Position numbers and translations under genes: made by a program. A DNA stretch of 64,000 nt, taken from the NCBI RefSeq assembly GCF_011405515.1, contig NZ_AP022671.1, forward strand, positions 1,612,001-1,676,000. The letters are read 5' to 3'. This DNA is from Nitrospira sp. KM1. Lineage in GTDB: Bacteria > Nitrospirota > Nitrospiria > Nitrospirales > Nitrospiraceae. This document shows, piece by piece, positions 1 to 64,000 of the stretch. The number at the start of each line of letters is the position of its first letter. Position 1 is the first letter of the stretch. The notes beneath the pieces were generated by a model. That model saw only the letters and a program-made list of their open reading frames with translations, was not told where the DNA came from and searched no databases.

Positions 1-861
1 TCCAAAACGGGGATTTTCCACGACCCGATAAGCCGACCTGTGGCCTTTGGGCGCCGGGAGACTGATTCGCTCGGTAAGCTTTCCGTTATCTTTGACCGTC
101 ACTATTTTCGTGACGCCCGGGCCGGTCTGCGGATGCCAGACGACTAGTTGATACGTGCCGGCAGGAATCCGGTCTATCATGAAATGCCCGTTTCCATCGG
201 TCAACGCATAGTAAGGATTGTTGACCGCCATCGCCCAACTTTCCATGTAGGCATGGAAACCGCATTGCATGTAGAAAGTTCGCCGGCCCTTGTTCAAGTA
301 GATCGGCCCGACAAGGGATTTCCCGGGAGCATGGTTGTGAATGGCATGGAGATCGCCTCGATTGTGCTGTTGGTTCATGACAAGTGGGGTGTTGAAGAGG
401 ACGCGCGCCCCCGCCTCGGGTGAAGTTTCATAACCCTGGATGTCATGCATGACGGGGTCCATGTTAATGACCTCCACGGCATGCCCGTTTCGCACGACCG
501 TCATGAAGGGTTGGAACATGCAATCGCGGGCCTCGATCAAGGGAACCGAGACTTCAAAAGGCTTACCAGCCTCTACTCCCTCCAACAAGACAATCGCATC
601 CTTAAGGCCGGCTTGCGGGCCAACCACGAAATCATGAAGGAGCCGCCATCCTTGTCCGTTGGAAATTCGTCCACAGTAGGCCGGATCAGGAAAGGTGATG
701 AGGTTGAAGCCCTTTGGTTCCGGGACCATGCCTTCCAGCGAAACCGTGCCTTCAAGCCTCCCCCCTGCTGGCACATCGATGACATCGTAGGACCAGACGA
801 GATTGACCCAGCTTCCGTGACACAACCCTACCAATAGGACGGCCAGAATAGACAAACGCAT
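1..861 (-). CDS. periplasmic cupredoxin-like protein, paralogue 1 (3' end cut by window)
   Basis: The reading frame is open from an ATG at 861 to the window edge (287 codons, no stop), so the C-terminus is missing. The N-terminus is a signal peptide. The body closely parallels the neighbouring gene at 883-1797, including an HDIQ segment and a CGFHAYM segment. Together these provide a His, Cys, His and Met set like that of type-1 copper sites (inference). The C-terminal part resembles a carboxypeptidase-regulatory-like beta-sandwich (motif YQLVVWHP). It lies 21 bp downstream of its paralogue on the same strand, so both are probably co-transcribed. Likely a secreted copper or electron-transfer protein; substrate unknown. 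Confidence 0.8.
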   Translation of the reverse strand, partial: MRLSILAVLLVGLCHGSWVNLVWSYDVIDVPAGGRLEGTVSLEGMVPEPKGFNLITFPDPAYCGRISNGQGWRLLHDFVVGPQAGLKDAIVLLEGVEAGKPFEVSVPLIEARDCMFQPFMTVVRNGHAVEVINMDPVMHDIQGYETSPEAGARVLFNTPLVMNQQHNRGDLHAIHNHAPGKSLVGPIYLNKGRRTFYMQCGFHAYMESWAMAVNNPYYALTDGNGHFMIDRIPAGTYQLVVWHPQTGPGVTKIVTVKDNGKLTERISLPAPKGHRSAYRVVENPRFG

Positions 862-882
862 AAAAAATCACCCGTCAACGGA

Positions 883-1797
883 TTATGGTTGTTGGAGTTC
901 CAGGGTCGGTCTGATGTCGACGGTCTTGCCGAGCGACTCCAGTCCGTAATGCGGGTTCTCTTCGATCTCGTGAGCGCTCCGACGCCCTTTCGGCGACTCG
1001 AAGAGGAAATCAGCCCGGACGGAACCTTTCGCACCCACGGTTATCTTCTTCTCGATGGTGGTGCCGACACCGGGGTGCCAAGCTACCAGGGTATACTCTC
1101 CCGGCGGAACGTCGGTAAGCGAGAAACTCCCGTCGGGACCGGTCAACTGGTAATAGGGATTCTCAACAGCCAACCCCCAACTTTCCATGTACGCATGGAA
1201 TCCGCACTGCATGACAAAAAACTTCCGTCCCTTCGTCATATGGATGACTTCCTTGACCGGCTGACCGGCCAGATGCTCGTGACTGTCGGCACCAACATTC
1301 CTCTTGTGATGGGGATTCATGGGCAGAGGCGTGTTAAACAGCACCCGTGGTCCCAGATTTGATGTTTCATACGCCTGGATATCGTGCATGACCGGATCCA
1401 TATTCATGATCACGACTTCTTCGCGGTCACGAACTATGGTCACAAAAGGCAGAAATCGACAGTCCCGCGCCTCAATGGTTTGAGGAGCGAATTGAAAAGG
1501 CTTTCCTGATTTGACATCCGCCAGCCAGACGACCGTATCTTTTAATCCGCCTCCCCCTGCCACTTCGAATTCCTTCAGGATGCGCCAGCCGGTGCCAGTG
1601 GAGATCCGGCCGCAATACACTGGATCGGGAAACGTGATCAGATTGAATCCTTTGGGAATCGGCTTGCCGTCGGTGATCGACACCTTTCCGGTGATAGTTC
1701 CCCCGTCCCCGACCGGCATCTCCTCATAGGCAGACGCCAATGCGCCGGTACCGAAGACGATCAAACACCACGTAAGTACGACCAATGCGCTTCTCAT
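883..1797 (-). CDS. periplasmic cupredoxin-like protein, paralogue 2
   Basis: 304 aa. The ATG at 1797 is chosen because TAAGGAGGAT sits just upstream and the protein then begins with a clean signal peptide ending near ASAYE; the longer frame runs into the oxidase gene. An N-terminal beta domain carries HDIQAYE near residue 140 and MQCGFHAYMESW near residue 210; His, Cys, His and Met fit a type-1 (blue) copper site. The C-terminal third is a carboxypeptidase-regulatory-like domain (GEYTLVAWHP). It follows the large multicopper oxidase on the same strand but is separated from it by a terminator hairpin. An electron-transfer role with the oxidase is an inference. Confidence 0.85.
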   Translation of the reverse strand: MRSALVVLTWCLIVFGTGALASAYEEMPVGDGGTITGKVSITDGKPIPKGFNLITFPDPVYCGRISTGTGWRILKEFEVAGGGGLKDTVVWLADVKSGKPFQFAPQTIEARDCRFLPFVTIVRDREEVVIMNMDPVMHDIQAYETSNLGPRVLFNTPLPMNPHHKRNVGADSHEHLAGQPVKEVIHMTKGRKFFVMQCGFHAYMESWGLAVENPYYQLTGPDGSFSLTDVPPGEYTLVAWHPGVGTTIEKKITVGAKGSVRADFLFESPKGRRSAHEIEENPHYGLESLGKTVDIRPTLELQQP

Positions 1798-1877
1798 TCC
1801 ATCCTCCTTACAACACGTACGATAAATATCCGAATAAAGACTATTTCGCCATGGTACCAAAAGCTTCCTCAAAGCAA

Positions 1878-1905
1878 AAGGGGGAAGCCTGACGGCTTCC
1901 CCCTT
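1878..1905 (-). terminator. rho-independent terminator of the multicopper oxidase gene
   Basis: A 12-bp perfect stem (AAGGGGGAAGCC and its complement) with a 4-base loop. On the minus strand it is followed by TTTTGCTTT. It lies about 40 bp after the stop of the oxidase gene and before the next gene. Confidence 0.85.
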
Positions 1906-1946
1906 CCTGCTATCCACGACTCCGCATCCGCGGAGTTTGTCAGAAA

Positions 1947-4900
1947 CTATTTTGCAGCAACTGGGATAACGTGCGCTGCTTCTTCCAACGACGCGCTCTT
2001 CATTCCGGCACCGGCTCCGGAGAGCGGCAACAACCGCTGATCGCCTGACGGCAATACACGGAGGTAGCCCCATTGCCCGGACTGAGAATACGGCAATCGC
2101 TGGTTGCTGTACACATAGTCGCCCGGCAACCGATAGGGTCCACCGGCCGACGACACAAAGGCATCCAGCACTTCCGAGCCGGAGAATTCGACCACGCTGA
2201 TTTGATCGGCTCCGCGCATGAACGGCTCGATCGGCCATTCGTGCTTCTCAACGCTGAACATGCCGTTCTGCTCGTTATTGGCTCCGATCACGTGGATCCG
2301 CACGGGATCACCCGCATGCGTCTCGATGATGGGCGTCGCCGGATCTTCAGGCTTATCGGCCTTACAAGGCTGGAAGACTTTGCCCAGCGAGCATCCCTGC
2401 TCTTCACGATACTTGTAGGGTTCTGACCGATAATTGACGCCGGTCAAACCCGCCACGTTTTGTACATAGGGCATGAAGCTTGTGCCGATGATGTTGTCTT
2501 CGTCCTGGAAGAACAACGCCACGTCCCGATAGTTGGCCCGGGTTTCGTTCCCCGGCACCGACCGATCGATGATGACGTCGGCGGCCCATGCATTCTTATT
2601 GGTCAAATCGGCACCCGTTTTCGGATCCCGATACTTTGAACCCTTCGGACCGACAACAACCGCACCGAACAATCCATTCCGCGGGTTGGTCATGACGTTG
2701 CCCCAGTCCCACACCAGTGACGTGGTCTCGCCGTTGAACGGATCCGCATAATATGTGTAGGTCCGTTCGGCTCCCGGTGCGATCGTCTGGTCACCAGGGT
2801 TATTGCCGATGTTGGCGCCCATTGAATCCTTCGGATCGAACGCCAATCCGATGGCCGAGAAAGACGCCTTGCTCTCTTTCATTTTATTTTTCAGATTCAC
2901 CTTCACGCAATCGCCGGTATTGACGCGCAGCGTGAGCGGCATGGGCTGTGATCCGCCTGAAACCTTGGCCACGTCCTCTTCCAGAGCGTAAACCTTGGCT
3001 TCCGGATTTGTGATCTGTATCTTGCGCTCGAAGTCCACTTCAATGGCTTCAGGCGCCTTCGAATTGAACGTCATGGCAGGATAATCCATCGCTACCACGT
3101 TGAAGCTCTTTACCGGAGCATCCGCCGGACAGACCGGCAAGGCCTTCGGAATCTCACCCTTGACGGAGAAACCAGCCGGCAGTTTCTTCAAATCCGACTG
3201 TTCCTTGTCGTAGACCCGAATGATGCCCCAGCCGCCTTCTGAAAATTTCGAAGACCGGCCATTGAAGTGGATGTAGTCTCCGGCTAAATGCCGAGGCCCC
3301 CCCGCTTCAGGCACCACGAGATCGTACCGCTCGGCGATTCCGATATGGATCGAGTTTTTCCGGTTGGCATCTGGCGCATACCGCTCGGACCAGAACGTAT
3401 GACCGGCCAATGTCCAGGTCATGGTTTCATTCATCAGCGTGTGCAACAGACGGAATACCATCGTGTCCCCGGTATACGCTCTCAAGAGCGGCGTATACGG
3501 ATCGCCGTGTATCTGGCTGTTGAAGGCCTGCGACACATCCGGATTGGTCGCCAACCGTTGGGCGATTGGTCCGGCCCTAAAATTCAGACCGCTGCCCGTG
3601 GTATGGGTTCCGCCGTTCAGGAACGGCATCGGGGTCATATACAACTTCTCCGGCATCATGAACGAGACAGTCTTGCCCGCCTCGAGCGCCACCTCAACCG
3701 GTTGACCGGGTGGATTTCCCGCCGTGACGATATTGACGGTGTGCGGCACGGTATCGTGCACCTGAACCATCAATTCACGGAAGCTGTTATTGACTCCATG
3801 CCCCACAGGCTCATTGGTATGAATGTCCGCGATCGGACCGCTCCACACGAGCTTCCCGGTCTTCGGATCGTGATACGTTGATCCGACTGGCTCGGCAATG
3901 AACGTACCGAATCCGCCGTGCGGCCATGTGGTGGCGCCAAATGCATGGTCATGCCAGAACACGGTTCCCACGTCGGCATCGACCCAGAACCGTTGACGAA
4001 CGAACTCGACCGTCACGATATCGTTAGCCGGGTGATCGTTCTTCAACTTGTTGGCCAGGGTCAGCGTATTTCCGCTGATAGCCTTGATGCGGGATATTTC
4101 GTTGCCCTTCACGTTGTCGGCACCTACGAGAATCAGAGTGCCCACGTGATACTGCTTGGCGTTTTTCACCGTGAGGCTGGTCGCGCCCTTCTTGGCAGGG
4201 GCCGTCAACGCGGTGTTCATCGGGACCGGAAGTCCCTTCTTGTTCTTCTTGTCCAGCATCGTGAACGGCCGGACCGACTGCTCGTACGAGAAGCCGGTGA
4301 TCACACCGTCGGATGCCTGGTTGTCGAACTGGAGGAAATGCCAGTGGGTGTTGATCTTGGATGACTGGAAGTTCGTGTAGTCATCGTCATCCCACTCGCT
4401 GGTCAGAGTCCAATCGACACAATCATAGATATTGCCGCGAACGACCAACGGATACTTGAGGTCGTCGTTGGCCCGGATTGCTGCTTCCTCCTCATGGAGA
4501 ACATAGATCAGGCCGTTCGGGTCGACCACCGGGGGTTCCTTACCCTGGGCCTTGGCAATCTTGATCGGCAGCTTGATGAAATGGACGTTATAATTCTTCC
4601 GTCCTGCATTGACCGGGCAAAGACTCCAGTTTCCCTGTTCACCAGGCTTTGCCTGATCGACGCTCTCTTCACCGTTCTCGTCACGACGAATCATTTCCAG
4701 CCACGGCGCGCCGACGTGGTTTGGTGAGAACATCACCCGCTTCCCGAAGTGCGGAGTTAAGTGCGGCCACGCGACTTTTCCGGTCAGCGGTTCGAACATG
4801 ATCGGGTGCCGCTTGCCCGGATGTGAAGACTTATACTTGGGATTGTCGATTGTGCTCTCAGGTTCACTCAATGCCACAGTGCCCTTCCAGGCCCAATCCA

Positions 4901-6791
4901 GCACAGTCGCGTCATAAGAGACAATCTGTCCCTTCTCATCGTCCTTGTGTCCTGGCTTACCCATAGTCGGAAGTTGCATCTCGACCCAATCCTTAATGCT
5001 GATCACGGCCGGATTGCTCTTCCAATTGCTCTTTCCCTTTTCCACGATCTTAAACTGCGTACCGAACCAGTCGACCGTCTGTCCAATCAATTTATCTGAC
5101 GAGATCGGGGTCTTGATGCGGCCCTTGCGATCCGGTAATTCCCGCAGATCCGGCATCACATCGTTCCGCATATCACCCTGTTGCAGCGTGTTGTATACGC
5201 GCCAGTATCCCCACATTCCCGCCACGTAATGGTGCGCGACGTGACAGTGGAAGAGAAAGTCGCCGGCGAGTTGCTGACACAAACCGGATCCACATTCCGT
5301 TTCGAGATCGAGGGCTTCGGATGGACCGATGACTTCGACGTCGACACGGTCGGTTTTCGCGCGGATGACCGGATACTTGACCGGGCCGTTGGCGCTGGTG
5401 GCCCAAAGATTCATGTCATCGATTGCCCGTGGGCTCCGCGGCCACCGGATCGTGCCGCCATGTGGATGGTGACTGTGGAAAACTTCTGACCCGCCGTGGA
5501 CGAGACGGAACTTGGCGGGATCGCCCATGTAAGAACGTGGAATGGTCGGGGACGGATCGCCGAAGGTATAGGAGCTGTAGCCCATCGACTCGTCTTCGAA
5601 ACCGAAGTATTCGTGCTGCACGTGCATGTTATTGATGCCAAACGGTTCGCTACGATAATTGATCGCCCGACCGCCCGGCCGATATGCGTCCGTTAAAGGG
5701 TCGCGCTGAGGCAGGAAGTCACCCTTCTTATTGAGCGGACGGAACGCTTCGTCACCGACTTCATGGTAGATGAGCACAAACTCGCGGAAATCCGGACCAG
5801 TCCCGTTCTTAATGATCGTCTGCCAGCCGCTCGAGGCCGGAGCGGGATCACCGGCTCCCAGCGGTTCGAGATAGCTGGAACCGCGCGGTTCGACGACAAA
5901 CGCTCCGAAAAGCCCCATAACGGTCAATTCGCGGTCGTTGGCAAACGTGTGAAACTGACGGACCCCTTCCTGAGTCGACGGATGAATGTACCACTCGAAT
6001 TCACCCGCTTTATCCTTGGCGACAATGGTGTCTGGATTCGTCGTCGTAGCCGACGCTCCCGACGCGCTCACCACCATAGAGGACCCATGGATATGAAGGC
6101 TGACATCTTCTCCGCCTTCGAGCTTGTTACTGAGCTTGATCTTCACGCAGTCGCCCTGGTTCCCACGGATCACGAGGGGCTGAATCCACTGGGCCTGCAC
6201 ACCGGGCAGAACCGCGCCCGGATCGTGCCCCTCTTTGTCACGTCCATCCTTATTTTTCGTTTCTTCCTCGCGGACCTTGTCGAGATTCTCATCGAGGACG
6301 TACATGTAGCCGGGATAGAAGTCCAACCACTGATTGAGAGTGATTTCGACGTTGATCGCCGAGACGTTGTACTGCTTCACGGGGGCGGTGGCGGGACACT
6401 TGCCTCCGCCGTTCATGGCGACCGGCTCAACGCGGGGATCGGATACCAGCAACATGTCCTGTCCACCCGCTCCGTATTGATGCATCATAGAGGAGGTGTT
6501 GTACATGCCGGTGTTTACGCCCTGCACCTGCGGGTCATGAGCCATATGCTCCATGACGCGCTGATGATGCTGGTCCACCCTTGCCGCGCGGTCGGCGCGG
6601 CCTTCCATCGAATCCTCGACGATGGTTTGCCCCTTGAGCTGCTCCGCCCAAGCGGGGAGCTGCTGATTCAGCGCGACGTGGGACGATGGATCCTCGGCGG
6701 ATGCGAGCGGAGCCCAGAGCAGGGCCGCAGCCGCTATTGCGCCGAGCATGGGGGTGTTACTCAAAACCCCTGATTTGTGACTCAACAACAT
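1947..6791 (-). CDS. giant six-cupredoxin multicopper oxidase, MofA/MnxG-like
   Basis: 1614 aa. Start supported by GGAGG seven bases before ATG 6791, followed by a signal peptide ending at ASAED. Three repeats each open with a CP..AP/AG..(K)xYNV-type segment near residues 131, 724 and 1219, giving three two-domain units (six cupredoxins). Copper ligands: HIHG in domain 1; HSHHPHG (HxxHxH) and HCHVAHHYVAGM (HCHxxxHxxxxM, T1/T3) in domain 2; HWH and WHDH in domain 3. Domains 4-6 lack full sets. Length and six-domain plan match the MofA (Leptothrix) and MnxG type of manganese oxidase. A metal oxidase role is plausible, but the substrate cannot be read from sequence. Exported to periplasm or surface. 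Confidence 0.88.
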   Translation of the reverse strand: MLLSHKSGVLSNTPMLGAIAAAALLWAPLASAEDPSSHVALNQQLPAWAEQLKGQTIVEDSMEGRADRAARVDQHHQRVMEHMAHDPQVQGVNTGMYNTSSMMHQYGAGGQDMLLVSDPRVEPVAMNGGGKCPATAPVKQYNVSAINVEITLNQWLDFYPGYMYVLDENLDKVREEETKNKDGRDKEGHDPGAVLPGVQAQWIQPLVIRGNQGDCVKIKLSNKLEGGEDVSLHIHGSSMVVSASGASATTTNPDTIVAKDKAGEFEWYIHPSTQEGVRQFHTFANDRELTVMGLFGAFVVEPRGSSYLEPLGAGDPAPASSGWQTIIKNGTGPDFREFVLIYHEVGDEAFRPLNKKGDFLPQRDPLTDAYRPGGRAINYRSEPFGINNMHVQHEYFGFEDESMGYSSYTFGDPSPTIPRSYMGDPAKFRLVHGGSEVFHSHHPHGGTIRWPRSPRAIDDMNLWATSANGPVKYPVIRAKTDRVDVEVIGPSEALDLETECGSGLCQQLAGDFLFHCHVAHHYVAGMWGYWRVYNTLQQGDMRNDVMPDLRELPDRKGRIKTPISSDKLIGQTVDWFGTQFKIVEKGKSNWKSNPAVISIKDWVEMQLPTMGKPGHKDDEKGQIVSYDATVLDWAWKGTVALSEPESTIDNPKYKSSHPGKRHPIMFEPLTGKVAWPHLTPHFGKRVMFSPNHVGAPWLEMIRRDENGEESVDQAKPGEQGNWSLCPVNAGRKNYNVHFIKLPIKIAKAQGKEPPVVDPNGLIYVLHEEEAAIRANDDLKYPLVVRGNIYDCVDWTLTSEWDDDDYTNFQSSKINTHWHFLQFDNQASDGVITGFSYEQSVRPFTMLDKKNKKGLPVPMNTALTAPAKKGATSLTVKNAKQYHVGTLILVGADNVKGNEISRIKAISGNTLTLANKLKNDHPANDIVTVEFVRQRFWVDADVGTVFWHDHAFGATTWPHGGFGTFIAEPVGSTYHDPKTGKLVWSGPIADIHTNEPVGHGVNNSFRELMVQVHDTVPHTVNIVTAGNPPGQPVEVALEAGKTVSFMMPEKLYMTPMPFLNGGTHTTGSGLNFRAGPIAQRLATNPDVSQAFNSQIHGDPYTPLLRAYTGDTMVFRLLHTLMNETMTWTLAGHTFWSERYAPDANRKNSIHIGIAERYDLVVPEAGGPRHLAGDYIHFNGRSSKFSEGGWGIIRVYDKEQSDLKKLPAGFSVKGEIPKALPVCPADAPVKSFNVVAMDYPAMTFNSKAPEAIEVDFERKIQITNPEAKVYALEEDVAKVSGGSQPMPLTLRVNTGDCVKVNLKNKMKESKASFSAIGLAFDPKDSMGANIGNNPGDQTIAPGAERTYTYYADPFNGETTSLVWDWGNVMTNPRNGLFGAVVVGPKGSKYRDPKTGADLTNKNAWAADVIIDRSVPGNETRANYRDVALFFQDEDNIIGTSFMPYVQNVAGLTGVNYRSEPYKYREEQGCSLGKVFQPCKADKPEDPATPIIETHAGDPVRIHVIGANNEQNGMFSVEKHEWPIEPFMRGADQISVVEFSGSEVLDAFVSSAGGPYRLPGDYVYSNQRLPYSQSGQWGYLRVLPSGDQRLLPLSGAGAGMKSASLEEAAHVIPVAAK

Positions 6792-6862
6792 GGACTGGCC
6801 TCCTTGGTGTTAATGACTACCTTTCGCTGAACTACTATGGAAGAATTCGATCAACTCCATTT

Positions 6863-7055
6863 CGACAATCTTCTTCGACAATCTTCGCGACAATCGTGAC
6901 AGTATCGTTAGGAAATGCGAAAGATACTGAACTTGCTAACCTCTGTCAACCCCTGTGTTTTTTGGGAAAATTTCAAATCGGATCCGATATCTGTTCGCCA
7001 TTTTCTCGAAATATCGCTGGGCCTTTTGCCCCATGCGCGAGTGATGACGACAATC
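6863..7055. promoter_or_regulatory. repeated CGACAATC boxes between divergent oxidase and permease genes
   Basis: The 306-bp divergent intergenic region 6792-7097 has no gene. It contains CGACAATC at 6863-6870, 6876-6883 and 6888-6895 (spacing 13 and 12 bp) and again at 7048-7055; the copies at 6888 and 7048 extend to CGACAATCGT. Regularly spaced direct repeats upstream of a gene suggest a regulator binding region, but no known operator is recognised. Confidence 0.35.
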
Positions 7056-7097
7056 GTAACGTTCTCTCGAACCGGCTGTTTATGAGATAATCCAACT

Positions 7098-8921
7098 ATG
7101 CTCCTCAAGCGGTGGTTAGTCGGTGATCCCATCAAGACGGCGCAAGCCGCCGATGAACGACTCACGAAGACCCTAGCCCTCCCGGTTTTCTCATCGAATG
7201 CAATCTCCTCCGTAGCTTATGCAACCGAGGAAATTCTCCTCGTGCTGACACTCGCCGGTACCGCGGCGATTATCTGGTCTATCCCAGTCAGCCTCGCAAT
7301 TCTGTTTCTAATTCTGGTCCTCACCATCTCGTATCGTCAGATCATCCATGAATATCCGGAGGGGGGCGGAGCCTATCTGGTAGCACGCACCAATCTTGGG
7401 GAAGTACCGGCTCTGGTCGCGGCTGCGGCACTCATGATCGATTATGTCCTCACCGTGGCGGTCAGTGTGGCGGCCGGGGTGGCGGCGCTGACGTCGGCGG
7501 TCCCCGATTTATTTCAGCACCGGGGAACCATGGGTCTCGTCGCGATCCTATTCATCGTGGTGATGAACTTGCGAGGTATGCGCGAGTCAGGAAAGTTTTT
7601 TGCTATTCCCACATATTTCGCGATCGGCATGTTGGGCGTCATGGTGGCGAGCGGTACAATTCTATCGCTATTAGCTCCGGACACTGACTCGGCGGCACGA
7701 TCCCTCAGCGGGGCAGGCACGCACTTGGAGGGCCTGACGCTATTTCTCATCTTGCGCTCTTTCGCGGCTGGTTGCTCTGCCGTGACCGGCATGGAGGTCA
7801 TTTCAAACGGAATCAAATCATTTCGGCATCCGGAATCTCGGAATGCCGCCGCTACCATGCTATGGATGTCCGCCATCCTTGCTTCGCTGTTCGCGGGAAT
7901 CAGCTGGATGGCCTATCACTATGGCATTCTTCCAAAGGTAGACGAGACCGTCATGTCGCAATTGGCCCGCCTAACGTTTGGAACAGGCCTGACCTACTAC
8001 ATCGTCCAACTTGCCACGATGATGCTCCTGGTCCTGGCCGCCAATAGCGCGTTCGCGGGATTTCCACAATTGGCATCCATTCTGGCTCGGGACGGATTCA
8101 TGCCTCATCAAATGGCCACCTTTGGTGACCGCCTTGTGTTTTCCAACGGCATCATCATCCTTGGCCTGTTCGCGGGCATGCTGCTCTTTCTCTTCGAAGG
8201 CGACACTCATGCCCTAATCCCCTTGTATGCCATCGGCGTGTTCGTCTCGTTTACCCTCTCTCAGGCCGGCATGGTCAAACGGTGGCTGGTCAAGAAGGGC
8301 CTGCGTTGGCGTTACAAATTGGCGGTGAACGGTGTCGGTGCGGTGACCACCGGCATCGCAACCGTCATCATCGCCAGCACGAAGTTTGTTCAAGGAGCTT
8401 GGATCGTATTTCTGTTGGTGGCGCTATTGATCTTCATGTTCAGAGGTATCCGATCCCACTACAAGGCCGTTTCCGAGCAGGTGTCCTTATCACGCGATAG
8501 CCGCCCTCCTCGTCCACGCCGAAACATCGTCATTATTCCCATCGGAGCCGTGAATCGGGCCGTGGTGCGGGCTGTCGATTACGCGCGGAGCCATGGAGGC
8601 GAGGTCAAGGCGGTCCTCATCGACGTCGACAAGGAAGAGACCGCGCTCGTCGAAATCAAATGGGCTCAATGGGGATGTGGCGTTCCGCTGATTGTGCTTC
8701 CCTCTCCCTATCGGTCGATCCTACGGGCGTTGTTGGGTTACATCGAAGAACAACGCCAGAAAGATCCCGAATGTTGGATTACCGTCGTGATCCCTGAAAT
8801 CCTCCCCGCGCAATGGTGGCAAAACATCTTGCATAATCAACGTGCACTGATGCTCAAAGCCGCACTGTTATTCAAGGACCGGGTCGTCCTGACGGACGTT
8901 CCCTTCCATTTGACGAGGTGA
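7098..8921 (+). CDS. APC-superfamily permease, KimA-like potassium transporter
   Basis: 607 aa, about 12 predicted membrane segments in the first 460 residues, then a soluble C-terminal region of about 140 residues. The N-terminal pattern (KTLALPVFSSNAISSVAYATEE) is characteristic of KimA/YdaO-type transporters, which import potassium and are controlled by c-di-AMP in Firmicutes. A generic amino-acid permease of the APC family is the alternative. The Shine-Dalgarno is weak at ATG 7098. No ydaO-type riboswitch was recognised upstream. It is transcribed away from the multicopper oxidase and followed after 3 bp by an exported protein. Confidence 0.8.
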   Translation: MLLKRWLVGDPIKTAQAADERLTKTLALPVFSSNAISSVAYATEEILLVLTLAGTAAIIWSIPVSLAILFLILVLTISYRQIIHEYPEGGGAYLVARTNLGEVPALVAAAALMIDYVLTVAVSVAAGVAALTSAVPDLFQHRGTMGLVAILFIVVMNLRGMRESGKFFAIPTYFAIGMLGVMVASGTILSLLAPDTDSAARSLSGAGTHLEGLTLFLILRSFAAGCSAVTGMEVISNGIKSFRHPESRNAAATMLWMSAILASLFAGISWMAYHYGILPKVDETVMSQLARLTFGTGLTYYIVQLATMMLLVLAANSAFAGFPQLASILARDGFMPHQMATFGDRLVFSNGIIILGLFAGMLLFLFEGDTHALIPLYAIGVFVSFTLSQAGMVKRWLVKKGLRWRYKLAVNGVGAVTTGIATVIIASTKFVQGAWIVFLLVALLIFMFRGIRSHYKAVSEQVSLSRDSRPPRPRRNIVIIPIGAVNRAVVRAVDYARSHGGEVKAVLIDVDKEETALVEIKWAQWGCGVPLIVLPSPYRSILRALLGYIEEQRQKDPECWITVVIPEILPAQWWQNILHNQRALMLKAALLFKDRVVLTDVPFHLTR

Positions 8922-8924
8922 ACC

Positions 8925-9983
8925 GTGAACCAATCTCAAAACTCGGTCGGCCGGTCCCTTCGGCGGTTTCTTCCGTTCCTGGCCGGTCTGTCGGTAACGA
9001 TCGGTCTGGCAGCACCGGTCTTTGCCTTCAAGATTTCCGAACCCCGGGAAGGTGCCGCGCTGAAATCCGGACAGACCGTCACCGCTCACGTAGATTTGGG
9101 CAACGACATCGGCATCGTGAAAGTCAGGTACTATTGGTATGGCGAACAGGATGACACTCTCGTGGAACAGGACGACGCGACCGCGACAGGATCAATTATC
9201 GCCCCGGTCGCTCTCGTCGGGAAATCCGATCACGACCCGGCATTCGGAGGCCCGCTCGCGGTACCGAAGGATGGGATCGGTCCGATGCGACTGCTGGCCG
9301 TGGCCGAAATATCCAGGGGACGGCTGGGGACGCGCTCCGTCTTCGACGAGATCGTCGTGAACGTGGAACCGCAAGGCGAGATGACCGCCATCGATTTCGA
9401 AACCGATAAACCCCTGCAGCTCGGGCGCTCGGGGCAATCCTCGGCGTTCGGGCACGTCGATTCGATGGGCAAGATTTTCGAGTTGCCGGTCGTTGCCGAC
9501 TTTTCTGATGGAGTCACCAGGCGTATTAGCGCTCCATCGACCGGCACATCCTATCAATCGTCCAACGAGAATGTGCTGAAGATCGTTGGCGGAGGTATGC
9601 TTCAAATCGTCGGCAATGGGAAAACCACTCTTACGGTTTCAAATCGCGGCCGACAATCTCAGCTGGATGTTGATGTCAACGTGAATGAGGAACCGAACGA
9701 ACCGCCGGTCGCCGATGCCGGCTCGAATAAGACGGTCAAGGCCGGCACAAAAGTAAAACTCAACGGTCTCAAGAGTCACGACGCCGAAGGTGAGGCGCTC
9801 TACTACGCATGGAGCCAGGTGCGTGGCAGTAAAGTGCCCCTGCTCGACGTCAACGGACCCGAAGCAACGTTTCAGGCCCCTCAGGTATCAGAGGCACGCA
9901 TCTATCGGTTCAAACTCCGCGTTACCGATAAGAAGGGTGCGGACTCGATGCCGGCATTTGTCGAGGTGACCGTCGAACCCTAA
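8925..9983 (+). CDS. exported protein with Ig-like and PKD-like domains
   Basis: 352 aa, starting at GTG 8925. The ribosome-binding sequence GAGGTG overlaps the stop of the upstream permease, so translation is probably coupled. A signal peptide ends near APVFAF. Then come a beta domain with EPREGAALKSGQ, a bacterial Ig-like (BIG2-type) segment around residues 190-245, and a C-terminal PKD/cadherin-like domain beginning EPPVADAGSNKTVKAG. No catalytic motif is visible. Likely a secreted or surface binding or structural protein; substrate unknown. Confidence 0.75.
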   Translation: MNQSQNSVGRSLRRFLPFLAGLSVTIGLAAPVFAFKISEPREGAALKSGQTVTAHVDLGNDIGIVKVRYYWYGEQDDTLVEQDDATATGSIIAPVALVGKSDHDPAFGGPLAVPKDGIGPMRLLAVAEISRGRLGTRSVFDEIVVNVEPQGEMTAIDFETDKPLQLGRSGQSSAFGHVDSMGKIFELPVVADFSDGVTRRISAPSTGTSYQSSNENVLKIVGGGMLQIVGNGKTTLTVSNRGRQSQLDVDVNVNEEPNEPPVADAGSNKTVKAGTKVKLNGLKSHDAEGEALYYAWSQVRGSKVPLLDVNGPEATFQAPQVSEARIYRFKLRVTDKKGADSMPAFVEVTVEP

Positions 9984-10011
9984 TTCACGATTGCAAACAC
10001 AGTGGTGAATT
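9982..10011 (+). terminator. weak possible terminator after the PKD-like gene
   Basis: AATTCAC at 9982-9988 and GTGAATT at 10005-10011 form a 7-bp stem with a 16-base loop, followed by TTCCCC. It lies between convergent genes. The stem is short and the U-tract poor, so this is tentative. Confidence 0.3.
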
Positions 10012-10057
10012 TTCCCCAATTGATCGATCAGAGAACTTCTCCCGGTTAGCCTGAAAT

Positions 10058-11614
10058 CTACACACTGTGCAGGTGGGACAGCCCATAATTTCTACGCGCC
10101 GCTCGGAGCGCCTTGACGTGTCGGCGAAACGCGGGACCAAACCTCGAAGCCATCACCTGTTCGCGGTGAGGGGCGATGCCACACTCCGCCTCGCCGATGG
10201 CATCTTCAAGTTGTCGGACCAGCCGTACCCCGGAGCCGGTAAGCCATTTCAGGCGGCGGCCAGCATACCGTAGATCTTCCAGGGAATACCGAACCGACTC
10301 GATCTCTTCCAGGCAACGGAAGCGCGCCCGAACCAAGTCGCTGGCAGTCAATCCGGCTTGTTTCCATCCCCTCCGTCCGCCATGGGTCATCGCCCACGAC
10401 GAGAGCCGTTCAAACAGTATTGCTCCCATCGTGAAGGTGAACGCGGCGTGCAGAATGCCTCGAATCGGTCTGAGACTGCGACGCCAGGGCGAATAGAAGA
10501 TCTGCTGATTCCGGTCTCCGCCGTACAGGACGTGTTTACGCAACAGCAGGTTGAGATGATGGTGGCTGTTTTCGTGAATCAGATCATCGATGAGATCGAG
10601 ATTCCCGCGATGAAAACAATTGATGAACGAAAGACCCGGGCGGTGCCGATAGCTGAAACTCACGACTCCTCTGGCGTTGAGCGGAATGATGTGGGATGTC
10701 AGCAATTTCAGTAGACCATATCCTTCCGGCCAAGCCTTCTCAATCGTCTGCCACGCTCTCGTCACTCGGGCCCGCTGGTTCGGCGAGGTCGGCACAACCG
10801 ACTGAGGCTCCCGGTTTTTTCCATACCGCAATGTCGAGCCCACCCGAGGAGTAGCTGAACGTCGACCGAGCTTCTGCTGTTTCCGCCTTGCCCAATGCCA
10901 TTTGAGAATCGATCCCTCCATCGCGCAAAGGACATAACGCTTCGTTGCATGAAGAATGATTCCCTTGTGGTTGATCTCCAGCGATACTCGCGCCGATGGT
11001 CCAATGGATTTTCTCACTGCCGCCGGAGCGACAAATTCATCCCCGTCAATGCCGGTGGGAAAAATAAACGGCTCTTCGCCGCGTTCGAACTGTTGTTCGA
11101 GCGTCCCAACGAATTGATATGGCTTCTCCGATCGACCGCTCCAGGCAATGGCACGTTGCGGGTCAAGGAGGACCGCCTCTTGATTGAGTTCGCGCGCGAG
11201 CCGCATGCACAGCCATTCGAGTCTCGAGGCGAGTCCTGTTGCCTGTGCGCGTCCGTGCGGAAACAGCTCGTCAAGATAGCTGTTTTCGAAAAACTTCCCT
11301 TCACACTCGGCATAGCATTGCTCTGCGAATGACCGCCGGTCCCGTTCGCCGGTGAATTGCTGGAGCAAATCGATGAAGTACACAAGATCATTCATCGTCT
11401 CGATCCATCCCACCACCCTCCAGTGCGAATAGCACGTGTCGCTGAATCCCAACGCCACATACCGGAAGAGAGACGTCGGGACCTCATATCTCCGGGCATA
11501 CCCGGAATAGCTCCTCTCAAGATCCCGGCAAAGATCCAGGAGAAGGGATTTCATCGATTGTTGGAACTCGTGACCAAGGCGAGTGACGAGCGAAGAGGCG
11601 CATAATTGGGTCAT
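10058..11614 (-). CDS. HExxH-motif protein, putative peptide beta-hydroxylase family
   Basis: 518 aa, soluble, no signal peptide. The key feature is LIHENSHHHLNLL near residue 345, an HExxH metal-binding motif. The general layout (long helical N-terminal half, HExxH past the middle, helical C-terminus) recalls the HEXXH putative peptide-modification proteins, some of which are 2-oxoglutarate-dependent hydroxylases of ribosomally made peptides. The neighbours are a lipoprotein and a PKD protein. No precursor peptide, radical-SAM enzyme or exporter is adjacent, so the family call is moderate and the substrate unknown. A zinc metalloprotease is the alternative. Confidence 0.6.
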   Translation of the reverse strand: MTQLCASSLVTRLGHEFQQSMKSLLLDLCRDLERSYSGYARRYEVPTSLFRYVALGFSDTCYSHWRVVGWIETMNDLVYFIDLLQQFTGERDRRSFAEQCYAECEGKFFENSYLDELFPHGRAQATGLASRLEWLCMRLARELNQEAVLLDPQRAIAWSGRSEKPYQFVGTLEQQFERGEEPFIFPTGIDGDEFVAPAAVRKSIGPSARVSLEINHKGIILHATKRYVLCAMEGSILKWHWARRKQQKLGRRSATPRVGSTLRYGKNREPQSVVPTSPNQRARVTRAWQTIEKAWPEGYGLLKLLTSHIIPLNARGVVSFSYRHRPGLSFINCFHRGNLDLIDDLIHENSHHHLNLLLRKHVLYGGDRNQQIFYSPWRRSLRPIRGILHAAFTFTMGAILFERLSSWAMTHGGRRGWKQAGLTASDLVRARFRCLEEIESVRYSLEDLRYAGRRLKWLTGSGVRLVRQLEDAIGEAECGIAPHREQVMASRFGPAFRRHVKALRAARRNYGLSHLHSV

Positions 11615-11674
11615 GCGGCGTCTTCCTGAACAGGTGTACCACTGTCTACAACCGTTAGGTGAGCTGCCAGCAAA

Positions 11675-12316
11675 TCAGGAGGGTTTCTTCGGCATGTATC
11701 CGCGCGCATCCAGTCCGATTGCTTGAGCATGATCCTGAAAATGGCGAGCCAATGCGGCTCTGATCACCTGTTCGATCGGGGGCTTGGAACCGACCGAGAC
11801 AGTAAAAGGGAGTTCATCCATCCACAGCACATGTCCTTCTTTATCGAGGAGATACAAGTGAAGCCTGCGGAGTTCCTCCGCTCGCCACCCCCAATCGCTC
11901 GGATGAGAGGGCAATTTCGTGACGCGTCCGAAGAGCACGGCATCGACCGCCATCTCGCGTGAGATATTTTGGGCGATCGTGGGGCGATTGGCTTCATCGT
12001 CCAGAGCCAGCACCGACTCTCGTACGTGCTTGGCACATGGGATCACTGTCAAGGTCGTATGATCTGAAATGACCTGGGTGAACCGCGAGGACATGTCAGC
12101 GTCACCGTCCACGGGAAGTATCGACAGGCGCCTCAACACTGGACCCGGGGCAATTGCCATTGATTCGTTCGATACCCATGTTCGCTCGAACGGCGCAAAC
12201 CATACATGGCCTGTTCTCGTCGAATCGGCGCCAACAGCCGCCACCCACGCAGTGGCAAGACACCCGTACTGAGCCATACTCAACATCACGAAACAGGCAT
12301 GCAACAGGACTTTCAT
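11675..12316 (-). CDS. putative lipoprotein of unknown function
   Basis: 213 aa. The N-terminus is hydrophobic and ends in a possible lipobox (AQYGC). The middle carries a DAVLFGRVTKL stretch typical of small outer-membrane-associated proteins that share a CsgG/LpoB-like or GNA1162-like fold; this is a weak resemblance only. It sits 60 bp downstream of the HExxH gene on the same strand. No enzyme motif is seen. Confidence 0.6.
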   Translation of the reverse strand: MKVLLHACFVMLSMAQYGCLATAWVAAVGADSTRTGHVWFAPFERTWVSNESMAIAPGPVLRRLSILPVDGDADMSSRFTQVISDHTTLTVIPCAKHVRESVLALDDEANRPTIAQNISREMAVDAVLFGRVTKLPSHPSDWGWRAEELRRLHLYLLDKEGHVLWMDELPFTVSVGSKPPIEQVIRAALARHFQDHAQAIGLDARGYMPKKPS

Positions 12317-12479
12317 AAGTTATCGATTCCGCTGGAATGGCAAACGCGACGCCACCCACCTCGCATACCCGACCGGGTTTGGAGTGTATTACGAAACCGG
12401 TCTGATGTTAAGGGGTACGTTACAGCGGTATAGGACTTCGGGATTCCTTCGAGAGGGTCGCTGGCGAAGTCTGACATTG

Positions 12480-12707
12480 CTAGGCAGAGAGCTTTTCGCA
12501 CCGGGCGATGGGCCGGCCCGACGTTTCCATCCGCAAAAGGTGCCCTGCCCCCGCTCCCTGGATCATCCGGTGACGCTGGATGAGGGGATCGACAATGTTT
12601 CCACAGCTCACACATCGCCACCCCTTCATCCACATCGGAATACAGCTTTCCTGCATATCGATCAGATTGTCCGCAACCATCAGTCCTTCACATCTTGTGC
12701 AGTGCAT
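12480..12707 (-). CDS. small zinc-ribbon protein
   Basis: 75 aa from ATG 12707, chosen because GGAGGGG lies nine bases upstream; the longer frame to 12824 has no support. Two Cys pairs (HCTRC at the N-terminus and CVSCG around residue 33) form a rubredoxin-like zinc knuckle, with a conserved-looking W.KGWRC segment. The C-terminal tail has a basic patch and one more Cys. Probably a small metal-binding regulatory protein; function unknown. The 283 bp between it and the next gene show no further gene. Confidence 0.65.
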   Translation of the reverse strand: MHCTRCEGLMVADNLIDMQESCIPMWMKGWRCVSCGNIVDPLIQRHRMIQGAGAGHLLRMETSGRPIARCEKLSA

Positions 12708-12990
12708 ACGGGATCCCCTCCTCTCCTCTAACCAAACGGAGACCGAGTGTTGAGCTATCTCGGTCGAATCAAACGGCCCAGCTGAAGAACCCTGAAGAGA
12801 CCTAAGCAATGAAGATGCCAGCATTAACGCCCCACTTGCTTGCAGGATTTCCTAGCAAAATCGTACAGTGCCGACTCGGAGTTCTGTCAGAAAACAGACA
12901 CTAGTGACCGTTTTGGTCTCATGGGACAAAAATGGTGTAGTCGTTTAGCTCCAGCTAAACCATCACGAATCGGCTAGTTACTCTTAGGCA

Positions 12991-14448
12991 ATGCCAAATA
13001 CTGGGTTATCGACCACAGAAATCTCGCATGTCCTCAAAGAAGTTGAGGATGCGGTCCTCCACGGGTGGATACAAAAATTCTCACAACCATCAACGCAAAC
13101 GATCGTTCTCGACATTCGTCAGCCAGGCCGTACTTTGCGACTACTCCTTTGCTCAAAGACGGAACAGGCCAGGCTGCACTTGCTTTCCCGTCCTATATCG
13201 AATCCTCCGTCTCCCCCTTCCTTCTGTCAGTTTCTTCGCGCCCATATCCAGGGAGCGAGAATCGACCGGATTCAGCAAATAGCGCAAGACCGCATCGTCT
13301 GTCTTCGCCTATCTGCCAGGGAGGGATTGCGCACGCTGCTGTGTGAAATGACTGGACGCCGCAATGATATGTACGTCTTGGACGGTGCGGAGTGCATTCT
13401 GAGAGCTCTCAGTGGAGACAGAACTGTTCTCGGGCATGTATACGAGGCTCCGAAACTCGCCGAATCGACCATAAGGACACAGCGTGGCAGCAGATTCTCC
13501 GATCCTGATCCTGGCAGTCTTTCTCCATTTCCGATTTCAATGGCCATCGAACGCTACTACCAAGTCGAAAGCGATGCATGCGCGGTTGATGACGTAAAAG
13601 CCGCACGGGTGAAGGCGATAAAACAGAGCATCAAGAAGGAACGTCGGCGCATCGATGCCTGGGAGGGAGACCTTCTGAAAATGTCTGCCTATCAAGGCTA
13701 TGCAAGATATGGCGAGCTCGTGAAGGCCAATCTCTCGTCTATTAGGAAGGGCATGGACCAGGTGACCCTCATTGACTATTTCGACCCCTCGATGCCGGAA
13801 ATATCCATTCCTCTTGATGAGGCCATGTCGGCGCGGGGCAATATGGACGAGTACTTCAGGAAACATCGGAAATATGAGACTGCCGAACGGGAAATCCGGC
13901 CAAGAATCCAACGTGCACAACGCCTACTCGCCGACCTCCGCCGTGAACTCTCAGCGATTGAAGAGGGAACGTGGGCCGCCCCGTCATCCGATTTTGGTCG
14001 CCAGCCCAAACATGTCGCCAGTAGAACATTTAAGCAGAGGCGGGCCCAGTCGGAGCCGTTCCGGAGATTCATCTCAGCCGACGGACTGCCCATACTCGTC
14101 GGACGCAACGCCCGCGAAAACGATGATCTGACCTTCGGGCTGGCCAGAAGCGACGATCTCTGGCTGCACGCCCGAGGAATCCCTGGATCCCACGTCATAG
14201 TCCGGCTGGACAAGGGAAAGGATGTTCCGGCCGAAACACTGCAAGATGCCGCGACGCTGGCCCTGTGTTATAGCGACCTGAGGAAGAGCGGAAAAGGGGA
14301 GGTCATTTACACGAAACGGAAGTGGGTGAAGAAAGCGAAAGGCCAAGCCCCTGGTGCTGTGACGGTGACGCAGGAGCGGTCGCTGAATGTCAATTTGGAT
14401 AAAGCCAGGCTTGAGGCATTGAAGTCACGAAACACTCAGATTCCGTGA
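12991..14448 (+). CDS. rqcH: NFACT-family ribosome quality-control protein (RqcH/FbpA-like)
   Basis: 485 aa. An N-terminal NFACT-N-like region, a central coiled coil (about residues 200-320) and a C-terminal NFACT-R/DUF814 domain (residues about 345-470) with GRNARENDDLTF, DDLWLHARGIPGSHV and the Y(T)KRKWVKKAKG segment. Family members bind stalled 50S subunits carrying tRNA and add C-terminal alanine tails. Shorter than the 560-580 residues usual in Firmicutes, mostly through a shorter N-terminal half. Transcribed alone, convergent with the RRM gene. Confidence 0.82.
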   Translation: MPNTGLSTTEISHVLKEVEDAVLHGWIQKFSQPSTQTIVLDIRQPGRTLRLLLCSKTEQARLHLLSRPISNPPSPPSFCQFLRAHIQGARIDRIQQIAQDRIVCLRLSAREGLRTLLCEMTGRRNDMYVLDGAECILRALSGDRTVLGHVYEAPKLAESTIRTQRGSRFSDPDPGSLSPFPISMAIERYYQVESDACAVDDVKAARVKAIKQSIKKERRRIDAWEGDLLKMSAYQGYARYGELVKANLSSIRKGMDQVTLIDYFDPSMPEISIPLDEAMSARGNMDEYFRKHRKYETAEREIRPRIQRAQRLLADLRRELSAIEEGTWAAPSSDFGRQPKHVASRTFKQRRAQSEPFRRFISADGLPILVGRNARENDDLTFGLARSDDLWLHARGIPGSHVIVRLDKGKDVPAETLQDAATLALCYSDLRKSGKGEVIYTKRKWVKKAKGQAPGAVTVTQERSLNVNLDKARLEALKSRNTQIP

Positions 14449-14574
14449 ATGCGTTCGGTGTGTTGCGACTTGCTCAAGACCCGGCTCGTCACGGATTGCC
14501 GATTTGTGATTCCGAGCGATAGTTGTTGAGTTTTAACCCACAGGCAGGCGCAACGATCCCGTCTCATAAGAAAA

Positions 14575-14605
14575 GGGCCTGCTATCATTTTTAAATAGCA
14601 GGCCC
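14575..14605 (-). terminator. rho-independent terminator of the RRM gene
   Basis: An 11-bp perfect stem (GGGCCTGCTAT and its complement) with a 9-base loop. On the minus strand it is followed by TTTTC. It lies 24 bp after the stop of the RRM gene, between convergent genes. Confidence 0.85.
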
Positions 14606-14628
14606 CAAACACCGCACTTACAACTCAA

Positions 14629-14964
14629 TTACCAGCGATCGCGCTTTCCACCGCCTCCACTGCGGCCTCCGCCTCCGAATCCGCCACGACCTCCCCCGCC
14701 CCCACCGGAACGAGGCTCTTGAGGACGTGCTTCATTAACGGTTAACGTCCGGCCACCCATTTCAGATCCGTTCAGCGCGGTAATTGCCGTCTGGGCTTCA
14801 GAGTCCGAGGACATTTCCACGAAACCGAATCCTCGGGATTGCCCTGTGAACTTATCCGTAATGATCCGTGCCGACGCCACGCCGCCATGCGCCGCAAACA
14901 GATCGCTCAGTTGCTGTTCGGTCGCCGAATAGGGCAACCCACCGACGTAAATCTTCGAACCCAT
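14629..14964 (-). CDS. glycine-rich RNA-recognition-motif protein
   Basis: 111 aa. One RRM domain (residues 3-80) with RNP2 (KIYVGGL) and RNP1 (RGFGFVEM) intact, then a Gly/Arg-rich tail of about 25 residues. This is the bacterial Rbp type, often cold-induced and acting as an RNA chaperone. AAGGAGG precedes ATG 14964. It has its own terminator and a 224-bp upstream region, so it is probably a single-gene unit with a long leader. Confidence 0.9.
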   Translation of the reverse strand: MGSKIYVGGLPYSATEQQLSDLFAAHGGVASARIITDKFTGQSRGFGFVEMSSDSEAQTAITALNGSEMGGRTLTVNEARPQEPRSGGGGGGRGGFGGGGRSGGGGKRDRW

Positions 14965-15188
14965 GTGGGGTTCCTCCTTATGAATGTTGACATTGTCTTG
15001 AACTCGAGTACGGGGAAGGAGCGGGCCGAAGACGCGAAGGGTGCGGCGGCTTAGGTCTGACTTCCGACGAAATTCCCGGGCAAGGCAACATCGATATTGC
15101 GAGTCTGCTTCTCTGGCACCGTTTCACCGCGAGACCCGTACGATGAAACGGTTCAACCCTAACATAGGGTCTAAGAGAATACAACTGA

Positions 15189-15980
15189 CTACTCACCAAT
15201 GCGTACGAGGGATCCCTGAACTTTGCAGTAGGCAAATGTCTTATAAAACCAGGCAATCATCGCCATCAGGAGTACGACGTTCAGCCCGCAAGCCCAGAGA
15301 AGATTGGTGACAGGGGCACCGGTTCCGCCCAGTACAGCCCTCATCCCTTCGAAGACATGGGCTGCCGGATTGAACCATGCCACCGTTTTCAGCCACTCCG
15401 GCAGAACTTCGAGCGGGTAGAAGACGCATGAGATCGGTTGAAACAGGAACACCATGCTCCAAGCCAGCACTTCGGCCTCCTGCCCGACCCGCATGATGAG
15501 CGAAGTGGTGAACACTCCTATCCCCCATCCCGTGACCACGAGATTCAGGACAAACGGAAGCAGCCACAACCCCATGACGAGCACATTGTAATCATAAAAT
15601 AGCCATGCGCAAATCCCCATCACGAGCGAGACACACGTCACTTTGAAGACACTCATGGCGATTGTTGCAGAAAGGAATTCACCCGGAGTGAGAGGGCTGG
15701 CAAACAGGTTCATGAGATTTCTCGCCCACAACTCCTCCAGAAAAGAAATCGTAATACCCTGCTGCGCACGAAAGAGCATGTCCCATAAGATCAATGCCCC
15801 CAGAAAGAATGTGACAAATCCAGGTATTTGGGACTGATATTTAGCCAGATAAACGGTGATGAATCCCCAGATCACCAAATCGAGAAACGGCCAGTAAAAA
15901 ATCTCCATGATTCTCGGCAAACTCCGGCGGTACAAATACAGATGACGGATGACCAACGCACCGACCCTATGCAGTTTCAC
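15189..15980 (-). CDS. ABC-2 type transporter permease
   Basis: 263 aa from GTG 15980. This start gives a 4-base GTGA overlap with the upstream gene and has GGAG seven bases before it; the in-frame ATG at 16013 is the alternative. Six membrane segments of the ABC-2 class. It belongs to a three-gene unit with the ATPase and a small membrane protein. Related systems (NodJ-like, drug or polysaccharide exporters) export from the cytoplasm; the substrate is unknown. Confidence 0.8.
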   Translation of the reverse strand: MKLHRVGALVIRHLYLYRRSLPRIMEIFYWPFLDLVIWGFITVYLAKYQSQIPGFVTFFLGALILWDMLFRAQQGITISFLEELWARNLMNLFASPLTPGEFLSATIAMSVFKVTCVSLVMGICAWLFYDYNVLVMGLWLLPFVLNLVVTGWGIGVFTTSLIMRVGQEAEVLAWSMVFLFQPISCVFYPLEVLPEWLKTVAWFNPAAHVFEGMRAVLGGTGAPVTNLLWACGLNVVLLMAMIAWFYKTFAYCKVQGSLVRIGE

Positions 15981-16387
15981 GATGAGGCTCCGTGGTCGTG
16001 CCCATGTTCGCATCCTGAGCAGGCCTGATGTGCTCCGAGCAACTGCCCCATCAGCTGCCGCACCCCTGCATAGACATGCGATCCCATCCGTTGCCCGTCC
16101 GGAGCCAGACGGAGCGCCAATCCCCCCAGGATCCCAGGCATGACGGAGAGGCCGAAGCCGAATGCCATCCCGTAGCGAAGCCCATGACCCGCCATCCACA
16201 TCAGCAACCACGCAATCGCTAACGGCAGAGTGAAGACCAGTGTACTGTTCATCACGACTCGCCAGCCGCAGCTCCCGCGCATCGCGCCCGTGGTGCTGAT
16301 CGCAAGCCAGAAGGCGCCCCAGGCTGCGCTGAGAAGCAATCCCCCCTCCAACACTCCCAGCATGAATTCGAGCAATGGGCCTTGCAT
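15977..16387 (-). CDS. small membrane protein with His/Cys-rich tail
   Basis: 136 aa, four probable membrane helices, then a C-terminal tail ACSGCEHGHDHGASS that could bind a metal ion. It sits between the ABC ATPase (8 bp) and permease (4-bp overlap), so it is translated with them and may be an accessory subunit. No named family recognised. Confidence 0.65.
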   Translation of the reverse strand: MQGPLLEFMLGVLEGGLLLSAAWGAFWLAISTTGAMRGSCGWRVVMNSTLVFTLPLAIAWLLMWMAGHGLRYGMAFGFGLSVMPGILGGLALRLAPDGQRMGSHVYAGVRQLMGQLLGAHQACSGCEHGHDHGASS

Positions 16388-16395
16388 GGTTATCC

Positions 16396-17139
16396 CTATA
16401 GTTGTCGTGACTCTCTTGCCAGTGTCAGAAACACTTCCTCGAGGTCGGCTTGGCCAAAGCGCGCGACGATTTCCTGTGCGGTGCCCTCCGCCACGACTTT
16501 TCCACGCTGGAGAAACACAATACGGTCGGACATCTCCTCCATCTCGCGCATATTGTGGGACGTATAGAGGATGCTCAATCCTGCAGAACGCTGTTCCTCT
16601 TTGAGAAGAGCACGTATCTTGTGGGCAATATCGGGATCGAGGCTGGCCGTCGGCTCGTCCAGGAACAGCATCTTGGGACCGGTGAGAAACGCTTTGGCCA
16701 GCGTGAGTCGCGTCATCTGACCGGACGAGAGTTTCCTGGTGACCTTCCGCCTGAATTCGTCCATTTCCAATTTCTTAACCATGTCGTCGATCCGCCTATC
16801 CGCGTCCTGTACGCCGTACAAACGCGCGACGACTCGCAGATTTTCCTCCACGGTCAAGGCCATGGGCAACGAAATATAGGTCGACGAAAAATTGACTTGC
16901 TGGAGGATCTCTTCGCGGTGGCGTTCGAGATCCAGTCCGAACATGCGGATGGATCCAGACGTCGGCGTGATCACTCCCAGCAACATATGAATCGTCGTGG
17001 TTTTCCCCGCTCCGTTGGGACCGAGCAACCCGAGGATTTCACCGGGTTTGATCACGAACGAAATCCCATTGACGGCATGGAAATCGCCGAAGCGTTTGCA
17101 GAGATTGGAGACCTCGAGGACCGGGACTGGAGCCGTCAC
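16396..17139 (-). CDS. ABC transporter ATP-binding protein
   Basis: 247 aa from GTG 17139, preceded by AGGTGAG; GTG 17151 or ATG 17208 (which would overlap the cytochrome gene by 52 bp) are alternatives. Walker A GPNGAGKTT, signature LSSGQ, Walker B MLFLDEPTASLDP and switch His (TSHN) are all present. It powers the permease encoded two genes downstream. NodI/CcmA-like sequence, exporter class. Confidence 0.85.
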   Translation of the reverse strand: MTAPVPVLEVSNLCKRFGDFHAVNGISFVIKPGEILGLLGPNGAGKTTTIHMLLGVITPTSGSIRMFGLDLERHREEILQQVNFSSTYISLPMALTVEENLRVVARLYGVQDADRRIDDMVKKLEMDEFRRKVTRKLSSGQMTRLTLAKAFLTGPKMLFLDEPTASLDPDIAHKIRALLKEEQRSAGLSILYTSHNMREMEEMSDRIVFLQRGKVVAEGTAQEIVARFGQADLEEVFLTLARESRQL

Positions 17140-17156
17140 TGGTGCACTCACCTGGG

Positions 17157-17864
17157 TTAGAAGGACAGAAAATCCTTGATTTTGTCGGCTAAATGGCAAC
17201 TCTCGCATTTTCGATCGATGACCTTGCCCGCATGTTCCGATCGACCATCATGGCAGCGAAAGCAATCGCTCAGAGCCCTGGTACGCAGATACGATCCGTC
17301 CGGGTGGTCGGGATACCAAGGCTTGGTATCGGCGGACACATGTCCGCGGGGGATGACGATCGGATAGCCTTTGATCGGCTGGTCATGGACGACTCCCGCA
17401 TGACAGGTTGTACAGCCTTCGCCCTTTGCTCGGGTCCCGAACGCCTCCATGTGCTTGCGATGACTCATTACAAGACCGACATCCTTCACCGGTTGCGGAA
17501 GGTCTCGCGGGGACACTTCGGAGACTCGGAGGATAGCGCGGTGACAACCGATGCACATATCTGAATCGACCTTGGCCTGCAATTCATGCGGACTGGTTGG
17601 TGTGCCCAGCCAATAGATGGCTAAGTCTTTGGTCCCGGCCCAGGCCTTGTCGTGGAGCCACCCGCCAATTCCTGGCCGAACATGGCATGCCACACACGTC
17701 ACGTCCTTGTGCGACGACTGTACCCAGCTTTCGTACGAAGGAGCGATCGTATGACAACTGGCGCAGAATTTCGGGTGATTGGTGAGGGGAACGGCGATGC
17801 TCCCCAACGCGACGGCGCCGGCGAGCAGGACCACCCCGATGGTCGTCCTAGACGTCCAGTTCAT
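17157..17864 (-). CDS. NapC/NirT-type multihaem cytochrome c, six CxxCH
   Basis: 235 aa. An N-terminal membrane anchor, then six haem motifs in order: CASCH, CVACH, CIGCH, CTTCH, CFRCH and CESCH. NapC/NirT proteins have four or five haems and pass electrons from quinol to periplasmic enzymes; six here is more than the classical set. It overlaps mobB by 17 bp, tying a periplasmic electron carrier to molybdenum-cofactor maturation. Location: inner membrane facing the periplasm. Confidence 0.85.
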   Translation of the reverse strand: MNWTSRTTIGVVLLAGAVALGSIAVPLTNHPKFCASCHTIAPSYESWVQSSHKDVTCVACHVRPGIGGWLHDKAWAGTKDLAIYWLGTPTSPHELQAKVDSDMCIGCHRAILRVSEVSPRDLPQPVKDVGLVMSHRKHMEAFGTRAKGEGCTTCHAGVVHDQPIKGYPIVIPRGHVSADTKPWYPDHPDGSYLRTRALSDCFRCHDGRSEHAGKVIDRKCESCHLADKIKDFLSF

Positions 17865-18372
17865 GCTCCGGACGTAAACGCCGAAGAGGATAGTGGTTCA
17901 TAATCAGCGCGGCAACCCCCGAGACGTCGTTGAGATCGAATGCGGGAACGCCGAGATTCTGCGGTCTGTCGGACACGACGGCCAGCAACCCTTCCGCCGA
18001 AATTGGAATTTCTCCCACTTGTTCGCGCGCGATGACGATTTTGGGATAACCTTCGTGTTTCCAACCTTCCGCGACGATTAAATCGTACGAGCCGTCCAAA
18101 AACCGGTCGCGCACATCTTCGACCTTCATCTGGTCCGAGACATCCGCAAACATCGCCATGCTCCCCTTGGACAAGATGACGACGGCACTGGCACCCGCCT
18201 GTTTATGACGCCAACTGTCTTTCCCTTCGGTATCAAGATCGAACCCGTGCCCGGCATGTTTCACCGTCGCGACTTTGTACCCGGCTCGGACAAGTTCAGG
18301 AATAACACGTTCGATGAATGTCGTTTTGCCGCTGTTCGATTTCCCGACGAAGCATACGATCGGCACAGTCAT
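17848..18372 (-). CDS. mobB: molybdopterin-guanine dinucleotide biosynthesis protein MobB
   Basis: 174 aa from ATG 18372; the longer frame overlaps moeA and lacks MobB similarity. Walker A FVGKSNSGKTTF at residues 7-18, then the KHAGHGFDLDTEGKDS segment typical of MobB. A GTP-binding accessory for MGD cofactor synthesis, needed by Mo-bisMGD oxidoreductases. It sits between moeA and a multihaem cytochrome. Confidence 0.9.
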   Translation of the reverse strand: MTVPIVCFVGKSNSGKTTFIERVIPELVRAGYKVATVKHAGHGFDLDTEGKDSWRHKQAGASAVVILSKGSMAMFADVSDQMKVEDVRDRFLDGSYDLIVAEGWKHEGYPKIVIAREQVGEIPISAEGLLAVVSDRPQNLGVPAFDLNDVSGVAALIMNHYPLRRLRPEHELDV

Positions 18373-18388
18373 GAGGCGCGAGTCCCTT

Positions 18389-19687
18389 TTAGCAACAAGA
18401 CATCCGGTGAGGGCCTGAAGGATGGACCTCCGCGTGGGTCGTCCACGCATCACCGTTCAGCAATTGCACGTTCACCGTATCGCCGGGATTCAGACGTTCC
18501 ACTTCTACCGGCACATCGATCAGGCAGTTGGCCTTGACCATTGATGTCAACATGCCCGAACCCTGATCGCCCGTCGTCCTCACCTTGAACGCACCGTCTT
18601 CTCTTGTCAGCACTCCGCGAAGAAAGTGTCGGCGATCCCTACGCTTGGAAAATTTCTCCTGGAAGACCGCTTGGACGATGGGCCGGCCATAGCTCGGCAG
18701 ACCGCTCATCTTGAGCATAGCCGGACGGACGAGTTGTTCGAACGTCACCATCGAAGACACGGGATTGCCGGGAAGCCCAAACGCCAGCTTGCCCTGGATC
18801 TTTCCGAACGCCAGCGGCTGCCCCGGTTTGATGGCCAACTTCCAGAAGTTCATGTCCGCTCCCAGATCGCGGAAGACGCTCTTCGTAAAATCGTAATCAC
18901 CCATCGAGACACCGCCGGACAGCACTACGATATCGGCCGACAACCCGTGGGAGATCTTTTCCTTCAATGCGGCAGGGGTATCCCGTGCAATGCCGAGCAA
19001 CAGTGGAATACCGCCGGCGTCCTGCACGGCCGCGGCGATGCCATAGCTGTTCGAATTGATGATTTTCTCCTCGCTGAATCGCTCGTCCAAATCCGCCAGT
19101 TCGTCTCCCGTGGACAGGATCGCGACGCGCGGCCGCTGATATGCAAAGATAAACGACTTGGCTAAAATCGCCAGCATGCCCGCTTCACCAGGGCGGATCT
19201 TCGTGCCCCTTTCGATGATCCGTTCACCTTTCTTCACGTCTTCACCTTGCGGGCGGATATTGGAGCCTCTCGCTTCTGGTTTGAATACACGGACCGATTC
19301 CGCCGTATGCTCCGTGTCTTCCACCTTCAGTACGGTGTCGGCGCCTTTTGGAATTGGCGCACCCGTCATGATCCGTATCGCCTGCCCGGGGCCGACTGAT
19401 TTCGTCGCCAGCTTTCCTGCCGGCACGTCTTCGATAACTGCCAACGTCACCGGCTTCTGAATGGAGTGCTCTTGTCTGATGTCGTCCCACCGCACGGCGA
19501 ATCCGTCCATGGCACTGTTATCCCAGGGAGGATTGTCCCGCTCGACCACGATATCTTCGCCCAGCACGCGACCTAAAGCGTCGAGAATGGAAATTTTTTC
19601 GACCCCCAACATCGGCGTGGCATCGAGCACGATTTTCTGCGCGTCCTCGAGTCGCGTCAGTCCCTGGTTTACGTCATGCGCGTTCAT
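18389..19687 (-). CDS. moeA: molybdopterin molybdenumtransferase MoeA
   Basis: 432 aa from ATG 19687, just past the stop of the upstream gene; ATG 19723 is also possible but lies within it. Hallmarks: NPPWDNSAMDGFAVR, IMTGAPIPKGADTV, STGDELADL and LSGGVSMGDYDF. It inserts molybdate into adenylylated molybdopterin. Ends in an unusual Cys-Cys. In an operon with mrp and mobB. Confidence 0.93.
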   Translation of the reverse strand: MNAHDVNQGLTRLEDAQKIVLDATPMLGVEKISILDALGRVLGEDIVVERDNPPWDNSAMDGFAVRWDDIRQEHSIQKPVTLAVIEDVPAGKLATKSVGPGQAIRIMTGAPIPKGADTVLKVEDTEHTAESVRVFKPEARGSNIRPQGEDVKKGERIIERGTKIRPGEAGMLAILAKSFIFAYQRPRVAILSTGDELADLDERFSEEKIINSNSYGIAAAVQDAGGIPLLLGIARDTPAALKEKISHGLSADIVVLSGGVSMGDYDFTKSVFRDLGADMNFWKLAIKPGQPLAFGKIQGKLAFGLPGNPVSSMVTFEQLVRPAMLKMSGLPSYGRPIVQAVFQEKFSKRRDRRHFLRGVLTREDGAFKVRTTGDQGSGMLTSMVKANCLIDVPVEVERLNPGDTVNVQLLNGDAWTTHAEVHPSGPHRMSCC

Positions 19688-19697
19688 GGCATTCCCA

Positions 19698-20651
19698 TCA
19701 GTGATGGTGTCTCGGTGCGACATTTACGAGTGATCCGCTCTTCTTGCAGAACGTTTCAACTTTGTTGGCGATCTCGTGATAGGACTCGGCCGTCGGCGTA
19801 TCCGAGTAGAACATGGCAAACGGCTCACCGGCATCGGATTGCGTCACGACATCGGGATCGAGCGGGATTCTCCCGAGGAACGGTACGCCCATATCGTGGG
19901 CGGAGGCTTCTCCACCGCCTTTTCGAAACACCTCGACATGCTTGTGACAATGGGGACATTCCAGACCGCTCATGTTCTCGACGATGCCAATGATCGGCAC
20001 CTCGCTGTCCTTACAGAACGTGACTGATTTGCGCGAGTCCAGCAGCGCGACTTCCTGGGGCGTGGTCACGATCACCGCGCCGCTAACCTGGCCGAGCAGA
20101 TCGATCGTGGTCACCGACTCATTGCCCGTGCCTGGCGGAAGATCGATCAACAGGAAATTCAAATCCTGCCATTCGACTCCTCCCAGCAACTGATTGATGA
20201 ACTCATACTTGTAGGCATCCCGCCAAATGATAGGATCGTCGGGATTCTGAAGCAAAAAAGACATCGAGGCAATTTTCAGATTGTACGCCTGGAACGGGAT
20301 GATCCCGCCGGACGTGCTGATCTTGAGCTTCTGCCCCTCCGCGCCCACCATCTTGGGAATGTTCGGCCCGTGAATGTCCATATCGCAGATGCCTACGTGC
20401 CACCCCTTGAGCGCAAGACTCACGGCGATGTTCGTGGTGCAGGTGCTCTTGCCCACGCCCCCCTTGTTGCTCATGATCAGCACTTTGTACTCGATCCGCT
20501 CCATCCGCTTCGCCACAAGCCAGCGACTGTGCCCTTCCTTGTCCTTCTGGCACGATTCATTTTCGTCGCAGATCGCGCAGGCCCACATATAGGTACAGGC
20601 GTCGCTGTCACCGGAGGTCGGAGTGTGAATGATATTCAATTCGCGAGGCAT
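19698..20651 (-). CDS. Mrp/NBP35-family Fe-S cluster carrier ATPase
   Basis: 317 aa. An N-terminal Cys cluster (CTYMWACAICDENESC), a deviant Walker A SNKGGVGKST near residue 60, and CPHCH near residue 234 (CxxC for the bridging cluster). It transfers 4Fe-4S clusters to apoproteins. The genetic link to MoeA/MobB suggests help in maturing Mo/Fe-S enzymes (inference). Confidence 0.88.
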   Translation of the reverse strand: MPRELNIIHTPTSGDSDACTYMWACAICDENESCQKDKEGHSRWLVAKRMERIEYKVLIMSNKGGVGKSTCTTNIAVSLALKGWHVGICDMDIHGPNIPKMVGAEGQKLKISTSGGIIPFQAYNLKIASMSFLLQNPDDPIIWRDAYKYEFINQLLGGVEWQDLNFLLIDLPPGTGNESVTTIDLLGQVSGAVIVTTPQEVALLDSRKSVTFCKDSEVPIIGIVENMSGLECPHCHKHVEVFRKGGGEASAHDMGVPFLGRIPLDPDVVTQSDAGEPFAMFYSDTPTAESYHEIANKVETFCKKSGSLVNVAPRHHH

Positions 20652-20693
20652 AGTGGTACTACCCTTTCTTCGCTGCCGCCGCCGATCGTGGCT

Positions 20694-21638
20694 CTAGCGA
20701 CGTGGACTCCCGGTCGGTACACCCACATAATCGCCCCCGGATGACCCAGACATGGCCGGAGACATCGCTTTGGGTCCACCAGCCGCGGCAGCGGACGGCG
20801 CGACAGCCGTCACAGGCTCATCGGCCTTTTTCTTGTTGAAAAATCCTGCACTGACAATGCCGACTTCATAGAAGATATACATCGGCAACGCCATCAAACA
20901 TTGGTTAAACGGGTCCGGGGTGGGAGTCAGGATGGCCGCCACAATGAAGGATCCCAACAACGCCCATTTACGATACCGTTTCAAAAACGGTGCGTCCACC
21001 CATCCCAACTTGGCCATCAGCGTGATGGCAAGCGGGACCTCGAAAATGAAACCGAATACCATCAAGAACCACAGCGCAAAACCGACATATTGCGCGATCG
21101 ACAGTTGAGGAATGAATCCGGCATTTACGCCGTACGACACAAGAAAGTTCAAGGCAAACGGCAGGACGAAGAAAAATGAAAATCCGACTCCGGCATAAAA
21201 TGCCAGGGCGCTGAGAATGACGAAAGGTCCGACGAAACGACGTTCCTGCGCGTGCAGTCCGGGCACCACGAATTGCCAGATTTCGATAAGGATGTAGGGA
21301 GTGGCGATCACGATCGCAAATAGACCCGCCACTTTGACGTTTTGCCACAGCGCCTCAGCAGGAGCCAGAAAGACGAACGGCACGGTTGGAAGGTCCGTGG
21401 GCACCCACGACAGAGACCCGGGCACGAACATATTCTGAAGCGGAATTCGAATCCACTTCACGAGCGTGTCGGCATAAAAAAACGTGCCGACGAAGACCAG
21501 GGCGGTGACAATCACCGTGCGGGTCAACCGGGCCTGGAGCTCGACGAGATGCTCCATGACCGGCATTTTTTTGTCTTCCAGTGGCTTAAAGATCGTATCC
21601 TGAAGCCACTGGTTGATTGAATTCAAACCGTCCGACAT
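20694..21638 (-). CDS. tatC: Sec-independent protein translocase TatC
   Basis: 314 aa, six membrane helices. The N-terminal MEHLVELQARL carries the conserved Glu that recognises twin-arginine signals. The C-terminus is extended by an Ala/Gly/Ser-rich cytoplasmic tail of about 50 residues. No tatA or tatB is next to it. Tat would export folded Mo and Fe-S enzymes, in keeping with the cofactor genes downstream. Confidence 0.92.
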   Translation of the reverse strand: MSDGLNSINQWLQDTIFKPLEDKKMPVMEHLVELQARLTRTVIVTALVFVGTFFYADTLVKWIRIPLQNMFVPGSLSWVPTDLPTVPFVFLAPAEALWQNVKVAGLFAIVIATPYILIEIWQFVVPGLHAQERRFVGPFVILSALAFYAGVGFSFFFVLPFALNFLVSYGVNAGFIPQLSIAQYVGFALWFLMVFGFIFEVPLAITLMAKLGWVDAPFLKRYRKWALLGSFIVAAILTPTPDPFNQCLMALPMYIFYEVGIVSAGFFNKKKADEPVTAVAPSAAAAGGPKAMSPAMSGSSGGDYVGVPTGSPRR

Positions 21639-21713
21639 AGAAGAACGCTATCCGCGACGGGAACCACCACCGGCCCGGTCAACGCCGCATGCCAGTGAGA
21701 TCCGCCTCCGTGA

Positions 21714-23210
21714 CTATTTCGGATTGACCGCGACGAACAGATTGTTCCCCTGCCGGCTGAGGAGGAGAACCGCCAGCTCCTCCTTCTTAATTTTGGTGGC
21801 GGCCTTTTGATAGTCGTCCAGATTCTTTACCACTTCATGATTCACTTCCTGGATAATGTCGCCGCGCTGGATGCCGGCAGCCTCGGCGGCCCCACCCGGT
21901 TCGACACCGGAGACGACGACTCCGGCGGTCTTCGCCGGGATATTGAGCTGGCCCATCACCGCGCTGTCCAACGGCTGAACTTTGAGAGAGGCGAGCACAT
22001 TATCTGGCGGCTTGATCGTCTCTCCCTGTTCCTTGGAAGGCGCTGCCTCTTTTTTGGCAAGCATTTCATCGGACGGGCGTTCGGCAACCTTGATATTGAG
22101 CGTCTGTTCTTTGCCGTCGCGCAAGATTTTGACCTGCGCGTCTTTACCGACGACGGTCCGGGCGACCAGATTTCGTAACTGGCTGACGTTCTGCACCTCT
22201 TTTCCGTTGAACGCGACGACGACATCACCGCGTTTCACACCAGCCGCGAAGGACGGACCGTTCTCATTCACATCGCTGATCAGCACGCCCTTGCGCTGCT
22301 CGGGCAATTTGAACGATTTGGCCAGAGCGGGCGTAATCTCCTGGATCGCCACCCCCATCCATCCCCGTACCACTTTGCCGGTCTTCTGCAGGCTGTCGAC
22401 GATATCCAAGGCGATGCTGCTGGGAATCGCGAATCCAATTCCCTCCGAGCCGCCGGTGCGCGAAAAAATGGCTGTATTGATGCCGATCAAATCCCCGTTC
22501 ATGTTGACCAGCGCTCCCCCCGAGTTACCGGGATTAATCGCAGCATCGGTCTGGATGAAATCTTCATAATCGGCGATCCCGACATTCCCTCGTCCGAGCG
22601 CACTGATAATGCCGAGGGTCACCGTCGAACTCAAACCAAAAGGACTTCCAATCGCCAAGACCAGATCACCGACCTGCAATTTGTCATATTCAGCCCACTT
22701 AACGGATGGAAGATCCTTGGCATCGATTTTCACGACCGCCAGGTCGGTTTTCGGGTCGGTACCCACAACCTTGGCGGAAAATTCTCTCCGGTCACTCAAG
22801 GTCACCGTAATTTGGGTCGCCCCTTCGACGACGTGGTTATTGGTCACGATGAACCCGTTCGCATCGAGAATGACTCCGGATCCTGCGCTTTGATCAGGGC
22901 GTCCATGTGGACCAGGCGGCATCGGAGGAGGAGTAGGCAATTCGCCGCCACCGGGAGGTTCGTCACCACCGCCCCCAGGAGGTCCACCGAACGGCCCCGG
23001 GGGAAGCGGCCTTCTGCCGCGCCCACCCTCTCCACCGCCGGTAACGGCAATATTGACCACCGCCGGCGTGACTTTTTTCACAATGTCCGAAAACCCCTGC
23101 GCCATGGCAGGCGGGACCCCCGCGGCGAGCGCGTCCGGCCAGACAGGAAGTAGGCTGAGTAGAAATATGATCGCAAGAAGACTCGTACAGACCTTGCTCC
23201 ACTTCACCAT
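21714..23210 (-). CDS. Do/HtrA-family periplasmic serine protease
   Basis: 498 aa from ATG 23210, supported by GGAGGAAT eight bases upstream; the longer frame to 23408 is unsupported. Signal peptide, then a Gly/Pro-rich linker of about 50 residues, then the trypsin-like domain with catalytic His (NNHVVEG), Asp (KTDLAVVK) and Ser (PGNSGGA), then two PDZ domains. Envelope protein quality control. The Gly/Pro linker between signal and protease domain is unusually long. Confidence 0.92.
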   Translation of the reverse strand: MVKWSKVCTSLLAIIFLLSLLPVWPDALAAGVPPAMAQGFSDIVKKVTPAVVNIAVTGGGEGGRGRRPLPPGPFGGPPGGGGDEPPGGGELPTPPPMPPGPHGRPDQSAGSGVILDANGFIVTNNHVVEGATQITVTLSDRREFSAKVVGTDPKTDLAVVKIDAKDLPSVKWAEYDKLQVGDLVLAIGSPFGLSSTVTLGIISALGRGNVGIADYEDFIQTDAAINPGNSGGALVNMNGDLIGINTAIFSRTGGSEGIGFAIPSSIALDIVDSLQKTGKVVRGWMGVAIQEITPALAKSFKLPEQRKGVLISDVNENGPSFAAGVKRGDVVVAFNGKEVQNVSQLRNLVARTVVGKDAQVKILRDGKEQTLNIKVAERPSDEMLAKKEAAPSKEQGETIKPPDNVLASLKVQPLDSAVMGQLNIPAKTAGVVVSGVEPGGAAEAAGIQRGDIIQEVNHEVVKNLDDYQKAATKIKKEELAVLLLSRQGNNLFVAVNPK

Positions 23211-23356
23211 GGCCAGATTCCTCCAGAATGTTAAAGACGATCTCAAGATGAATTCGTATTCTACACTATCCTTTTCGATGCCTTCAAAGACAAATAGACC
23301 CTCCGGCTTCGCACGGAGACGCAGCCTGCGACACATGACGCATTGGGAAACAGGGC

Positions 23357-24142
23357 CTAGGAACGGCTTCGCTGCGCCGCTGTGGCTTCCTCCAGTTCCG
23401 AGAGCCATGAATGCTGGAGTTTGGAAGCCAGCCGTTTCTCGGCCTGCTCGAAAGATACAACCCGCAGGGTGTTGGGCGCTCCTTCATAGGTCGGGGGCCA
23501 GATGCGCCGTTCGGGGTCTTGGGGCCGCAGGTAGACGACCGGATACCATTGATTGATATCGGGAGCGGTCGGCCGATCAAGGGTCGCCCATCCCCTGCCT
23601 TCCGCCTGCAGGAGTGTCTTGTTGTCTTTCAAATCCAAAAGAGCCAGTTCCAACAATGACCAGTTGTCACGCCGGTACCCCGGTTGAGCGTGTGTCGTCC
23701 AACCCAAAAATACCGTGACCGGATATTCCTGCTCGGTGCTGGACACGACCACGACCACAAGATACTCGAGTCGTCGTTGCCGCGCGAGATCGGTAAACTG
23801 CTGCCAATCGCCGTTCGGCTGCGGTCGAATGTGATCGGCCGGTACGATTTCCTTGATCATCACCGGAAGAGCGCGTTCGATGTCCTGTTTGAGATTTTCC
23901 CCCAGTCGGACCAACGCTTCATCTGGCAAGTTTGGCGCAGCCCCCGCCTCAGAAGTATCAGACACCAATACGAGCCCGGCCTGAATGGGCCGTGGTTCGA
24001 CGTTCAATAGAGATTCGGCTCCGCTTGCCCGATCCGAAGAAACGTAGTCGCCTATTCGCGTTGGGGGGACGTCTGAGGCGCAGGAAACGAGTAGACTGAA
24101 CCCGCCGAGAATGCCTATCGTTCGAAGCAAGTGGCGCATCAC
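23357..24142 (-). CDS. putative lipoprotein
   Basis: 261 aa with a lipobox LVSC at about residue 21. GGGAGGTGAG precedes the start; ATG 24142 and ATG 24139 are both possible. Soluble alpha/beta body with LEYLVVVVVSS and repeated Trp-Pro motifs; no catalytic residues recognised. It lies 146 bp upstream of htrA on the same strand, so possibly co-regulated with envelope stress functions. Confidence 0.6.
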   Translation of the reverse strand: MMRHLLRTIGILGGFSLLVSCASDVPPTRIGDYVSSDRASGAESLLNVEPRPIQAGLVLVSDTSEAGAAPNLPDEALVRLGENLKQDIERALPVMIKEIVPADHIRPQPNGDWQQFTDLARQRRLEYLVVVVVSSTEQEYPVTVFLGWTTHAQPGYRRDNWSLLELALLDLKDNKTLLQAEGRGWATLDRPTAPDINQWYPVVYLRPQDPERRIWPPTYEGAPNTLRVVSFEQAEKRLASKLQHSWLSELEEATAAQRSRS

Positions 24143-24341
24143 TCACCTCCCTGTTGAGGGCGCTGACGCACGAATCTCATTTTGATGTTGACACCCACAG
24201 ATATACGTTCGCTCCCCCCATGTTGTGCTGTCAAGCCTGACCGCGGCCTCTTGTAATCCTTCAGTGGGTCCGTTACGGTACGACCTCGGATCGACCGCAC
24301 GGCCCAGAGGTTTTGGGCCCAACCAAAGAAGGTGGCTTGAG

Positions 24342-25160
24342 ATGGTGTCCAAGCACCAGTCGACGTTCAAGAGCCTTTCGGTCATCGTCCCCGCCCACAA
24401 TGAAGCCGCGAGAATTGGGCCTTATCTTGATCGGATCACGAACTACCTCAACGCTCAAGGCCGTTGGTACGAATTGGTGGTCGTCGATGATGGAAGCCGC
24501 GATGCGACCGCATCGATCGTGCGGGGCTTTGCTGCGAACCGCCCGGAGGTCAAATTACTCCGCCTTGCCACAAGAAAAGGAAAGGGCGCGGCCGTTCGGC
24601 GGGGAATGCAAGCGGCGACCGGTTCGTTGAAACTCTTCACCGATGCAGACGGCGCCACCCCCATTGATGAACTGAGCCGGCTGGAACACGCGATCGAACA
24701 GGGAGCGGATCTCGCGATCGGCTCCCGCGCACTTGCCTCCCGCTCGCAGGAGTTTCGAGTTCAGGCTAAACTCTACCGGACCTGGCTAGGAGGACTCTTC
24801 AACTTCGCGGTACATCAATTGGGCATTGCCGGAATCAGCGACACCCAATGCGGATTCAAATTGTTCCGCCAGAAGGCGGCGGAGGATTTGTTTTCGGTCG
24901 CCACCATCAATGGCTATGGATTCGACCTCGAAGTGTTGTACATCGCCCAACGGCGCCCGTACCGGATTGCCGAAGTTCCCGTCAATTGGTGCGATCAACC
25001 AGGTTCAAAAGTGCGCGTGATACGGGACGGGGCGGCCATGCTTCGAGAACTGCTGCTCATCAAGCACAACTATGATACGGGACGATACGAGGCAGGCTTA
25101 TCTTCGGCCGATTTTTCGCGGGCCCAATCGACAGAGCGTGAAGTGTCATTTAATAAGTAA
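24342..25160 (+). CDS. family 2 glycosyltransferase, dolichyl-phosphate glucosyltransferase-like
   Basis: 272 aa from ATG 24342 (GAAGGTGG upstream). GT-A fold motifs: LSVIVPAHNEAARI, VVVDDGSRDAT, LFTDADGATP (DxD) and a QCGFKLFR acceptor segment like Alg5/DPG synthases. It probably transfers a sugar from a nucleotide donor to a polyprenyl phosphate at the cytoplasmic face. Its 3' end overlaps by 11 bp that of the convergent membrane protein gene. Confidence 0.85.
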   Translation: MVSKHQSTFKSLSVIVPAHNEAARIGPYLDRITNYLNAQGRWYELVVVDDGSRDATASIVRGFAANRPEVKLLRLATRKGKGAAVRRGMQAATGSLKLFTDADGATPIDELSRLEHAIEQGADLAIGSRALASRSQEFRVQAKLYRTWLGGLFNFAVHQLGIAGISDTQCGFKLFRQKAAEDLFSVATINGYGFDLEVLYIAQRRPYRIAEVPVNWCDQPGSKVRVIRDGAAMLRELLLIKHNYDTGRYEAGLSSADFSRAQSTEREVSFNK

Positions 25161-26697
25161 CCGGCATCCTTACCTCCGACAGCAGCGAATAGATCGAAAC
25201 CTTCTCGTCTTCATACATTTTCTTCCATTCGGGCTCGCGTGCTAATGCCGCATCCAAAAGGGTGTCGCGTCGAACCACTGCCCAATCGACGGCATATTTG
25301 TCCAGCACCGCCAATCCGGCGGTCGTACCTGCCGTGAGCGCCATGTAATCTTCAAAGATCCTGCGCTTCCCCACATGCCAGGCCGGCATCCGCCCATCGA
25401 TGAAAATCTTTTCGTTCGGCAACCACCAGAGCAGAAACCCGCCATACTGATAATCGTTATAGAGACGTTGTCCCAGGTTTGCGCGGTGCGATTGAATCCA
25501 ATCGACGGCTTCAATTGGGTAAGACGTTCGATGAAAAAATTGCTTCGGATACCGGCCCGATTCGACTACATGCCGGAGATGGTCCGGACCCAACCATAGG
25601 ATGAACAGACCCGTCACCATGGTAACGGCCGCGATAGACCACCTATCACGTTGACGGTCGGCGATCACGAACGATCGCAGCTGTTGAAGACCGGCGGTAA
25701 CCAACTCGGCGCAGAGTGAAAGACTCAGGAGAAGAAAGAGTGGGATATTCCGCATGTGCCGCCACGACAACATGAGAAATATGCCTAAAAGGAACCAGCG
25801 GACTGGTTCAACGCGGCGATACCACAAGAGCATCCCGGCAGTGAGACCGCCCAGATACCATACGAAACTCCGGCCCGCGACTGAATCGATTGCCGGTGGT
25901 TGCCATTCCTGTAAGGTCGCCAACATGAATTGGTCCGAGAGCGAGGACAATATTTCTTCGTACAGACGCCACCCATAAGGATTGATGAAGGTGACGAGAA
26001 TGGAGATCCCTAGAACGATAGACAGCCGTATCAGGCTTGCCTTCGAAGGAACCGCTTCGTCCAGACGAACCGCCAATTTTGAGTTTCGAGTGACGATCCA
26101 CCGCATGAAGGATGATGCGCCCGCGTAGAGCCCCAGGAGAAAGATCCCGGCAAGAAATCCACCGTGGAGATTACTCCATAGGAGAAACAAGCATGGGATC
26201 CCCCAGTAGGTGGATGCCTCGGACCAAGTTGAAAGCATCCGAAGCAGCAATGCGAGGCCGAGGAGGGAAATCAATTGAGTTCTGGCTCCCAAGTACGGCA
26301 GCGCGGTCCAGAGAGATAAGACGCAGGCCATATAACGGCCGGCAGGCAGACTTGCTGTGAGATCGGCCGCTAGCATCCATGCACCGGCGGTGACGGCTCC
26401 GAACAGGATAATGACCCCGAGACCCCCGCTGTGGTCGTACACAATGCCTATCAGGATGTCCGACAGCCATGCGTGCTCCACCCAGGGCCAGTCGGGCATG
26501 GTGTGCGAATAAGGATCGACCGGCGGCGGGAGGAATCCGCGGCTCATGAGATCCAACCCGGTGCGCAGATGCCAGCCGAAATCCGGCTCGGTCAACGGTT
26601 GCAGAACGAAATTCAGCACGATCACGCCGAGGAGGAGCAGCAGAGGAGTCGCCCGCAAAGAACGATCGGACGCTCCTTCGATCGCGGGCCGCTTCAT
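25150..26697 (-). CDS. polytopic membrane protein, possible GT-C type glycosyltransferase
   Basis: 515 aa with about ten membrane helices. A periplasmic loop near the N-terminus has EPDFGWHLRTG and PYSHTMPDWPWVEHAWL, a pattern seen in GT-C-like membrane proteins that use lipid-linked sugars. The C-terminal soluble part ends with a DGRMPAWHV segment. It overlaps the carbamoyltransferase stop by ATGA (26694-26697), so both are translated together. Catalytic residues not proven. Confidence 0.65.
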   Translation of the reverse strand: MKRPAIEGASDRSLRATPLLLLLGVIVLNFVLQPLTEPDFGWHLRTGLDLMSRGFLPPPVDPYSHTMPDWPWVEHAWLSDILIGIVYDHSGGLGVIILFGAVTAGAWMLAADLTASLPAGRYMACVLSLWTALPYLGARTQLISLLGLALLLRMLSTWSEASTYWGIPCLFLLWSNLHGGFLAGIFLLGLYAGASSFMRWIVTRNSKLAVRLDEAVPSKASLIRLSIVLGISILVTFINPYGWRLYEEILSSLSDQFMLATLQEWQPPAIDSVAGRSFVWYLGGLTAGMLLWYRRVEPVRWFLLGIFLMLSWRHMRNIPLFLLLSLSLCAELVTAGLQQLRSFVIADRQRDRWSIAAVTMVTGLFILWLGPDHLRHVVESGRYPKQFFHRTSYPIEAVDWIQSHRANLGQRLYNDYQYGGFLLWWLPNEKIFIDGRMPAWHVGKRRIFEDYMALTAGTTAGLAVLDKYAVDWAVVRRDTLLDAALAREPEWKKMYEDEKVSIYSLLSEVRMPVTY

Positions 26698-28448
26698 CCG
26701 ACGCGATGAACCAGAGGCCGTGAGGCCAGCAGATTGCCCATGACTAACCAGTCGACATCAGTGCGTAGGAAACAGCGAACCGCGTCCGCCGGCGTACAGA
26801 CAATCGGCTCGTTGACATTGAATGAAGTGTTGAGGAGGACAGGAACTCCTGTGCGCCGGTCGAATGCTTCGAGAAGCGCCCGATATCGCGGATTCGACTC
26901 ATCCACTGTTTGGACTCTTGCAGTCCCGTCCACGTGGAGGACTGCTGGAATCGACCCTTTGGCGGCTGCCAGGACCGGCGCAGTGAACGCCATAAATGGC
27001 GATGGACACGGAAGATCGAAAAATTCGTGAACCCGTTCCTTCAGCACGGAGGGCGCGAACGGACGAAATGGTTCACGAAGTTTGACCTTGGCATTGATCA
27101 GTGCCCTCATGTCCTCTCGGCGAGGATCCGCGAGCAGGCTTCGGTTTCCCAAAGCTCTCGGTCCCCATTCCATCCGGCCCTGAAACCAGCAGACCAGCCG
27201 CCCATTGGCAAGTTCACCGGCCACCTTGTCGAAGAGCATGTCGTCCGGAAGGTGCTCAATACAAAGACCGGCTCCTTCCAATTCGCGGCGGCATACGGCA
27301 TCATCGTACTCGGGTCCCCAGGCTGCTGACTTCATGGGCGTGCGGTCGGCGTCCGCTCCGCGCCGGCTGCTCAACCATAGCGCCGCCCCAAGTGCAGCCC
27401 CGGAATCTCCCGCCGCGGGTGGAACATACACCTCACGAAATCCGGCTTCCCGGAATATCCGTGAATTCGCGACGCAGTTGTACGCCACGCCACCGACAAG
27501 ACAAAGCCTGTCGTCGCGAGTCGAGGCCTTCAGGTGGCGCGCGAGATGCAACAACGTATTTTCAATGACCAGTTGTGCACTGGCTGCCATGTCGCGATGG
27601 CGCTGAGTCACATCTTCACCCGGTAACCTCGCGGGACCGAACAGATCGACGAACTGTCGGACAAAAATACGTTCTCGTGCGAGATGAAAATCCAATAGTC
27701 CCGTGTTGAGCTGAAACGCTCCGTCGGGCAAGAGCTTGAGCACTTCAGATCCGAGTTGCCGGGCAAAGAGAGGCTCGCCGTAAGCGGCCAGGCCCATCAC
27801 AATATATTCGTCCTGGTCGGGCTTGAATCCCAGATAGGCAGTGATCGCGGCATAGAATTGTCCGAGCGAATGCGGCAGTCGTACCCGTTTGAGTATGTCA
27901 ATGCGACGTGGACCAGCCCGAGCCAGCGTGGTCGTATGAGCCTCGGATGCACCGTCGGCCACGAGCACCGCGGAAGAATCGAACGGGGCGGTGAGCACGG
28001 CGCTGGCCGCATGGCAAATATGATGATCGAGAAAGACGGGAGCCGGACTGTGCGTGCCGTCGATCCGATTCGACAGCGTCCGCCGCAGAAGTGCGAGTTC
28101 CTTCCACTCGACGGACCGCTCGGCGCTCCTCTTTCCCTTCACCAGAAACAGTTGGGGAGACCGCAGCATGGAGCCGACGGCGAGACCCACCCGTCGGCCG
28201 ATCTGCCAGAATTTCCACGGCACCGCCACAGCATCGAGGTCGCAAAGTCGCACGCCTGCCTGTTGCAAACAATACCGGATTGCTCCTACCGGCAAGGCGG
28301 TGACATGCTTGGTCCGTGCGAACCGCTCTTCTTCCGCCGCGGCAATGATCCGGCCGTTGTCCACCAGAGCCGCCGCTGCGTCACGCATGTTCGACAAACC
28401 CAAGACGACCATCCGCGGTAGGATAGAGGAGCCGGAATGCTCTGACAA
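26694..28448 (-). CDS. NodU/CmcH-family O-carbamoyltransferase
   Basis: 584 aa. An N-terminal YrdC/Kae1-like part with HHICHAASA (metal ligands) and VLVADGASEAHTT, then a C-terminal domain with YNCVANSRIF, GDSGAALGAAL and ALGNRSLLADPR. Such enzymes use carbamoyl phosphate and ATP to carbamoylate hydroxyl groups on sugars or antibiotics. Next to a polytopic membrane protein and a GT2 enzyme, it may decorate a surface glycan or glycolipid (inference). Confidence 0.88.
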   Translation of the reverse strand: MSEHSGSSILPRMVVLGLSNMRDAAAALVDNGRIIAAAEEERFARTKHVTALPVGAIRYCLQQAGVRLCDLDAVAVPWKFWQIGRRVGLAVGSMLRSPQLFLVKGKRSAERSVEWKELALLRRTLSNRIDGTHSPAPVFLDHHICHAASAVLTAPFDSSAVLVADGASEAHTTTLARAGPRRIDILKRVRLPHSLGQFYAAITAYLGFKPDQDEYIVMGLAAYGEPLFARQLGSEVLKLLPDGAFQLNTGLLDFHLARERIFVRQFVDLFGPARLPGEDVTQRHRDMAASAQLVIENTLLHLARHLKASTRDDRLCLVGGVAYNCVANSRIFREAGFREVYVPPAAGDSGAALGAALWLSSRRGADADRTPMKSAAWGPEYDDAVCRRELEGAGLCIEHLPDDMLFDKVAGELANGRLVCWFQGRMEWGPRALGNRSLLADPRREDMRALINAKVKLREPFRPFAPSVLKERVHEFFDLPCPSPFMAFTAPVLAAAKGSIPAVLHVDGTARVQTVDESNPRYRALLEAFDRRTGVPVLLNTSFNVNEPIVCTPADAVRCFLRTDVDWLVMGNLLASRPLVHRVG

Positions 28449-28544
28449 GTTGCTTTCAGCCAGTGATTCCGGTACGGTTGGTGACCTTCCATGCTGACAG
28501 GCCGGTGTATCGTTCGGGCTAGAATCAGGACATCCTCTCCCTTT

Positions 28545-30377
28545 ATGAATGCCTGGCGTCTCACGCTCATTCTCGGCGGGTTTGTCTGGTACGGCTGTGC
28601 AAGCCAGGTCGAGCTGCCCAATCTCGGGCCTCGTCTCTCCCAGACGGCTTCACTCGAATTATCCAAGTCATTGACTGAAGCGACAGTCGAATATGCCGAT
28701 AATTGCGGCCATCTCCAAATTTTTGATATCGGCACCCCTCTGGAGGATGCCCTGGTCGAAACGGCGAACCGAACTTTCAAAACGGTGGTTTTGCCGGGAT
28801 CCAGCGCAAAGCCTGACGTCATGGTACATGTCAAACTGGTCCAAAATTCGTTCGTTCTTCGAATGGACGGTCTGTATGACAGGGCACCGACGGAACTGCA
28901 ACTCGGGGGTCTCGTCTCCTATACCGACCAGGCCGGCAATCTGATCGGGGAGCAAGACATCCAGGTGATGTGGAAGGACCGGGTCCGCATCGAACCCATG
29001 CAAAAGAATTGCGATTATGTGCTGGCTCCCTTCGTTCGGAACGCCGCCCGGGAATTTGCCCTCAGGTTTTCCGAAGGAGCCAGAAGCAAGCTCGACTCGG
29101 GGCGCGCACCAATCGCCCCGGGGCAGCTCGAAACCGTCAAGCCCACCGCGGCAACAGCCGCGGCAACGGGAGCGGTCGCGGCGACAGGCCTGGCTGCGAC
29201 ATCCGCATCGGCAATTTCGTTCAAAGCGACCCTGTTGGATGAAAATAGCAATCTGATCCTCGAAGGGGGTGAGCGGATTCGCGTGCGCGTCGATGTCGTC
29301 AATACAGGAGATCAGGAATTACAGCGCGCGGCCGCGACCATCAGCGGCACCCCGTCGCTCACTGCCCAGTTTCCAGCCACGACTCTGTCCGTGGGCCGGC
29401 TACAGCCAGGACAATCCCGGTCGCTCGAATTTGCCGCGACGCTTCCCCAATCCGTGCAGCCTCAGAAAGGTGAGATTCATGTCACGGTCGCAGACCCGGC
29501 CGTCCCATCGCCACCTTCTCAACTCCTTAGTTTGACGATTCAACCGACAGGCATGAAAACCGACGACGTGGACCATGTGCCCGCCGCGGCGGACGGATTC
29601 AGACGGCCTCAGACCTATCTGTTGTCGATCGGAGTCGGTTCCTATCGCGACCAACAGCTGTCCACGAGAAAATACGGCGCGTCCGATGCTGAAATGGTGG
29701 CCACCTATTTTCAGTCTTTAGGGGGCATACCTGCCTCAAACGTTCGTCTGCTCCAGGACTGGAAAGCATTGCGACCCGATATCGATGAAGCTTTGTTGGA
29801 TTGGTTGCCAGGCCGTGTGACCAAGGATTCAGTCGTCCTGATCTATTTCGCCGGATCCGCCGCGGTCGGCCCGTCTGGTGATGTGTTCTTGATTCCCTAC
29901 GACGGCAGTCTGTCTACCACGTCGAGAGCCTACCCATTGAAAGACCTCGAAGCCGCACTGGGCCGATTGAAAGCAAAGCAGACGATTTTATTTTTCGATG
30001 GAACGGTATTTCGGTTTGGATCTGAAACGAAAGGGAAACCCGCGGCGCCCCTCTGGCATCCACCCGGCAGCGGGACGACAAAGGTCATTGCAATCAATGG
30101 ATTGGGGCGTGCGCTCGAAGACGAAAAACACCGACATGGGTTGTTTACGTATTATCTGTTGCGCGCGCTGAGGGGAGACTCCGATACGAACAGGGATGCC
30201 GAAGTCACACTTGGAGAAACTATCGCCTATGTCAGTCAAAAAGTGCTGTGGGCCTCGAAGACACAGTATAGCCAAGAACAGCGCCCAATCACGACTCCGC
30301 CCATGAAACCCACCGATACTGCCGGTGCACTGATATTGTCCAGACTGGCGGCCATCAAATCGGTCGAAACGCCTTGA
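28545..30377 (+). CDS. lipoprotein with catalytically dead caspase-like domain
   Basis: 610 aa from ATG 28545; the signal peptide ends in a lipobox WYGC. Residues about 20-180 are a lipoprotein beta domain, followed by an Ala-rich linker and a CARDB/Ig-like domain (about 225-340). Residues 350-550 fit the Peptidase_C14 (caspase) fold: LLSIGVGSYRD, DAEMVATYFQSLGG, DSVVLIYFAG. The expected GHG His is replaced (YFAGSAAV) and the LDACxSG Cys is replaced (FFDGTVFRFG), so no dyad remains. Probably a scaffold rather than a protease. Confidence 0.75.
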   Translation: MNAWRLTLILGGFVWYGCASQVELPNLGPRLSQTASLELSKSLTEATVEYADNCGHLQIFDIGTPLEDALVETANRTFKTVVLPGSSAKPDVMVHVKLVQNSFVLRMDGLYDRAPTELQLGGLVSYTDQAGNLIGEQDIQVMWKDRVRIEPMQKNCDYVLAPFVRNAAREFALRFSEGARSKLDSGRAPIAPGQLETVKPTAATAAATGAVAATGLAATSASAISFKATLLDENSNLILEGGERIRVRVDVVNTGDQELQRAAATISGTPSLTAQFPATTLSVGRLQPGQSRSLEFAATLPQSVQPQKGEIHVTVADPAVPSPPSQLLSLTIQPTGMKTDDVDHVPAAADGFRRPQTYLLSIGVGSYRDQQLSTRKYGASDAEMVATYFQSLGGIPASNVRLLQDWKALRPDIDEALLDWLPGRVTKDSVVLIYFAGSAAVGPSGDVFLIPYDGSLSTTSRAYPLKDLEAALGRLKAKQTILFFDGTVFRFGSETKGKPAAPLWHPPGSGTTKVIAINGLGRALEDEKHRHGLFTYYLLRALRGDSDTNRDAEVTLGETIAYVSQKVLWASKTQYSQEQRPITTPPMKPTDTAGALILSRLAAIKSVETP

Positions 30378-30410
30378 GCGAATCTCGAGCCTACTCGGGA
30401 AGACAAAAAA

Positions 30411-30441
30411 ATGGGGCAGGGAACTGACTTCCCTGCCCCAT
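30411..30441 (-). terminator. rho-independent terminator of the c-type cytochrome gene
   Basis: A 13-bp perfect stem (ATGGGGCAGGGAA and complement) with a 5-base loop. On the minus strand it is followed by seven T residues, 24 bp after the cytochrome stop. Confidence 0.92.
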
Positions 30442-30464
30442 CACTCTGACCCGAGCAGTCTCAA

Positions 30465-30914
30465 TTAGTCTGCGCTCTTGCAGAAGCTCCGCTCGTAGTT
30501 GATGATCGTCCAGGCTTCTTCTTCGTTGATCGCGGCAGGAATCAAGGAGACCATTCCGGTGCCCGCGCTGCCGTTCTTAATCACCCAGAACAGCTCACCG
30601 TCTTTCCGCTTCTTGTGGAACTTGCAGTTTGTGAAATCCCGAGGACTGGGATTCAGGATCGCGCCCGCAGGACCGTCGCCCTTTCCTTCCTTCCCGTGAC
30701 AGTTGAAGCAGGTACCTTTTCCTTCGAACAGAGCCTTGCCCTTGGCAATGCTTTCCGGAGTCGATGCCACGGGGTTCTTCAGTGCCTTGGCATCCGCAAT
30801 CTGATCAGCCGGCACACGGGGCTTCGTCGGATCTTTTTCTTCGGCTCCCACCACGGTGGCTGACAACATCAGCACGGCTGCGCTGATTCCCAACAACATA
30901 GAAAACTTTCCCAT
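30465..30914 (-). CDS. monohaem cytochrome c (class I-like)
   Basis: 149 aa. A signal peptide ends at VVGAEE. One CFNCH haem motif near residue 72 with GKEGKGDGPAG after it, and a probable Met ligand in GTGMVSLIP. Periplasmic soluble electron carrier. GGAGGA lies upstream of ATG 30914 and a strong terminator follows, so it is a single-gene unit. Confidence 0.9.
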   Translation of the reverse strand: MGKFSMLLGISAAVLMLSATVVGAEEKDPTKPRVPADQIADAKALKNPVASTPESIAKGKALFEGKGTCFNCHGKEGKGDGPAGAILNPSPRDFTNCKFHKKRKDGELFWVIKNGSAGTGMVSLIPAAINEEEAWTIINYERSFCKSAD

Positions 30915-31348
30915 CAGAAATCCTCCTTTGTATTATGACCCCACTGCATATTCAGTGGCTCGCGCCGCCAACATATCGACAAAAAGGCAAAAAACCGTGG
31001 GGACTATAGCAATGGCGCTCTGGGAATGTCAAGCAATTCGACTGTGATTACGCTGTCTTGCGCGACAATTCGCGTAAGACGGCTTACCGCTCTGAGCTCC
31101 CTCACCTCCTCCCCGCACGACTCATGAATCAAGGGTTGTGCCATCTATGCTCAGATCTATCTGTTCGATATTTCATTCGGTTGCAGGACAGGCCTCATAA
31201 TAGTCTTGCGTGATCTCTTGCGCCAGAGACATGTTTGGACCTCAGATCACGCCTCCGCGCCCCAGTGTCTGCTTGCCAAGAAGAATGAATGGGAAAGGAA
31301 AGAATCTTACAAGATCGACTGATGGAATAGCCGGGAGAATCTTCGAGC
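30915..31348. other. 434-bp intergenic region with one hairpin
   Basis: No supported gene. It should hold the cytochrome promoter and leader at the left and the 3' end of the rodZ unit at the right. The only structure seen is an inverted repeat at 31055-31065/31070-31080 (GTCTTGCGCGA, loop CAAT, one G-U pair) with no U-tract, so operator or attenuator rather than terminator. Confidence 0.4.
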
Positions 31349-32296
31349 TTATCGCTTGAGGACGATATCGCGGGCCACTTTTCCGCTCGGACCGAATGAC
31401 CTTTGCGGTTTACCGTTGAGCTCGGCCTTGACCCCTCCCGCATTGCCAAGCGTCAATAGGAATTGCTCTTGGCCTTTCCACTTCGCCTTTTCGCCGGGAC
31501 GGAGCAAGGCCTCCTGTGGATTTCCCCCGTCAACCTGGATGACGATCCAGCTTAGCTCGGTTGCTTCGAGATCGAGCACCAGCTGATCGGCTGTTTCAAC
31601 CGCCGGGCCCTCCAATGACAGACCTCCGAGCGGGCCGTCACCGCCGATTGGGGGAGGAGTAGGAGGAACGGAGGGGTTGATTGCCGGAGGGGATGTTGGA
31701 ATCGGAGCCTGGACACGAGCCGATGTAGTTTCTGGCTTGACTGGCAAAATCGGCGCGTGGGTGTCCGGTGCTTTGGGTTTGGTCGAGGCCACGGAGGCTT
31801 CCTGTTCCTGCCGTGGCGGAGCGTCCGGTTGGCTGTCCCGGTTGGCACTGACCGGTGCCGGGCGTTTACTAGACGGAGTTGGGGTGTCTGTGCCGGAGCG
31901 ATGCACCAAGAGGGAAGTCTGTTCACGACTCAGCAGGAATATCAGCGTCAGAATGGCGATGCCGATGGCAATCGCGACCGCTTTGCGATTGGCCTGACGC
32001 TTGCGCTCCTCTTGGACCTGCCGAACCTTCAGCCGCTCTCGCTCGTCCTGCTTTTCATAGAAGGCGCCGGCGGACTGCGTAAACCGGTGAATGGCGTCCT
32101 CTTCATCCAGCCCCAGCGATCGGGCATAGGATCTGACGAATCCCCGTGCAAAGACTTGATCCGGGAGCTTTGCAAAATTACCCTCTTCGAGCGCCTTCAC
32201 GAAGTCGGACCGGATTCTCGTCTTGGAGGCGACCTCTTCGATGGTCAATCCCTTGGTCTCTCGTACCTGTCTGAAAAATTCTCCGATCGATTCCAT
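31349..32296 (-). CDS. rodZ: RodZ-like cell-shape protein (HTH, membrane helix, DUF4115)
   Basis: 315 aa. Residues 5-70 form a Cro/CI helix-turn-helix (TKGLTIEEVASKTRI), then a basic stretch, a single membrane helix near residue 115, a Pro/Ser/Thr-rich periplasmic linker (about 130-230) and a C-terminal beta domain of the DUF4115 type. RodZ links the MreB cytoskeleton to the wall machinery. It lies 7 bp downstream of a TPR lipoprotein gene. Confidence 0.85.
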   Translation of the reverse strand: MESIGEFFRQVRETKGLTIEEVASKTRIRSDFVKALEEGNFAKLPDQVFARGFVRSYARSLGLDEEDAIHRFTQSAGAFYEKQDERERLKVRQVQEERKRQANRKAVAIAIGIAILTLIFLLSREQTSLLVHRSGTDTPTPSSKRPAPVSANRDSQPDAPPRQEQEASVASTKPKAPDTHAPILPVKPETTSARVQAPIPTSPPAINPSVPPTPPPIGGDGPLGGLSLEGPAVETADQLVLDLEATELSWIVIQVDGGNPQEALLRPGEKAKWKGQEQFLLTLGNAGGVKAELNGKPQRSFGPSGKVARDIVLKR

Positions 32297-32303
32297 GATG
32301 TGC

Positions 32304-32993
32304 TCAGGGTTTCAACTTGGCGAGGATGTCCTTCGCGGCCGACCCGAATTCTCCATTTTTGTCCATGATGGTGACTTTCGTCAGTGTTTCTCTCGCGCGA
32401 CGTTCAAACCCCAATTTGTAATAGACGCGTCCAAGTTCCAGATTGGACATGACCGGAGGAACATTGGGCGGATTGACGACGAGCGCGTCCTCGAACGCTT
32501 CCATAGCCCCCTGTAAGTCGCCTTCGTGCGCCAAGGCTCTACCGAGATGAAACCGGGCGAGATCGGGGGTGGAATACAACGGATTGCTGAGGGCGGTTCG
32601 AAACGACGCAATCGCTTCCTTCCATCGATCCTGGCTGATGAGCACCTGGCCTAGATAGGCATGCGCTTCTGAATAATGTTCGTCGATCTTGATCGCTTCC
32701 CGGAATTCTTGCTCAGCCTGAGCCATCTTTCCCTGGGACGCCAGAATATGGCCGAGCCCGTACCGGGCCTCTTTGTTATCGGGATTCAATTGTACCGCCC
32801 GTTGAAACGATACGTATGCTTTCTGCCGGTCGGTATCTAAACTGGCGAGTCCCTCCTGATAATACCCCTTCGATCTTTGTCGCGATTCCTCCGAGGTCGC
32901 ACAACCCGCGACCGAACCGGCGAGAAGAACGAATCCCGCCGCCACCGCCGTCGCGGAACGCAACACGAGCCCTCTGGACTCACCTTTGCTCAA
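32304..32993 (-). CDS. TPR-repeat lipoprotein, PilW/PilF-like
   Basis: 229 aa. Signal sequence with lipobox VAGC, then about five tetratricopeptide repeats (for example NPDNKEARYGLGHILASQGK). Could be a pilotin-like (PilF/PilW) or assembly-scaffold lipoprotein. Its start overlaps the kinase stop by 4 bp, and rodZ follows after 7 bp. Confidence 0.75.
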   Translation of the reverse strand: MSKGESRGLVLRSATAVAAGFVLLAGSVAGCATSEESRQRSKGYYQEGLASLDTDRQKAYVSFQRAVQLNPDNKEARYGLGHILASQGKMAQAEQEFREAIKIDEHYSEAHAYLGQVLISQDRWKEAIASFRTALSNPLYSTPDLARFHLGRALAHEGDLQGAMEAFEDALVVNPPNVPPVMSNLELGRVYYKLGFERRARETLTKVTIMDKNGEFGSAAKDILAKLKP

Positions 32994-33904
32994 CGAATGT
33001 CCTCAAAGTGCGTCAACTGCTTGAACGCTCTGAAACGGTCCTGGATCTCTTTGTAATCTAGAGTTCGTAAACGGTCAAGACTAAAGGCTTCTACGGTAAA
33101 CGATGCCATCACGCTTCCGAAGATGATCGCTTGTTTGAACCCCTCAACGGTCCGATTTCCCGTGGCAGCCAAATACCCGAGAAATCCGCCGGCAAAGGTA
33201 TCCCCAGCCCCCGTGGGATCTCGGACATCCTCAAGAGGAAAGGCCGGGGCGCCGAATATCTGTTTCTCGTTGAACATCAAGACGCCGTATTCGCCCCGCT
33301 TGATGATGAGATGCTTGGGACCTCTCGACAAAACTTTCTGCGCAACTTTGACAAGGTTCGACTCGCCTCCGAGCGCGCGCGCTTCCCCGTCGTTGATGAT
33401 CAGAATATCGACCTTTTCGAGAACCTTCCACAGGGCTTCCTGCTTGCCGTTGATCCAAAAGTTCATGGTATCGCATGCGACCAGCGGAGGCCGTGGCAGC
33501 TTTTGCAGCACGTCGAGTTGCAGTTCCGGATCGATGTTTCCCAGGAATAGCACGTCGGGATTTCGATACGCATCGGGAATTTTCGGCCGAAAGGTTTCGA
33601 AGACGTTGAGTTTCGTGTCGAGGGTATGTGCCTCGTTGAGCTGGTGAGTATATTCCCCTTTCCACCTGAACGTGGCGCCAGGACGACGTTCAAGGCCTGT
33701 CAGGTTGATCTTGCGACCCTCGAGAAACGCAAGGTGCTGTGACGGAAAGTCCTCTCCGACCACCGCGATGAGATTGACCTGCGTGAAATAACTGGCCGAG
33801 GTTGAAAAATATGTAGCCGACCCGCCGAGAACTTCCTCCACTTCACCGAACGGCGTTTTCACCGTATCCAACGCGACAGAACCGACGACAAGCAAGGTAC
33901 CCAT
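32990..33904 (-). CDS. PfkB-family carbohydrate or nucleoside kinase
   Basis: 304 aa. Ribokinase fold with an N-terminal GSVALDTV segment, an LGGSATYFS substrate loop and the C-terminal DPTGAGDTFAGGF with catalytic Asp and anion hole. It lies 4 bp downstream of the MTA phosphorylase gene, hinting at nucleoside salvage (adenosine or a related sugar), but substrate specificity cannot be fixed. Confidence 0.85.
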   Translation of the reverse strand: MGTLLVVGSVALDTVKTPFGEVEEVLGGSATYFSTSASYFTQVNLIAVVGEDFPSQHLAFLEGRKINLTGLERRPGATFRWKGEYTHQLNEAHTLDTKLNVFETFRPKIPDAYRNPDVLFLGNIDPELQLDVLQKLPRPPLVACDTMNFWINGKQEALWKVLEKVDILIINDGEARALGGESNLVKVAQKVLSRGPKHLIIKRGEYGVLMFNEKQIFGAPAFPLEDVRDPTGAGDTFAGGFLGYLAATGNRTVEGFKQAIIFGSVMASFTVEAFSLDRLRTLDYKEIQDRFRAFKQLTHFEDIR

Positions 33905-33908
33905 GAGA

Positions 33909-34820
33909 TCACCGTTTTCCTTTCGAGGGTGTTGGAAGAACCCGATTGGTCAGCAATGCGAGCTTCGTTCGAAGCTTCGGCGGAATCATATTGGGAGCCG
34001 TCACAATGGCGTGCGCCAACGCCTCCTGGCAGGCGCAATGCTCGACGGCACCGACGGAACCGATCGCAGCCGCCACGAGACGCTTGGCCAGCGAGACATT
34101 ACGATGCAGGACGTTGAGAATCGCTTCTACGGTCACCGGCTCTTCCGATTCATGCCAGCAATCGAAATCCGTCACCAACGCGACCGTGGCATAGCAAAGC
34201 TCGGCCTCCCTGGCGAGCTTCGCCTCCGGAAGGTTCGTCATCCCAATGACACTGACACCCCATTGACGGTACAAGCGAGATTCGGCTTTGGTGGAAAACT
34301 GCGGCCCCTCGATGCACAAGTATGTCCCACCATGATGAACCGTGGCCTCATTCGTTCGGGCAGCCGCGGCAAGAGAGGCGCTCATCGAGGAACAGACCGG
34401 CTCTGCGAACGCCACGTGCGCCACCGCACCTCCTTCAAAAAAGGTCGAGGCACGGCGCTTCGTGCAATCAATAAACTGATCCGGCAAAACGACATCGCCC
34501 GGTGCAATGGATTCCTTCATGCTTCCAACCGCGCTGACAGAAATGACCCGCCGCACACCGAGAGATTTCAAGGCATAGATATTGGCTCGGTAGTTGATTT
34601 CGGACGGATTGAATCGGTGCCCTCTGCCGTGCCGTGAAAGAAATGCCACCCGTATGCCATTCAATTCTCCCAGCACCACGGCATCTGACGGACTTCCGAA
34701 TGGGGTCTTGAGGCGTATCTCCTGCACCGCCTTCAGTCCGTCAATGGCATAGAGACCGCTCCCTCCGATGATACCGATCTGAGCCCGCGGCGCGCTGACT
34801 CGGGCCACTTTCATGCTCAT
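33909..34820 (-). CDS. S-methyl-5'-thioadenosine phosphorylase (PNP/MTAP family)
   Basis: 303 aa from ATG 34820 (AAGGTGG upstream; ATG 34814 close by). Motifs: IGGSGLYAIDGL, SRHGRGHRFNPSEINYRANI, YLCIEGPQFSTKAESRLYRQ, GMTNLPEAKLAREAELCYA and TDFDCWHE, all typical of MTAP. It cleaves methylthioadenosine with phosphate to adenine and methylthioribose-1-phosphate, the first step of methionine salvage. In a run with miaA and a PfkB kinase. Confidence 0.9.
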   Translation of the reverse strand: MSMKVARVSAPRAQIGIIGGSGLYAIDGLKAVQEIRLKTPFGSPSDAVVLGELNGIRVAFLSRHGRGHRFNPSEINYRANIYALKSLGVRRVISVSAVGSMKESIAPGDVVLPDQFIDCTKRRASTFFEGGAVAHVAFAEPVCSSMSASLAAAARTNEATVHHGGTYLCIEGPQFSTKAESRLYRQWGVSVIGMTNLPEAKLAREAELCYATVALVTDFDCWHESEEPVTVEAILNVLHRNVSLAKRLVAAAIGSVGAVEHCACQEALAHAIVTAPNMIPPKLRTKLALLTNRVLPTPSKGKR

Positions 34821-34852
34821 GCTGCGTTCCACCTTTCTCAGCGGAATACTGC

Positions 34853-35863
34853 TTACACTGAATGGCTCAGTCCGGCGAGGAATCGATCGATTCGATCGGT
34901 CACGCGGGCCGCCGTGGTTTCCGGCAGTTCGTGGTCCTCGATCATCAACCATTCGACTTCGGGTTCCTGTCGGAACCATGTCAATTGCCGCTTGGCAAAT
35001 CGCCGCGTGTCGCGCTTGAACTGTCTGACCATTTCGTCATAGTCGTACTCTCCAGCCAGATAAGCCGCCACCTGCCTGTAGCCCAAACCTTTCATGGCGG
35101 CGCAGTCGCGCCTGTAGCCCTGTGCCAATAGCTGTTGCGTCTCTTGGACAAACCCGCATTCCAATTGTCGGTCGATGCGGTCTTCTATCCTGCGGTAGAG
35201 GGCACTGCGGCTTCGATCGAGACCAACAATCAACGTGCAATAGGGCCGCTCCCCGAACGCGTGGGTACCGTGAAATTCCGACATGCGCCGGCCGGACAAC
35301 TCATAGACTTCGATCGCGCGAAGCACCTTCGAGGTGTCCCGGGGATGGAGTTTCGATGCGTACACTGGGTCAATCTCCGCAAGTCTCGCAAAGAAAGCAT
35401 CTCCCCCCTGTTCGTCGGCCTGTCGAAGCAGTTCCGACCGAAGGTACGGATCCGAGGGAGGAGCTTCGCATAATCCCTGCAGCAAGACCCGGACGTATAA
35501 CCCGGTCCCGCCGACGAGAAGAGGAAGACGGCCTTGGCCGTGAAGGTCCCGAATGCACTCCGCCGCCATTCGCCGGAAAACGCCGGCATTGAACGATTCA
35601 TCCGGATTCACAAGATCGATTAACCGATGGATGACTCCCTGCCGCTCATGCGGTAGAGGCTTATCTGTGCCGATATCCATCCGGCGATAGACCTGACGGG
35701 AATCGGCCGTAAGAATCTCACTGTCATAATGCTTGGCCACTTCGAGGGCAACGGAACTCTTTCCGACCGCCGTCGGGCCGAGAATCACGACCAGCGGCTT
35801 CCGCCACCGTTGTTCATCAGACAATCGATACATTGGATGCAACGCTGGTGCCGTCACGACCAT
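34853..35863 (-). CDS. miaA: tRNA dimethylallyltransferase MiaA
   Basis: 336 aa. P-loop GPTAVGKSS, TADSRQVYRRMDIGTDKP, LVGGTGLYVRVLLQG and the QLTWFRQEPEVEW C-terminal segment. It prenylates A37 of tRNAs reading UNN codons. Its ATG at 35863 overlaps the mutL stop by 10 bp, the classical mutL-miaA coupling. Confidence 0.95.
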   Translation of the reverse strand: MVVTAPALHPMYRLSDEQRWRKPLVVILGPTAVGKSSVALEVAKHYDSEILTADSRQVYRRMDIGTDKPLPHERQGVIHRLIDLVNPDESFNAGVFRRMAAECIRDLHGQGRLPLLVGGTGLYVRVLLQGLCEAPPSDPYLRSELLRQADEQGGDAFFARLAEIDPVYASKLHPRDTSKVLRAIEVYELSGRRMSEFHGTHAFGERPYCTLIVGLDRSRSALYRRIEDRIDRQLECGFVQETQQLLAQGYRRDCAAMKGLGYRQVAAYLAGEYDYDEMVRQFKRDTRRFAKRQLTWFRQEPEVEWLMIEDHELPETTAARVTDRIDRFLAGLSHSV

Positions 35864-37659
35864 CCGACCCGTCCGAATAATTTATCCAACTCATCGGTCG
35901 AAAGGCGGAAGGCTGTGCGTCGACCATGCGGACAGGTCATGATGAGACCTTCGTCGATCCAGTCGAGAACCAATTGGCGAATCTCCGCAAGCGCCATAGT
36001 TCTGCCGGCTCGTATCGCACTATGACATGCGAGGGACGCCAGCACAGACTGTATGCGATGCTCCAATGAGGGAGTTCGGTTCCACTGCGCCAGATCGTCC
36101 ATCAGATCCTGGACAAACGAGACGGCATCGATCTTCCCCACACCGACCGGAACAGACATGATGGCCATAGAACCGCTGCCGAACGGCTCAATGATCAGCC
36201 CCAATGATGCAAGATCCTCAAGATGGTTCCCCAGCAGGGCGTACTGTGCCACTGGCAGTTCGACGGGGTTGGGGATCAGCAATGGTTGCGCCTGAAGATC
36301 ATGGTCCTGCCACTTTCGCCAGAGTCGTTGGAACAGCACGCGTTCATGCGCGGTGTGTTGATCGATGACCTGAAGTTCCTGGCCGACGTGCGCCACCAGA
36401 TATCGCTGCAACATCTGGCCAAGGGGGACCACGGAAATCGTCGACGAATACGCCCCCCCTGGCTCGTGTGCGAACTCAAGCTGTTCGTCGCTGGAGGACA
36501 TCCGGTCATATGTCCTCGGCGTCGCATCTTGCGGGCCGGTTTGAGGCTGGTTTGGGTCATGGCGTTGGTCGCATGGTTTCGATGTGATCGAAGCCGTTGG
36601 CGTCACCTCTGCCGCAACGCCGGCGTGTTGGGTTCCCTTGATGCTCGTCCGTTCAGGGCCTGCGAGCGCGTGGCGCAAGGCATGACGAATCAACCGATGC
36701 ACCATGTCGGGTTGCGAAAAACGGACTTCGCGCTTGGCAGGATGAACATTCACATCGACGCAATCCGGCTCGATCTCAAGAAAGAGCACATAGGTAGGAT
36801 TCAAACCTTTGGCAAGGAAGGCGCCATACCCTTCAGTCACCGCGTGAAACACGGTGGCATTCCGCACCGGCCGACGATTCACAAACACATCTTGAGGAAG
36901 CTTGGAGGACTTGGCCCGGACAGGGTCCACCGCGACGCCTGACACGGCATACCCTGGAATCCGACCCCGTACGTCGAATGTCCGATCGAGAAACAGATGC
37001 CGATAGACCTGCAGAATTCTATCTCTGTCCGATGCCACGGACGGATAATTGAGGACTTCTTGGCCATTATGCAGCAGACGAAGGTGCACGGCTGGTCGAG
37101 CCAAACCGGCTTGTTGGACCACCTGATTGATGTGGGAGAACTCGGTCGGGACGGATCTGAGGAATTTTTTCCTGACGGGCTGATTGTAGAACAGGTCGGC
37201 CACCTCGATCATCGTGCCCTTGACGGCGGGAGCATCCCGCACAGCATCCACAATCCCTCCGGTCAGCGTCATGAACGATCCGGCACTTTCCTGCTCTGTT
37301 CCTGTCGTGATCCGCACCTTGGAAATTGACGCAATGCTGGGCAGGGCTTCGCCACGAAAACCCATGGTCTCCACCGACACCAAATCTCGGTCCGATCGAA
37401 GCTTGCTGGTGGCATGACGCGCGAAGGCCAGAGGAAGGTCGCGCCTCCCGATCCCCTCGCCGTCATCCGTGACACGGATGACGGACATCCCTCCATCCTT
37501 CACATCCACAGTGATGACGAGGCTCCCCGCGTCCAGACTGTTTTCGATCAACTCTTTGACAACGGCGGCCGGCCGCTCGATCACTTCACCCGCCGCGATG
37601 CGGCTGATGACGTCATCGGGCAGAACATGAATCGAGGCGGAAGACTCCGCGGCAGGCAT
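35854..37659 (-). CDS. mutL: DNA mismatch repair protein MutL
   Basis: 601 aa. GHKL ATPase motifs: IERPAAVVKELIENSLDAGS, DDGEGI, FARHATSK and GFRGEALPSI. The C-terminal domain has DQHTAHERVLFQ where the endonuclease form of MutL has DQHA(x)2E(x)4E, so the Ala is Thr and the last Glu is Gln, while TCPHGRRT near the end keeps the zinc-site motif. A partly degenerate endonuclease site is visible. Confidence 0.95.
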   Translation of the reverse strand: MPAAESSASIHVLPDDVISRIAAGEVIERPAAVVKELIENSLDAGSLVITVDVKDGGMSVIRVTDDGEGIGRRDLPLAFARHATSKLRSDRDLVSVETMGFRGEALPSIASISKVRITTGTEQESAGSFMTLTGGIVDAVRDAPAVKGTMIEVADLFYNQPVRKKFLRSVPTEFSHINQVVQQAGLARPAVHLRLLHNGQEVLNYPSVASDRDRILQVYRHLFLDRTFDVRGRIPGYAVSGVAVDPVRAKSSKLPQDVFVNRRPVRNATVFHAVTEGYGAFLAKGLNPTYVLFLEIEPDCVDVNVHPAKREVRFSQPDMVHRLIRHALRHALAGPERTSIKGTQHAGVAAEVTPTASITSKPCDQRHDPNQPQTGPQDATPRTYDRMSSSDEQLEFAHEPGGAYSSTISVVPLGQMLQRYLVAHVGQELQVIDQHTAHERVLFQRLWRKWQDHDLQAQPLLIPNPVELPVAQYALLGNHLEDLASLGLIIEPFGSGSMAIMSVPVGVGKIDAVSFVQDLMDDLAQWNRTPSLEHRIQSVLASLACHSAIRAGRTMALAEIRQLVLDWIDEGLIMTCPHGRRTAFRLSTDELDKLFGRVGWS

Positions 37660-37721
37660 GCGCTAGGCTCCATTGGAGGAGGGCACGGACCGGATAGGCT
37701 GTACCCGAAACGCGCACGGCC

Positions 37722-38498
37722 TCATCTGATTTCAGCCAATTTATTCTTGGCGAGCTTGGCCTCATCGGATGTGGGAAATTCTTCGATCACGCGCTTGAGA
37801 TTTTTCTTGGATTTAGCGAGGTCGCCAGTTTCTCCAGCAGCCAGTCCCAGCTTGAACAGCGATGCGGGCACCTTCTCATTTCCGGGATATTCAGTCGACA
37901 CGTATTCAAAAGCCTGCATGGCCCTCGTATAGTCCTTTTGCTGATAATACGACTCCCCGAGCCAATAATGGGCGTTCGGAGTGAGCGACGTGCCGGGAAA
38001 ATCTTTGACGAACCGTTGAAATCCCGTTACGGCCAGATCATATTTTCCGTTCAGATAATCGTTATAGGCCAGGTTGAATGCCGAGGTCGGCGTGATCGAC
38101 GGAATCCCGGGCACCAATGCCGTGCTATCCATGGATCCTGACGACTTTTGTGACTTTGCCGGTTTTGGAGACTCAGACGGAATCGGATCGAGCTTCGGAG
38201 CACTGGAGAAGAGCGAGGATTCCTCCACCTTAGCTAGACGACTCTCCAGTTTTTGCAGACGCCCAGCCAGATCGTCTATCTTCGGGCGCATGGCATCCCC
38301 GTCCTTGATACGTTCAACCGAATCCAATCGTCGCTGCAGGGCCTCCAGTCGTTTTTGATCCTGATCCTGCGATTTCGATATCGTCGCCAGCTGGTCCCGC
38401 ACCTCGACAAAATCCGCGTGCTTGGCGCACCCCGCAAGAACAGCCATCCCCAAGGTTACGACGGCGCAACCGACCAGCGAGGCGAGTGTATGCTTCAC
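37722..38498 (-). CDS. CpoB/YbgF-like Tol-Pal cell-division coordinator
   Basis: 258 aa. A lipobox-like LAGC after the signal sequence, an N-terminal coiled coil (residues about 30-95), a Ser/Pro linker, then three TPR repeats (AYNDYLNGKYDLAVTGFQRF and following). CpoB/YbgF couples outer-membrane constriction to septal wall synthesis. It follows a longer paralogue after 2 bp in the Tol-Pal cluster. Confidence 0.85.
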   Translation of the reverse strand: MKHTLASLVGCAVVTLGMAVLAGCAKHADFVEVRDQLATISKSQDQDQKRLEALQRRLDSVERIKDGDAMRPKIDDLAGRLQKLESRLAKVEESSLFSSAPKLDPIPSESPKPAKSQKSSGSMDSTALVPGIPSITPTSAFNLAYNDYLNGKYDLAVTGFQRFVKDFPGTSLTPNAHYWLGESYYQQKDYTRAMQAFEYVSTEYPGNEKVPASLFKLGLAAGETGDLAKSKKNLKRVIEEFPTSDEAKLAKNKLAEIR

Positions 38499-38500
38499 GG

Positions 38501-40171
38501 TTATCGCAACTCCTTTAACTGAGACAATTTGTCGTACGCTTTTCCTGCCTCCGGACTTTTAGGATAGAGCGTGACGACCTGTTTAAATGCGGAGGACGCC
38601 CGCTTCTTGTCCTTAAGCGCGAGATAGGCATAGCCCTTTTTCAAAATAGCCGCCGGAACCTTCTCGCTTTGCGGGTAGTCCATTTCAACGCGGTCATACG
38701 CGTCGATCGCCTGTTTGTAGTCTTTCTTGCCGTAGTGCGATTCTCCCAGCCAGTAGCGTGCATTCGGAGCCAACTCTGAGTTGGGATATTGGCCCAAGAA
38801 GGCCGTGAATCCCCGCCGCGCGCCTTCCAGATCTCCGTCTCGGAACGATCCCAGGAGACGCTCGTATTCGGTCCGGTCCGGTCGCTCCTGGGAACGAGCA
38901 GGCGCCGACCTCGACGCCTCCTGCGTCTCACCAGCCACAGAGCTCTTTTCCGAGGGATCTTGAGCGTGGTGGGTCGTCTGCTCGGGGACCAGCGAGGCGG
39001 TCATGTTGTCCCTGTCTGCTGGAACCGACGACTCCTGAGTCGAAGAGGCGGAGGAGGATTGGCTCGTCCCGGGGGAACGATGCGCCGGCTTGGTTGGCTG
39101 CTGATCGTGACCATTTTGTTGATCATGACCGTTCTGCTGAGCGTGACCGTTCTGCCCATTATGCTGCGACTGACCGTTCTTGCTGGCAGCCACCGCCGCT
39201 TGCGCATCTCGTGAAACCTGATCGAAGGCCTTGTTCAAGGACTCGACCCGACGATCTTGTTCATCCAGCCTAGCGCTGACCTTCTGCATGGAAGAAACCA
39301 TGCTGGCATTCATGTCATTGACCTGCTCGTCAAAATGGGTAGCCAATTTCTGTGCCACGGCCGCCACGCTTTTATTCACCTCGTTGAGGTGGCCAGTCAG
39401 AGTTTTGGTGGTCTCATTAATATGTGCCGATGACGAGCGGGTGTCGCTTTCGAGTTTTGCCGCCAAGGCTTTGCTGTTCTGCTCTTCTTGGCCGACCTTA
39501 TCCGCAAGCGTCGTCAGCGATTCTTTGAATCCGGTCAGAGATTGGTTGAATTGGGTGAACCGATTGGACAGTTGCTCCGTCCGCACCTGGTTGTCTGCGA
39601 GGGATTTGCGCTGTTCTTCGAATCTGGCATCGACGCTTTTGACAACCGCGCTGTTGGTTTTCTGAACCGCCTCAAGAATCTCCTTTCGAAGCGTTTCCAT
39701 TTGTCGGTTGATCTCGTCAAGACGCGTGTTGACATCTCCCCTCAACCGGTCCCTATCCTCTTTGTTTTTGATATCCTGGGCGTTCAGACTCTCCCGGACT
39801 TGCGTATACCGGTTCAAGTTGTCGGCGTCCAATTTGCCTGCCAACTGTTCCAGTTTCTTCGTCTGCTGTTCCAGGACGGCTGACCGCTGTTTGAGATCAT
39901 CCTGTCTATTCTGGAGGTCCTGCGCCTGATGTTGTGCCCGCTCGAGCTGATCACGCAGCTGCGGCAGTTCCTGCTCGCGCAATGCCGTAAGTTCCTGGCT
40001 CTGTCTCGCGCGGGTCTGCAGCAATTCGTCATTCGACTGCTTGATCTTTTGCTGAAGACTTCTCTCGGTTTGCTTGAGATCCGCTTGTTGAGCAACGCAT
40101 CCCGACATAACCAGCGCCCACATCGCCCAGCCCGCTACCAGCATTACCCGAAGATCCAGTCGATCATGCAT
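38501..40171 (-). CDS. long coiled-coil CpoB/YbgF-like lipoprotein
   Basis: 556 aa from ATG 40171 (GAGGGATGG upstream). Lipobox MSGC, then about 300 residues of coiled coil, an Asn/Gly/His/Gln-rich low-complexity stretch (around residues 340-380, repeating HDQQNG-like units), a Ser/Glu-rich linker and C-terminal TPRs matching the downstream CpoB-like protein (YPNSELAPNARYWLGESHYGKK). More than twice the usual length. Probably an envelope spacer anchored to the outer membrane; function inferred from context. Confidence 0.75.
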   Translation of the reverse strand: MHDRLDLRVMLVAGWAMWALVMSGCVAQQADLKQTERSLQQKIKQSNDELLQTRARQSQELTALREQELPQLRDQLERAQHQAQDLQNRQDDLKQRSAVLEQQTKKLEQLAGKLDADNLNRYTQVRESLNAQDIKNKEDRDRLRGDVNTRLDEINRQMETLRKEILEAVQKTNSAVVKSVDARFEEQRKSLADNQVRTEQLSNRFTQFNQSLTGFKESLTTLADKVGQEEQNSKALAAKLESDTRSSSAHINETTKTLTGHLNEVNKSVAAVAQKLATHFDEQVNDMNASMVSSMQKVSARLDEQDRRVESLNKAFDQVSRDAQAAVAASKNGQSQHNGQNGHAQQNGHDQQNGHDQQPTKPAHRSPGTSQSSSASSTQESSVPADRDNMTASLVPEQTTHHAQDPSEKSSVAGETQEASRSAPARSQERPDRTEYERLLGSFRDGDLEGARRGFTAFLGQYPNSELAPNARYWLGESHYGKKDYKQAIDAYDRVEMDYPQSEKVPAAILKKGYAYLALKDKKRASSAFKQVVTLYPKSPEAGKAYDKLSQLKELR

Positions 40172-40241
40172 GGTCCACCATCCCTCTTCGGAACCTGCTT
40201 GCAGTGACTGACAGAAGAAACGGCATTTTGCAATCAAATCC

Positions 40242-41033
40242 TTATTTGCCTGTCCTTACCACAAGATGGCCGCGACGGTTTTGCTGATAGCACGCTTCCG
40301 CGTGATCGGAACAAAAGGGGCGCTCCTTCCCATACGACACCACGGACAATCGGTTGGCGGCCACTCCCAATTCGACGAGATAATTCCGCACGGCCTTGGC
40401 TCTCTTTTCGCCGAGGACAAGATTGTAGGCGGAGGTGCCTCGCTCATCGCAATGACCCTCCACTTTGATTGCGGCGCCCGGGTTCGACTTGAGCCAGTCA
40501 GCATTGCGTCCGAGTGCCTGACGGCCCTCTTCGCTGATCGTCCAACTGTCATAACTAAAATAGACGTCACGCAGGCCGGCGGCCGTTGACGCAGCCTGCT
40601 CCGCGCGAATTTCGTCCATCTGTCGGGTCACATCGGAAGGATCCGCCTTGGCCAGCATCGTCCCGCTTCCGGCTGACCCTCCTCCTGTTTCGTTTCCTCC
40701 TCCTCCTTCGGTTCCCCCTCCTCCAGCCGCGACAACCCGCTCCTCCGACGGATTCTTGTCCAGACCTTTTAAGCCGCCTCCACCGGACTGCATGCTGGTG
40801 TCGGGGAAGGTGCCGATTCCGGAGTGACTTCCGGCTGGACCGGAATCTGCCGATCCCATGGATCCGGAGCTTCCGAGGGTGGCGCCATCACCCAGGCTAC
40901 CGCCTCCGGTCTTGCCCTGAGCAGACTGCGTATCCCCTCCGGATTGGACGGCCTTCTTGGAACATCCTGGAATAGCCATAAGGCCAACCGTGACGGCGAG
41001 CGCCGCAAATAATGTCATCCGGCTCTTTCCCAT
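40242..41033 (-). CDS. pal: peptidoglycan-associated lipoprotein Pal
   Basis: 263 aa from ATG 41033 (AGAGGAGA upstream). Lipobox IPGC, a Gly/Ser-rich linker of about 100 residues, then an OmpA-like domain with VYFSYDSWTI, VEGHCDERGT and NLVLGEKRAKAVRNYL, which bind diaminopimelate. It anchors the outer membrane to the wall and is the last component of the Tol-Pal run tolQ-R-A-B-pal. Confidence 0.93.
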   Translation of the reverse strand: MGKSRMTLFAALAVTVGLMAIPGCSKKAVQSGGDTQSAQGKTGGGSLGDGATLGSSGSMGSADSGPAGSHSGIGTFPDTSMQSGGGGLKGLDKNPSEERVVAAGGGGTEGGGGNETGGGSAGSGTMLAKADPSDVTRQMDEIRAEQAASTAAGLRDVYFSYDSWTISEEGRQALGRNADWLKSNPGAAIKVEGHCDERGTSAYNLVLGEKRAKAVRNYLVELGVAANRLSVVSYGKERPFCSDHAEACYQQNRRGHLVVRTGK

Positions 41034-41104
41034 TGTGCGATCTCCTCTGTGATAGTTAGTCATCGGTGTTTCATTCTGTGTAAATTTAGTTTCACTCGCG
41101 CCAT

Positions 41105-42448
41105 TTATGATGCGGGAGACCAAGACGGGGCGCTGTTATGCGTGCCTTCAAACGTCAGCCGCTCTGGGTTTTTCCCGTCTGCATCAACCATGAAAATATG
41201 GCTCTTCCCGTCCACCAGCGAGCTGAAAACAAGGTGCCGTCCGTCCGGCGACCACGATGGGGAATCATCAACCCCGCTTCCGGTAGTCAGTTGCACGCGT
41301 TTTTGCCCGTCCGGTGTGATGACGCACAGCTTATATTCCTTGCGGGGAGTGCGGCAGACATAGGCGATCCAATTTCCCCGAGGAGACCAAGCCGGGGCAG
41401 CATTATAGTCTCCTTCGAAGGTCAGCCGCCTGACATTCGACCCGTCTGAACTCATTAAAAACAGTTGTGGCCCTCCTCCACGGTCCGACACAAAAGCAAT
41501 TTCTCTACCAGTGGGGGACCATGTCGGAGAAAGATCTCCCGATGGGTTGACGGTCAGCCTCATAATGGCTTTCGTCCGCGTGTCCAGACGATACACCTCG
41601 GAATTCCCCTCATGGCTCGAGGCAAACGCCAAAAAGTTTCCGTCCGGAGACAGGGCTGGTGTGATGTTCAACCCTCCATAGGACACCAGAGTCCATCGTT
41701 TGCCTGTGGCCAGCTCGATCATGTCGATGTCCTGCGTATTCCGGTCTCGATAGGCGGTGAACACCAGGAATCGTCGATCCGGCGACCAACGGGGCATGAG
41801 GTTCAGGAACCCGTCAGCTGTGAGCTGGCGCGCGTCGTATCCGTCATAATCCATGACGAACAATTCTCGTGACGACCCTTGCGCGGACACATAAGCGATT
41901 TTTGTTCTGGCAATACCGGGCTCGCCCGTGTAGCGGAAGACGAGTTCATCTGCGAACCGGTGGGCCATTAGTCTGGCGACCGAGGGAGACCCGGCATACC
42001 GCTTTCCTCCAACGATTTCATCGCTTCCGCTGTCGTAAACGAATCCCTCCATATTGATATCGCCGTCTTTCTCGCCATCTTTTGTGCCGGCTTTTCCCCA
42101 GACGAGCACTGAGACCCCGTTCTCCGCGGCCTGCTTGAAGACGGCCTTGGATCCATTCGCCGTCCCATTGCCGATATCGCGTGCTTTGATGCCTATGCTC
42201 GGGAGATCGATCAGGTCGAACACGAGCGACCGTTTGACGTCCTTTTTCAAGACCTCTTCGAGACGCCCTCCGAGCCAATCGGGCCCACCGCCGTTCTGGA
42301 TGCCGACCACGCCCAGCGAAATCTTCTGGAAATCGGGTCGCGTTGCCTCAAGAAAGACATCGGCAGCCCCGGATTCCAAAATTCCGGCCAGGCCGGCCAA
42401 CAACGACAGCACACCGCCTATCGCCCCAGCAAATTTCAATCTCGTCAT
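41105..42448 (-). CDS. tolB: Tol-Pal system protein TolB
   Basis: 447 aa. Signal peptide, an N-terminal alpha/beta domain (residues about 30-160), then a six-bladed beta-propeller made of repeated W-SPDGR and LTF units (for example WSPDGRHLVFSS). Periplasmic, binds Pal and TolA. Overlaps the stop of the TolA-like gene by 4 bp. Confidence 0.95.
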   Translation of the reverse strand: MTRLKFAGAIGGVLSLLAGLAGILESGAADVFLEATRPDFQKISLGVVGIQNGGGPDWLGGRLEEVLKKDVKRSLVFDLIDLPSIGIKARDIGNGTANGSKAVFKQAAENGVSVLVWGKAGTKDGEKDGDINMEGFVYDSGSDEIVGGKRYAGSPSVARLMAHRFADELVFRYTGEPGIARTKIAYVSAQGSSRELFVMDYDGYDARQLTADGFLNLMPRWSPDRRFLVFTAYRDRNTQDIDMIELATGKRWTLVSYGGLNITPALSPDGNFLAFASSHEGNSEVYRLDTRTKAIMRLTVNPSGDLSPTWSPTGREIAFVSDRGGGPQLFLMSSDGSNVRRLTFEGDYNAAPAWSPRGNWIAYVCRTPRKEYKLCVITPDGQKRVQLTTGSGVDDSPSWSPDGRHLVFSSLVDGKSHIFMVDADGKNPERLTFEGTHNSAPSWSPAS

Positions 42449-43584
42449 CCAACGGCCTCCCCAACGCGAAATACCATTTCGACATCCTGATACGATTCCG
42501 TCATCTCCGCCGGAAAGGGGGGGAACACCCGAGGTTTCAACACGGCACGCTGACCTGCCATATCGAAATAATCGTTTCCCGAAGACTGCTGGATTCCAAC
42601 ATCCTTCACCGTCCCGTTGCGAAAGAACCGGAACTTGACCACTACATGGTAGCTACTGCCGCTGACATCGATCGGCGGCGGCTCCCACTGACTTTTGATA
42701 ATGCTCTCGATCCTTGCCCAATAGGGATTCGTGCCGGAAGACCCGGAGGTCTTGATCGTCGTCTGCGGTTTGGTCACCGCCTGCGGAGCGGGGATTGCCG
42801 CCTCTTGCTTCAACGCGGGTTTGGCCTGAACGTCCTTGGGCGTTTCGATTCTCGTAGCGGGTTGGAACTGCTTTATTTTCTTGAGCTCGTCTTCAAGTTC
42901 ACGGTCGAGTTCATCGCTGAGCGAGGCTTGTTGCGGCGCTTTGACGGACGGTTCAGGCGCAACATCGGGAATGCGCACGAGATCAGGAACCTTCACTTTC
43001 GATGGTACGTAGGGTTGAGGCCTGGCAACGGACTTCTGAGGAGTAAAATCTCCGATCTTGGGAGCATCAGGAGGAAGCTGAAGATCCCGCAAGATATCCT
43101 TCGCAATGCTTTGTCTGGCCGGCGGCGCCACAGGGACAGGATTGGGTACCGGAGGCGCCACAGGTGCAGCCGGAACAGGTTTGGGCTCGTGTCTGACCGG
43201 TTCAGGTGGCACCTGTGCAACCGGGACCTGCGGAACAGGAGGAGCCTGAGGGGCCGGCAGCGGCTGAGGAGTCGGGGGAGCTTGAGGAACCGGCGGAGCG
43301 ACGATCGTCTTGGATGGGGACTGCCGCACAGGCTCTTGTTGTTTTTGCGGTACCGGTTTGGCCTCAACCTGTTTGACCGGAGTGGGAAAACTGACCAGCG
43401 ACACTTCGACGGACGCCAGGGGGCGTTCCCCCTTTTGTGGCAATCGGATCCCTGCAGCAATGAGAAGGACGACCAGATGCAGCAGCAGTGAAACGACGAG
43501 CGTCCGTTTGAGCTTCGAGAGAAACCGGTCCTGTCCGTCCTGTTCGAACCAGAATCCCGACTGGACCTGGGCCTGTGCCGCCAT
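42445..43584 (-). CDS. tolA: TolA-like energy transducer with TonB C-terminal domain
   Basis: 379 aa. An N-terminal membrane helix (about residues 28-48) containing SLLLHLVVLL, a very Pro/Val/Gln-rich periplasmic linker (residues 60-190), a charged helical region and a C-terminal TonB/TolA-like domain with YWARIESIIKSQWEPP. It spans the periplasm and passes proton-motive-force energy from TolQR to TolB/Pal. The position between tolR and tolB makes TolA the best call. Confidence 0.88.
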   Translation of the reverse strand: MAAQAQVQSGFWFEQDGQDRFLSKLKRTLVVSLLLHLVVLLIAAGIRLPQKGERPLASVEVSLVSFPTPVKQVEAKPVPQKQQEPVRQSPSKTIVAPPVPQAPPTPQPLPAPQAPPVPQVPVAQVPPEPVRHEPKPVPAAPVAPPVPNPVPVAPPARQSIAKDILRDLQLPPDAPKIGDFTPQKSVARPQPYVPSKVKVPDLVRIPDVAPEPSVKAPQQASLSDELDRELEDELKKIKQFQPATRIETPKDVQAKPALKQEAAIPAPQAVTKPQTTIKTSGSSGTNPYWARIESIIKSQWEPPPIDVSGSSYHVVVKFRFFRNGTVKDVGIQQSSGNDYFDMAGQRAVLKPRVFPPFPAEMTESYQDVEMVFRVGEAVG

Positions 43585-43604
43585 GGGTCGTACCTACTTC
43601 CGCG

Positions 43605-44057
43605 TTAACTTTTCTTCGCAGGCGTGCCCGGAACAGGCGGAGCGACGACCCGTTCCGCTCCCACCGGGTCGGTCACCATACCGATTTTCTCGATTCCGGC
43701 TTTCTTCACGCCGTCCATGACCTGCACGACTGTGCCGTACGGGACGTCGCGGTCGGCGCGTAGGTACAGCGACACGTCGGGGTTTTCATGTTTCAAGCGC
43801 TTCAGTTTTGTTTCGAGTTGCGCGACACCGATAGGATCTTTATCCAGGTACAGCCGCTGGTCTTTCTCGATCGTCAGGACCATGCGCATTTCCGGCTTGA
43901 TGGTATTGGTCGCCGACGTGGGAAGTTTAATGTCCATCCCGCGGTACAACATCGGCGCCGTCACCATGAAAATTACGAGCAGAACGAGCACGACGTCGAC
44001 GAGCGGAACCACATTGATCTCTGCCATGAACCGCCGCTGCCGGGACTCGAACATCAT
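43605..44057 (-). CDS. tolR: TolR/ExbD biopolymer transport protein
   Basis: 150 aa. One N-terminal membrane helix with the proton-path Asp (VVPLVDVVLVLLVIFM), then a periplasmic domain ending in a Pro/Ala tail. Start overlaps the tolQ stop by 4 bp. Partner of TolQ in the stator unit. Confidence 0.93.
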   Translation of the reverse strand: MMFESRQRRFMAEINVVPLVDVVLVLLVIFMVTAPMLYRGMDIKLPTSATNTIKPEMRMVLTIEKDQRLYLDKDPIGVAQLETKLKRLKHENPDVSLYLRADRDVPYGTVVQVMDGVKKAGIEKIGMVTDPVGAERVVAPPVPGTPAKKS

Positions 44058-44758
44058 CGCTGCGCCCCTACGGGCACGGGCTTCGCTTTCGGCGTCACGA
44101 CCGGAACCGCTCCCATCAGCTCGATCGACACCGTATCGAGGCGGAAGGCCGTTCGACGGATCCGCGTGAGAAAATAATTGTAGGCGATCACAGCCGGAAT
44201 CGCGGCAAACAAGCCGGCGGCCGTGGCGATCAATGCCTCGGCAACCCCGGGAGCCACCGCGGCGATGCTGGCGGTTCCCTGTGAGCCGATCTCTTTAAAG
44301 GCATCGATGATGCCCATGACGGTTCCCAGGAGGCCGACGAACGGGGTGATGTTTCCGGTCGTGGCCAGGAACGGCAGATAGGCTTCCAACCTCGACAACT
44401 GGCTTTGCGAAAGATGGGCTGCGGTGCGCTCAACGATATGCCGGTCCATAGCCCCAGAACCGGAGCCGTCCTGGCCCTCATTGCGCATACTCGACAACCG
44501 GTCCATCACTCCCTCGAATACAATGGCCGAAGGACTCGCCTCGACGTGACGGACCTGATGATGCAACTCGTTCAAGTCATGCGCCTTCGCGAGCAAACCC
44601 ATGAAGTGACGATCGCCACGGTCCGCGGCTTTGAACGCCCGCCATTTGGAAAAGATAATTGCCCAGGAGATCACGGAAAATACGAACAGCACGAGCAGCA
44701 CGATTTTCGACACGCCGCCCAATGACCCGAATGCGCCCGTCAATCCTGATTGAAACAT
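44054..44758 (-). CDS. tolQ: TolQ/ExbB/MotA proton channel protein
   Basis: 234 aa. Three membrane helices; the conserved second half has PFVGLLGTVMGIIDAFKEIGSQGTAS and PGVAEALIATAAGLFAAIPAV. First gene of the tol run; upstream are two tRNA genes on the same strand. Confidence 0.94.
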   Translation of the reverse strand: MFQSGLTGAFGSLGGVSKIVLLVLFVFSVISWAIIFSKWRAFKAADRGDRHFMGLLAKAHDLNELHHQVRHVEASPSAIVFEGVMDRLSSMRNEGQDGSGSGAMDRHIVERTAAHLSQSQLSRLEAYLPFLATTGNITPFVGLLGTVMGIIDAFKEIGSQGTASIAAVAPGVAEALIATAAGLFAAIPAVIAYNYFLTRIRRTAFRLDTVSIELMGAVPVVTPKAKPVPVGAQR

Positions 44759-44989
44759 CGACCTATACCCTTTCCCGGCGCCATGAGGTGTGGCGCCAGA
44801 GTCCGGAATCCTGCAATGCCGGGATGAGTGACGGTGGCAACGAGAGAAAATTGACCCTCTGCTGCCGGTACGACCCAGGGGCTGGAGCAGCCGATCGTGA
44901 CCGAGAGGATATCGCTCTTCGTGTGCTCCTCCCTTTCGAACCCTAGGTTGAAGGGTTCACCTGCCACGCACATGGTCAGACAGAAAAAA

Positions 44990-45068
44990 TGGCGGGGCCG
45001 ACGGGATTTGAACCCGCGACCTCCAGATTGACAATCTGGCGTCCTAAACCAGGCTGAACGACGGCCCC
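44990..45068 (-). tRNA. tRNA-Asp (anticodon GTC)
   Basis: On the minus strand the acceptor GGGGCCG pairs with CGGCCCC, the anticodon stem CCAGA/TCTGG encloses loop TTGTCAA (GTC), and the T arm has the TTCAAAT loop. The CCA end is encoded. Length 79. Confidence 0.93.
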
Positions 45069-45099
45069 ACGTGACAATACGTATAGCGGAAGATCTGGC

Positions 45100-45105
45100 T
45101 GACAA
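45100..45105 (-). promoter_or_regulatory. possible -35 element of the tRNA-Asp promoter
   Basis: TTGTCA on the minus strand, 32 bp upstream of the tRNA-Asp 5' end, followed about 14-17 bp later by TATACGTAT as a poor -10. A plausible but weak promoter. Confidence 0.3.
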
Positions 45106-45191
45106 GACTATTTGTAGCGGTTTGATCCAATTCTAAATTGGTGTTTTAGCATATTGCCGAATCCCTGCCTGACCTCAACCCGCTTCTCAGT

Positions 45192-45267
45192 TGGTAGGCG
45201 GAACAGGGATCGAACCTGTGACCTCTGCCTTGTAAGGGCAGCGCTCTTCCAACTGAGCTATCCGCCC
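45192..45267 (-). tRNA. tRNA-Val (anticodon TAC)
   Basis: 76 nt including CCA. The acceptor GGGCGGA pairs with TCCGCCT (one G-U), anticodon stem CTGCC/GGCAG, loop CTTACAA giving TAC, T loop TTCGATC. 123 bp upstream of tRNA-Asp in the same direction. Confidence 0.94.
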
Positions 45268-45363
45268 GATTTTCCTAGAAAGCTTGGCGGATGCTACCAA
45301 GTCCGACTGCCCTTGTCAACCGATTCTCGCACTCTTCTTGCAGATTCCTCGCGAAGTTCTTTC

Positions 45364-46296
45364 TCAAGCTCTTCGAATGGTCTTCCTCGCTATCCGACGA
45401 GGGAAATAGGTCTCATGAACATGCTTCAGGCGTTCGCGTTCGACATGCGTATAAATTTGTGTCGTGGCGATATTCGCATGGCCCAGGAGTGCCTGGACTG
45501 AACGCAGGTCCGCTCCTCCTTCCAACATGTGGGTCGCAAACGAATGGCGGAGCATGTGTGGAGAAATTGAACCAGCGAAACCAGCCCGTTTCGCCCGCAG
45601 CCGCAGCATTTTCCAGAACGCCTGCCGAGTCAAGGGCGTGCCGCGACGTGAGACGAAAAGAAATCGTGACGATCGTCTCTTAAGCAACGACGGTCGTACC
45701 TGCTCGGTATACTGTTGCAGCAGCAGTCTCGCCGGTTCTCCCATCGGCACAACCCGCTGTTTGTTCCCCTTGCCGGTAACACGAAGGTATCCGACATCCA
45801 CATTGACATCCGACCATTCGACGGAAATGAGTTCCGATACACGGAGTCCGGTTGCATACAATACTTCCATCATCGCCCTATCACGGTGATCTTCGAGTTG
45901 CGCGCGTGGCGGCAAATCAAGAATAGCCCCCACATCAGGCTGCGAGAGCGTCTTCGGCAACCGTAGCCCCCGAAATCCAGCGGCCAGTTCCACAGATGGA
46001 TTATGATCAACGAGGTGTTCGCCACGAAGGTACCGAAACCAGCCCCTGACGGCCGAGAGACACCGTGCGGATGACACCTGTGCGAGCCCGGTTGATTGCA
46101 GTGAAGCCAAAAACCCCCGGAGGAGATCGGGGGTCACACGACCGATTGACACCACCTCGTTTTGCTGTAGGTAGCCCTGCAGTTTTTTCAGATCACGCCG
46201 ATAGGCTGCGATGGTATGGTGTGACAATCCACCTTCGATGCGAAGGTGCTGCATATACCGATCGATCAGCGGATCGAACTGCATTGCACCGATCAT
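45364..46296 (-). CDS. tyrosine recombinase XerC/XerD
   Basis: 310 aa from ATG 46296 (ATG 46284 also possible). An N-terminal SAM-like domain (HTIAAYRRDLKKL), then the catalytic domain with Arg (ATGLRVSEL), Lys (VTGKGNKQR), HxxR (HMLRHSFATHML), His (LGHANIATTQ) and Tyr (IYTHV). Full length for a Xer recombinase; the sequence reads as XerD-like. It resolves chromosome dimers at dif. Located by the tRNA genes, with no sign of a mobile element. Confidence 0.9.
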   Translation of the reverse strand: MIGAMQFDPLIDRYMQHLRIEGGLSHHTIAAYRRDLKKLQGYLQQNEVVSIGRVTPDLLRGFLASLQSTGLAQVSSARCLSAVRGWFRYLRGEHLVDHNPSVELAAGFRGLRLPKTLSQPDVGAILDLPPRAQLEDHRDRAMMEVLYATGLRVSELISVEWSDVNVDVGYLRVTGKGNKQRVVPMGEPARLLLQQYTEQVRPSLLKRRSSRFLFVSRRGTPLTRQAFWKMLRLRAKRAGFAGSISPHMLRHSFATHMLEGGADLRSVQALLGHANIATTQIYTHVERERLKHVHETYFPRRIARKTIRRA

Positions 46297-46407
46297 AGCC
46301 AATCGCCTGGTCGATGACAAACACAGAGACCGTCTCCAACCTTGACACCCCATGGGGATTCCGATACTAGTCACAATCTACGTGGTGATCGAGCATCTCT
46401 AAAACAC

Positions 46408-48384
46408 ATGACTGCCTCCACATATCCCCCATCGCTCGCGTTCGGACGGCGCAGTCTATCCCCCCTTGTCTGCCTGCTTTTGTGTCTCTCATCGGTTCCC
46501 GATGTTGTTCTCGCAGCGGCACCGCCTTCCCGCCAGCAAACCGACAAGAGCGCACCCGCCAGCCATCCGGCACTGATTCAAGCCAAACGCCTCATCGACA
46601 AAGGTCAATCGGAAGAAGCCATCACGGTGTTGCGCCGCTTTCTGGAGACCGCTCCGAAGCCCGACCTGCTCGACGACACCTACTTGCTTCTGAGTGCGGC
46701 ATTGTACGAAGCACAGCAGTATGGAGAAGCGTTGAAATACCTCCACACGCTCCAGGCGGAATTTCCAAATTCCGAAGTGTCCGATCGAGGGAAGCTCCTG
46801 CTCGCACGCACCCACGCAGCGATGGGCAATCCCGACCTGGCATTTCCAATCTTGACCGGCATCCGGACACTCTCGACCGATGAGAATTCCAAGCGGGACG
46901 CGGTGCATATCAGCGGCGAACTCTACATACAGAAGAAAGAGTACACGCGGGCCATCCAAGCCTGGTTGGACGAAATTTCGCTCGCATCCGAAGAACAAGC
47001 GGGAGAAATTCGGACGCGCATCAATGAGCTGCTGCGTGCCTCGTACGATATAAAAATGCTGGAACGGGTGAGAGACGCCTATCCGCGAAGCTATCCTGGC
47101 GACGTGGCGTCTGTCCGTCTGATCGAACTTCACGCCGGCCGCGGAGAAGATCACTATGCCGCCAGACAAATCCAGCAATTTCTTTCGCGCTACCCCTCGC
47201 ATCCGTATGCGGCAAAAGCCGAAGAAATTCTTTCTTCGTTACAGGTTCGACTGAAGTCCCATCAATTTCTCATTGCCGCTGTGCTTCCTCACGGAGGCAA
47301 ACTCGGGCCGTTTGCCTCGGACGTGCTCACCGGAGTCCAACTCGCCGTTGAGACGAACGGCTCGCTTCCCGGCGCACCGTCGATCGGACTGCTCGTGAAA
47401 GATTTCGAGTTTGACCGCCCTTCCTCCCTCGAGGATCTGACGGACCTGCTGAGCAACGATCAACCCATCGCGGTCATTGGACCGCTGCTGTCGAAAAATC
47501 TTCCCGTGTTGGCCGAACTGACCGAGCGGTCGCACATTCCGCTTCTGACGCCGACGGCGACGCTGCCAAATGTCCGAAGGCTTGGGAATTCGGTCTTCAG
47601 CACCGCCCTGACGTTTCAGTTGCAGGCAAGGCGAATCGCAACCTATGCGACGGGAGAACAGGGATACCGTCGATTTTGCATTCTGTACCCGGATACAGCC
47701 TATGGGCGTGAAATGGCCAACTCTTTCGCCCACGAAATCCGCCTCCACGACGGGGAAATCATTGCCGCCGAGTCCTATAAAGAAGGCGAGAGCGACATCA
47801 GCCAACAGCTCAAGCGCATGAAAGCGGAGGACCTCAAGAAATATGGCCTGGCCGTACCGGTTGACCCGGCGAAGCTCGGGGGCAAGACCACGAAGATGGA
47901 CAAGAAAATTCTCTACACCCCGGGGTTCGACGCGGTCTTCATTCCGGGACGCGCCGCGGACGTCGGCCTGATTGCCGCCCAATTGAACTTCCACGACATG
48001 CGGGTGCCGTTCTTGGGAAGCAACGGATGGAATGCCCCCGATTTCGCCCGTACAGCAGACCAGTCGATCGACGGGTCAGTGTTTGTCGACGGGTTTTTCG
48101 CTGAGAGTCCTAATCCGAACGTGCAGGATTTCGTTGAACGCTACAAGAAGCGGTTTCAGACAAGCCCGACGCTCTTTGCCATGCAAGGGTACGATGCCGC
48201 CCGATTCGTCATCGAAGCGATTAGGAAAGGCGCATCGTCCGGCGAAGCCGTCCGTGACTTTTTGGTTTCGCAGACCGATCTTCCGGCCGTGGGCGGACCG
48301 GCTGCATTCCTTCCCGACGGCACGCTGAACCGCCCCTTGTTCCTTATCCAGGTCAAGCGCGGACACTTTACGCAGCTGGATTGA
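46408..48384 (+). CDS. TPR plus periplasmic binding protein, LpoA-like
   Basis: 658 aa from ATG 46408. Signal peptide, N-terminal TPR repeats (residues about 50-290), then a type-I periplasmic binding fold (about 305-655) of the Leu/Ile/Val or LpoA type with IAVIGPLLSKNLPVLAE and FVDGFFAESPNP. The TPR-plus-binding-protein layout matches LpoA, an activator of a peptidoglycan synthase, but no lipobox is obvious, so an ABC-type substrate-binding protein is also possible. Confidence 0.75.
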   Translation: MTASTYPPSLAFGRRSLSPLVCLLLCLSSVPDVVLAAAPPSRQQTDKSAPASHPALIQAKRLIDKGQSEEAITVLRRFLETAPKPDLLDDTYLLLSAALYEAQQYGEALKYLHTLQAEFPNSEVSDRGKLLLARTHAAMGNPDLAFPILTGIRTLSTDENSKRDAVHISGELYIQKKEYTRAIQAWLDEISLASEEQAGEIRTRINELLRASYDIKMLERVRDAYPRSYPGDVASVRLIELHAGRGEDHYAARQIQQFLSRYPSHPYAAKAEEILSSLQVRLKSHQFLIAAVLPHGGKLGPFASDVLTGVQLAVETNGSLPGAPSIGLLVKDFEFDRPSSLEDLTDLLSNDQPIAVIGPLLSKNLPVLAELTERSHIPLLTPTATLPNVRRLGNSVFSTALTFQLQARRIATYATGEQGYRRFCILYPDTAYGREMANSFAHEIRLHDGEIIAAESYKEGESDISQQLKRMKAEDLKKYGLAVPVDPAKLGGKTTKMDKKILYTPGFDAVFIPGRAADVGLIAAQLNFHDMRVPFLGSNGWNAPDFARTADQSIDGSVFVDGFFAESPNPNVQDFVERYKKRFQTSPTLFAMQGYDAARFVIEAIRKGASSGEAVRDFLVSQTDLPAVGGPAAFLPDGTLNRPLFLIQVKRGHFTQLD

Positions 48385-48466
48385 GACGGAATGAGAAAAT
48401 GGTGGACAATGGAGACGTCTCTCGCCCGGTCGCGAACAGACGCGGGATGCGACAAGGAATGATTCA

Positions 48467-49210
48467 ATGAACAGTGTGAACCAGATTCTCCACACGATTT
48501 CCTATATGGCTCTCCCGCTGCTCTTCGCGATAATCCTGCACGAGTACGCCCATGGTTGGATGGCTGATAAATGCGGTGACGACACCGCAAAGCGAGCCGG
48601 CCGGCTGACCATCAATCCCCTGGCCCATATCGATCCATTTGGCACGATCCTGATGCCGTTGTTGTGCCTCATTCTTCCAGGGAGCTTTTTACTCGGTTGG
48701 GCCAAACCAGTGCCAATTGAGCCGCGCAACATGGCACGTCCCCGCCGCGATATGGCGCTGGTGGCGGCAGCGGGGCCGGGCATGAACCTGCTGCTGGCGA
48801 TCAGCAGCGCCATCCTGCTCGCGACTATCTTTACAATCGACCCTTCTCTTTCCATCCGCGATGCCGCCGGCTCCTCTGCATTCGACTCTGGTTCATTGTC
48901 GGCGATGGTATTGCTGCCCGTCGCCGTGATGGCGTTCTATTCTGTCTTGATCAACGTCTTTCTCTGTCTGTTCAATCTGATTCCGATCCCACCTCTTGAT
49001 GGAGGCCGTATCCTGGTCAGTCTGCTGCCTCCCCAACCGGCCATGGCCCTGGCACGTCTCGAACCATACGGCATGCTGATTCTCATCGGCTTATTGGTGT
49101 TCGACAAAGAACTGCGGGTCATCCACACGATATCGAGCACGATGGCCACGGGGTTATCCGGCACGATTCTCTCGACCGCACTTGGATTCGGCGGCGGAGG
49201 AACGCAATGA
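48467..49210 (+). CDS. site-2 protease family (M50) membrane metalloprotease
   Basis: 247 aa with about six membrane helices. Zinc motif HEYAHGW near residue 25, NPLAHIDPFGT, and PPLDGGRI in the second half (third ligand Asp). Short form without PDZ domain. The stop overlaps the trpS start by 4 bp. Confidence 0.88.
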   Translation: MNSVNQILHTISYMALPLLFAIILHEYAHGWMADKCGDDTAKRAGRLTINPLAHIDPFGTILMPLLCLILPGSFLLGWAKPVPIEPRNMARPRRDMALVAAAGPGMNLLLAISSAILLATIFTIDPSLSIRDAAGSSAFDSGSLSAMVLLPVAVMAFYSVLINVFLCLFNLIPIPPLDGGRILVSLLPPQPAMALARLEPYGMLILIGLLVFDKELRVIHTISSTMATGLSGTILSTALGFGGGGTQ

Positions 49211-50199
49211 CCACTCCGCGTAAACGCGTGCTGAGCGGGATGCAGCCCAGTGGTCTCATGCATCTGGGCAACTATCTCGGCGCGCTGGAGAACTGGAAAA
49301 CACTGCAGGATCAGCACGACTGTTATTTCTTTGTCGCGGACTGGCATGCCTTGTCCACGAACTATGCCGATACCAGCCGGATCCGAGAATTCGTCCGCGA
49401 GCTGTTGATCGACTGGCTGGCCGCCGGTATCGACCCCGATCGTTCGACGGTCTTCGTCCAATCACGCATCCCTGAACACGCGATCCTGCATTTGTTGTTG
49501 TCGATGATGGTTCCCGTGTCCTGGCTGGAGCGCAATCCGACCTACAAGGAGAAACAGGAAGAGATCAAAGAAAAAGATCTGGGCACGTACGGCTTCCTGG
49601 GATATCCCGTGTTGCAGGCGGCAGACATCCTTCTCTATAAACCGGACTTTGTCCCGGTGGGGAAAGATCAACTGCCCCACCTCGAACTGACGCGTGAGCT
49701 TGCCAGGCGGTTTCACGACATCTACAAGACCGCCGTTTTCCCGGAACCGAAGGAACACCTGACGAAGTTTCCAAAAGTCCTCGGAACCGACGGCCGAAAG
49801 ATGAGCAAGAGCTATGGCAACACGATCAATCTGTCCGACCCGGAGCCGGTCGTTCGTCAAAAACTCAAGACCATGGTCACCGATCCCGCACGCGTCAGAC
49901 GCACAGACCCGGGCAACCCGGATATCTGTCCGGTCTATGACTTTCACAAGATCTTTTCGCCGCTTCCGGTCATCGATCAAGTCAATCGCGAATGCCGCAC
50001 CGCTGCGATCGGCTGTATCGACTGCAAAAAACTCGTTGCCGACAAAATCGTCGAGACGTTGTCCCCAATTTGGGAGGCTCGTGCCGAACTGACCCAACAC
50101 CCCACGCGTCTCGACGACATCGTCCAGGAAGGCAGTCGCAAAGCCGGGGTCGTGGCCAAGGCCACGTTGCGGGATGTCACTGACGCGATGAAAATCTGA
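49207..50199 (+). CDS. trpS: tryptophanyl-tRNA synthetase
   Basis: 330 aa. Class I motifs: SGMQPSGLMHLGNYLGAL (HIGH-like) and KMSKSYGN (KMSKS). The normal bacterial TrpS length. Coupled to the upstream M50 protease gene by ATGA. Confidence 0.95.
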   Translation: MTTPRKRVLSGMQPSGLMHLGNYLGALENWKTLQDQHDCYFFVADWHALSTNYADTSRIREFVRELLIDWLAAGIDPDRSTVFVQSRIPEHAILHLLLSMMVPVSWLERNPTYKEKQEEIKEKDLGTYGFLGYPVLQAADILLYKPDFVPVGKDQLPHLELTRELARRFHDIYKTAVFPEPKEHLTKFPKVLGTDGRKMSKSYGNTINLSDPEPVVRQKLKTMVTDPARVRRTDPGNPDICPVYDFHKIFSPLPVIDQVNRECRTAAIGCIDCKKLVADKIVETLSPIWEARAELTQHPTRLDDIVQEGSRKAGVVAKATLRDVTDAMKI

Positions 50200-50252
50200 C
50201 TCGGACACGATCGTGTCGCCGCCGCAACGGGGAGTGCGGTCCTATCAGGCAG

Positions 50253-50588
50253 ATGGCAGAGATCCGACGAACGCGCAACAACCGGGGCACAAGGGCTTGG
50301 CTTCTGCTGATCGCCGTCATGATGCCGGTCAGCATCACGGAACTGCGGGCCGCCGATCCTCCCTGTGATATCTATCCGCCGGACAAACAAGCCCGCTGCG
50401 CCACTATCTGGAGGAGCCTCAACCAAGAAGACGGCCCGTCCATCGCTCAATTCGGTCTGGATCAGCAGAAACGCCGGGACGAGGGAAAAATCACCGCGGA
50501 GCAGCATCTGTCAGAAAACATGCGGTTCATCAAGCAGTCGACTGAAAAGCGCCTCGAGCGCCTCAGACAACGCATGACGAAGGAATAG
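50253..50588 (+). CDS. small exported protein of unknown function
   Basis: 111 aa. Signal peptide with cleavage near LRAADPP, then a short domain with two Cys (PPCDIYPPDKQARC) that may form a disulphide, and a helical, charged C-terminus. Follows trpS after 53 bp and converges with the nuclease gene. Confidence 0.55.
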   Translation: MAEIRRTRNNRGTRAWLLLIAVMMPVSITELRAADPPCDIYPPDKQARCATIWRSLNQEDGPSIAQFGLDQQKRRDEGKITAEQHLSENMRFIKQSTEKRLERLRQRMTKE

Positions 50589-50593
50589 AACGT

Positions 50594-51091
50594 TCACAGC
50601 TCTTCCTGTTGGGACTTTTCCAGAACTCGGCCGGCCGAATCGAGCAAATCCCTTCCGACGATGATCGGCGCCTTGAAATGGATCGCCAGCGCGATAGAGT
50701 CCGAAGACCGGCTGTCGAATACTTTCGTATCGCCTTTCATGGTGACGGTCAGTGCACCGTAATACGTCCCGGCTTTCAACGTGATGATGGTTTGCGTCAC
50801 GGTCCCCCCGTATGCGTCGAGTATGGTGTGCACGAGGTCGTGCGTCAGCGGGCGGGACAGCTTTTCTCCATTCAAGGCGCCCTGGATCGACAAGGCCACC
50901 GTCACATCGACGAAGATCAGAATCGTCTTGCCCTCAGCCTGTAACAGGACGACGGGACCTTGGTCGGAAATGCGGACCTTCACATCGGAAATGACGACCG
51001 ATTGAGGTGGGACAACGGGAAGATCGGAGGCCAAGGCAACCGGTACGACGATCACAAACACGCAGAGGGCGAACAGAATGACTCTGATCAT
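50594..51091 (-). CDS. exported bifunctional nuclease family protein (DUF151/BFN)
   Basis: 165 aa from ATG 51091 (GGAGGTG upstream; longer start 51115 unsupported). A signal peptide precedes the BFN domain: VVLLQAEGKTILIFV and the DSRSSDSIALAIHFKAPI motif. In plants and Thermotoga this fold has DNase/RNase activity. Export to the periplasm is unusual for the family and worth noting. Confidence 0.8.
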   Translation of the reverse strand: MIRVILFALCVFVIVVPVALASDLPVVPPQSVVISDVKVRISDQGPVVLLQAEGKTILIFVDVTVALSIQGALNGEKLSRPLTHDLVHTILDAYGGTVTQTIITLKAGTYYGALTVTMKGDTKVFDSRSSDSIALAIHFKAPIIVGRDLLDSAGRVLEKSQQEEL

Positions 51092-51111
51092 GGGCACCTC
51101 CTGTACAAAAC

Positions 51112-51750
51112 TCACGCGCGAATGAATTGATTGTCGAACTTTTCCCTACCGATCTCGGTTTCCGGGCCATGGCCAGGAATGACGACGGTATCCTCCTGCA
51201 AGGTGTACAGGCGTTCGCGGATAGAACGTTCAATGGCGTCAAAGTCGCCGCCCCACAAATCCGTCCGTCCGATGCTCCCGCGGAATAACGTATCGCCTGA
51301 TAGCAAGAGCTTGCCGCCGGGAATATGAAAACTCATCGACCCGGGCGTGTGGCCGGGCGTGTGAATGGCTACGGCCGCCAACCCTCCCACCTCGATCTTT
51401 TCCTCGTCCTTCAGCCACTGATCGGGAGATGGAACGGGAACGTACGGCACGTTGAACATGCGGCATTGGATCTCGAGCATATTCCACAACTCGCGGTCGT
51501 CCTGGTGGAGACACAGAGCGGCTCCCGTCGCAGTCTTGATGTCCCCCGATGCGAGAAAGTGATCAAAGTGGGCGTGAGTATGGAGAACCAATTTCACCGT
51601 GAGCCCGAGGTCGCGAATCTCACGGAGGATCGTCTCCGCGGCACCGCCCGGATCGACCACGATCGCCTGCTTACTGACGGGGTCTCCGAGAATTGAACAG
51701 TTGCACCCAAGCGGAGGAACAGAGAATGTCTTGCGGATCATAGCTGGCAT
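51112..51750 (-). CDS. metallo-beta-lactamase fold hydrolase, glyoxalase II-like
   Basis: 212 aa from ATG 51750 (GGAGAG upstream); the long frame to 52155 is antisense to the next gene. HTHAHFDH supplies the metal ligands, with GHTPGSMSFH, SGDTLF and PGHGPET downstream. Glyoxalase II, persulfide dioxygenase-like or another MBL hydrolase; no flavin or rhodanese domain. Its stop is 20 bp from the nuclease start. Confidence 0.88.
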   Translation of the reverse strand: MPAMIRKTFSVPPLGCNCSILGDPVSKQAIVVDPGGAAETILREIRDLGLTVKLVLHTHAHFDHFLASGDIKTATGAALCLHQDDRELWNMLEIQCRMFNVPYVPVPSPDQWLKDEEKIEVGGLAAVAIHTPGHTPGSMSFHIPGGKLLLSGDTLFRGSIGRTDLWGGDFDAIERSIRERLYTLQEDTVVIPGHGPETEIGREKFDNQFIRA

Positions 51751-51867
51751 GGTTCTCTCCATCTCAAAGCAGGATATCCCGTGCGTCGCAAGAGGGTCAA
51801 ACCGAAGTTTCTTCATGGACAAGTACGGGCGAAGCATGGATAATCGCCGACCAGACGGAGGCGAGCG

Positions 51868-52602
51868 GTGAACAACGGTGATGCGAACCGATTTCTGTGT
51901 GCGGCACTGGGTGGATTTCTCATGGCTACCATGCTCACCGGCTGTAAACCGGAAGAGTCTCCTTTGAAAGGGGAAAACGAAACCCTGCGGAAGCAGGTCG
52001 CGAGACAGGAATCGCTCGTCAGCTCTCTGCAGGACGGCAACAAGGTCATGCAGCAGCAGATCGACTTGCTCAATCAAGAGATCCGGGATGCCAAGAAAGC
52101 CGCGGAAAGTGCGAAGGCGGAAGCCAAATCCGCGGGAGACCAGCTCGAAATCCAATTGGTCCAGGCGCGAAAGCTTACGGCTGACATCAAACGAACCGCG
52201 GTCGAACAGGCCGCCCAGAATATTCAGGTCGAAACCAAAGGCGCGCAGGCGGAAGACATGCCGCGGCCGTTGAGCACAGTCGCCAAAGTCGTTGAGGAAT
52301 CGCTTGCAAAAAACGGTTATTCGGTCCGTGTCAGCGTCAAGACCGATCAGAAAGCGGTGTATGTGACAGAGCGCAAGATTTCAAATCCCGTGTCCTTGGA
52401 AGTCGCCGGGTTCCGCAATCAATACGTCGTTGCGCTTCTCGCCATGCCGACCAGCGTGACTCGCCTGAGCGTCAAAGCAGAATTCGAAAAACTCGCGCAA
52501 GGAGGACGCATTCTGAGTGTCAGCACCGAGGAGACGGCAGAGATCGAGCGGCGCCTGATCGGAGAGGTCAGCAAAGCGCTGTCGGCGCCCAGCAAGACGT
52601 GA
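51868..52602 (+). CDS. coiled-coil lipoprotein
   Basis: 244 aa from GTG 51868, with GGAGGCGAG upstream. Lipobox LTGC near residue 26, coiled coil (about 35-135), then a C-terminal globular part with alpha/beta pattern. Function unknown. Overlaps the next gene (TGATG). Confidence 0.65.
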   Translation: MNNGDANRFLCAALGGFLMATMLTGCKPEESPLKGENETLRKQVARQESLVSSLQDGNKVMQQQIDLLNQEIRDAKKAAESAKAEAKSAGDQLEIQLVQARKLTADIKRTAVEQAAQNIQVETKGAQAEDMPRPLSTVAKVVEESLAKNGYSVRVSVKTDQKAVYVTERKISNPVSLEVAGFRNQYVVALLAMPTSVTRLSVKAEFEKLAQGGRILSVSTEETAEIERRLIGEVSKALSAPSKT

Positions 52603-53492
52603 TGCCGTACGTGTTCCCGTGCGTCACCGCAGCGGCACTCCTGACCCTGACTCTTGCCGTTCATCCGAATAGCCAGGCAGCATCCAAGCCGGCAGCAGAG
52701 CTCTCCCGCCACCTTCATGCGGTCGCCGCCCTCGAACAATCTTCGCCGCTCATCACCGTGCCCGCCGGACCGTTCGTACTCGGAAGCAAACGCATCGACG
52801 ATGATCCATACGGCCTCTGGACACAGTTCGATGACACTGAACTGCCGCAGCAGCGGATCTGGCTCGACACCTTTACGATCGATCGTGATGAAGTCAGCTT
52901 GGGCGAGTATCTGTCGTTCCTGCAGCAGCAGCGGCGGCATCCACCCGACGAACTGCAGAAGCTGATCTGGCATGTCATCACAGTGCATTCGGTCTCGGAC
53001 CTGACCCTCAGCCGCTGGCCGGCCCTGTACGTCTCCTGGTATGAGGCGAAGGATTTCTGTCAGGCCAAAGGCAAGCGTCTGCCGACGGAAGCTGAGTGGG
53101 AGAAGGCGGCACGCGGGGCCGACGGAAATCTCTTTCCCTGGGGAGAGTCGGCGCCAGACAACCGGCGCGCGATGTTCGGCCAACACCATGTTCATGAAAT
53201 TCCCATCCTGGCGCCGGTCGATGCGCTCGATGACGGACAGAGCCCATACGGGCTCCATCATATGGCCGGCAATGTCGCCGAATGGGTCCAGGATTGGTTC
53301 GGGCTCGATTATTACGCGTATATCCCCGAGCGGAATCCGGCCGGTCCACCGAGCGGACGATACAAGGGAGTACGCGGAGGATCCTGGAAAAGCAAAATCA
53401 TCATGCTCCGTACGGCGACACGCGGCGGATCGGCCCCCGACCAACGGGCGGCCACAGTGGGGTTCCGTTGCGCCATGTCGGCAACGCCATAG
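52602..53492 (+). CDS. exported SUMF1/FGE-sulfatase-domain protein without the active cysteines
   Basis: 296 aa; ATG 52602 overlaps the upstream stop, and GTG 52599 is an alternative. Signal peptide, then the formylglycine-generating-enzyme domain (residues about 45-295): VPAGPFVLGS, LYVSWYEAKDFCQAKGKRLP, TEAEWEKAARGADG, MAGNVAEWVQDW, RGGSWKSKI and GFRC. The redox Cys pair that true FGE has after RGGSW is absent, so sulfatase activation is unlikely. Function unknown, possibly a structural or other oxidative role. Confidence 0.82.
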   Translation: MPYVFPCVTAAALLTLTLAVHPNSQAASKPAAELSRHLHAVAALEQSSPLITVPAGPFVLGSKRIDDDPYGLWTQFDDTELPQQRIWLDTFTIDRDEVSLGEYLSFLQQQRRHPPDELQKLIWHVITVHSVSDLTLSRWPALYVSWYEAKDFCQAKGKRLPTEAEWEKAARGADGNLFPWGESAPDNRRAMFGQHHVHEIPILAPVDALDDGQSPYGLHHMAGNVAEWVQDWFGLDYYAYIPERNPAGPPSGRYKGVRGGSWKSKIIMLRTATRGGSAPDQRAATVGFRCAMSATP

Positions 53493-53604
53493 CGCGCGGC
53501 AATGGGAATGCTCTGCCCGAAATCAACGGTCGCTTGGCCTCCCCAAATTGCCATGATAGCCTGTCCCCGATCACACAGATCTTGCCCACTCGGGCATTCC
53601 AAAC

Positions 53605-54276
53605 ATGCTTCGAAAAATGTTTATCAGCGGTTTAGCGGTGTTCGCAGGATTAGCCGGCTGTTCCGGCACACCTCATCATCGGACACAATCCGTCACGGAT
53701 CAGTCACCGGATTGTTGCGAGTCCAGGAAACCCGCTCCGAGCCGCGATGCCATTGTGAAAAGCGCCGCATATCTCGTCGGCTCGCGCTCCGTCGAAGTCA
53801 ACGGTCGCCATATCGAATACGACTGCGCCGGCGTCACTCGAGCCGTCTTCCTCGAGCACGGCATCGATTTGTATGAGACCCCGAGCTCGGGCACGCGTGC
53901 CAACGGCGTGCAGCTGATCTACGACCACATCCAACAACATGGCAGGCTGCATTCCGGTCCGGCCGCCCTGCCCGGCGACCTCGTCTTCTTCGACAACACC
54001 TGGGACTTCAATCGCGACGGCAGAACGAATGACCCGTTGACCCACGTCGGCATCGTGGAAAAGCAGGACCGTGACGGGACGATGACATTCATCAGTCGAG
54101 TGGCAGGATCGGTAGAGCGGTACCGGATGAATCTCGGACTTCCCCACATCCACCGCAATGCCAAAGGGAAGGTACTCAATGACTATATCCGTCGCAGAGG
54201 CTCCGCCGATCCACCCCAAACGGCCTACCTAACGGGTGAACTATTTGCGGGATTCGGCGCCCGAACAGGCCTGTAG
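53605..54276 (+). CDS. NlpC/P60-like (CHAP-type) lipoprotein
   Basis: 223 aa. Lipobox LAGC near residue 19. The catalytic Cys in YDCAGVTRAVF (about residue 73) and His in LTHVGIVEK (about residue 146) fit a papain-like cell-wall amidase/endopeptidase. GDLVFFDNTWDFN is the usual NlpC block before the His. Outer-membrane anchored and probably acts on peptidoglycan or an amide substrate. Confidence 0.78.
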   Translation: MLRKMFISGLAVFAGLAGCSGTPHHRTQSVTDQSPDCCESRKPAPSRDAIVKSAAYLVGSRSVEVNGRHIEYDCAGVTRAVFLEHGIDLYETPSSGTRANGVQLIYDHIQQHGRLHSGPAALPGDLVFFDNTWDFNRDGRTNDPLTHVGIVEKQDRDGTMTFISRVAGSVERYRMNLGLPHIHRNAKGKVLNDYIRRRGSADPPQTAYLTGELFAGFGARTGL

Positions 54277-54423
54277 CCGCGCCGACGCCGGTGGGGTTCA
54301 TGTGCGCGCTGAGTCCATTACCTTCTACGCTCGTGACTTTGGGAACTCACGATCATCCGCGAAAGGATGTGCCCTGACCAACGGTGAACCGGCGGAAATT
54401 CGTTGGCCTGCTACACTAGTCGC

Positions 54424-54855
54424 ATGAGTTCACGTGCCAGACCCAGGGGTGTGATTCCAATCGACCCGAAGCGCCGCTTCGTGGTGACCATTCGGGAAAG
54501 CCTGGTCGGGTTGCACGGTGCATTGATTGTCGCCGAGCAGGCCACGTATGAAGCCGTCAATGGCCCCGTTGGCTCAGTGGAAACATTGCTGGACCTGCTG
54601 CAATACAATCCTTGGTTCACATGGCTTCACCCCATCTCGGATCTCCTCGTCAGAATCGATCATCTTCTGGAGGACGACGCCTTCGAGATCGCGGAAGAAA
54701 ATGTGGACCACCTGATGCGGGAGATCCAGGATCTGCTCCGTCCCTCTGTTGAAGGAGACGGCTTCGAGCGCGCCTATTACGAGGCATTACAACGTGCACC
54801 GGACGCGGTCCTAGCCCATTTTCGTGTCAGGCAGATGCTTCCGGAGGCTGCATAG
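54424..54855 (+). CDS. conserved hypothetical protein, paralogue A
   Basis: 143 aa from ATG 54424. Almost wholly helical. Shares with the gene at 55376 the motifs YNPWFTWLHP/NDPWFTWLHP and EGDGFERxYYEALQRAP. No signal, no membrane helix, no catalytic residues. Family known to me only as an uncharacterised protein; no function offered. Confidence 0.7.
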   Translation: MSSRARPRGVIPIDPKRRFVVTIRESLVGLHGALIVAEQATYEAVNGPVGSVETLLDLLQYNPWFTWLHPISDLLVRIDHLLEDDAFEIAEENVDHLMREIQDLLRPSVEGDGFERAYYEALQRAPDAVLAHFRVRQMLPEAA

Positions 54856-54926
54856 CCCCCCTCTTCCAGAAGCCAGCAATTTCGTACCGGCATACATTTG
54901 GCCAGGGTATTTAGTTAGAATGGCAC

Positions 54927-55307
54927 ATGACCTTCGGTCGCATCATTGTGGTTGTACTTGTCAAAATTTTCTTCTGGCATGCTGCTGCGTTCGGCGAAAG
55001 CGGTACCATTGTTCTGCATGGCAGCCCGCCCACCGGGGTAGGCAATGGCATCGGCTTAGACCGCTCGCGTTCACACTCTGTCGATTTGTCCGAGAACGCA
55101 CCTCGGCTCCACGTCGATCCTCATGGTCCGTCGGCTGTTACCCCCTTTGGAAGCCCTCTGCCTCCCAATAATCTCACGCCACCTCCGGTTCTTCCGTTCA
55201 ATCCGAATCGCGCACTGATGCCGCAAAGCTCCCTCCCTGACGCGCAGCCTCCCGCGCCGCCCCCGCGAACATTCTATGGTTCAAGTCCGCCGCGTTTTGT
55301 CCGATAA
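54927..55307 (+). CDS. small exported Pro-rich protein
   Basis: 126 aa. Signal peptide ending near AAFGESG, then a Pro-rich, low-complexity region (more than 20 per cent Pro in the second half, including PAPPPRTFYG). No domain. It lies between the two paralogues, so it may be unrelated to them. Confidence 0.45.
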   Translation: MTFGRIIVVVLVKIFFWHAAAFGESGTIVLHGSPPTGVGNGIGLDRSRSHSVDLSENAPRLHVDPHGPSAVTPFGSPLPPNNLTPPPVLPFNPNRALMPQSSLPDAQPPAPPPRTFYGSSPPRFVR

Positions 55308-55375
55308 TTATCTTGAACACAAGAACGCGTCCCGTAATAGGAACCAATTCGTCTGCAACCTGGTACAATAGCCCT

Positions 55376-55807
55376 ATGACTACTTCTTCACAGTCTCTCT
55401 CGACCCGCCCAAGCGACATGCAGCGACAAGCATTGCTGGATGTTCGCCGTGGCCTGCTCGGCCTGCATAAAGCCCTGATTATGGCTGAACAGGTCACCTA
55501 CGAACGGATCAATGGTCGGGTTGCCTCTACAGGACAATTGCTCCAACTCGTCTTAAACGATCCTTGGTTCACCTGGCTGCATCCTTTGTCCCAGCTGGTT
55601 ATTCGGGTCGACGAGTTGCTGGATGGTGAATCCGAACCGATGTCCGAAGAGGTCGAAGCGCTCTTGTCTGAGATCCGGGCGCTGATTCGCCCTTCCGAAG
55701 AGGGAGATGGTTTCGAACGAAGTTATTATGAGGCGTTGCAGCGCGCCCCTGACGTGATTTTTGCCCACGTGGAAGTCAAGAAGCTCCTCAAAAAAGCCGC
55801 AGCCTGA
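55376..55807 (+). CDS. conserved hypothetical protein, paralogue B
   Basis: 143 aa from ATG 55376. Same length and same pattern as the gene at 54424, with about half the residues shared: RxGLLGLHKALIMAEQVTYE, DPWFTWLHPLSQL and EGDGFERSYYEALQRAP. A recent-looking in-place duplication with a small exported-protein ORF between the copies. Function unknown. Confidence 0.72.
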   Translation: MTTSSQSLSTRPSDMQRQALLDVRRGLLGLHKALIMAEQVTYERINGRVASTGQLLQLVLNDPWFTWLHPLSQLVIRVDELLDGESEPMSEEVEALLSEIRALIRPSEEGDGFERSYYEALQRAPDVIFAHVEVKKLLKKAAA

Positions 55808-55851
55808 CCTGCGCCGCTCGCTCCGATCCGGTACGGATTATCTGCCAAGCG

Positions 55852-56604
55852 TCAGGGAGCCACTCGACCATCGATCGTTTCCCCGTTTGCATCGTCGTAG
55901 TACTTTTCCCGAAAAATCGGACACAATCCTTTGGTTTGGATCCTAGCCGTCACGTCTTTGATCATGCCACTGCTACCGCAGAGATACACCTCCAGATTCT
56001 TCACATCAGCCAATTCCTCAACCAACTGCGTCACACGGCCCGTCCGGCCTGTCCATTCCGCTTCAGGACGGGACAGAGTCGGCACAAATATCCCTTCAGG
56101 ATCTCGCCGAATGAGCGAGGCCAATTCATCCACGTAATAAAGATCCCGTTGAGTTCGCAGCCCCCAGTACAGTCTCATCGGCCTCGGCCGCTCGCGCTCC
56201 GCGTTCAGGAGGATCATTGACCGAATCGGCGCTATACCGGTGCCGGTGGCGATAAATAACAACTCCCTGTCGGTGTCATCGCGCAAATAGAAGTTCCCAG
56301 CCGGACCCGCAAATGTTACAGAATCACCCTCGTTCAGCCTGAACAAATAATTCGATCCCGGTCCTCCCTGAACCAGGTTCAATAGAAGCGAAACGTTTTT
56401 CGCATCCGCCGGTGAGGAGGCGATCGAGTACGGCCGCGTGACGGGCCGGCCGATTCGTGAATCCGGCACCTCGAACGATATGAACTGTCCGGCCTTGAAT
56501 GATATCGTCTCCGGATCAGTCAGATGAAAATCGATCTGCCGCACGTCATGCGTCAGCTGTGCCACATGCGCAACCTTCGCTGCGAATCGTTGGACAGGAC
56601 TCAT
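55852..56604 (-). CDS. FAD/NAD-binding oxidoreductase, ferredoxin reductase family
   Basis: 250 aa. FAD domain with RPYSIASSP (RxYS), NAD domain with GTGIAPIRSM and the C-terminal YLCGSSGMI. No ferredoxin domain is attached, so a separate partner is needed. Soluble electron-transfer flavoprotein, e.g. of the ferredoxin-NADP reductase or phenol-hydroxylase reductase class. Confidence 0.88.
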   Translation of the reverse strand: MSPVQRFAAKVAHVAQLTHDVRQIDFHLTDPETISFKAGQFISFEVPDSRIGRPVTRPYSIASSPADAKNVSLLLNLVQGGPGSNYLFRLNEGDSVTFAGPAGNFYLRDDTDRELLFIATGTGIAPIRSMILLNAERERPRPMRLYWGLRTQRDLYYVDELASLIRRDPEGIFVPTLSRPEAEWTGRTGRVTQLVEELADVKNLEVYLCGSSGMIKDVTARIQTKGLCPIFREKYYDDANGETIDGRVAP

Positions 56605-57069
56605 CGTTGTCCTTCTTTCTGAAAAAATCCCATTACGTTATGTCCGCGCGGGAAAGCCATCCTCGAATGCACGGTCGCTTCGATCCGGTTCGATTGTATG
56701 ATACCGCATCGACGATCCGTCATGTCGTGAGCGCCCTGACGTCCTTCAACCACACTTTATGATCCCCGCCAAGGGTCGGATTTGAAGCAGGGAGGCTCCG
56801 ATAGTCGCTAGGACGTGACCTTCACGAAAGACAAGGTTGGAGGTCAGGATATCTTGTCGCGACTGATTTCTCGTACGGAACATCAGCCGGTGCTCGGCTG
56901 TCAGGAGATCGGGCCAGCAAATCAGGGGTGAGTACACCTCGTGCCACCTACACAGACCGTGTCGAGGCGTGGAGAAATCACAGACCGCTCATCGTCCCAC
57001 GTCGGTTCGGCTTTACGATCTCGCCCTCAATGGCATGATGGAAAAATCCAATAATCGCACATATCGGCA
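56605..57069. other. 465-bp region without a supported gene
   Basis: No gene with convincing start and family. A 63-codon frame on the minus strand (56746-56937) has protein-like composition and may be the remnant of an older gene, but no family was recognised. The rest should hold the reductase promoter at the left. Confidence 0.4.
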
Positions 57070-57507
57070 TCACAGCCGTTCTTCATCCAGTTCGATGAGG
57101 TCGACCCAGGTCGCCACGGGAGGAAGCGTTTCCATCTGCGCGCCGCGCTTCCTAGCCACGTCCCTCATGCGTCCCTGGTATCTTTCGCGCGCGCCATCGT
57201 CTTTGGGGCCGGAAGACAGCAACGCGTGAGACCACTGCGCGACGTCCTGAGCTGTACGTGTACGACCATGGGCGTGGACCCATTCGAGGATCTCATGATC
57301 CGTACCCCCGGCCAATATCCGTTGTTCGAGCGCTGTCGCATCCAGCTGAAGAAAATCGATCAGATATTTGTCAAATCCAACCGTGATGTAGTTGTAATCC
57401 TGGATCTTGCCGGCATGACGCAGCCGCACTTTATCGATAAACCGTCCGAGATGCGCAATGCCGCCGAGCAGAACTTTGGGGCTGCGGGGATACTTGCCTT
57501 GTGTCAT
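57070..57507 (-). CDS. DUF5069-family protein
   Basis: 145 aa from ATG 57507, which has GGAGGCACTCACG just upstream. Starts TQGKYPRSPKVLLGGIAHLG and ends in LPPVATWVDLIELDEERL, the pattern of the small DUF5069 proteins. Soluble, no known activity. Confidence 0.7.
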   Translation of the reverse strand: MTQGKYPRSPKVLLGGIAHLGRFIDKVRLRHAGKIQDYNYITVGFDKYLIDFLQLDATALEQRILAGGTDHEILEWVHAHGRTRTAQDVAQWSHALLSSGPKDDGARERYQGRMRDVARKRGAQMETLPPVATWVDLIELDEERL

Positions 57508-57589
57508 CGTGAGTGCCTCCATTGGTGAACCAGCGGCGCGCCTCGTGAAACGACCCGCACAGACCATGGTCATAAATGATAACCGCCAA

Positions 57590-57985
57590 TTAAGGATGCA
57601 GGACATGCAGTCCGAGGACATCTTCAAATGGGTCATAATCGCGATCGTTATGGAGTAACGTGTGTCCTTCCCGAAGACAAAACGTCGCGATGAGACAATC
57701 GATCGTTCTGCGAACAGTGCGTCCCGCAGCGCGAAGCCGCCGATAGTTCAACGCTGTTTCCAGAGCTAATTGAACCGTTCCCGTTTCAAAAATCTCCAAC
57801 TTGAGCAATTCCTCTCGAACGGTACCAAATTGACCCTCTGTTGCAGCTCCTTGGAGTACTTCACAGAGGATAAGATCGGTCAGACCGAGGCGTTCAATGG
57901 TCAGGTTGGCTTCAAGCCAGTCAGCATGAGGAGTATGCGTGCCGCGCAGGTAATCGATCCATATCGTAGTATCGACAATGATCAC
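57590..57985 (-). CDS. vapC: VapC-type PIN-domain toxin
   Basis: 131 aa. Begins MIIVDTTIWIDYLRG with the first metal Asp, then an LILCEVLQG Glu and TIDCLIATF/HNDRDYDPF with the later acidic residues. A Mg-dependent RNase that usually cleaves tRNA. Its start overlaps the antitoxin stop by ATGA (57982-57985). All PIN acidic residues are present, so it looks intact. Confidence 0.9.
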   Translation of the reverse strand: MIIVDTTIWIDYLRGTHTPHADWLEANLTIERLGLTDLILCEVLQGAATEGQFGTVREELLKLEIFETGTVQLALETALNYRRLRAAGRTVRRTIDCLIATFCLREGHTLLHNDRDYDPFEDVLGLHVLHP

Positions 57986-58197
57986 GAAGCAGCCTTAATG
58001 CGGCCTTCGCGCATAACACCGAGATCCTCTTCCCAGGCAACCTTTCCGCGTAAACGGCGAATGCCTTCTTGCCCCTTGACCTTGATGAGCAACCGAAGCC
58101 CCTCTTCAACCACAGCTTTCTTAGTTGAGAGTCCCGTTGCCTTCATCGCCTGCTTCATGAGGCCGTTGTCAATTACAATGTTAGTACGCATGGTCAT
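57982..58197 (-). CDS. vapB: VapB-type antitoxin
   Basis: 71 aa from ATG 58197, with GGAGAGGGACC upstream; longer starts are unsupported. A ribbon-helix-helix-like N-terminus (MRTNIVIDNGLMKQAMKA) and a C-terminal tail that would wrap the toxin. Coupled to vapC; the pair probably autoregulates. Confidence 0.88.
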   Translation of the reverse strand: MTMRTNIVIDNGLMKQAMKATGLSTKKAVVEEGLRLLIKVKGQEGIRRLRGKVAWEEDLGVMREGRIKAAS

Positions 58198-58612
58198 GGT
58201 CCCTCTCCGAAGTAGAATGTGTATAGCATGACAAATAATACACATAGGATTTCATGTAAGCAAGACGCGGGGAATGTCTTTCGTTACGTCTCCGTCGCGC
58301 GGAAACAAATCGGCGGGTGCCGCAGGCAATAGGAAGACCGGAAGCGAAGCTGTGCAACCTACCGCCCGAAATGGACGACGTCAGCGATTAAGGGGTTTGA
58401 ACTTCCAGGGCAGCTAGAGTTTCCCCATGCACGCAACACTTATACTTTATAGGAAGCAATCAGAGTTTCGCGCAACGAAAACGCTCACCCCGCCCGGCCC
58501 GCTCAGTGAGCTACGAAGTCCCAGAAACGAACGTGCGGCCGGGTCAGGTGCGGCGTTTGGTTCGGCCCCGATAGCCTGTTCACCTGCCGACGGAATAATG
58601 GCTGGTCTGGAA
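58198..58612. other. 415-bp region without a recognised gene
   Basis: Nothing convincing in six frames beyond short frames. It contains the vapBC promoter region on the left and the carbonic anhydrase 3' end on the right. No attC, IS end or terminator was recognised. Confidence 0.4.
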
Positions 58613-59161
58613 TTAAAGATCCGTCACACAACCCGTCAGGTCCATCAGAAGGCACCGGACCCGGATGTCCTTCCATGCATCACCGCTCGCGCGGGATGCA
58701 TTCTTGCGCTGGTTCTCGCAGAAGTCTTTGACCTCCCTTGCGAAATGTCGTGCCTCCGCGCGGTGGAACTTCTCTAACTTCGACACGTCTCGGGCCTTGC
58801 TGTATTCCTCCCGCACCTTCGAATCGGGGTGAAGGTACTTGTAGGCACCGCAATCGAGGTGTTCGAGAAGGAAGATGTCTTTGATATCGCGGTGCAGGAG
58901 GTTGATTGCGGCGGCCAGGTGGTCGAAGAAGACCGTTTTCCAGGGTAGCGCGGGCTCCTTTGTATCTGGTGTTGATGTCAGCAGTCGAGCACCCATCGCA
59001 GCCCCGGCAAAAATGGCTTGGTCATACCGGTTCTGCAGGTTCAATCTGTTCATGAAGCCGACGGTATTGTCCAGCAACCGCACATCCATGCACGAAAGGA
59101 GCAGGACCTGCTTCCGAGGCGGCTCATCGAAAACGGACTTTTGAACAGGAGCCCGAGCCAT
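58613..59161 (-). CDS. beta-carbonic-anhydrase-like protein
   Basis: 182 aa from ATG 59161, with AGGAGG 6-7 bases upstream. CMDVR (CxDxR) near residue 25 and HLDCG (HxxC) near residue 105 are the zinc ligands of beta-carbonic anhydrases. The rest is shorter than the usual 200-220 residues, so function as a true carbonic anhydrase is probable but not certain. A 7-bp hairpin (59182-59204) lies in its leader. Confidence 0.72.
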   Translation of the reverse strand: MARAPVQKSVFDEPPRKQVLLLSCMDVRLLDNTVGFMNRLNLQNRYDQAIFAGAAMGARLLTSTPDTKEPALPWKTVFFDHLAAAINLLHRDIKDIFLLEHLDCGAYKYLHPDSKVREEYSKARDVSKLEKFHRAEARHFAREVKDFCENQRKNASRASGDAWKDIRVRCLLMDLTGCVTDL

Positions 59162-59352
59162 TGAAAACCTCCTTCGCCGAACGCCCCGGTTCAACGGCGG
59201 GGCGAGAATGTGTCCAGCGCGCCGTAGGCGCCTAATGCCGTCACGCACCTGCGGCGCGCCCGCTCTGAAGTCTCACGGTCCGCTGCAACCTGCGTGTCAT
59301 ACGGCGCCTCGATCATCTGGAAGAACCCATTATTGTCGAAAACCTGTACCCA

Positions 59353-59820
59353 CTACTCCGCCTCCAGGCGCCCTTTCATGTCAGTGTATGCCGTTTCGAT
59401 TAGCTTCATGAGAGCCGTGGCATCGACGTCACGTTCGGGCCTGAGTTTCACATGGCGCATGAACTTGCCTGTGCCTTCCAACAGGCCCATCGGATCGGCA
59501 ATCTCGGCGCCACGAAAGAACCCGACATTGACGTGAGCTTTGAAGGCATTGACGTGAGCTTTGAAGGCATTGACGTGAGCTTTGAAGGCATTGACGTAGG
59601 CGAATGCCGCATCACCTACACACGCCGTCGGATGACCATCATGCAATAACTCTCGAACATCGTCGCCGCAGTCGCGCATGACCTCAAACCAGCGCTGCGC
59701 GATCGCCCCCAATTTACCCGAATGCTCACGCATCCAGACTTCGATAGCGAGATCTCGCTTGACCGAACTCGGGAACCGCAGAAGCTGGCTCACGGCGATT
59801 TCATTTTGACGGTGGGCCAC
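59353..59820 (-). CDS. DUF1801-like protein with in-frame tandem repeat
   Basis: 155 aa from GTG 59820. DUF1801-type features: VRELLHDGHPTACVGDAAFAYVN and FFRGAEIADPMGLLEGTGKFMRHVKL. In relatives this core has a single YVNAFKAHVNVGFF segment; here VNAFKAH occurs three times in a row through a 21-bp DNA repeat. The reading frame is kept. A small soluble fold of unknown function, and the kind of gene often found in integron cassettes. It lies just downstream (in the cassette direction) of a degenerate attC. Confidence 0.72.
   Translation of the reverse strand: MAHRQNEIAVSQLLRFPSSVKRDLAIEVWMREHSGKLGAIAQRWFEVMRDCGDDVRELLHDGHPTACVGDAAFAYVNAFKAHVNAFKAHVNAFKAHVNVGFFRGAEIADPMGLLEGTGKFMRHVKLRPERDVDATALMKLIETAYTDMKGRLEAE
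59527..59597. repeat. 21-bp direct tandem repeat, three full copies plus a partial
   Basis: ATTGACGTGAGCTTTGAAGGC repeats exactly at 59527-59547, 59548-59568 and 59569-59589, and the fourth starts at 59590 before diverging. Being a multiple of three, it adds residues without breaking the frame. Confidence 0.95.
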
Positions 59821-59856
59821 AAAGCTGAAATCCCGAGTCTCCCGCTCTCCAGCACC

Positions 59857-59991
59857 GAATAATGTCCCCGTTCAGCGGCCTCACACTCAGCCCATGACGG
59901 CGCGCGGACGCGCCACCATTGAGTCGGAGTGCCGGCACGCCCGCGCGCCAGCACTTTATCGGTCCCGGACCGCTTCAACGGATTGTTATAC
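59857..59991 (-). other. degenerate attC site (integron recombination site), 135 bp
   Basis: On the minus strand: R'' GTATAAC (59991-59985), L'' with GTTGAAGCGG, then a GC-rich palindromic middle, L' with CCGCTGAACGG, and R' ATTATTC (59863-59857). L'' and L' pair with an extra base in L'', the polarity mark of attC. The R' core has lost the first G of GTT, so the site may be inactive. The stop codon of the upstream cassette ORF falls inside R''. Confidence 0.55.
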
Positions 59992-60525
59992 GCCATTTCG
60001 AGGGAACAACATGTCAAGCAATTGAGATTGGTTCAGTCGTGGGCAGAAACGACTCAGAGGTACATTTCTGTAGCCCTCTCGCTGCTTCCTCTCACCTTCA
60101 GTATTGCGTCGACCAGGGACTACCGACTTTGCGCCTGCCGAGATATCCGGCATAGGACAGTCTGGGGTGCTTCCGAAGAAGCGGAAATGGGCAATCGAAA
60201 GATCGTGGAGATTGTGCGCTACCAGGATGACACATGACCCGGGCATGCTCGAACAGGACAGACAAACCGACACGTGCGGTGGGGTCTTTTCGGCATGAGT
60301 CTGCTTGAGTTGGATGTATCGCGCGCGAGCATCTAGCGCGAGAACGATGTCGAAGCCTGAGTCATCGACTTCGGAGTTCAGAATCTGAAGGCAGCTTAAA
60401 GGATCCCGCGCCCACTGCGCACCCGCGATTGCACCGATCATCGCATGGCGTAGCACGTTCTCCACGTAGCTAGATCGTTCGGCGAGAGCTTGGATCTGAG
60501 TGGTTCTAGCGGGAGCGTGTGTCAT
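59986..60525 (-). CDS. integron cassette ORF of unknown function
   Basis: 179 aa. The ATG at 60525 lies three bases after an attC core (GTTAGACGCC), the classical cassette layout; the TAA lies within the next attC R''. The protein has a GFDIVLALDARARYIQLKQ core, a pattern seen in uncharacterised cassette proteins that resembles restriction-like or nuclease-fold segments, but no catalytic set is clear. No signal peptide or membrane helix. Confidence 0.72.
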   Translation of the reverse strand: MTHAPARTTQIQALAERSSYVENVLRHAMIGAIAGAQWARDPLSCLQILNSEVDDSGFDIVLALDARARYIQLKQTHAEKTPPHVSVCLSCSSMPGSCVILVAHNLHDLSIAHFRFFGSTPDCPMPDISAGAKSVVPGRRNTEGERKQREGYRNVPLSRFCPRLNQSQLLDMLFPRNGV

Positions 60526-60528
60526 GGC

Positions 60529-60609
60529 GTCTAACGCTCTGCTTCACCGGCACGAAACCGGCAAGCGCAGCGCCGCCGGATGAGCGTCCGGTGCAAGCGG
60601 TTGTTGGGC
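60529..60609 (-). other. attC site, 81 bp, matching consensus cores
   Basis: On the minus strand: R'' GCCCAAC (60609-60603, RYYYAAC), L'' CCGCTTGCACC, a GC-rich hairpin, L' GGTGAAGCAG, R' GTTAGAC (60535-60529, GTTRRRY). L'' and L' are complementary apart from an unpaired G in L'', the extrahelical base that sets strand choice by IntI. This combination is hard to get by chance. Confidence 0.85.
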
Positions 60610-60613
60610 TGCT

Positions 60614-60796
60614 TTACGGCTGGGTAACCCCAAGATCCTTGCAGATCTTCCGAGCCAAGCGATCGTTGATTTCATATGGCGTGGAATGGCACTTCGCTTG
60701 TTCTGAGATGGGTTATGCCACTACGAAAACTCCCGCCCTCCCCACAAGTGCGCAGCCATGGTTTGAAAGATGCCGCAGTAGATCGCGGCGTTTCAT
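60614..60796 (-). pseudogene. hicA: hicA toxin gene, broken by two frameshifts
   Basis: The ATG at 60796 begins KRRDLLRHLSNHGCALV, a HicA start. After about 25 codons the frame must shift to read WHNPSQNKRSAIPRH and again to read EINDRLARKICKDLGV, the HicA C-terminus. It ends five bases before an attC R'' core, so it is the last gene of a cassette. HicA is a dsRNA-binding-fold mRNA interferase; this copy should be dead. Confidence 0.75.
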
Positions 60797-61004
60797 ACCG
60801 CGATCGTGAGCTCTTCGTGGCCATTGCCCGCAGCCTCCTTCGCGTCGGCGTGGTTCATCCCAAGGCTTCGCTGAGGGTGACTCTTAGGGATCGGACAAGC
60901 TCATCACGGGTGCGCTCCTGGCAATTGACGCCCGGCACCTCTTCGATCCAGCCGATCCACCACTGACCGTCCTGCTTAACTACAGCTGTAGAAGTCTGGT
61001 TCAT
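60793..61004 (-). pseudogene. hicB: hicB antitoxin gene with a -1 frameshift
   Basis: The ATG at 61004 follows AGGAGG. NQTSTAVVKQDGQWWIGWIEE and PGVNCQERTRDELVRSL are typical HicB. The frame stops early at 60855 after EALG; losing one base there hides the tail DAKEAAGNGHEELTIAV, whose stop overlaps the hicA start by ATGA. So hicBA was one coupled pair before decay. Confidence 0.78.
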
Positions 61005-61137
61005 GGTGAAACCTCCTGAACGCATCGTACCGCGCTCACGAATTTGATCATCAAGCAGCCGAACAATGATTGGGCGATCGGCAGAAGACCCGGAGCCACG
61101 ATTTGGTGCCCTCATAACACGCCACCGATCCTGCCGG

Positions 61138-61166
61138 ATAGTACACCGGAATCGTTTTTGTCTCAA
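61138..61166 (-). promoter_or_regulatory. sigma70-like promoter upstream of hicB
   Basis: On the minus strand, -35 TTGAGA (61166-61161), 17-base spacer, -10 TACTAT (61143-61138), about 135 bp before hicB. It lies between the integrase stump and the first cassette and could drive the cassette run. Confidence 0.5.
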
Positions 61167-61234
61167 TCGGTCGCGACCGGATGCCATGTACCATGGCTCT
61201 TATGCGGATCGGCGTAATACCACATTGAGTAGGT

Positions 61235-61412
61235 TCATCCCATCAGTGGACTTCGAACACACGGTCTTCGGTTGAGCACATGTGTGTAAATCATCGTCGT
61301 TTTCACGGCGCGATGGCCCCAACAACTCCTGAACCGTTCGAACGTCAGAGCCGTTTTCAAGCAGGTGTGTAGCAAAGGAATGCCGGAATGTGTGGCACAT
61401 GCCCGCTTTGGA
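61235..61412 (-). pseudogene. C-terminal remnant of an integron-type tyrosine integrase
   Basis: Reads [19 protein letters not shown] and [13 protein letters not shown], then after a one-base shift at a G-run reads [16 protein letters not shown] and ends VRSPLMG. HTFRH (HxxR), LGH and the Tyr in MIYTH are the last catalytic residues; [11 protein letters not shown] and VRSP near the end are typical of IntI rather than XerC/D. Everything before the HxxR box is missing. It reads in the same direction as the cassettes. Confidence 0.75.
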
Positions 61413-61421
61413 AATAAGAAC

Positions 61422-61456
61422 GGGGACAGGCGCCGGCGAGGCCGGAGCCAGTCCCC
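61422..61456. repeat. REP-like imperfect palindrome
   Basis: Arms GGGGACAGGCGCCGG and CCGGAGCCAGTCCCC pair over 15 positions with two mismatches around a 5-base loop. Similar GGGGAC..GTCCCC units are scattered in many genomes. It sits exactly between the gltD-like tail and the integrase stump. Confidence 0.6.
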
Positions 61457-61458
61457 TC

Positions 61459-61549
61459 TTACTTCACTGACTGCTTAGCGGATTTTCCGGACGGGAGGTA
61501 CTTGTCGATGCTGGCGGTCATCTTGTGGCCTTTGCAATTGCCCGGACTA
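61459..61549 (-). pseudogene. decayed second copy of the gltD 3' end
   Basis: [23 protein letters not shown]-stop matches the end of the intact gene at 62911 (GRKMAGGIDRYLQAGKSAKKSVS-stop), and one base shift upstream gives IVRAIA matching IVWAIA. About 60 per cent identical at the protein level; same strand as gltD, 1.4 kb downstream. Confidence 0.7.
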
Positions 61550-61768
61550 TGAGCGCGAGGATGAGCCCATCGCCTCCCACTCCTCTATTCCGATCAGCCT
61601 CCTCGGCTTCAACGCTCCGCTCGTATATGCCACACGCATTGCATCTTCGAGCCACGCCAAACGTTGAGCCGGCGTCGCAGCCAAGGTCGCGGTGAGGAGA
61701 TTTTGATCATTGGCATTCCAATCCGTTGAATGCGCAACGTTCTGAGAATCGCCGTAGCTGCCGGCCAT
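61547..61768 (-). CDS. small partner protein of a nucleotidyltransferase
   Basis: 73 aa from ATG 61768, one base after the upstream stop. Contains ATPAQRLAWLEDAMRVAYTSGAL, a helical pattern common in the small gene next to such nucleotidyltransferases. Role as partner or substrate unproven. Its stop overlaps the gltD-tail remnant. Confidence 0.6.
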   Translation of the reverse strand: MAGSYGDSQNVAHSTDWNANDQNLLTATLAATPAQRLAWLEDAMRVAYTSGALKPRRLIGIEEWEAMGSSSRS

Positions 61769-61769
61769 A

Positions 61770-62270
61770 TCAGTGATCTTCCTTCCGCCGTCGAATAGCT
61801 TCCAGCTGCTCAATGTCGACCAGATCTTGTGGCCTACCGGCTCGCCGTTTCAAGGTGATCAAGTCGTCGATCGACGCAATCCTGATCTTCGTCCTGTTCA
61901 ACAAGACTTCCTGAGACCGGGACCACAATCCCTCGAAGGGGACTTCAAGTTTCAACAGCAAGCCTATCACCCGCATTGGATTCGTCGAGTCAACGAGCGA
62001 GAATGCCCGCATGTGCTTCTCGCGAAGCCATAGCTCTCGGGCGGCGGGATCGGCAAACTGCTCGGGCATGACCGGTACTTGAGGGCGAAATCCTTTCCCC
62101 ACTAGAACCTGTATCATTTTCATCGCTTCTTGAGGCGCCAGATCAACAGCTAAATCCACGTCGGCAGTCAATCTGGCATAGCCGTGCAGTACCGTGGCAA
62201 GACCGCCGACGACGACATAGCGTACTCCTGCCACATTGAGTAACTCGAATATGGGCTCGAAGACCGACAC
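61770..62270 (-). CDS. nucleotidyltransferase-fold protein, possible toxin-antitoxin component
   Basis: 166 aa from GTG 62270. VVGGLATVLHGYARLTADVDL gives the GG and DxD motif of the pol-beta NTase superfamily; the C-terminal half has a charged helix with TLKRRAGRPQDLVDIEQL. The pair with a small downstream gene is common in accessory regions and is often treated as a toxin-antitoxin pair (AbiEii or MNT-like). A GTTTAGA sequence 15 bp before the start only weakly resembles an attC core. Confidence 0.72.
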   Translation of the reverse strand: MSVFEPIFELLNVAGVRYVVVGGLATVLHGYARLTADVDLAVDLAPQEAMKMIQVLVGKGFRPQVPVMPEQFADPAARELWLREKHMRAFSLVDSTNPMRVIGLLLKLEVPFEGLWSRSQEVLLNRTKIRIASIDDLITLKRRAGRPQDLVDIEQLEAIRRRKEDH

Positions 62271-62596
62271 GGCGTCATTCTAAACAACTGCGACACAATT
62301 AGCAGCCGCTCTCTGCTTTGGCAGATATCCTATACAACCCGTTCTCATCAGATCCTGTGCAGGTGACGCGGCAAACCTGGCGGGTCCGCCAACATGCGTT
62401 ACTCCCCGCCTCCCAATGGGGGGGACGGAACGCCCAGCACGCGACTTGTGCCGAAGCGCGGGTCCAGTACATGCTGAGCGGATGCAGTCGTGCTTCACGA
62501 CGGCGAGGACTGCCCGCAGTTCCATCCCGCGCAATATCGGATGGCAGAGGCGAGGCATTGTACGGTCAAGCTGAGACACCCGGAGCGTGCGGCGTT

Positions 62597-62719
62597 TCAT
62601 CCTCGCTGCTCCCCGTTCTTGATTCCAGCCCATCTCATGTCCTGGACGGCACGAATGGCGAGATGGCTTAACCGTTCTTTGACGAGTCGGAGACCCGATT
62701 CACCGAGGAGGATCTTCAA
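62597..62719 (-). pseudogene. decayed DUF5615 (PIN-like) toxin remnant
   Basis: KILLGESGLRLVKERL and AIRAVQDMRWAGIKNGE match the start of DUF5615 proteins (usually KILLDE.., VQEMGWAG.KNGE). The metal Asp is Gly, and the frame then breaks; further weak similarity goes on to about 62460 in shifted frames. TTG 62719 overlaps the DUF433 stop. Confidence 0.6.
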
Positions 62720-62901
62720 GCGGTCTTAGCAAGTTTCAGCAGAGTCGACTTGGAACATTCGAGGACTTGAATCGCCTGCTGACGCGTGACCGTCGGAAAG
62801 TTCTGGAGAAGCTCACCGAGCGACAAACCGGCTTCAAGATTGGTAATCAATGCTTCAACAGGCACTCGTGTTCCCTTGAATGCCGGGGCGCCATTGGCAA
62901 T
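62716..62901 (-). pseudogene. 5'-truncated DUF433 antitoxin-like gene
   Basis: 61 codons: GAPAFKGTRVPVEALITNLEAG and FPTVTRQQAIQVLE are DUF433 hallmarks. The first ten or so residues of the family are missing; no ATG is in frame. It begins in the gltD reading frame directly after the gltD stop. Pairs with the DUF5615 remnant. Confidence 0.65.
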
Positions 62902-62910
62902 GCCCTCCCC

Positions 62911-64000
62911 CTACGAGACCGACTTTTTCGCCGATTTACCCGCCTGAAGATATCGGTCGATCCCGCCGGCCATTTTTCTTCCTTCAGCAATGGCCCACAC
63001 GATCAGCGAGGCGCCGCGTTTGGTGTCGCCGCCGGCAAAGACGCCGTCGAGGTTGGTCATGAAATTCCCGTCAACGGAAACGGCACCGCGGGCATCATAC
63101 TTGAGGCCAAGATCGTCGAGCAGTCCGTTCTTCACCGGGCCGGTGAATCCCATAGCCAGCAGGACGAGATCAGCGTCCAGTACAAATTCGCTGTTCCCGA
63201 CCGGAGTGAACTTTCCCCCCTCGAACTTGACCCGTCCGGCATGGAGCTTAGTGATATGGCCGTTGTGGCCGGTGAACTTTGAGGTGGAAACGCTCCATTG
63301 CCGGTCACATCCTTCTTCATGCGCATGCGACGTCCGCAACTGCATCGGCCACAGTGGCCACGGAGTGGAATCCGCACGTTGAGGCGGCGGTTCCGGGAGC
63401 AGCTCGAATTGATGCGCTTCCACGCAACCCTGCCGATGAGCGGTACCCAGGCAATCCGAGCCCGTGTCGCCGCCGCCGATGATGATCACGCGTTTGCCTT
63501 TGGCCGTAATCGGTTCCTCGGTGACGGGAATGCCGGCAGTGCGCTTGTTCTGTTGCGTCAGGTATTCCATCGCCAGGTGCACGCCCTTCAATTCGCGGCC
63601 GGGAATCGGGAGTTCACGGGCCTGTTCTGCCCCCATGGTGAGTCCGACCGCATCGAAACGCGTACGAAGTTGCTCGCCCGTGATGTCTTCGCCCGCCGTC
63701 ACGCCGGTCTTGAATTCCACGCCCTCGGCCTTCATCTGTTCGAGCCGGCGGTCGATCACCCACTTTTCCATTTTAAAATCCGGGATGCCGTACCGGAGCA
63801 AGCCCCCAATGCGGTCGGCCTTTTCAAAGACCGTGACATTGTGGCCGGCGCGAGCCAGCTGTTGCGCAGCCGCCAGACCCGCCGGGCCGGAGCCGATGAT
63901 CGCCACGGTTTTTCCCGTCTTCGTCACGGGGAGAATCGGCGCAATCAGGCCTTCATTGAAGCCGCGGTCCACGATATTCCATTCGATCACCCGAATAGAG
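62911..64000 (-). CDS. gltD: glutamate synthase small subunit GltD (5' end beyond window)
   Basis: 363 codons seen; the N-terminal Fe-S domain lies outside. IIGSGPAGLAAAQQLARAG binds FAD, IIGGGDTGSDCLGTA binds NADPH, and GVFAGGDTKRGASLIVWAIAEGRKMA closes the second FAD site. It supplies electrons from NADPH to the large subunit for glutamate synthesis. The stop TAG at 62911 is followed in frame by a truncated DUF433 gene. Confidence 0.92.
   Translation of the reverse strand, partial: SIRVIEWNIVDRGFNEGLIAPILPVTKTGKTVAIIGSGPAGLAAAQQLARAGHNVTVFEKADRIGGLLRYGIPDFKMEKWVIDRRLEQMKAEGVEFKTGVTAGEDITGEQLRTRFDAVGLTMGAEQARELPIPGRELKGVHLAMEYLTQQNKRTAGIPVTEEPITAKGKRVIIIGGGDTGSDCLGTAHRQGCVEAHQFELLPEPPPQRADSTPWPLWPMQLRTSHAHEEGCDRQWSVSTSKFTGHNGHITKLHAGRVKFEGGKFTPVGNSEFVLDADLVLLAMGFTGPVKNGLLDDLGLKYDARGAVSVDGNFMTNLDGVFAGGDTKRGASLIVWAIAEGRKMAGGIDRYLQAGKSAKKSVS

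Follow-up and report, generated by a model that had tools for sequence, protein, structure and literature searches.

The locus described here raises the question of what a caspase fold may do in an exported protein once both of its catalytic residues are gone. The gene lies on the forward strand at 28545-30377 of the window, by which we mean the whole 64,000-nucleotide stretch of the Nitrospira sp. KM1 chromosome that was analyzed, and it encodes 610 amino acids plus a stop. Translation of 28545-30374 gives 610 codons free of internal stops, with the stop codon at 30375-30377; an upstream in-frame ATG at 28491 would give 628 amino acids, and the numbering used here, including that of Cys18, runs from the ATG at 28545. 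Along the protein, with all features on the forward strand, there follow a signal peptide with lipobox Cys18 (28545-28598, Cys codon 28596-28598), an N-terminal domain with a fold like that of LptE, CsgG and PqiC (residues 18-190, 28596-29114, from AlphaFold2 and fold search), an Ig-like domain (about residues 223-340, 29211-29564), and a pseudo-caspase domain (about residues 352-604, 29598-30356, from Pfam, NCBIfam, AlphaFold2, and fold search). The Ig-like domain appears as a series of beta strands in the AlphaFold2 model and is weakly matched in Pfam, with CARDB in 17 of 27 orthologues and NPCBM_assoc in 16 of 27 at E 0.1. For the full-length model, built from 58 aligned sequences, mean pLDDT is 87.0 and pTM only 0.55, so that the relative arrangement of the domains is not fixed by it.

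Structure comparison bears out the claim, made in an earlier note on this DNA, that the caspase fold is kept. In a fold search with the AlphaFold2 model, residues 352-604 resemble solved metacaspases, paracaspases, and caspases with Z up to 21.1, reached with metacaspase 4 (rmsd 3.4 over 221 residues), and further matches include MALT1 (Z about 20), Geobacter GSU0716 (3bij, Z 19.4), legumains, and caspases. Profile matches point the same way at lower strength. Peptidase_C14 (PF00656) matches residues 361-582 at E 3.1e-4, its 20.9 bits falling just below the curated 21.4, and NCBIfam NF047832 matches residues 362-567 at E 2e-10, its 40.5 bits lying far below the cutoff of 140. PF00656 is also matched by 20 of the 27 rows of orthologue set A1 at E 0.1, with a best value of 5.3e-9. 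Searches by sequence found no solved structure at E up to 1 (protein) or 0.1 (profile) and no match in PHROGs at E 0.1, and plasmid records gave two weak partial matches, from Rhizobium and Runella.

Both catalytic residues are lost in the way that had been read from the letters. Gly437-Ser438-Ala439 (GSA) aligns with the Gly-His-Gly of intact relatives and Asp485-Gly486-Thr487 (DGT) with their Asp-Ser/Ala-Cys, which places Ser438 (codon 29856-29858) at the catalytic His position and Thr487 (codon 30003-30005) at that of the catalytic Cys. Of the features of an active family C14 peptidase, the caspase fold is present and the His-Cys dyad absent; the p20 fold with a substituted dyad is as in pseudo-orthocaspases. 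We scanned the species genomes of GTDB, confirmed 112 loci, and aligned the best 80 of them with the window protein; these 80 come from records titled Nitrospira, Nitrospiraceae, Nitrospirae, or Nitrospirota, with N. moscoviensis and Ca. N. defluvii among them. Whether all orthologues lack the dyad had been named as a check, and they do so without exception for Cys, found at the nucleophile position in 0/81 of these rows and in 0/71 family rows from relatives (a partly overlapping set that leaves out L003 and L004, other caspase-family proteins, from 73 aligned rows), and only in part for His, which is retained in 6/81 and 7/71. The His position is occupied by Q 48, L 23, H 6, V 3, and S 1, the Cys position by residues that include I 19, M 17, T 13, K 11, A 9, and S 6, and the two together drift through 18 combinations in the 81 rows. 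A shifted active site was sought as a Cys anywhere across residues 355-600 and was rejected, such a Cys being absent in 80/81 rows. Rows of clade B, sister to the clade A of the window protein, carry one or two Cys per caspase domain, both of those in the KM1 representative (L002) lying far downstream of the site; here Arg stands at the His position in 20/22 rows, and Ser (16/22) or Thr (6/22) at the Cys position.

Matches to the window protein were obtained in 57 of 61 genomes, KM1 and 60 relatives; in family f4, three genomes gave nothing and a fourth gave a weak match alone. In three genomes (G016, G024, and G035) the query has 18, 18, and 13 matches, which fall for the most part in the caspase domain, and those sampled are mostly intact. 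The other caspase-family rows number 26 once two duplicates are removed from 28; 23 of them have both dyad residues and 3 do not. In a tree of 97 caspase domains, a branch supported at 100/99 separates the 73 pseudo-caspase rows from the 23 intact relatives, among which one inactive protein (L004) also falls. A single loss of the dyad in the common ancestor of the family would most simply account for this pattern, a reading short of proven because the tree is without an outgroup root and has several long branches.

The N-terminal domain is restricted in its distribution. Its profile matches 75 of the 245 genomes of the phylum that were searched, all of them in the family of KM1 or in f3, another family of its order, with no matching genome beyond the order; family f2, also of this order, has full-length members as well. 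Most Nitrospiraceae genomes give two matches each in this search, and KM1 gives two, both pseudo-caspases: the window gene (clade A) and L002 (clade B). The second full-length pseudo-caspase lipoprotein of KM1 (L214, 3049-4986) is 29% identical and has Arg and Ser at the catalytic positions; genes near it resemble, by eye, a UbiA-type prenyltransferase and a c-type cytochrome. As far as the sequences searched indicate, the architecture with a pseudo-caspase is confined to Nitrospirales, usually as two paralogues.

Modeled alone with AlphaFold2 (64 sequences), the N-terminal domain reaches pLDDT 87.8 and pTM 0.84, and it matches XCC0632 (DUF330) at Z 12.2, CsgG at Z 11.1, and LptE at about Z 10, followed by weaker matches to PelC (9.3) and E. 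coli PqiC (8.4), the listed Z extending down to about 8. The best rows are mostly envelope lipoproteins; the top match is distant, with 9% identity at Z 12.2, and function is not fixed by the fold. Pfam gave no match to the LptE, CsgG, or PqiC sequence families in the window protein or its orthologues, and the likeness to LptE, CsgG, PqiC (DUF330), and PelC lies in a distantly matched fold and a lipid anchor. We know of no lipoprotein of these four kinds with a caspase domain. A role as replacement for LptE was considered and rejected, since LptE (PF04390, 39.6 bits) and LptD (PF04453, 94.4 bits) families are present elsewhere in the genome; CsgG-family genes also occur elsewhere in it.

The description of the protein as a lipoprotein stands, as Cys18 is present in 79/79 rows that cover the position, though the WYG preceding it in the window protein makes for an atypical, noncanonical lipobox (WYGC). 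From the signal sequence and the conserved Cys18 we infer export and lipidation. The outer-membrane location that had been proposed does not hold up in the same way: the residue at +2, after Cys18, varies over the 79 rows (E 32, A 18, V 12, D 10, T 5, and Q 2), so that there is no single conserved sorting signal to decide between inner and outer membrane. The +2 sorting rule for lipoproteins is that of E. coli and may not apply in this host. Close to both position 54 and position 156, a Cys is present in 28/30 clade A rows (the two others both missing the N-terminal domain), in 6/6 of f2, and in 13/13 of f3; in clade B, Cys54 is found in 20/22 and Cys156 in 19/22, the misses being truncated, undetermined, or badly aligned starts. 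A Cys54-Cys156 disulfide in the N-terminal domain is possible and would fit an exported protein.

Loss of the dyad has not been accompanied by decay of the domain around it. By the Nei-Gojobori method, over 385 pairs with dS of 0.1-1.2 (382 pairs for the N-terminal domain) that share branches and hence are nonindependent, median dN/dS is 0.138 for the pseudo-caspase domain (range 0.059-0.313), 0.176 for the N-terminal domain, 0.171 for the Ig-like domain, and 0.171 for the whole protein. Judged from these codon comparisons, the dead caspase domain is the most constrained of the three and is under purifying selection. Gly437, Gly486, Asp381, His531, Trp504, and Gln579 are invariant in 81/81 rows, and Asp485 is Asp in 79/81 and Glu in 2; the catalytic positions are variable in this alignment, and adjacent residues are not.

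Two of the retained residues suggest a substrate-binding pocket. By motif, Asp381 (codon 29685-29687) and Asp485 (codon 29997-29999) would be the counterparts of Asp95 and Asp211, given as the S1 residues of Trypanosoma brucei MCA2 in the available text of PMC4357240 and PMC6426788, because the spacing to the dyad corresponds. Both acids are present in 23/23 intact rows, 30/30 of clade A, and 6/6 of f2, while clade B has Asp381 in 22/22 and Asp485 in 20/22, with Glu in the other 2; for clades A, B, and f2 pooled, the counts are 58/58 for Asp381 and 56/58 for Asp485, with Glu in 2. Group f3, whose alignment is weaker around Asp381, has this residue in 5/15 and Asp485 in 14/15. An acidic S1 pocket thus appears to be kept in the subfamily of the window protein and two sister groups, as judged from alignment and not from coordinates, and its function would not be family-wide, since f3 is mostly without Asp381.

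A retained noncatalytic role is the best inference from a dyad that is gone, a fold that is kept, a loss that is shared, and a domain under purifying selection. It had been suggested that selection acts for binding rather than cleavage; the lost dyad, its shared loss, and the constraint fit a noncatalytic role, and binding is the simplest form that such a role might take. With moderate confidence, we favor a lipid-anchored envelope protein of Nitrospirales in which the N-terminal domain serves as anchor and the dead caspase domain as a noncutting binding module. The LptE/CsgG/PqiC-like domain would secure the protein to the envelope, with the Ig-like domain as a spacer between it and the pseudo-caspase. 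The caspase domain, whose His-Cys dyad was in the simplest case lost in the common ancestor of the family, would bind without cutting, probably in the cell envelope. In the subfamily of the window protein, the most likely ligand would be a stretch of a partner protein that bears Lys or Arg, because the acidic S1 pocket is retained there.

The partner might itself be a caspase. Eight proteins of the KM1 genome belong to the caspase family, the dyad being intact in five of them, and by hydropathy all eight start with a hydrophobic, signal-like stretch, so that the whole set is likely to be exported. One caspase-like protein of KM1 that lacks the Cys (L004, 895-2292) keeps the His, has Ala at the Cys position, belongs to a separate branch, and shows TPR-like repeats by eye. 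Intact caspases of the same genomes, such as L003/L177 and L176, resemble the window protein in the domain, the two S1 acids, and mostly His531 and Gln579, and differ in that the dyad is present (23 distinct rows). A precedent for regulation comes from human c-FLIP(L), a pseudo-caspase whose dead domain is kept by selection, as here, and which, unlike the Nitrospira protein as we picture it, is cytosolic, where it pairs with caspase-8. By analogy, the window protein may both pair with and control an intact caspase that its own cell exports; Arg at the His position in 20/22 clade B rows is the substitution carried by c-FLIP at its catalytic His position. Against this, the intact caspases lie elsewhere on the chromosome and outside the pseudo-caspase branch, and pairing among caspases cannot be assumed, since, in the accessible portion of PMC4357240, some family C14 members dimerize for activation and other clan CD peptidases are monomeric. 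We consider such a regulator unlikely. A broader version, in which a vertically inherited pair of dead caspases, lipid-anchored and seated on LptE/CsgG-like domains, would recognize Lys/Arg segments of envelope proteins or of intact caspases and gate their cleavage as a periplasmic counterpart of c-FLIP, is speculative and still less probable.

The domain may alternatively be a structural remnant, retained for folding or stability while the N-terminal domain does the work. The drift of the catalytic positions through 18 combinations and an N-terminal domain with the fold of working envelope lipoproteins are compatible with this, but among the three domains median dN/dS is lowest in the pseudo-caspase, whose Trp504, His531, and Gln579 are invariant, so that we think a mere remnant distinctly improbable. 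An enzyme with another nucleophile or other chemistry, for which Thr (13/81) and Ser (6/81) at the Cys position, or Ser in 16 and Thr in 6 of the 22 clade B rows, could be cited, is highly improbable, as this site is mostly hydrophobic or charged in the clade of the window protein (I 19, M 17, K 11, and A 9 of 81), the His position has no conserved base, and the invariant His531 is no special replacement because it is found also in 22/23 intact relatives. The noncutting binding module remains the reading that we prefer.

In kind, the protein belongs with known bacterial pseudo-caspases, and an earlier expectation of novelty may hold only for its architecture. Trypanosoma brucei metacaspase 4 is reportedly a pseudopeptidase with a biological role, alike as a caspase-family pseudopeptidase and unlike in being eukaryotic. 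Bacterial examples are in print: in the text available to us, an intact dyad is given for 84% of bacterial caspase homologues overall and 57% in Nitrospirae (PMC3501461, 2012), 90% of pseudo-orthocaspases are placed in Alphaproteobacteria and Cyanobacteria, with Nitrospira unmentioned in the accessible part of that paper (PMC6426788, 2019), and deletion of SyOC in Synechocystis is described as raising oxidative stress tolerance (PMC7889975, 2021). As far as these sources could be consulted, pseudo-orthocaspases (PMC6426788; SyOC, PMC7889975) share with the window protein a p20 with the dyad replaced and S1 acids kept, the acidic S1 pocket being retained in the cyanobacterial ones as well (PMC6426788), and the TAT-signal export proposed for some of them (PMC6426788) is a likeness to our probably exported protein. 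They differ in typically having Tyr-Ser and similar pairs, where the Nitrospirales family has Gln, Leu, or Ser with Ile, Met, Thr, Lys, and others, and those in the available text of PMC6426788 are unlike a lipoprotein with LptE/CsgG-like and Ig-like domains. The combination of a lipid-anchored LptE/CsgG/PqiC-like domain, an Ig-like domain, and a pseudo-caspase was not found in the literature searched, which covered few subscription journals, and this envelope-lipoprotein architecture is distinct.

The genomic setting is that of a conserved chromosomal neighborhood, not of a mobile element. On one side lies a divergent NodU-type carbamoyltransferase (Carbam_trans_N and _C; 26694-28448, reverse strand). 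The gene was recognized in 20 of 21 regions compared, the ORF picker having missed it in L090, and in 16 of these 20 the carbamoyltransferase directly adjoins it. In L083, L087, and L091 no carbamoyltransferase was recognized next to the gene, and L074 ends there, so that an obligate carbamoylation link was rejected; as this neighbor is frequent, not constant, we claim no shared pathway. The other flank holds a cytochrome c, a RodZ-like protein, and a TPR lipoprotein, and further genes there are presumably a PfkB-type kinase and MTAP-, MiaA-, and MutL-like genes. A trypsin-like protease with PDZ domains (21717-23408, reverse strand) also lies within the conserved region. Just upstream of the gene, at 28450-28478 on the forward strand, is a conserved promoter-like element that reads TTGCWTTC-N9-TTYCNGTACSGT. 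This pattern, built from the orthologue loci themselves, occurs once in the 4.5-Mb genome; it is exact in 41 of 80 named loci and present in a looser form in 69 of 79. A related TTGCA...GGTAGGTT is found for several of the f3 orthologues, as is TTTTCGGTATAA for some genes of clade B.

If the binding role is true, the protein would offer a testable case of a caspase fold turned into a noncutting module of the envelope, and such a module would have been kept across much of an order known for nitrite oxidation. It may likewise provide an entry point to the role of the many exported caspases, and to the question of whether dead partners regulate bacterial caspases.
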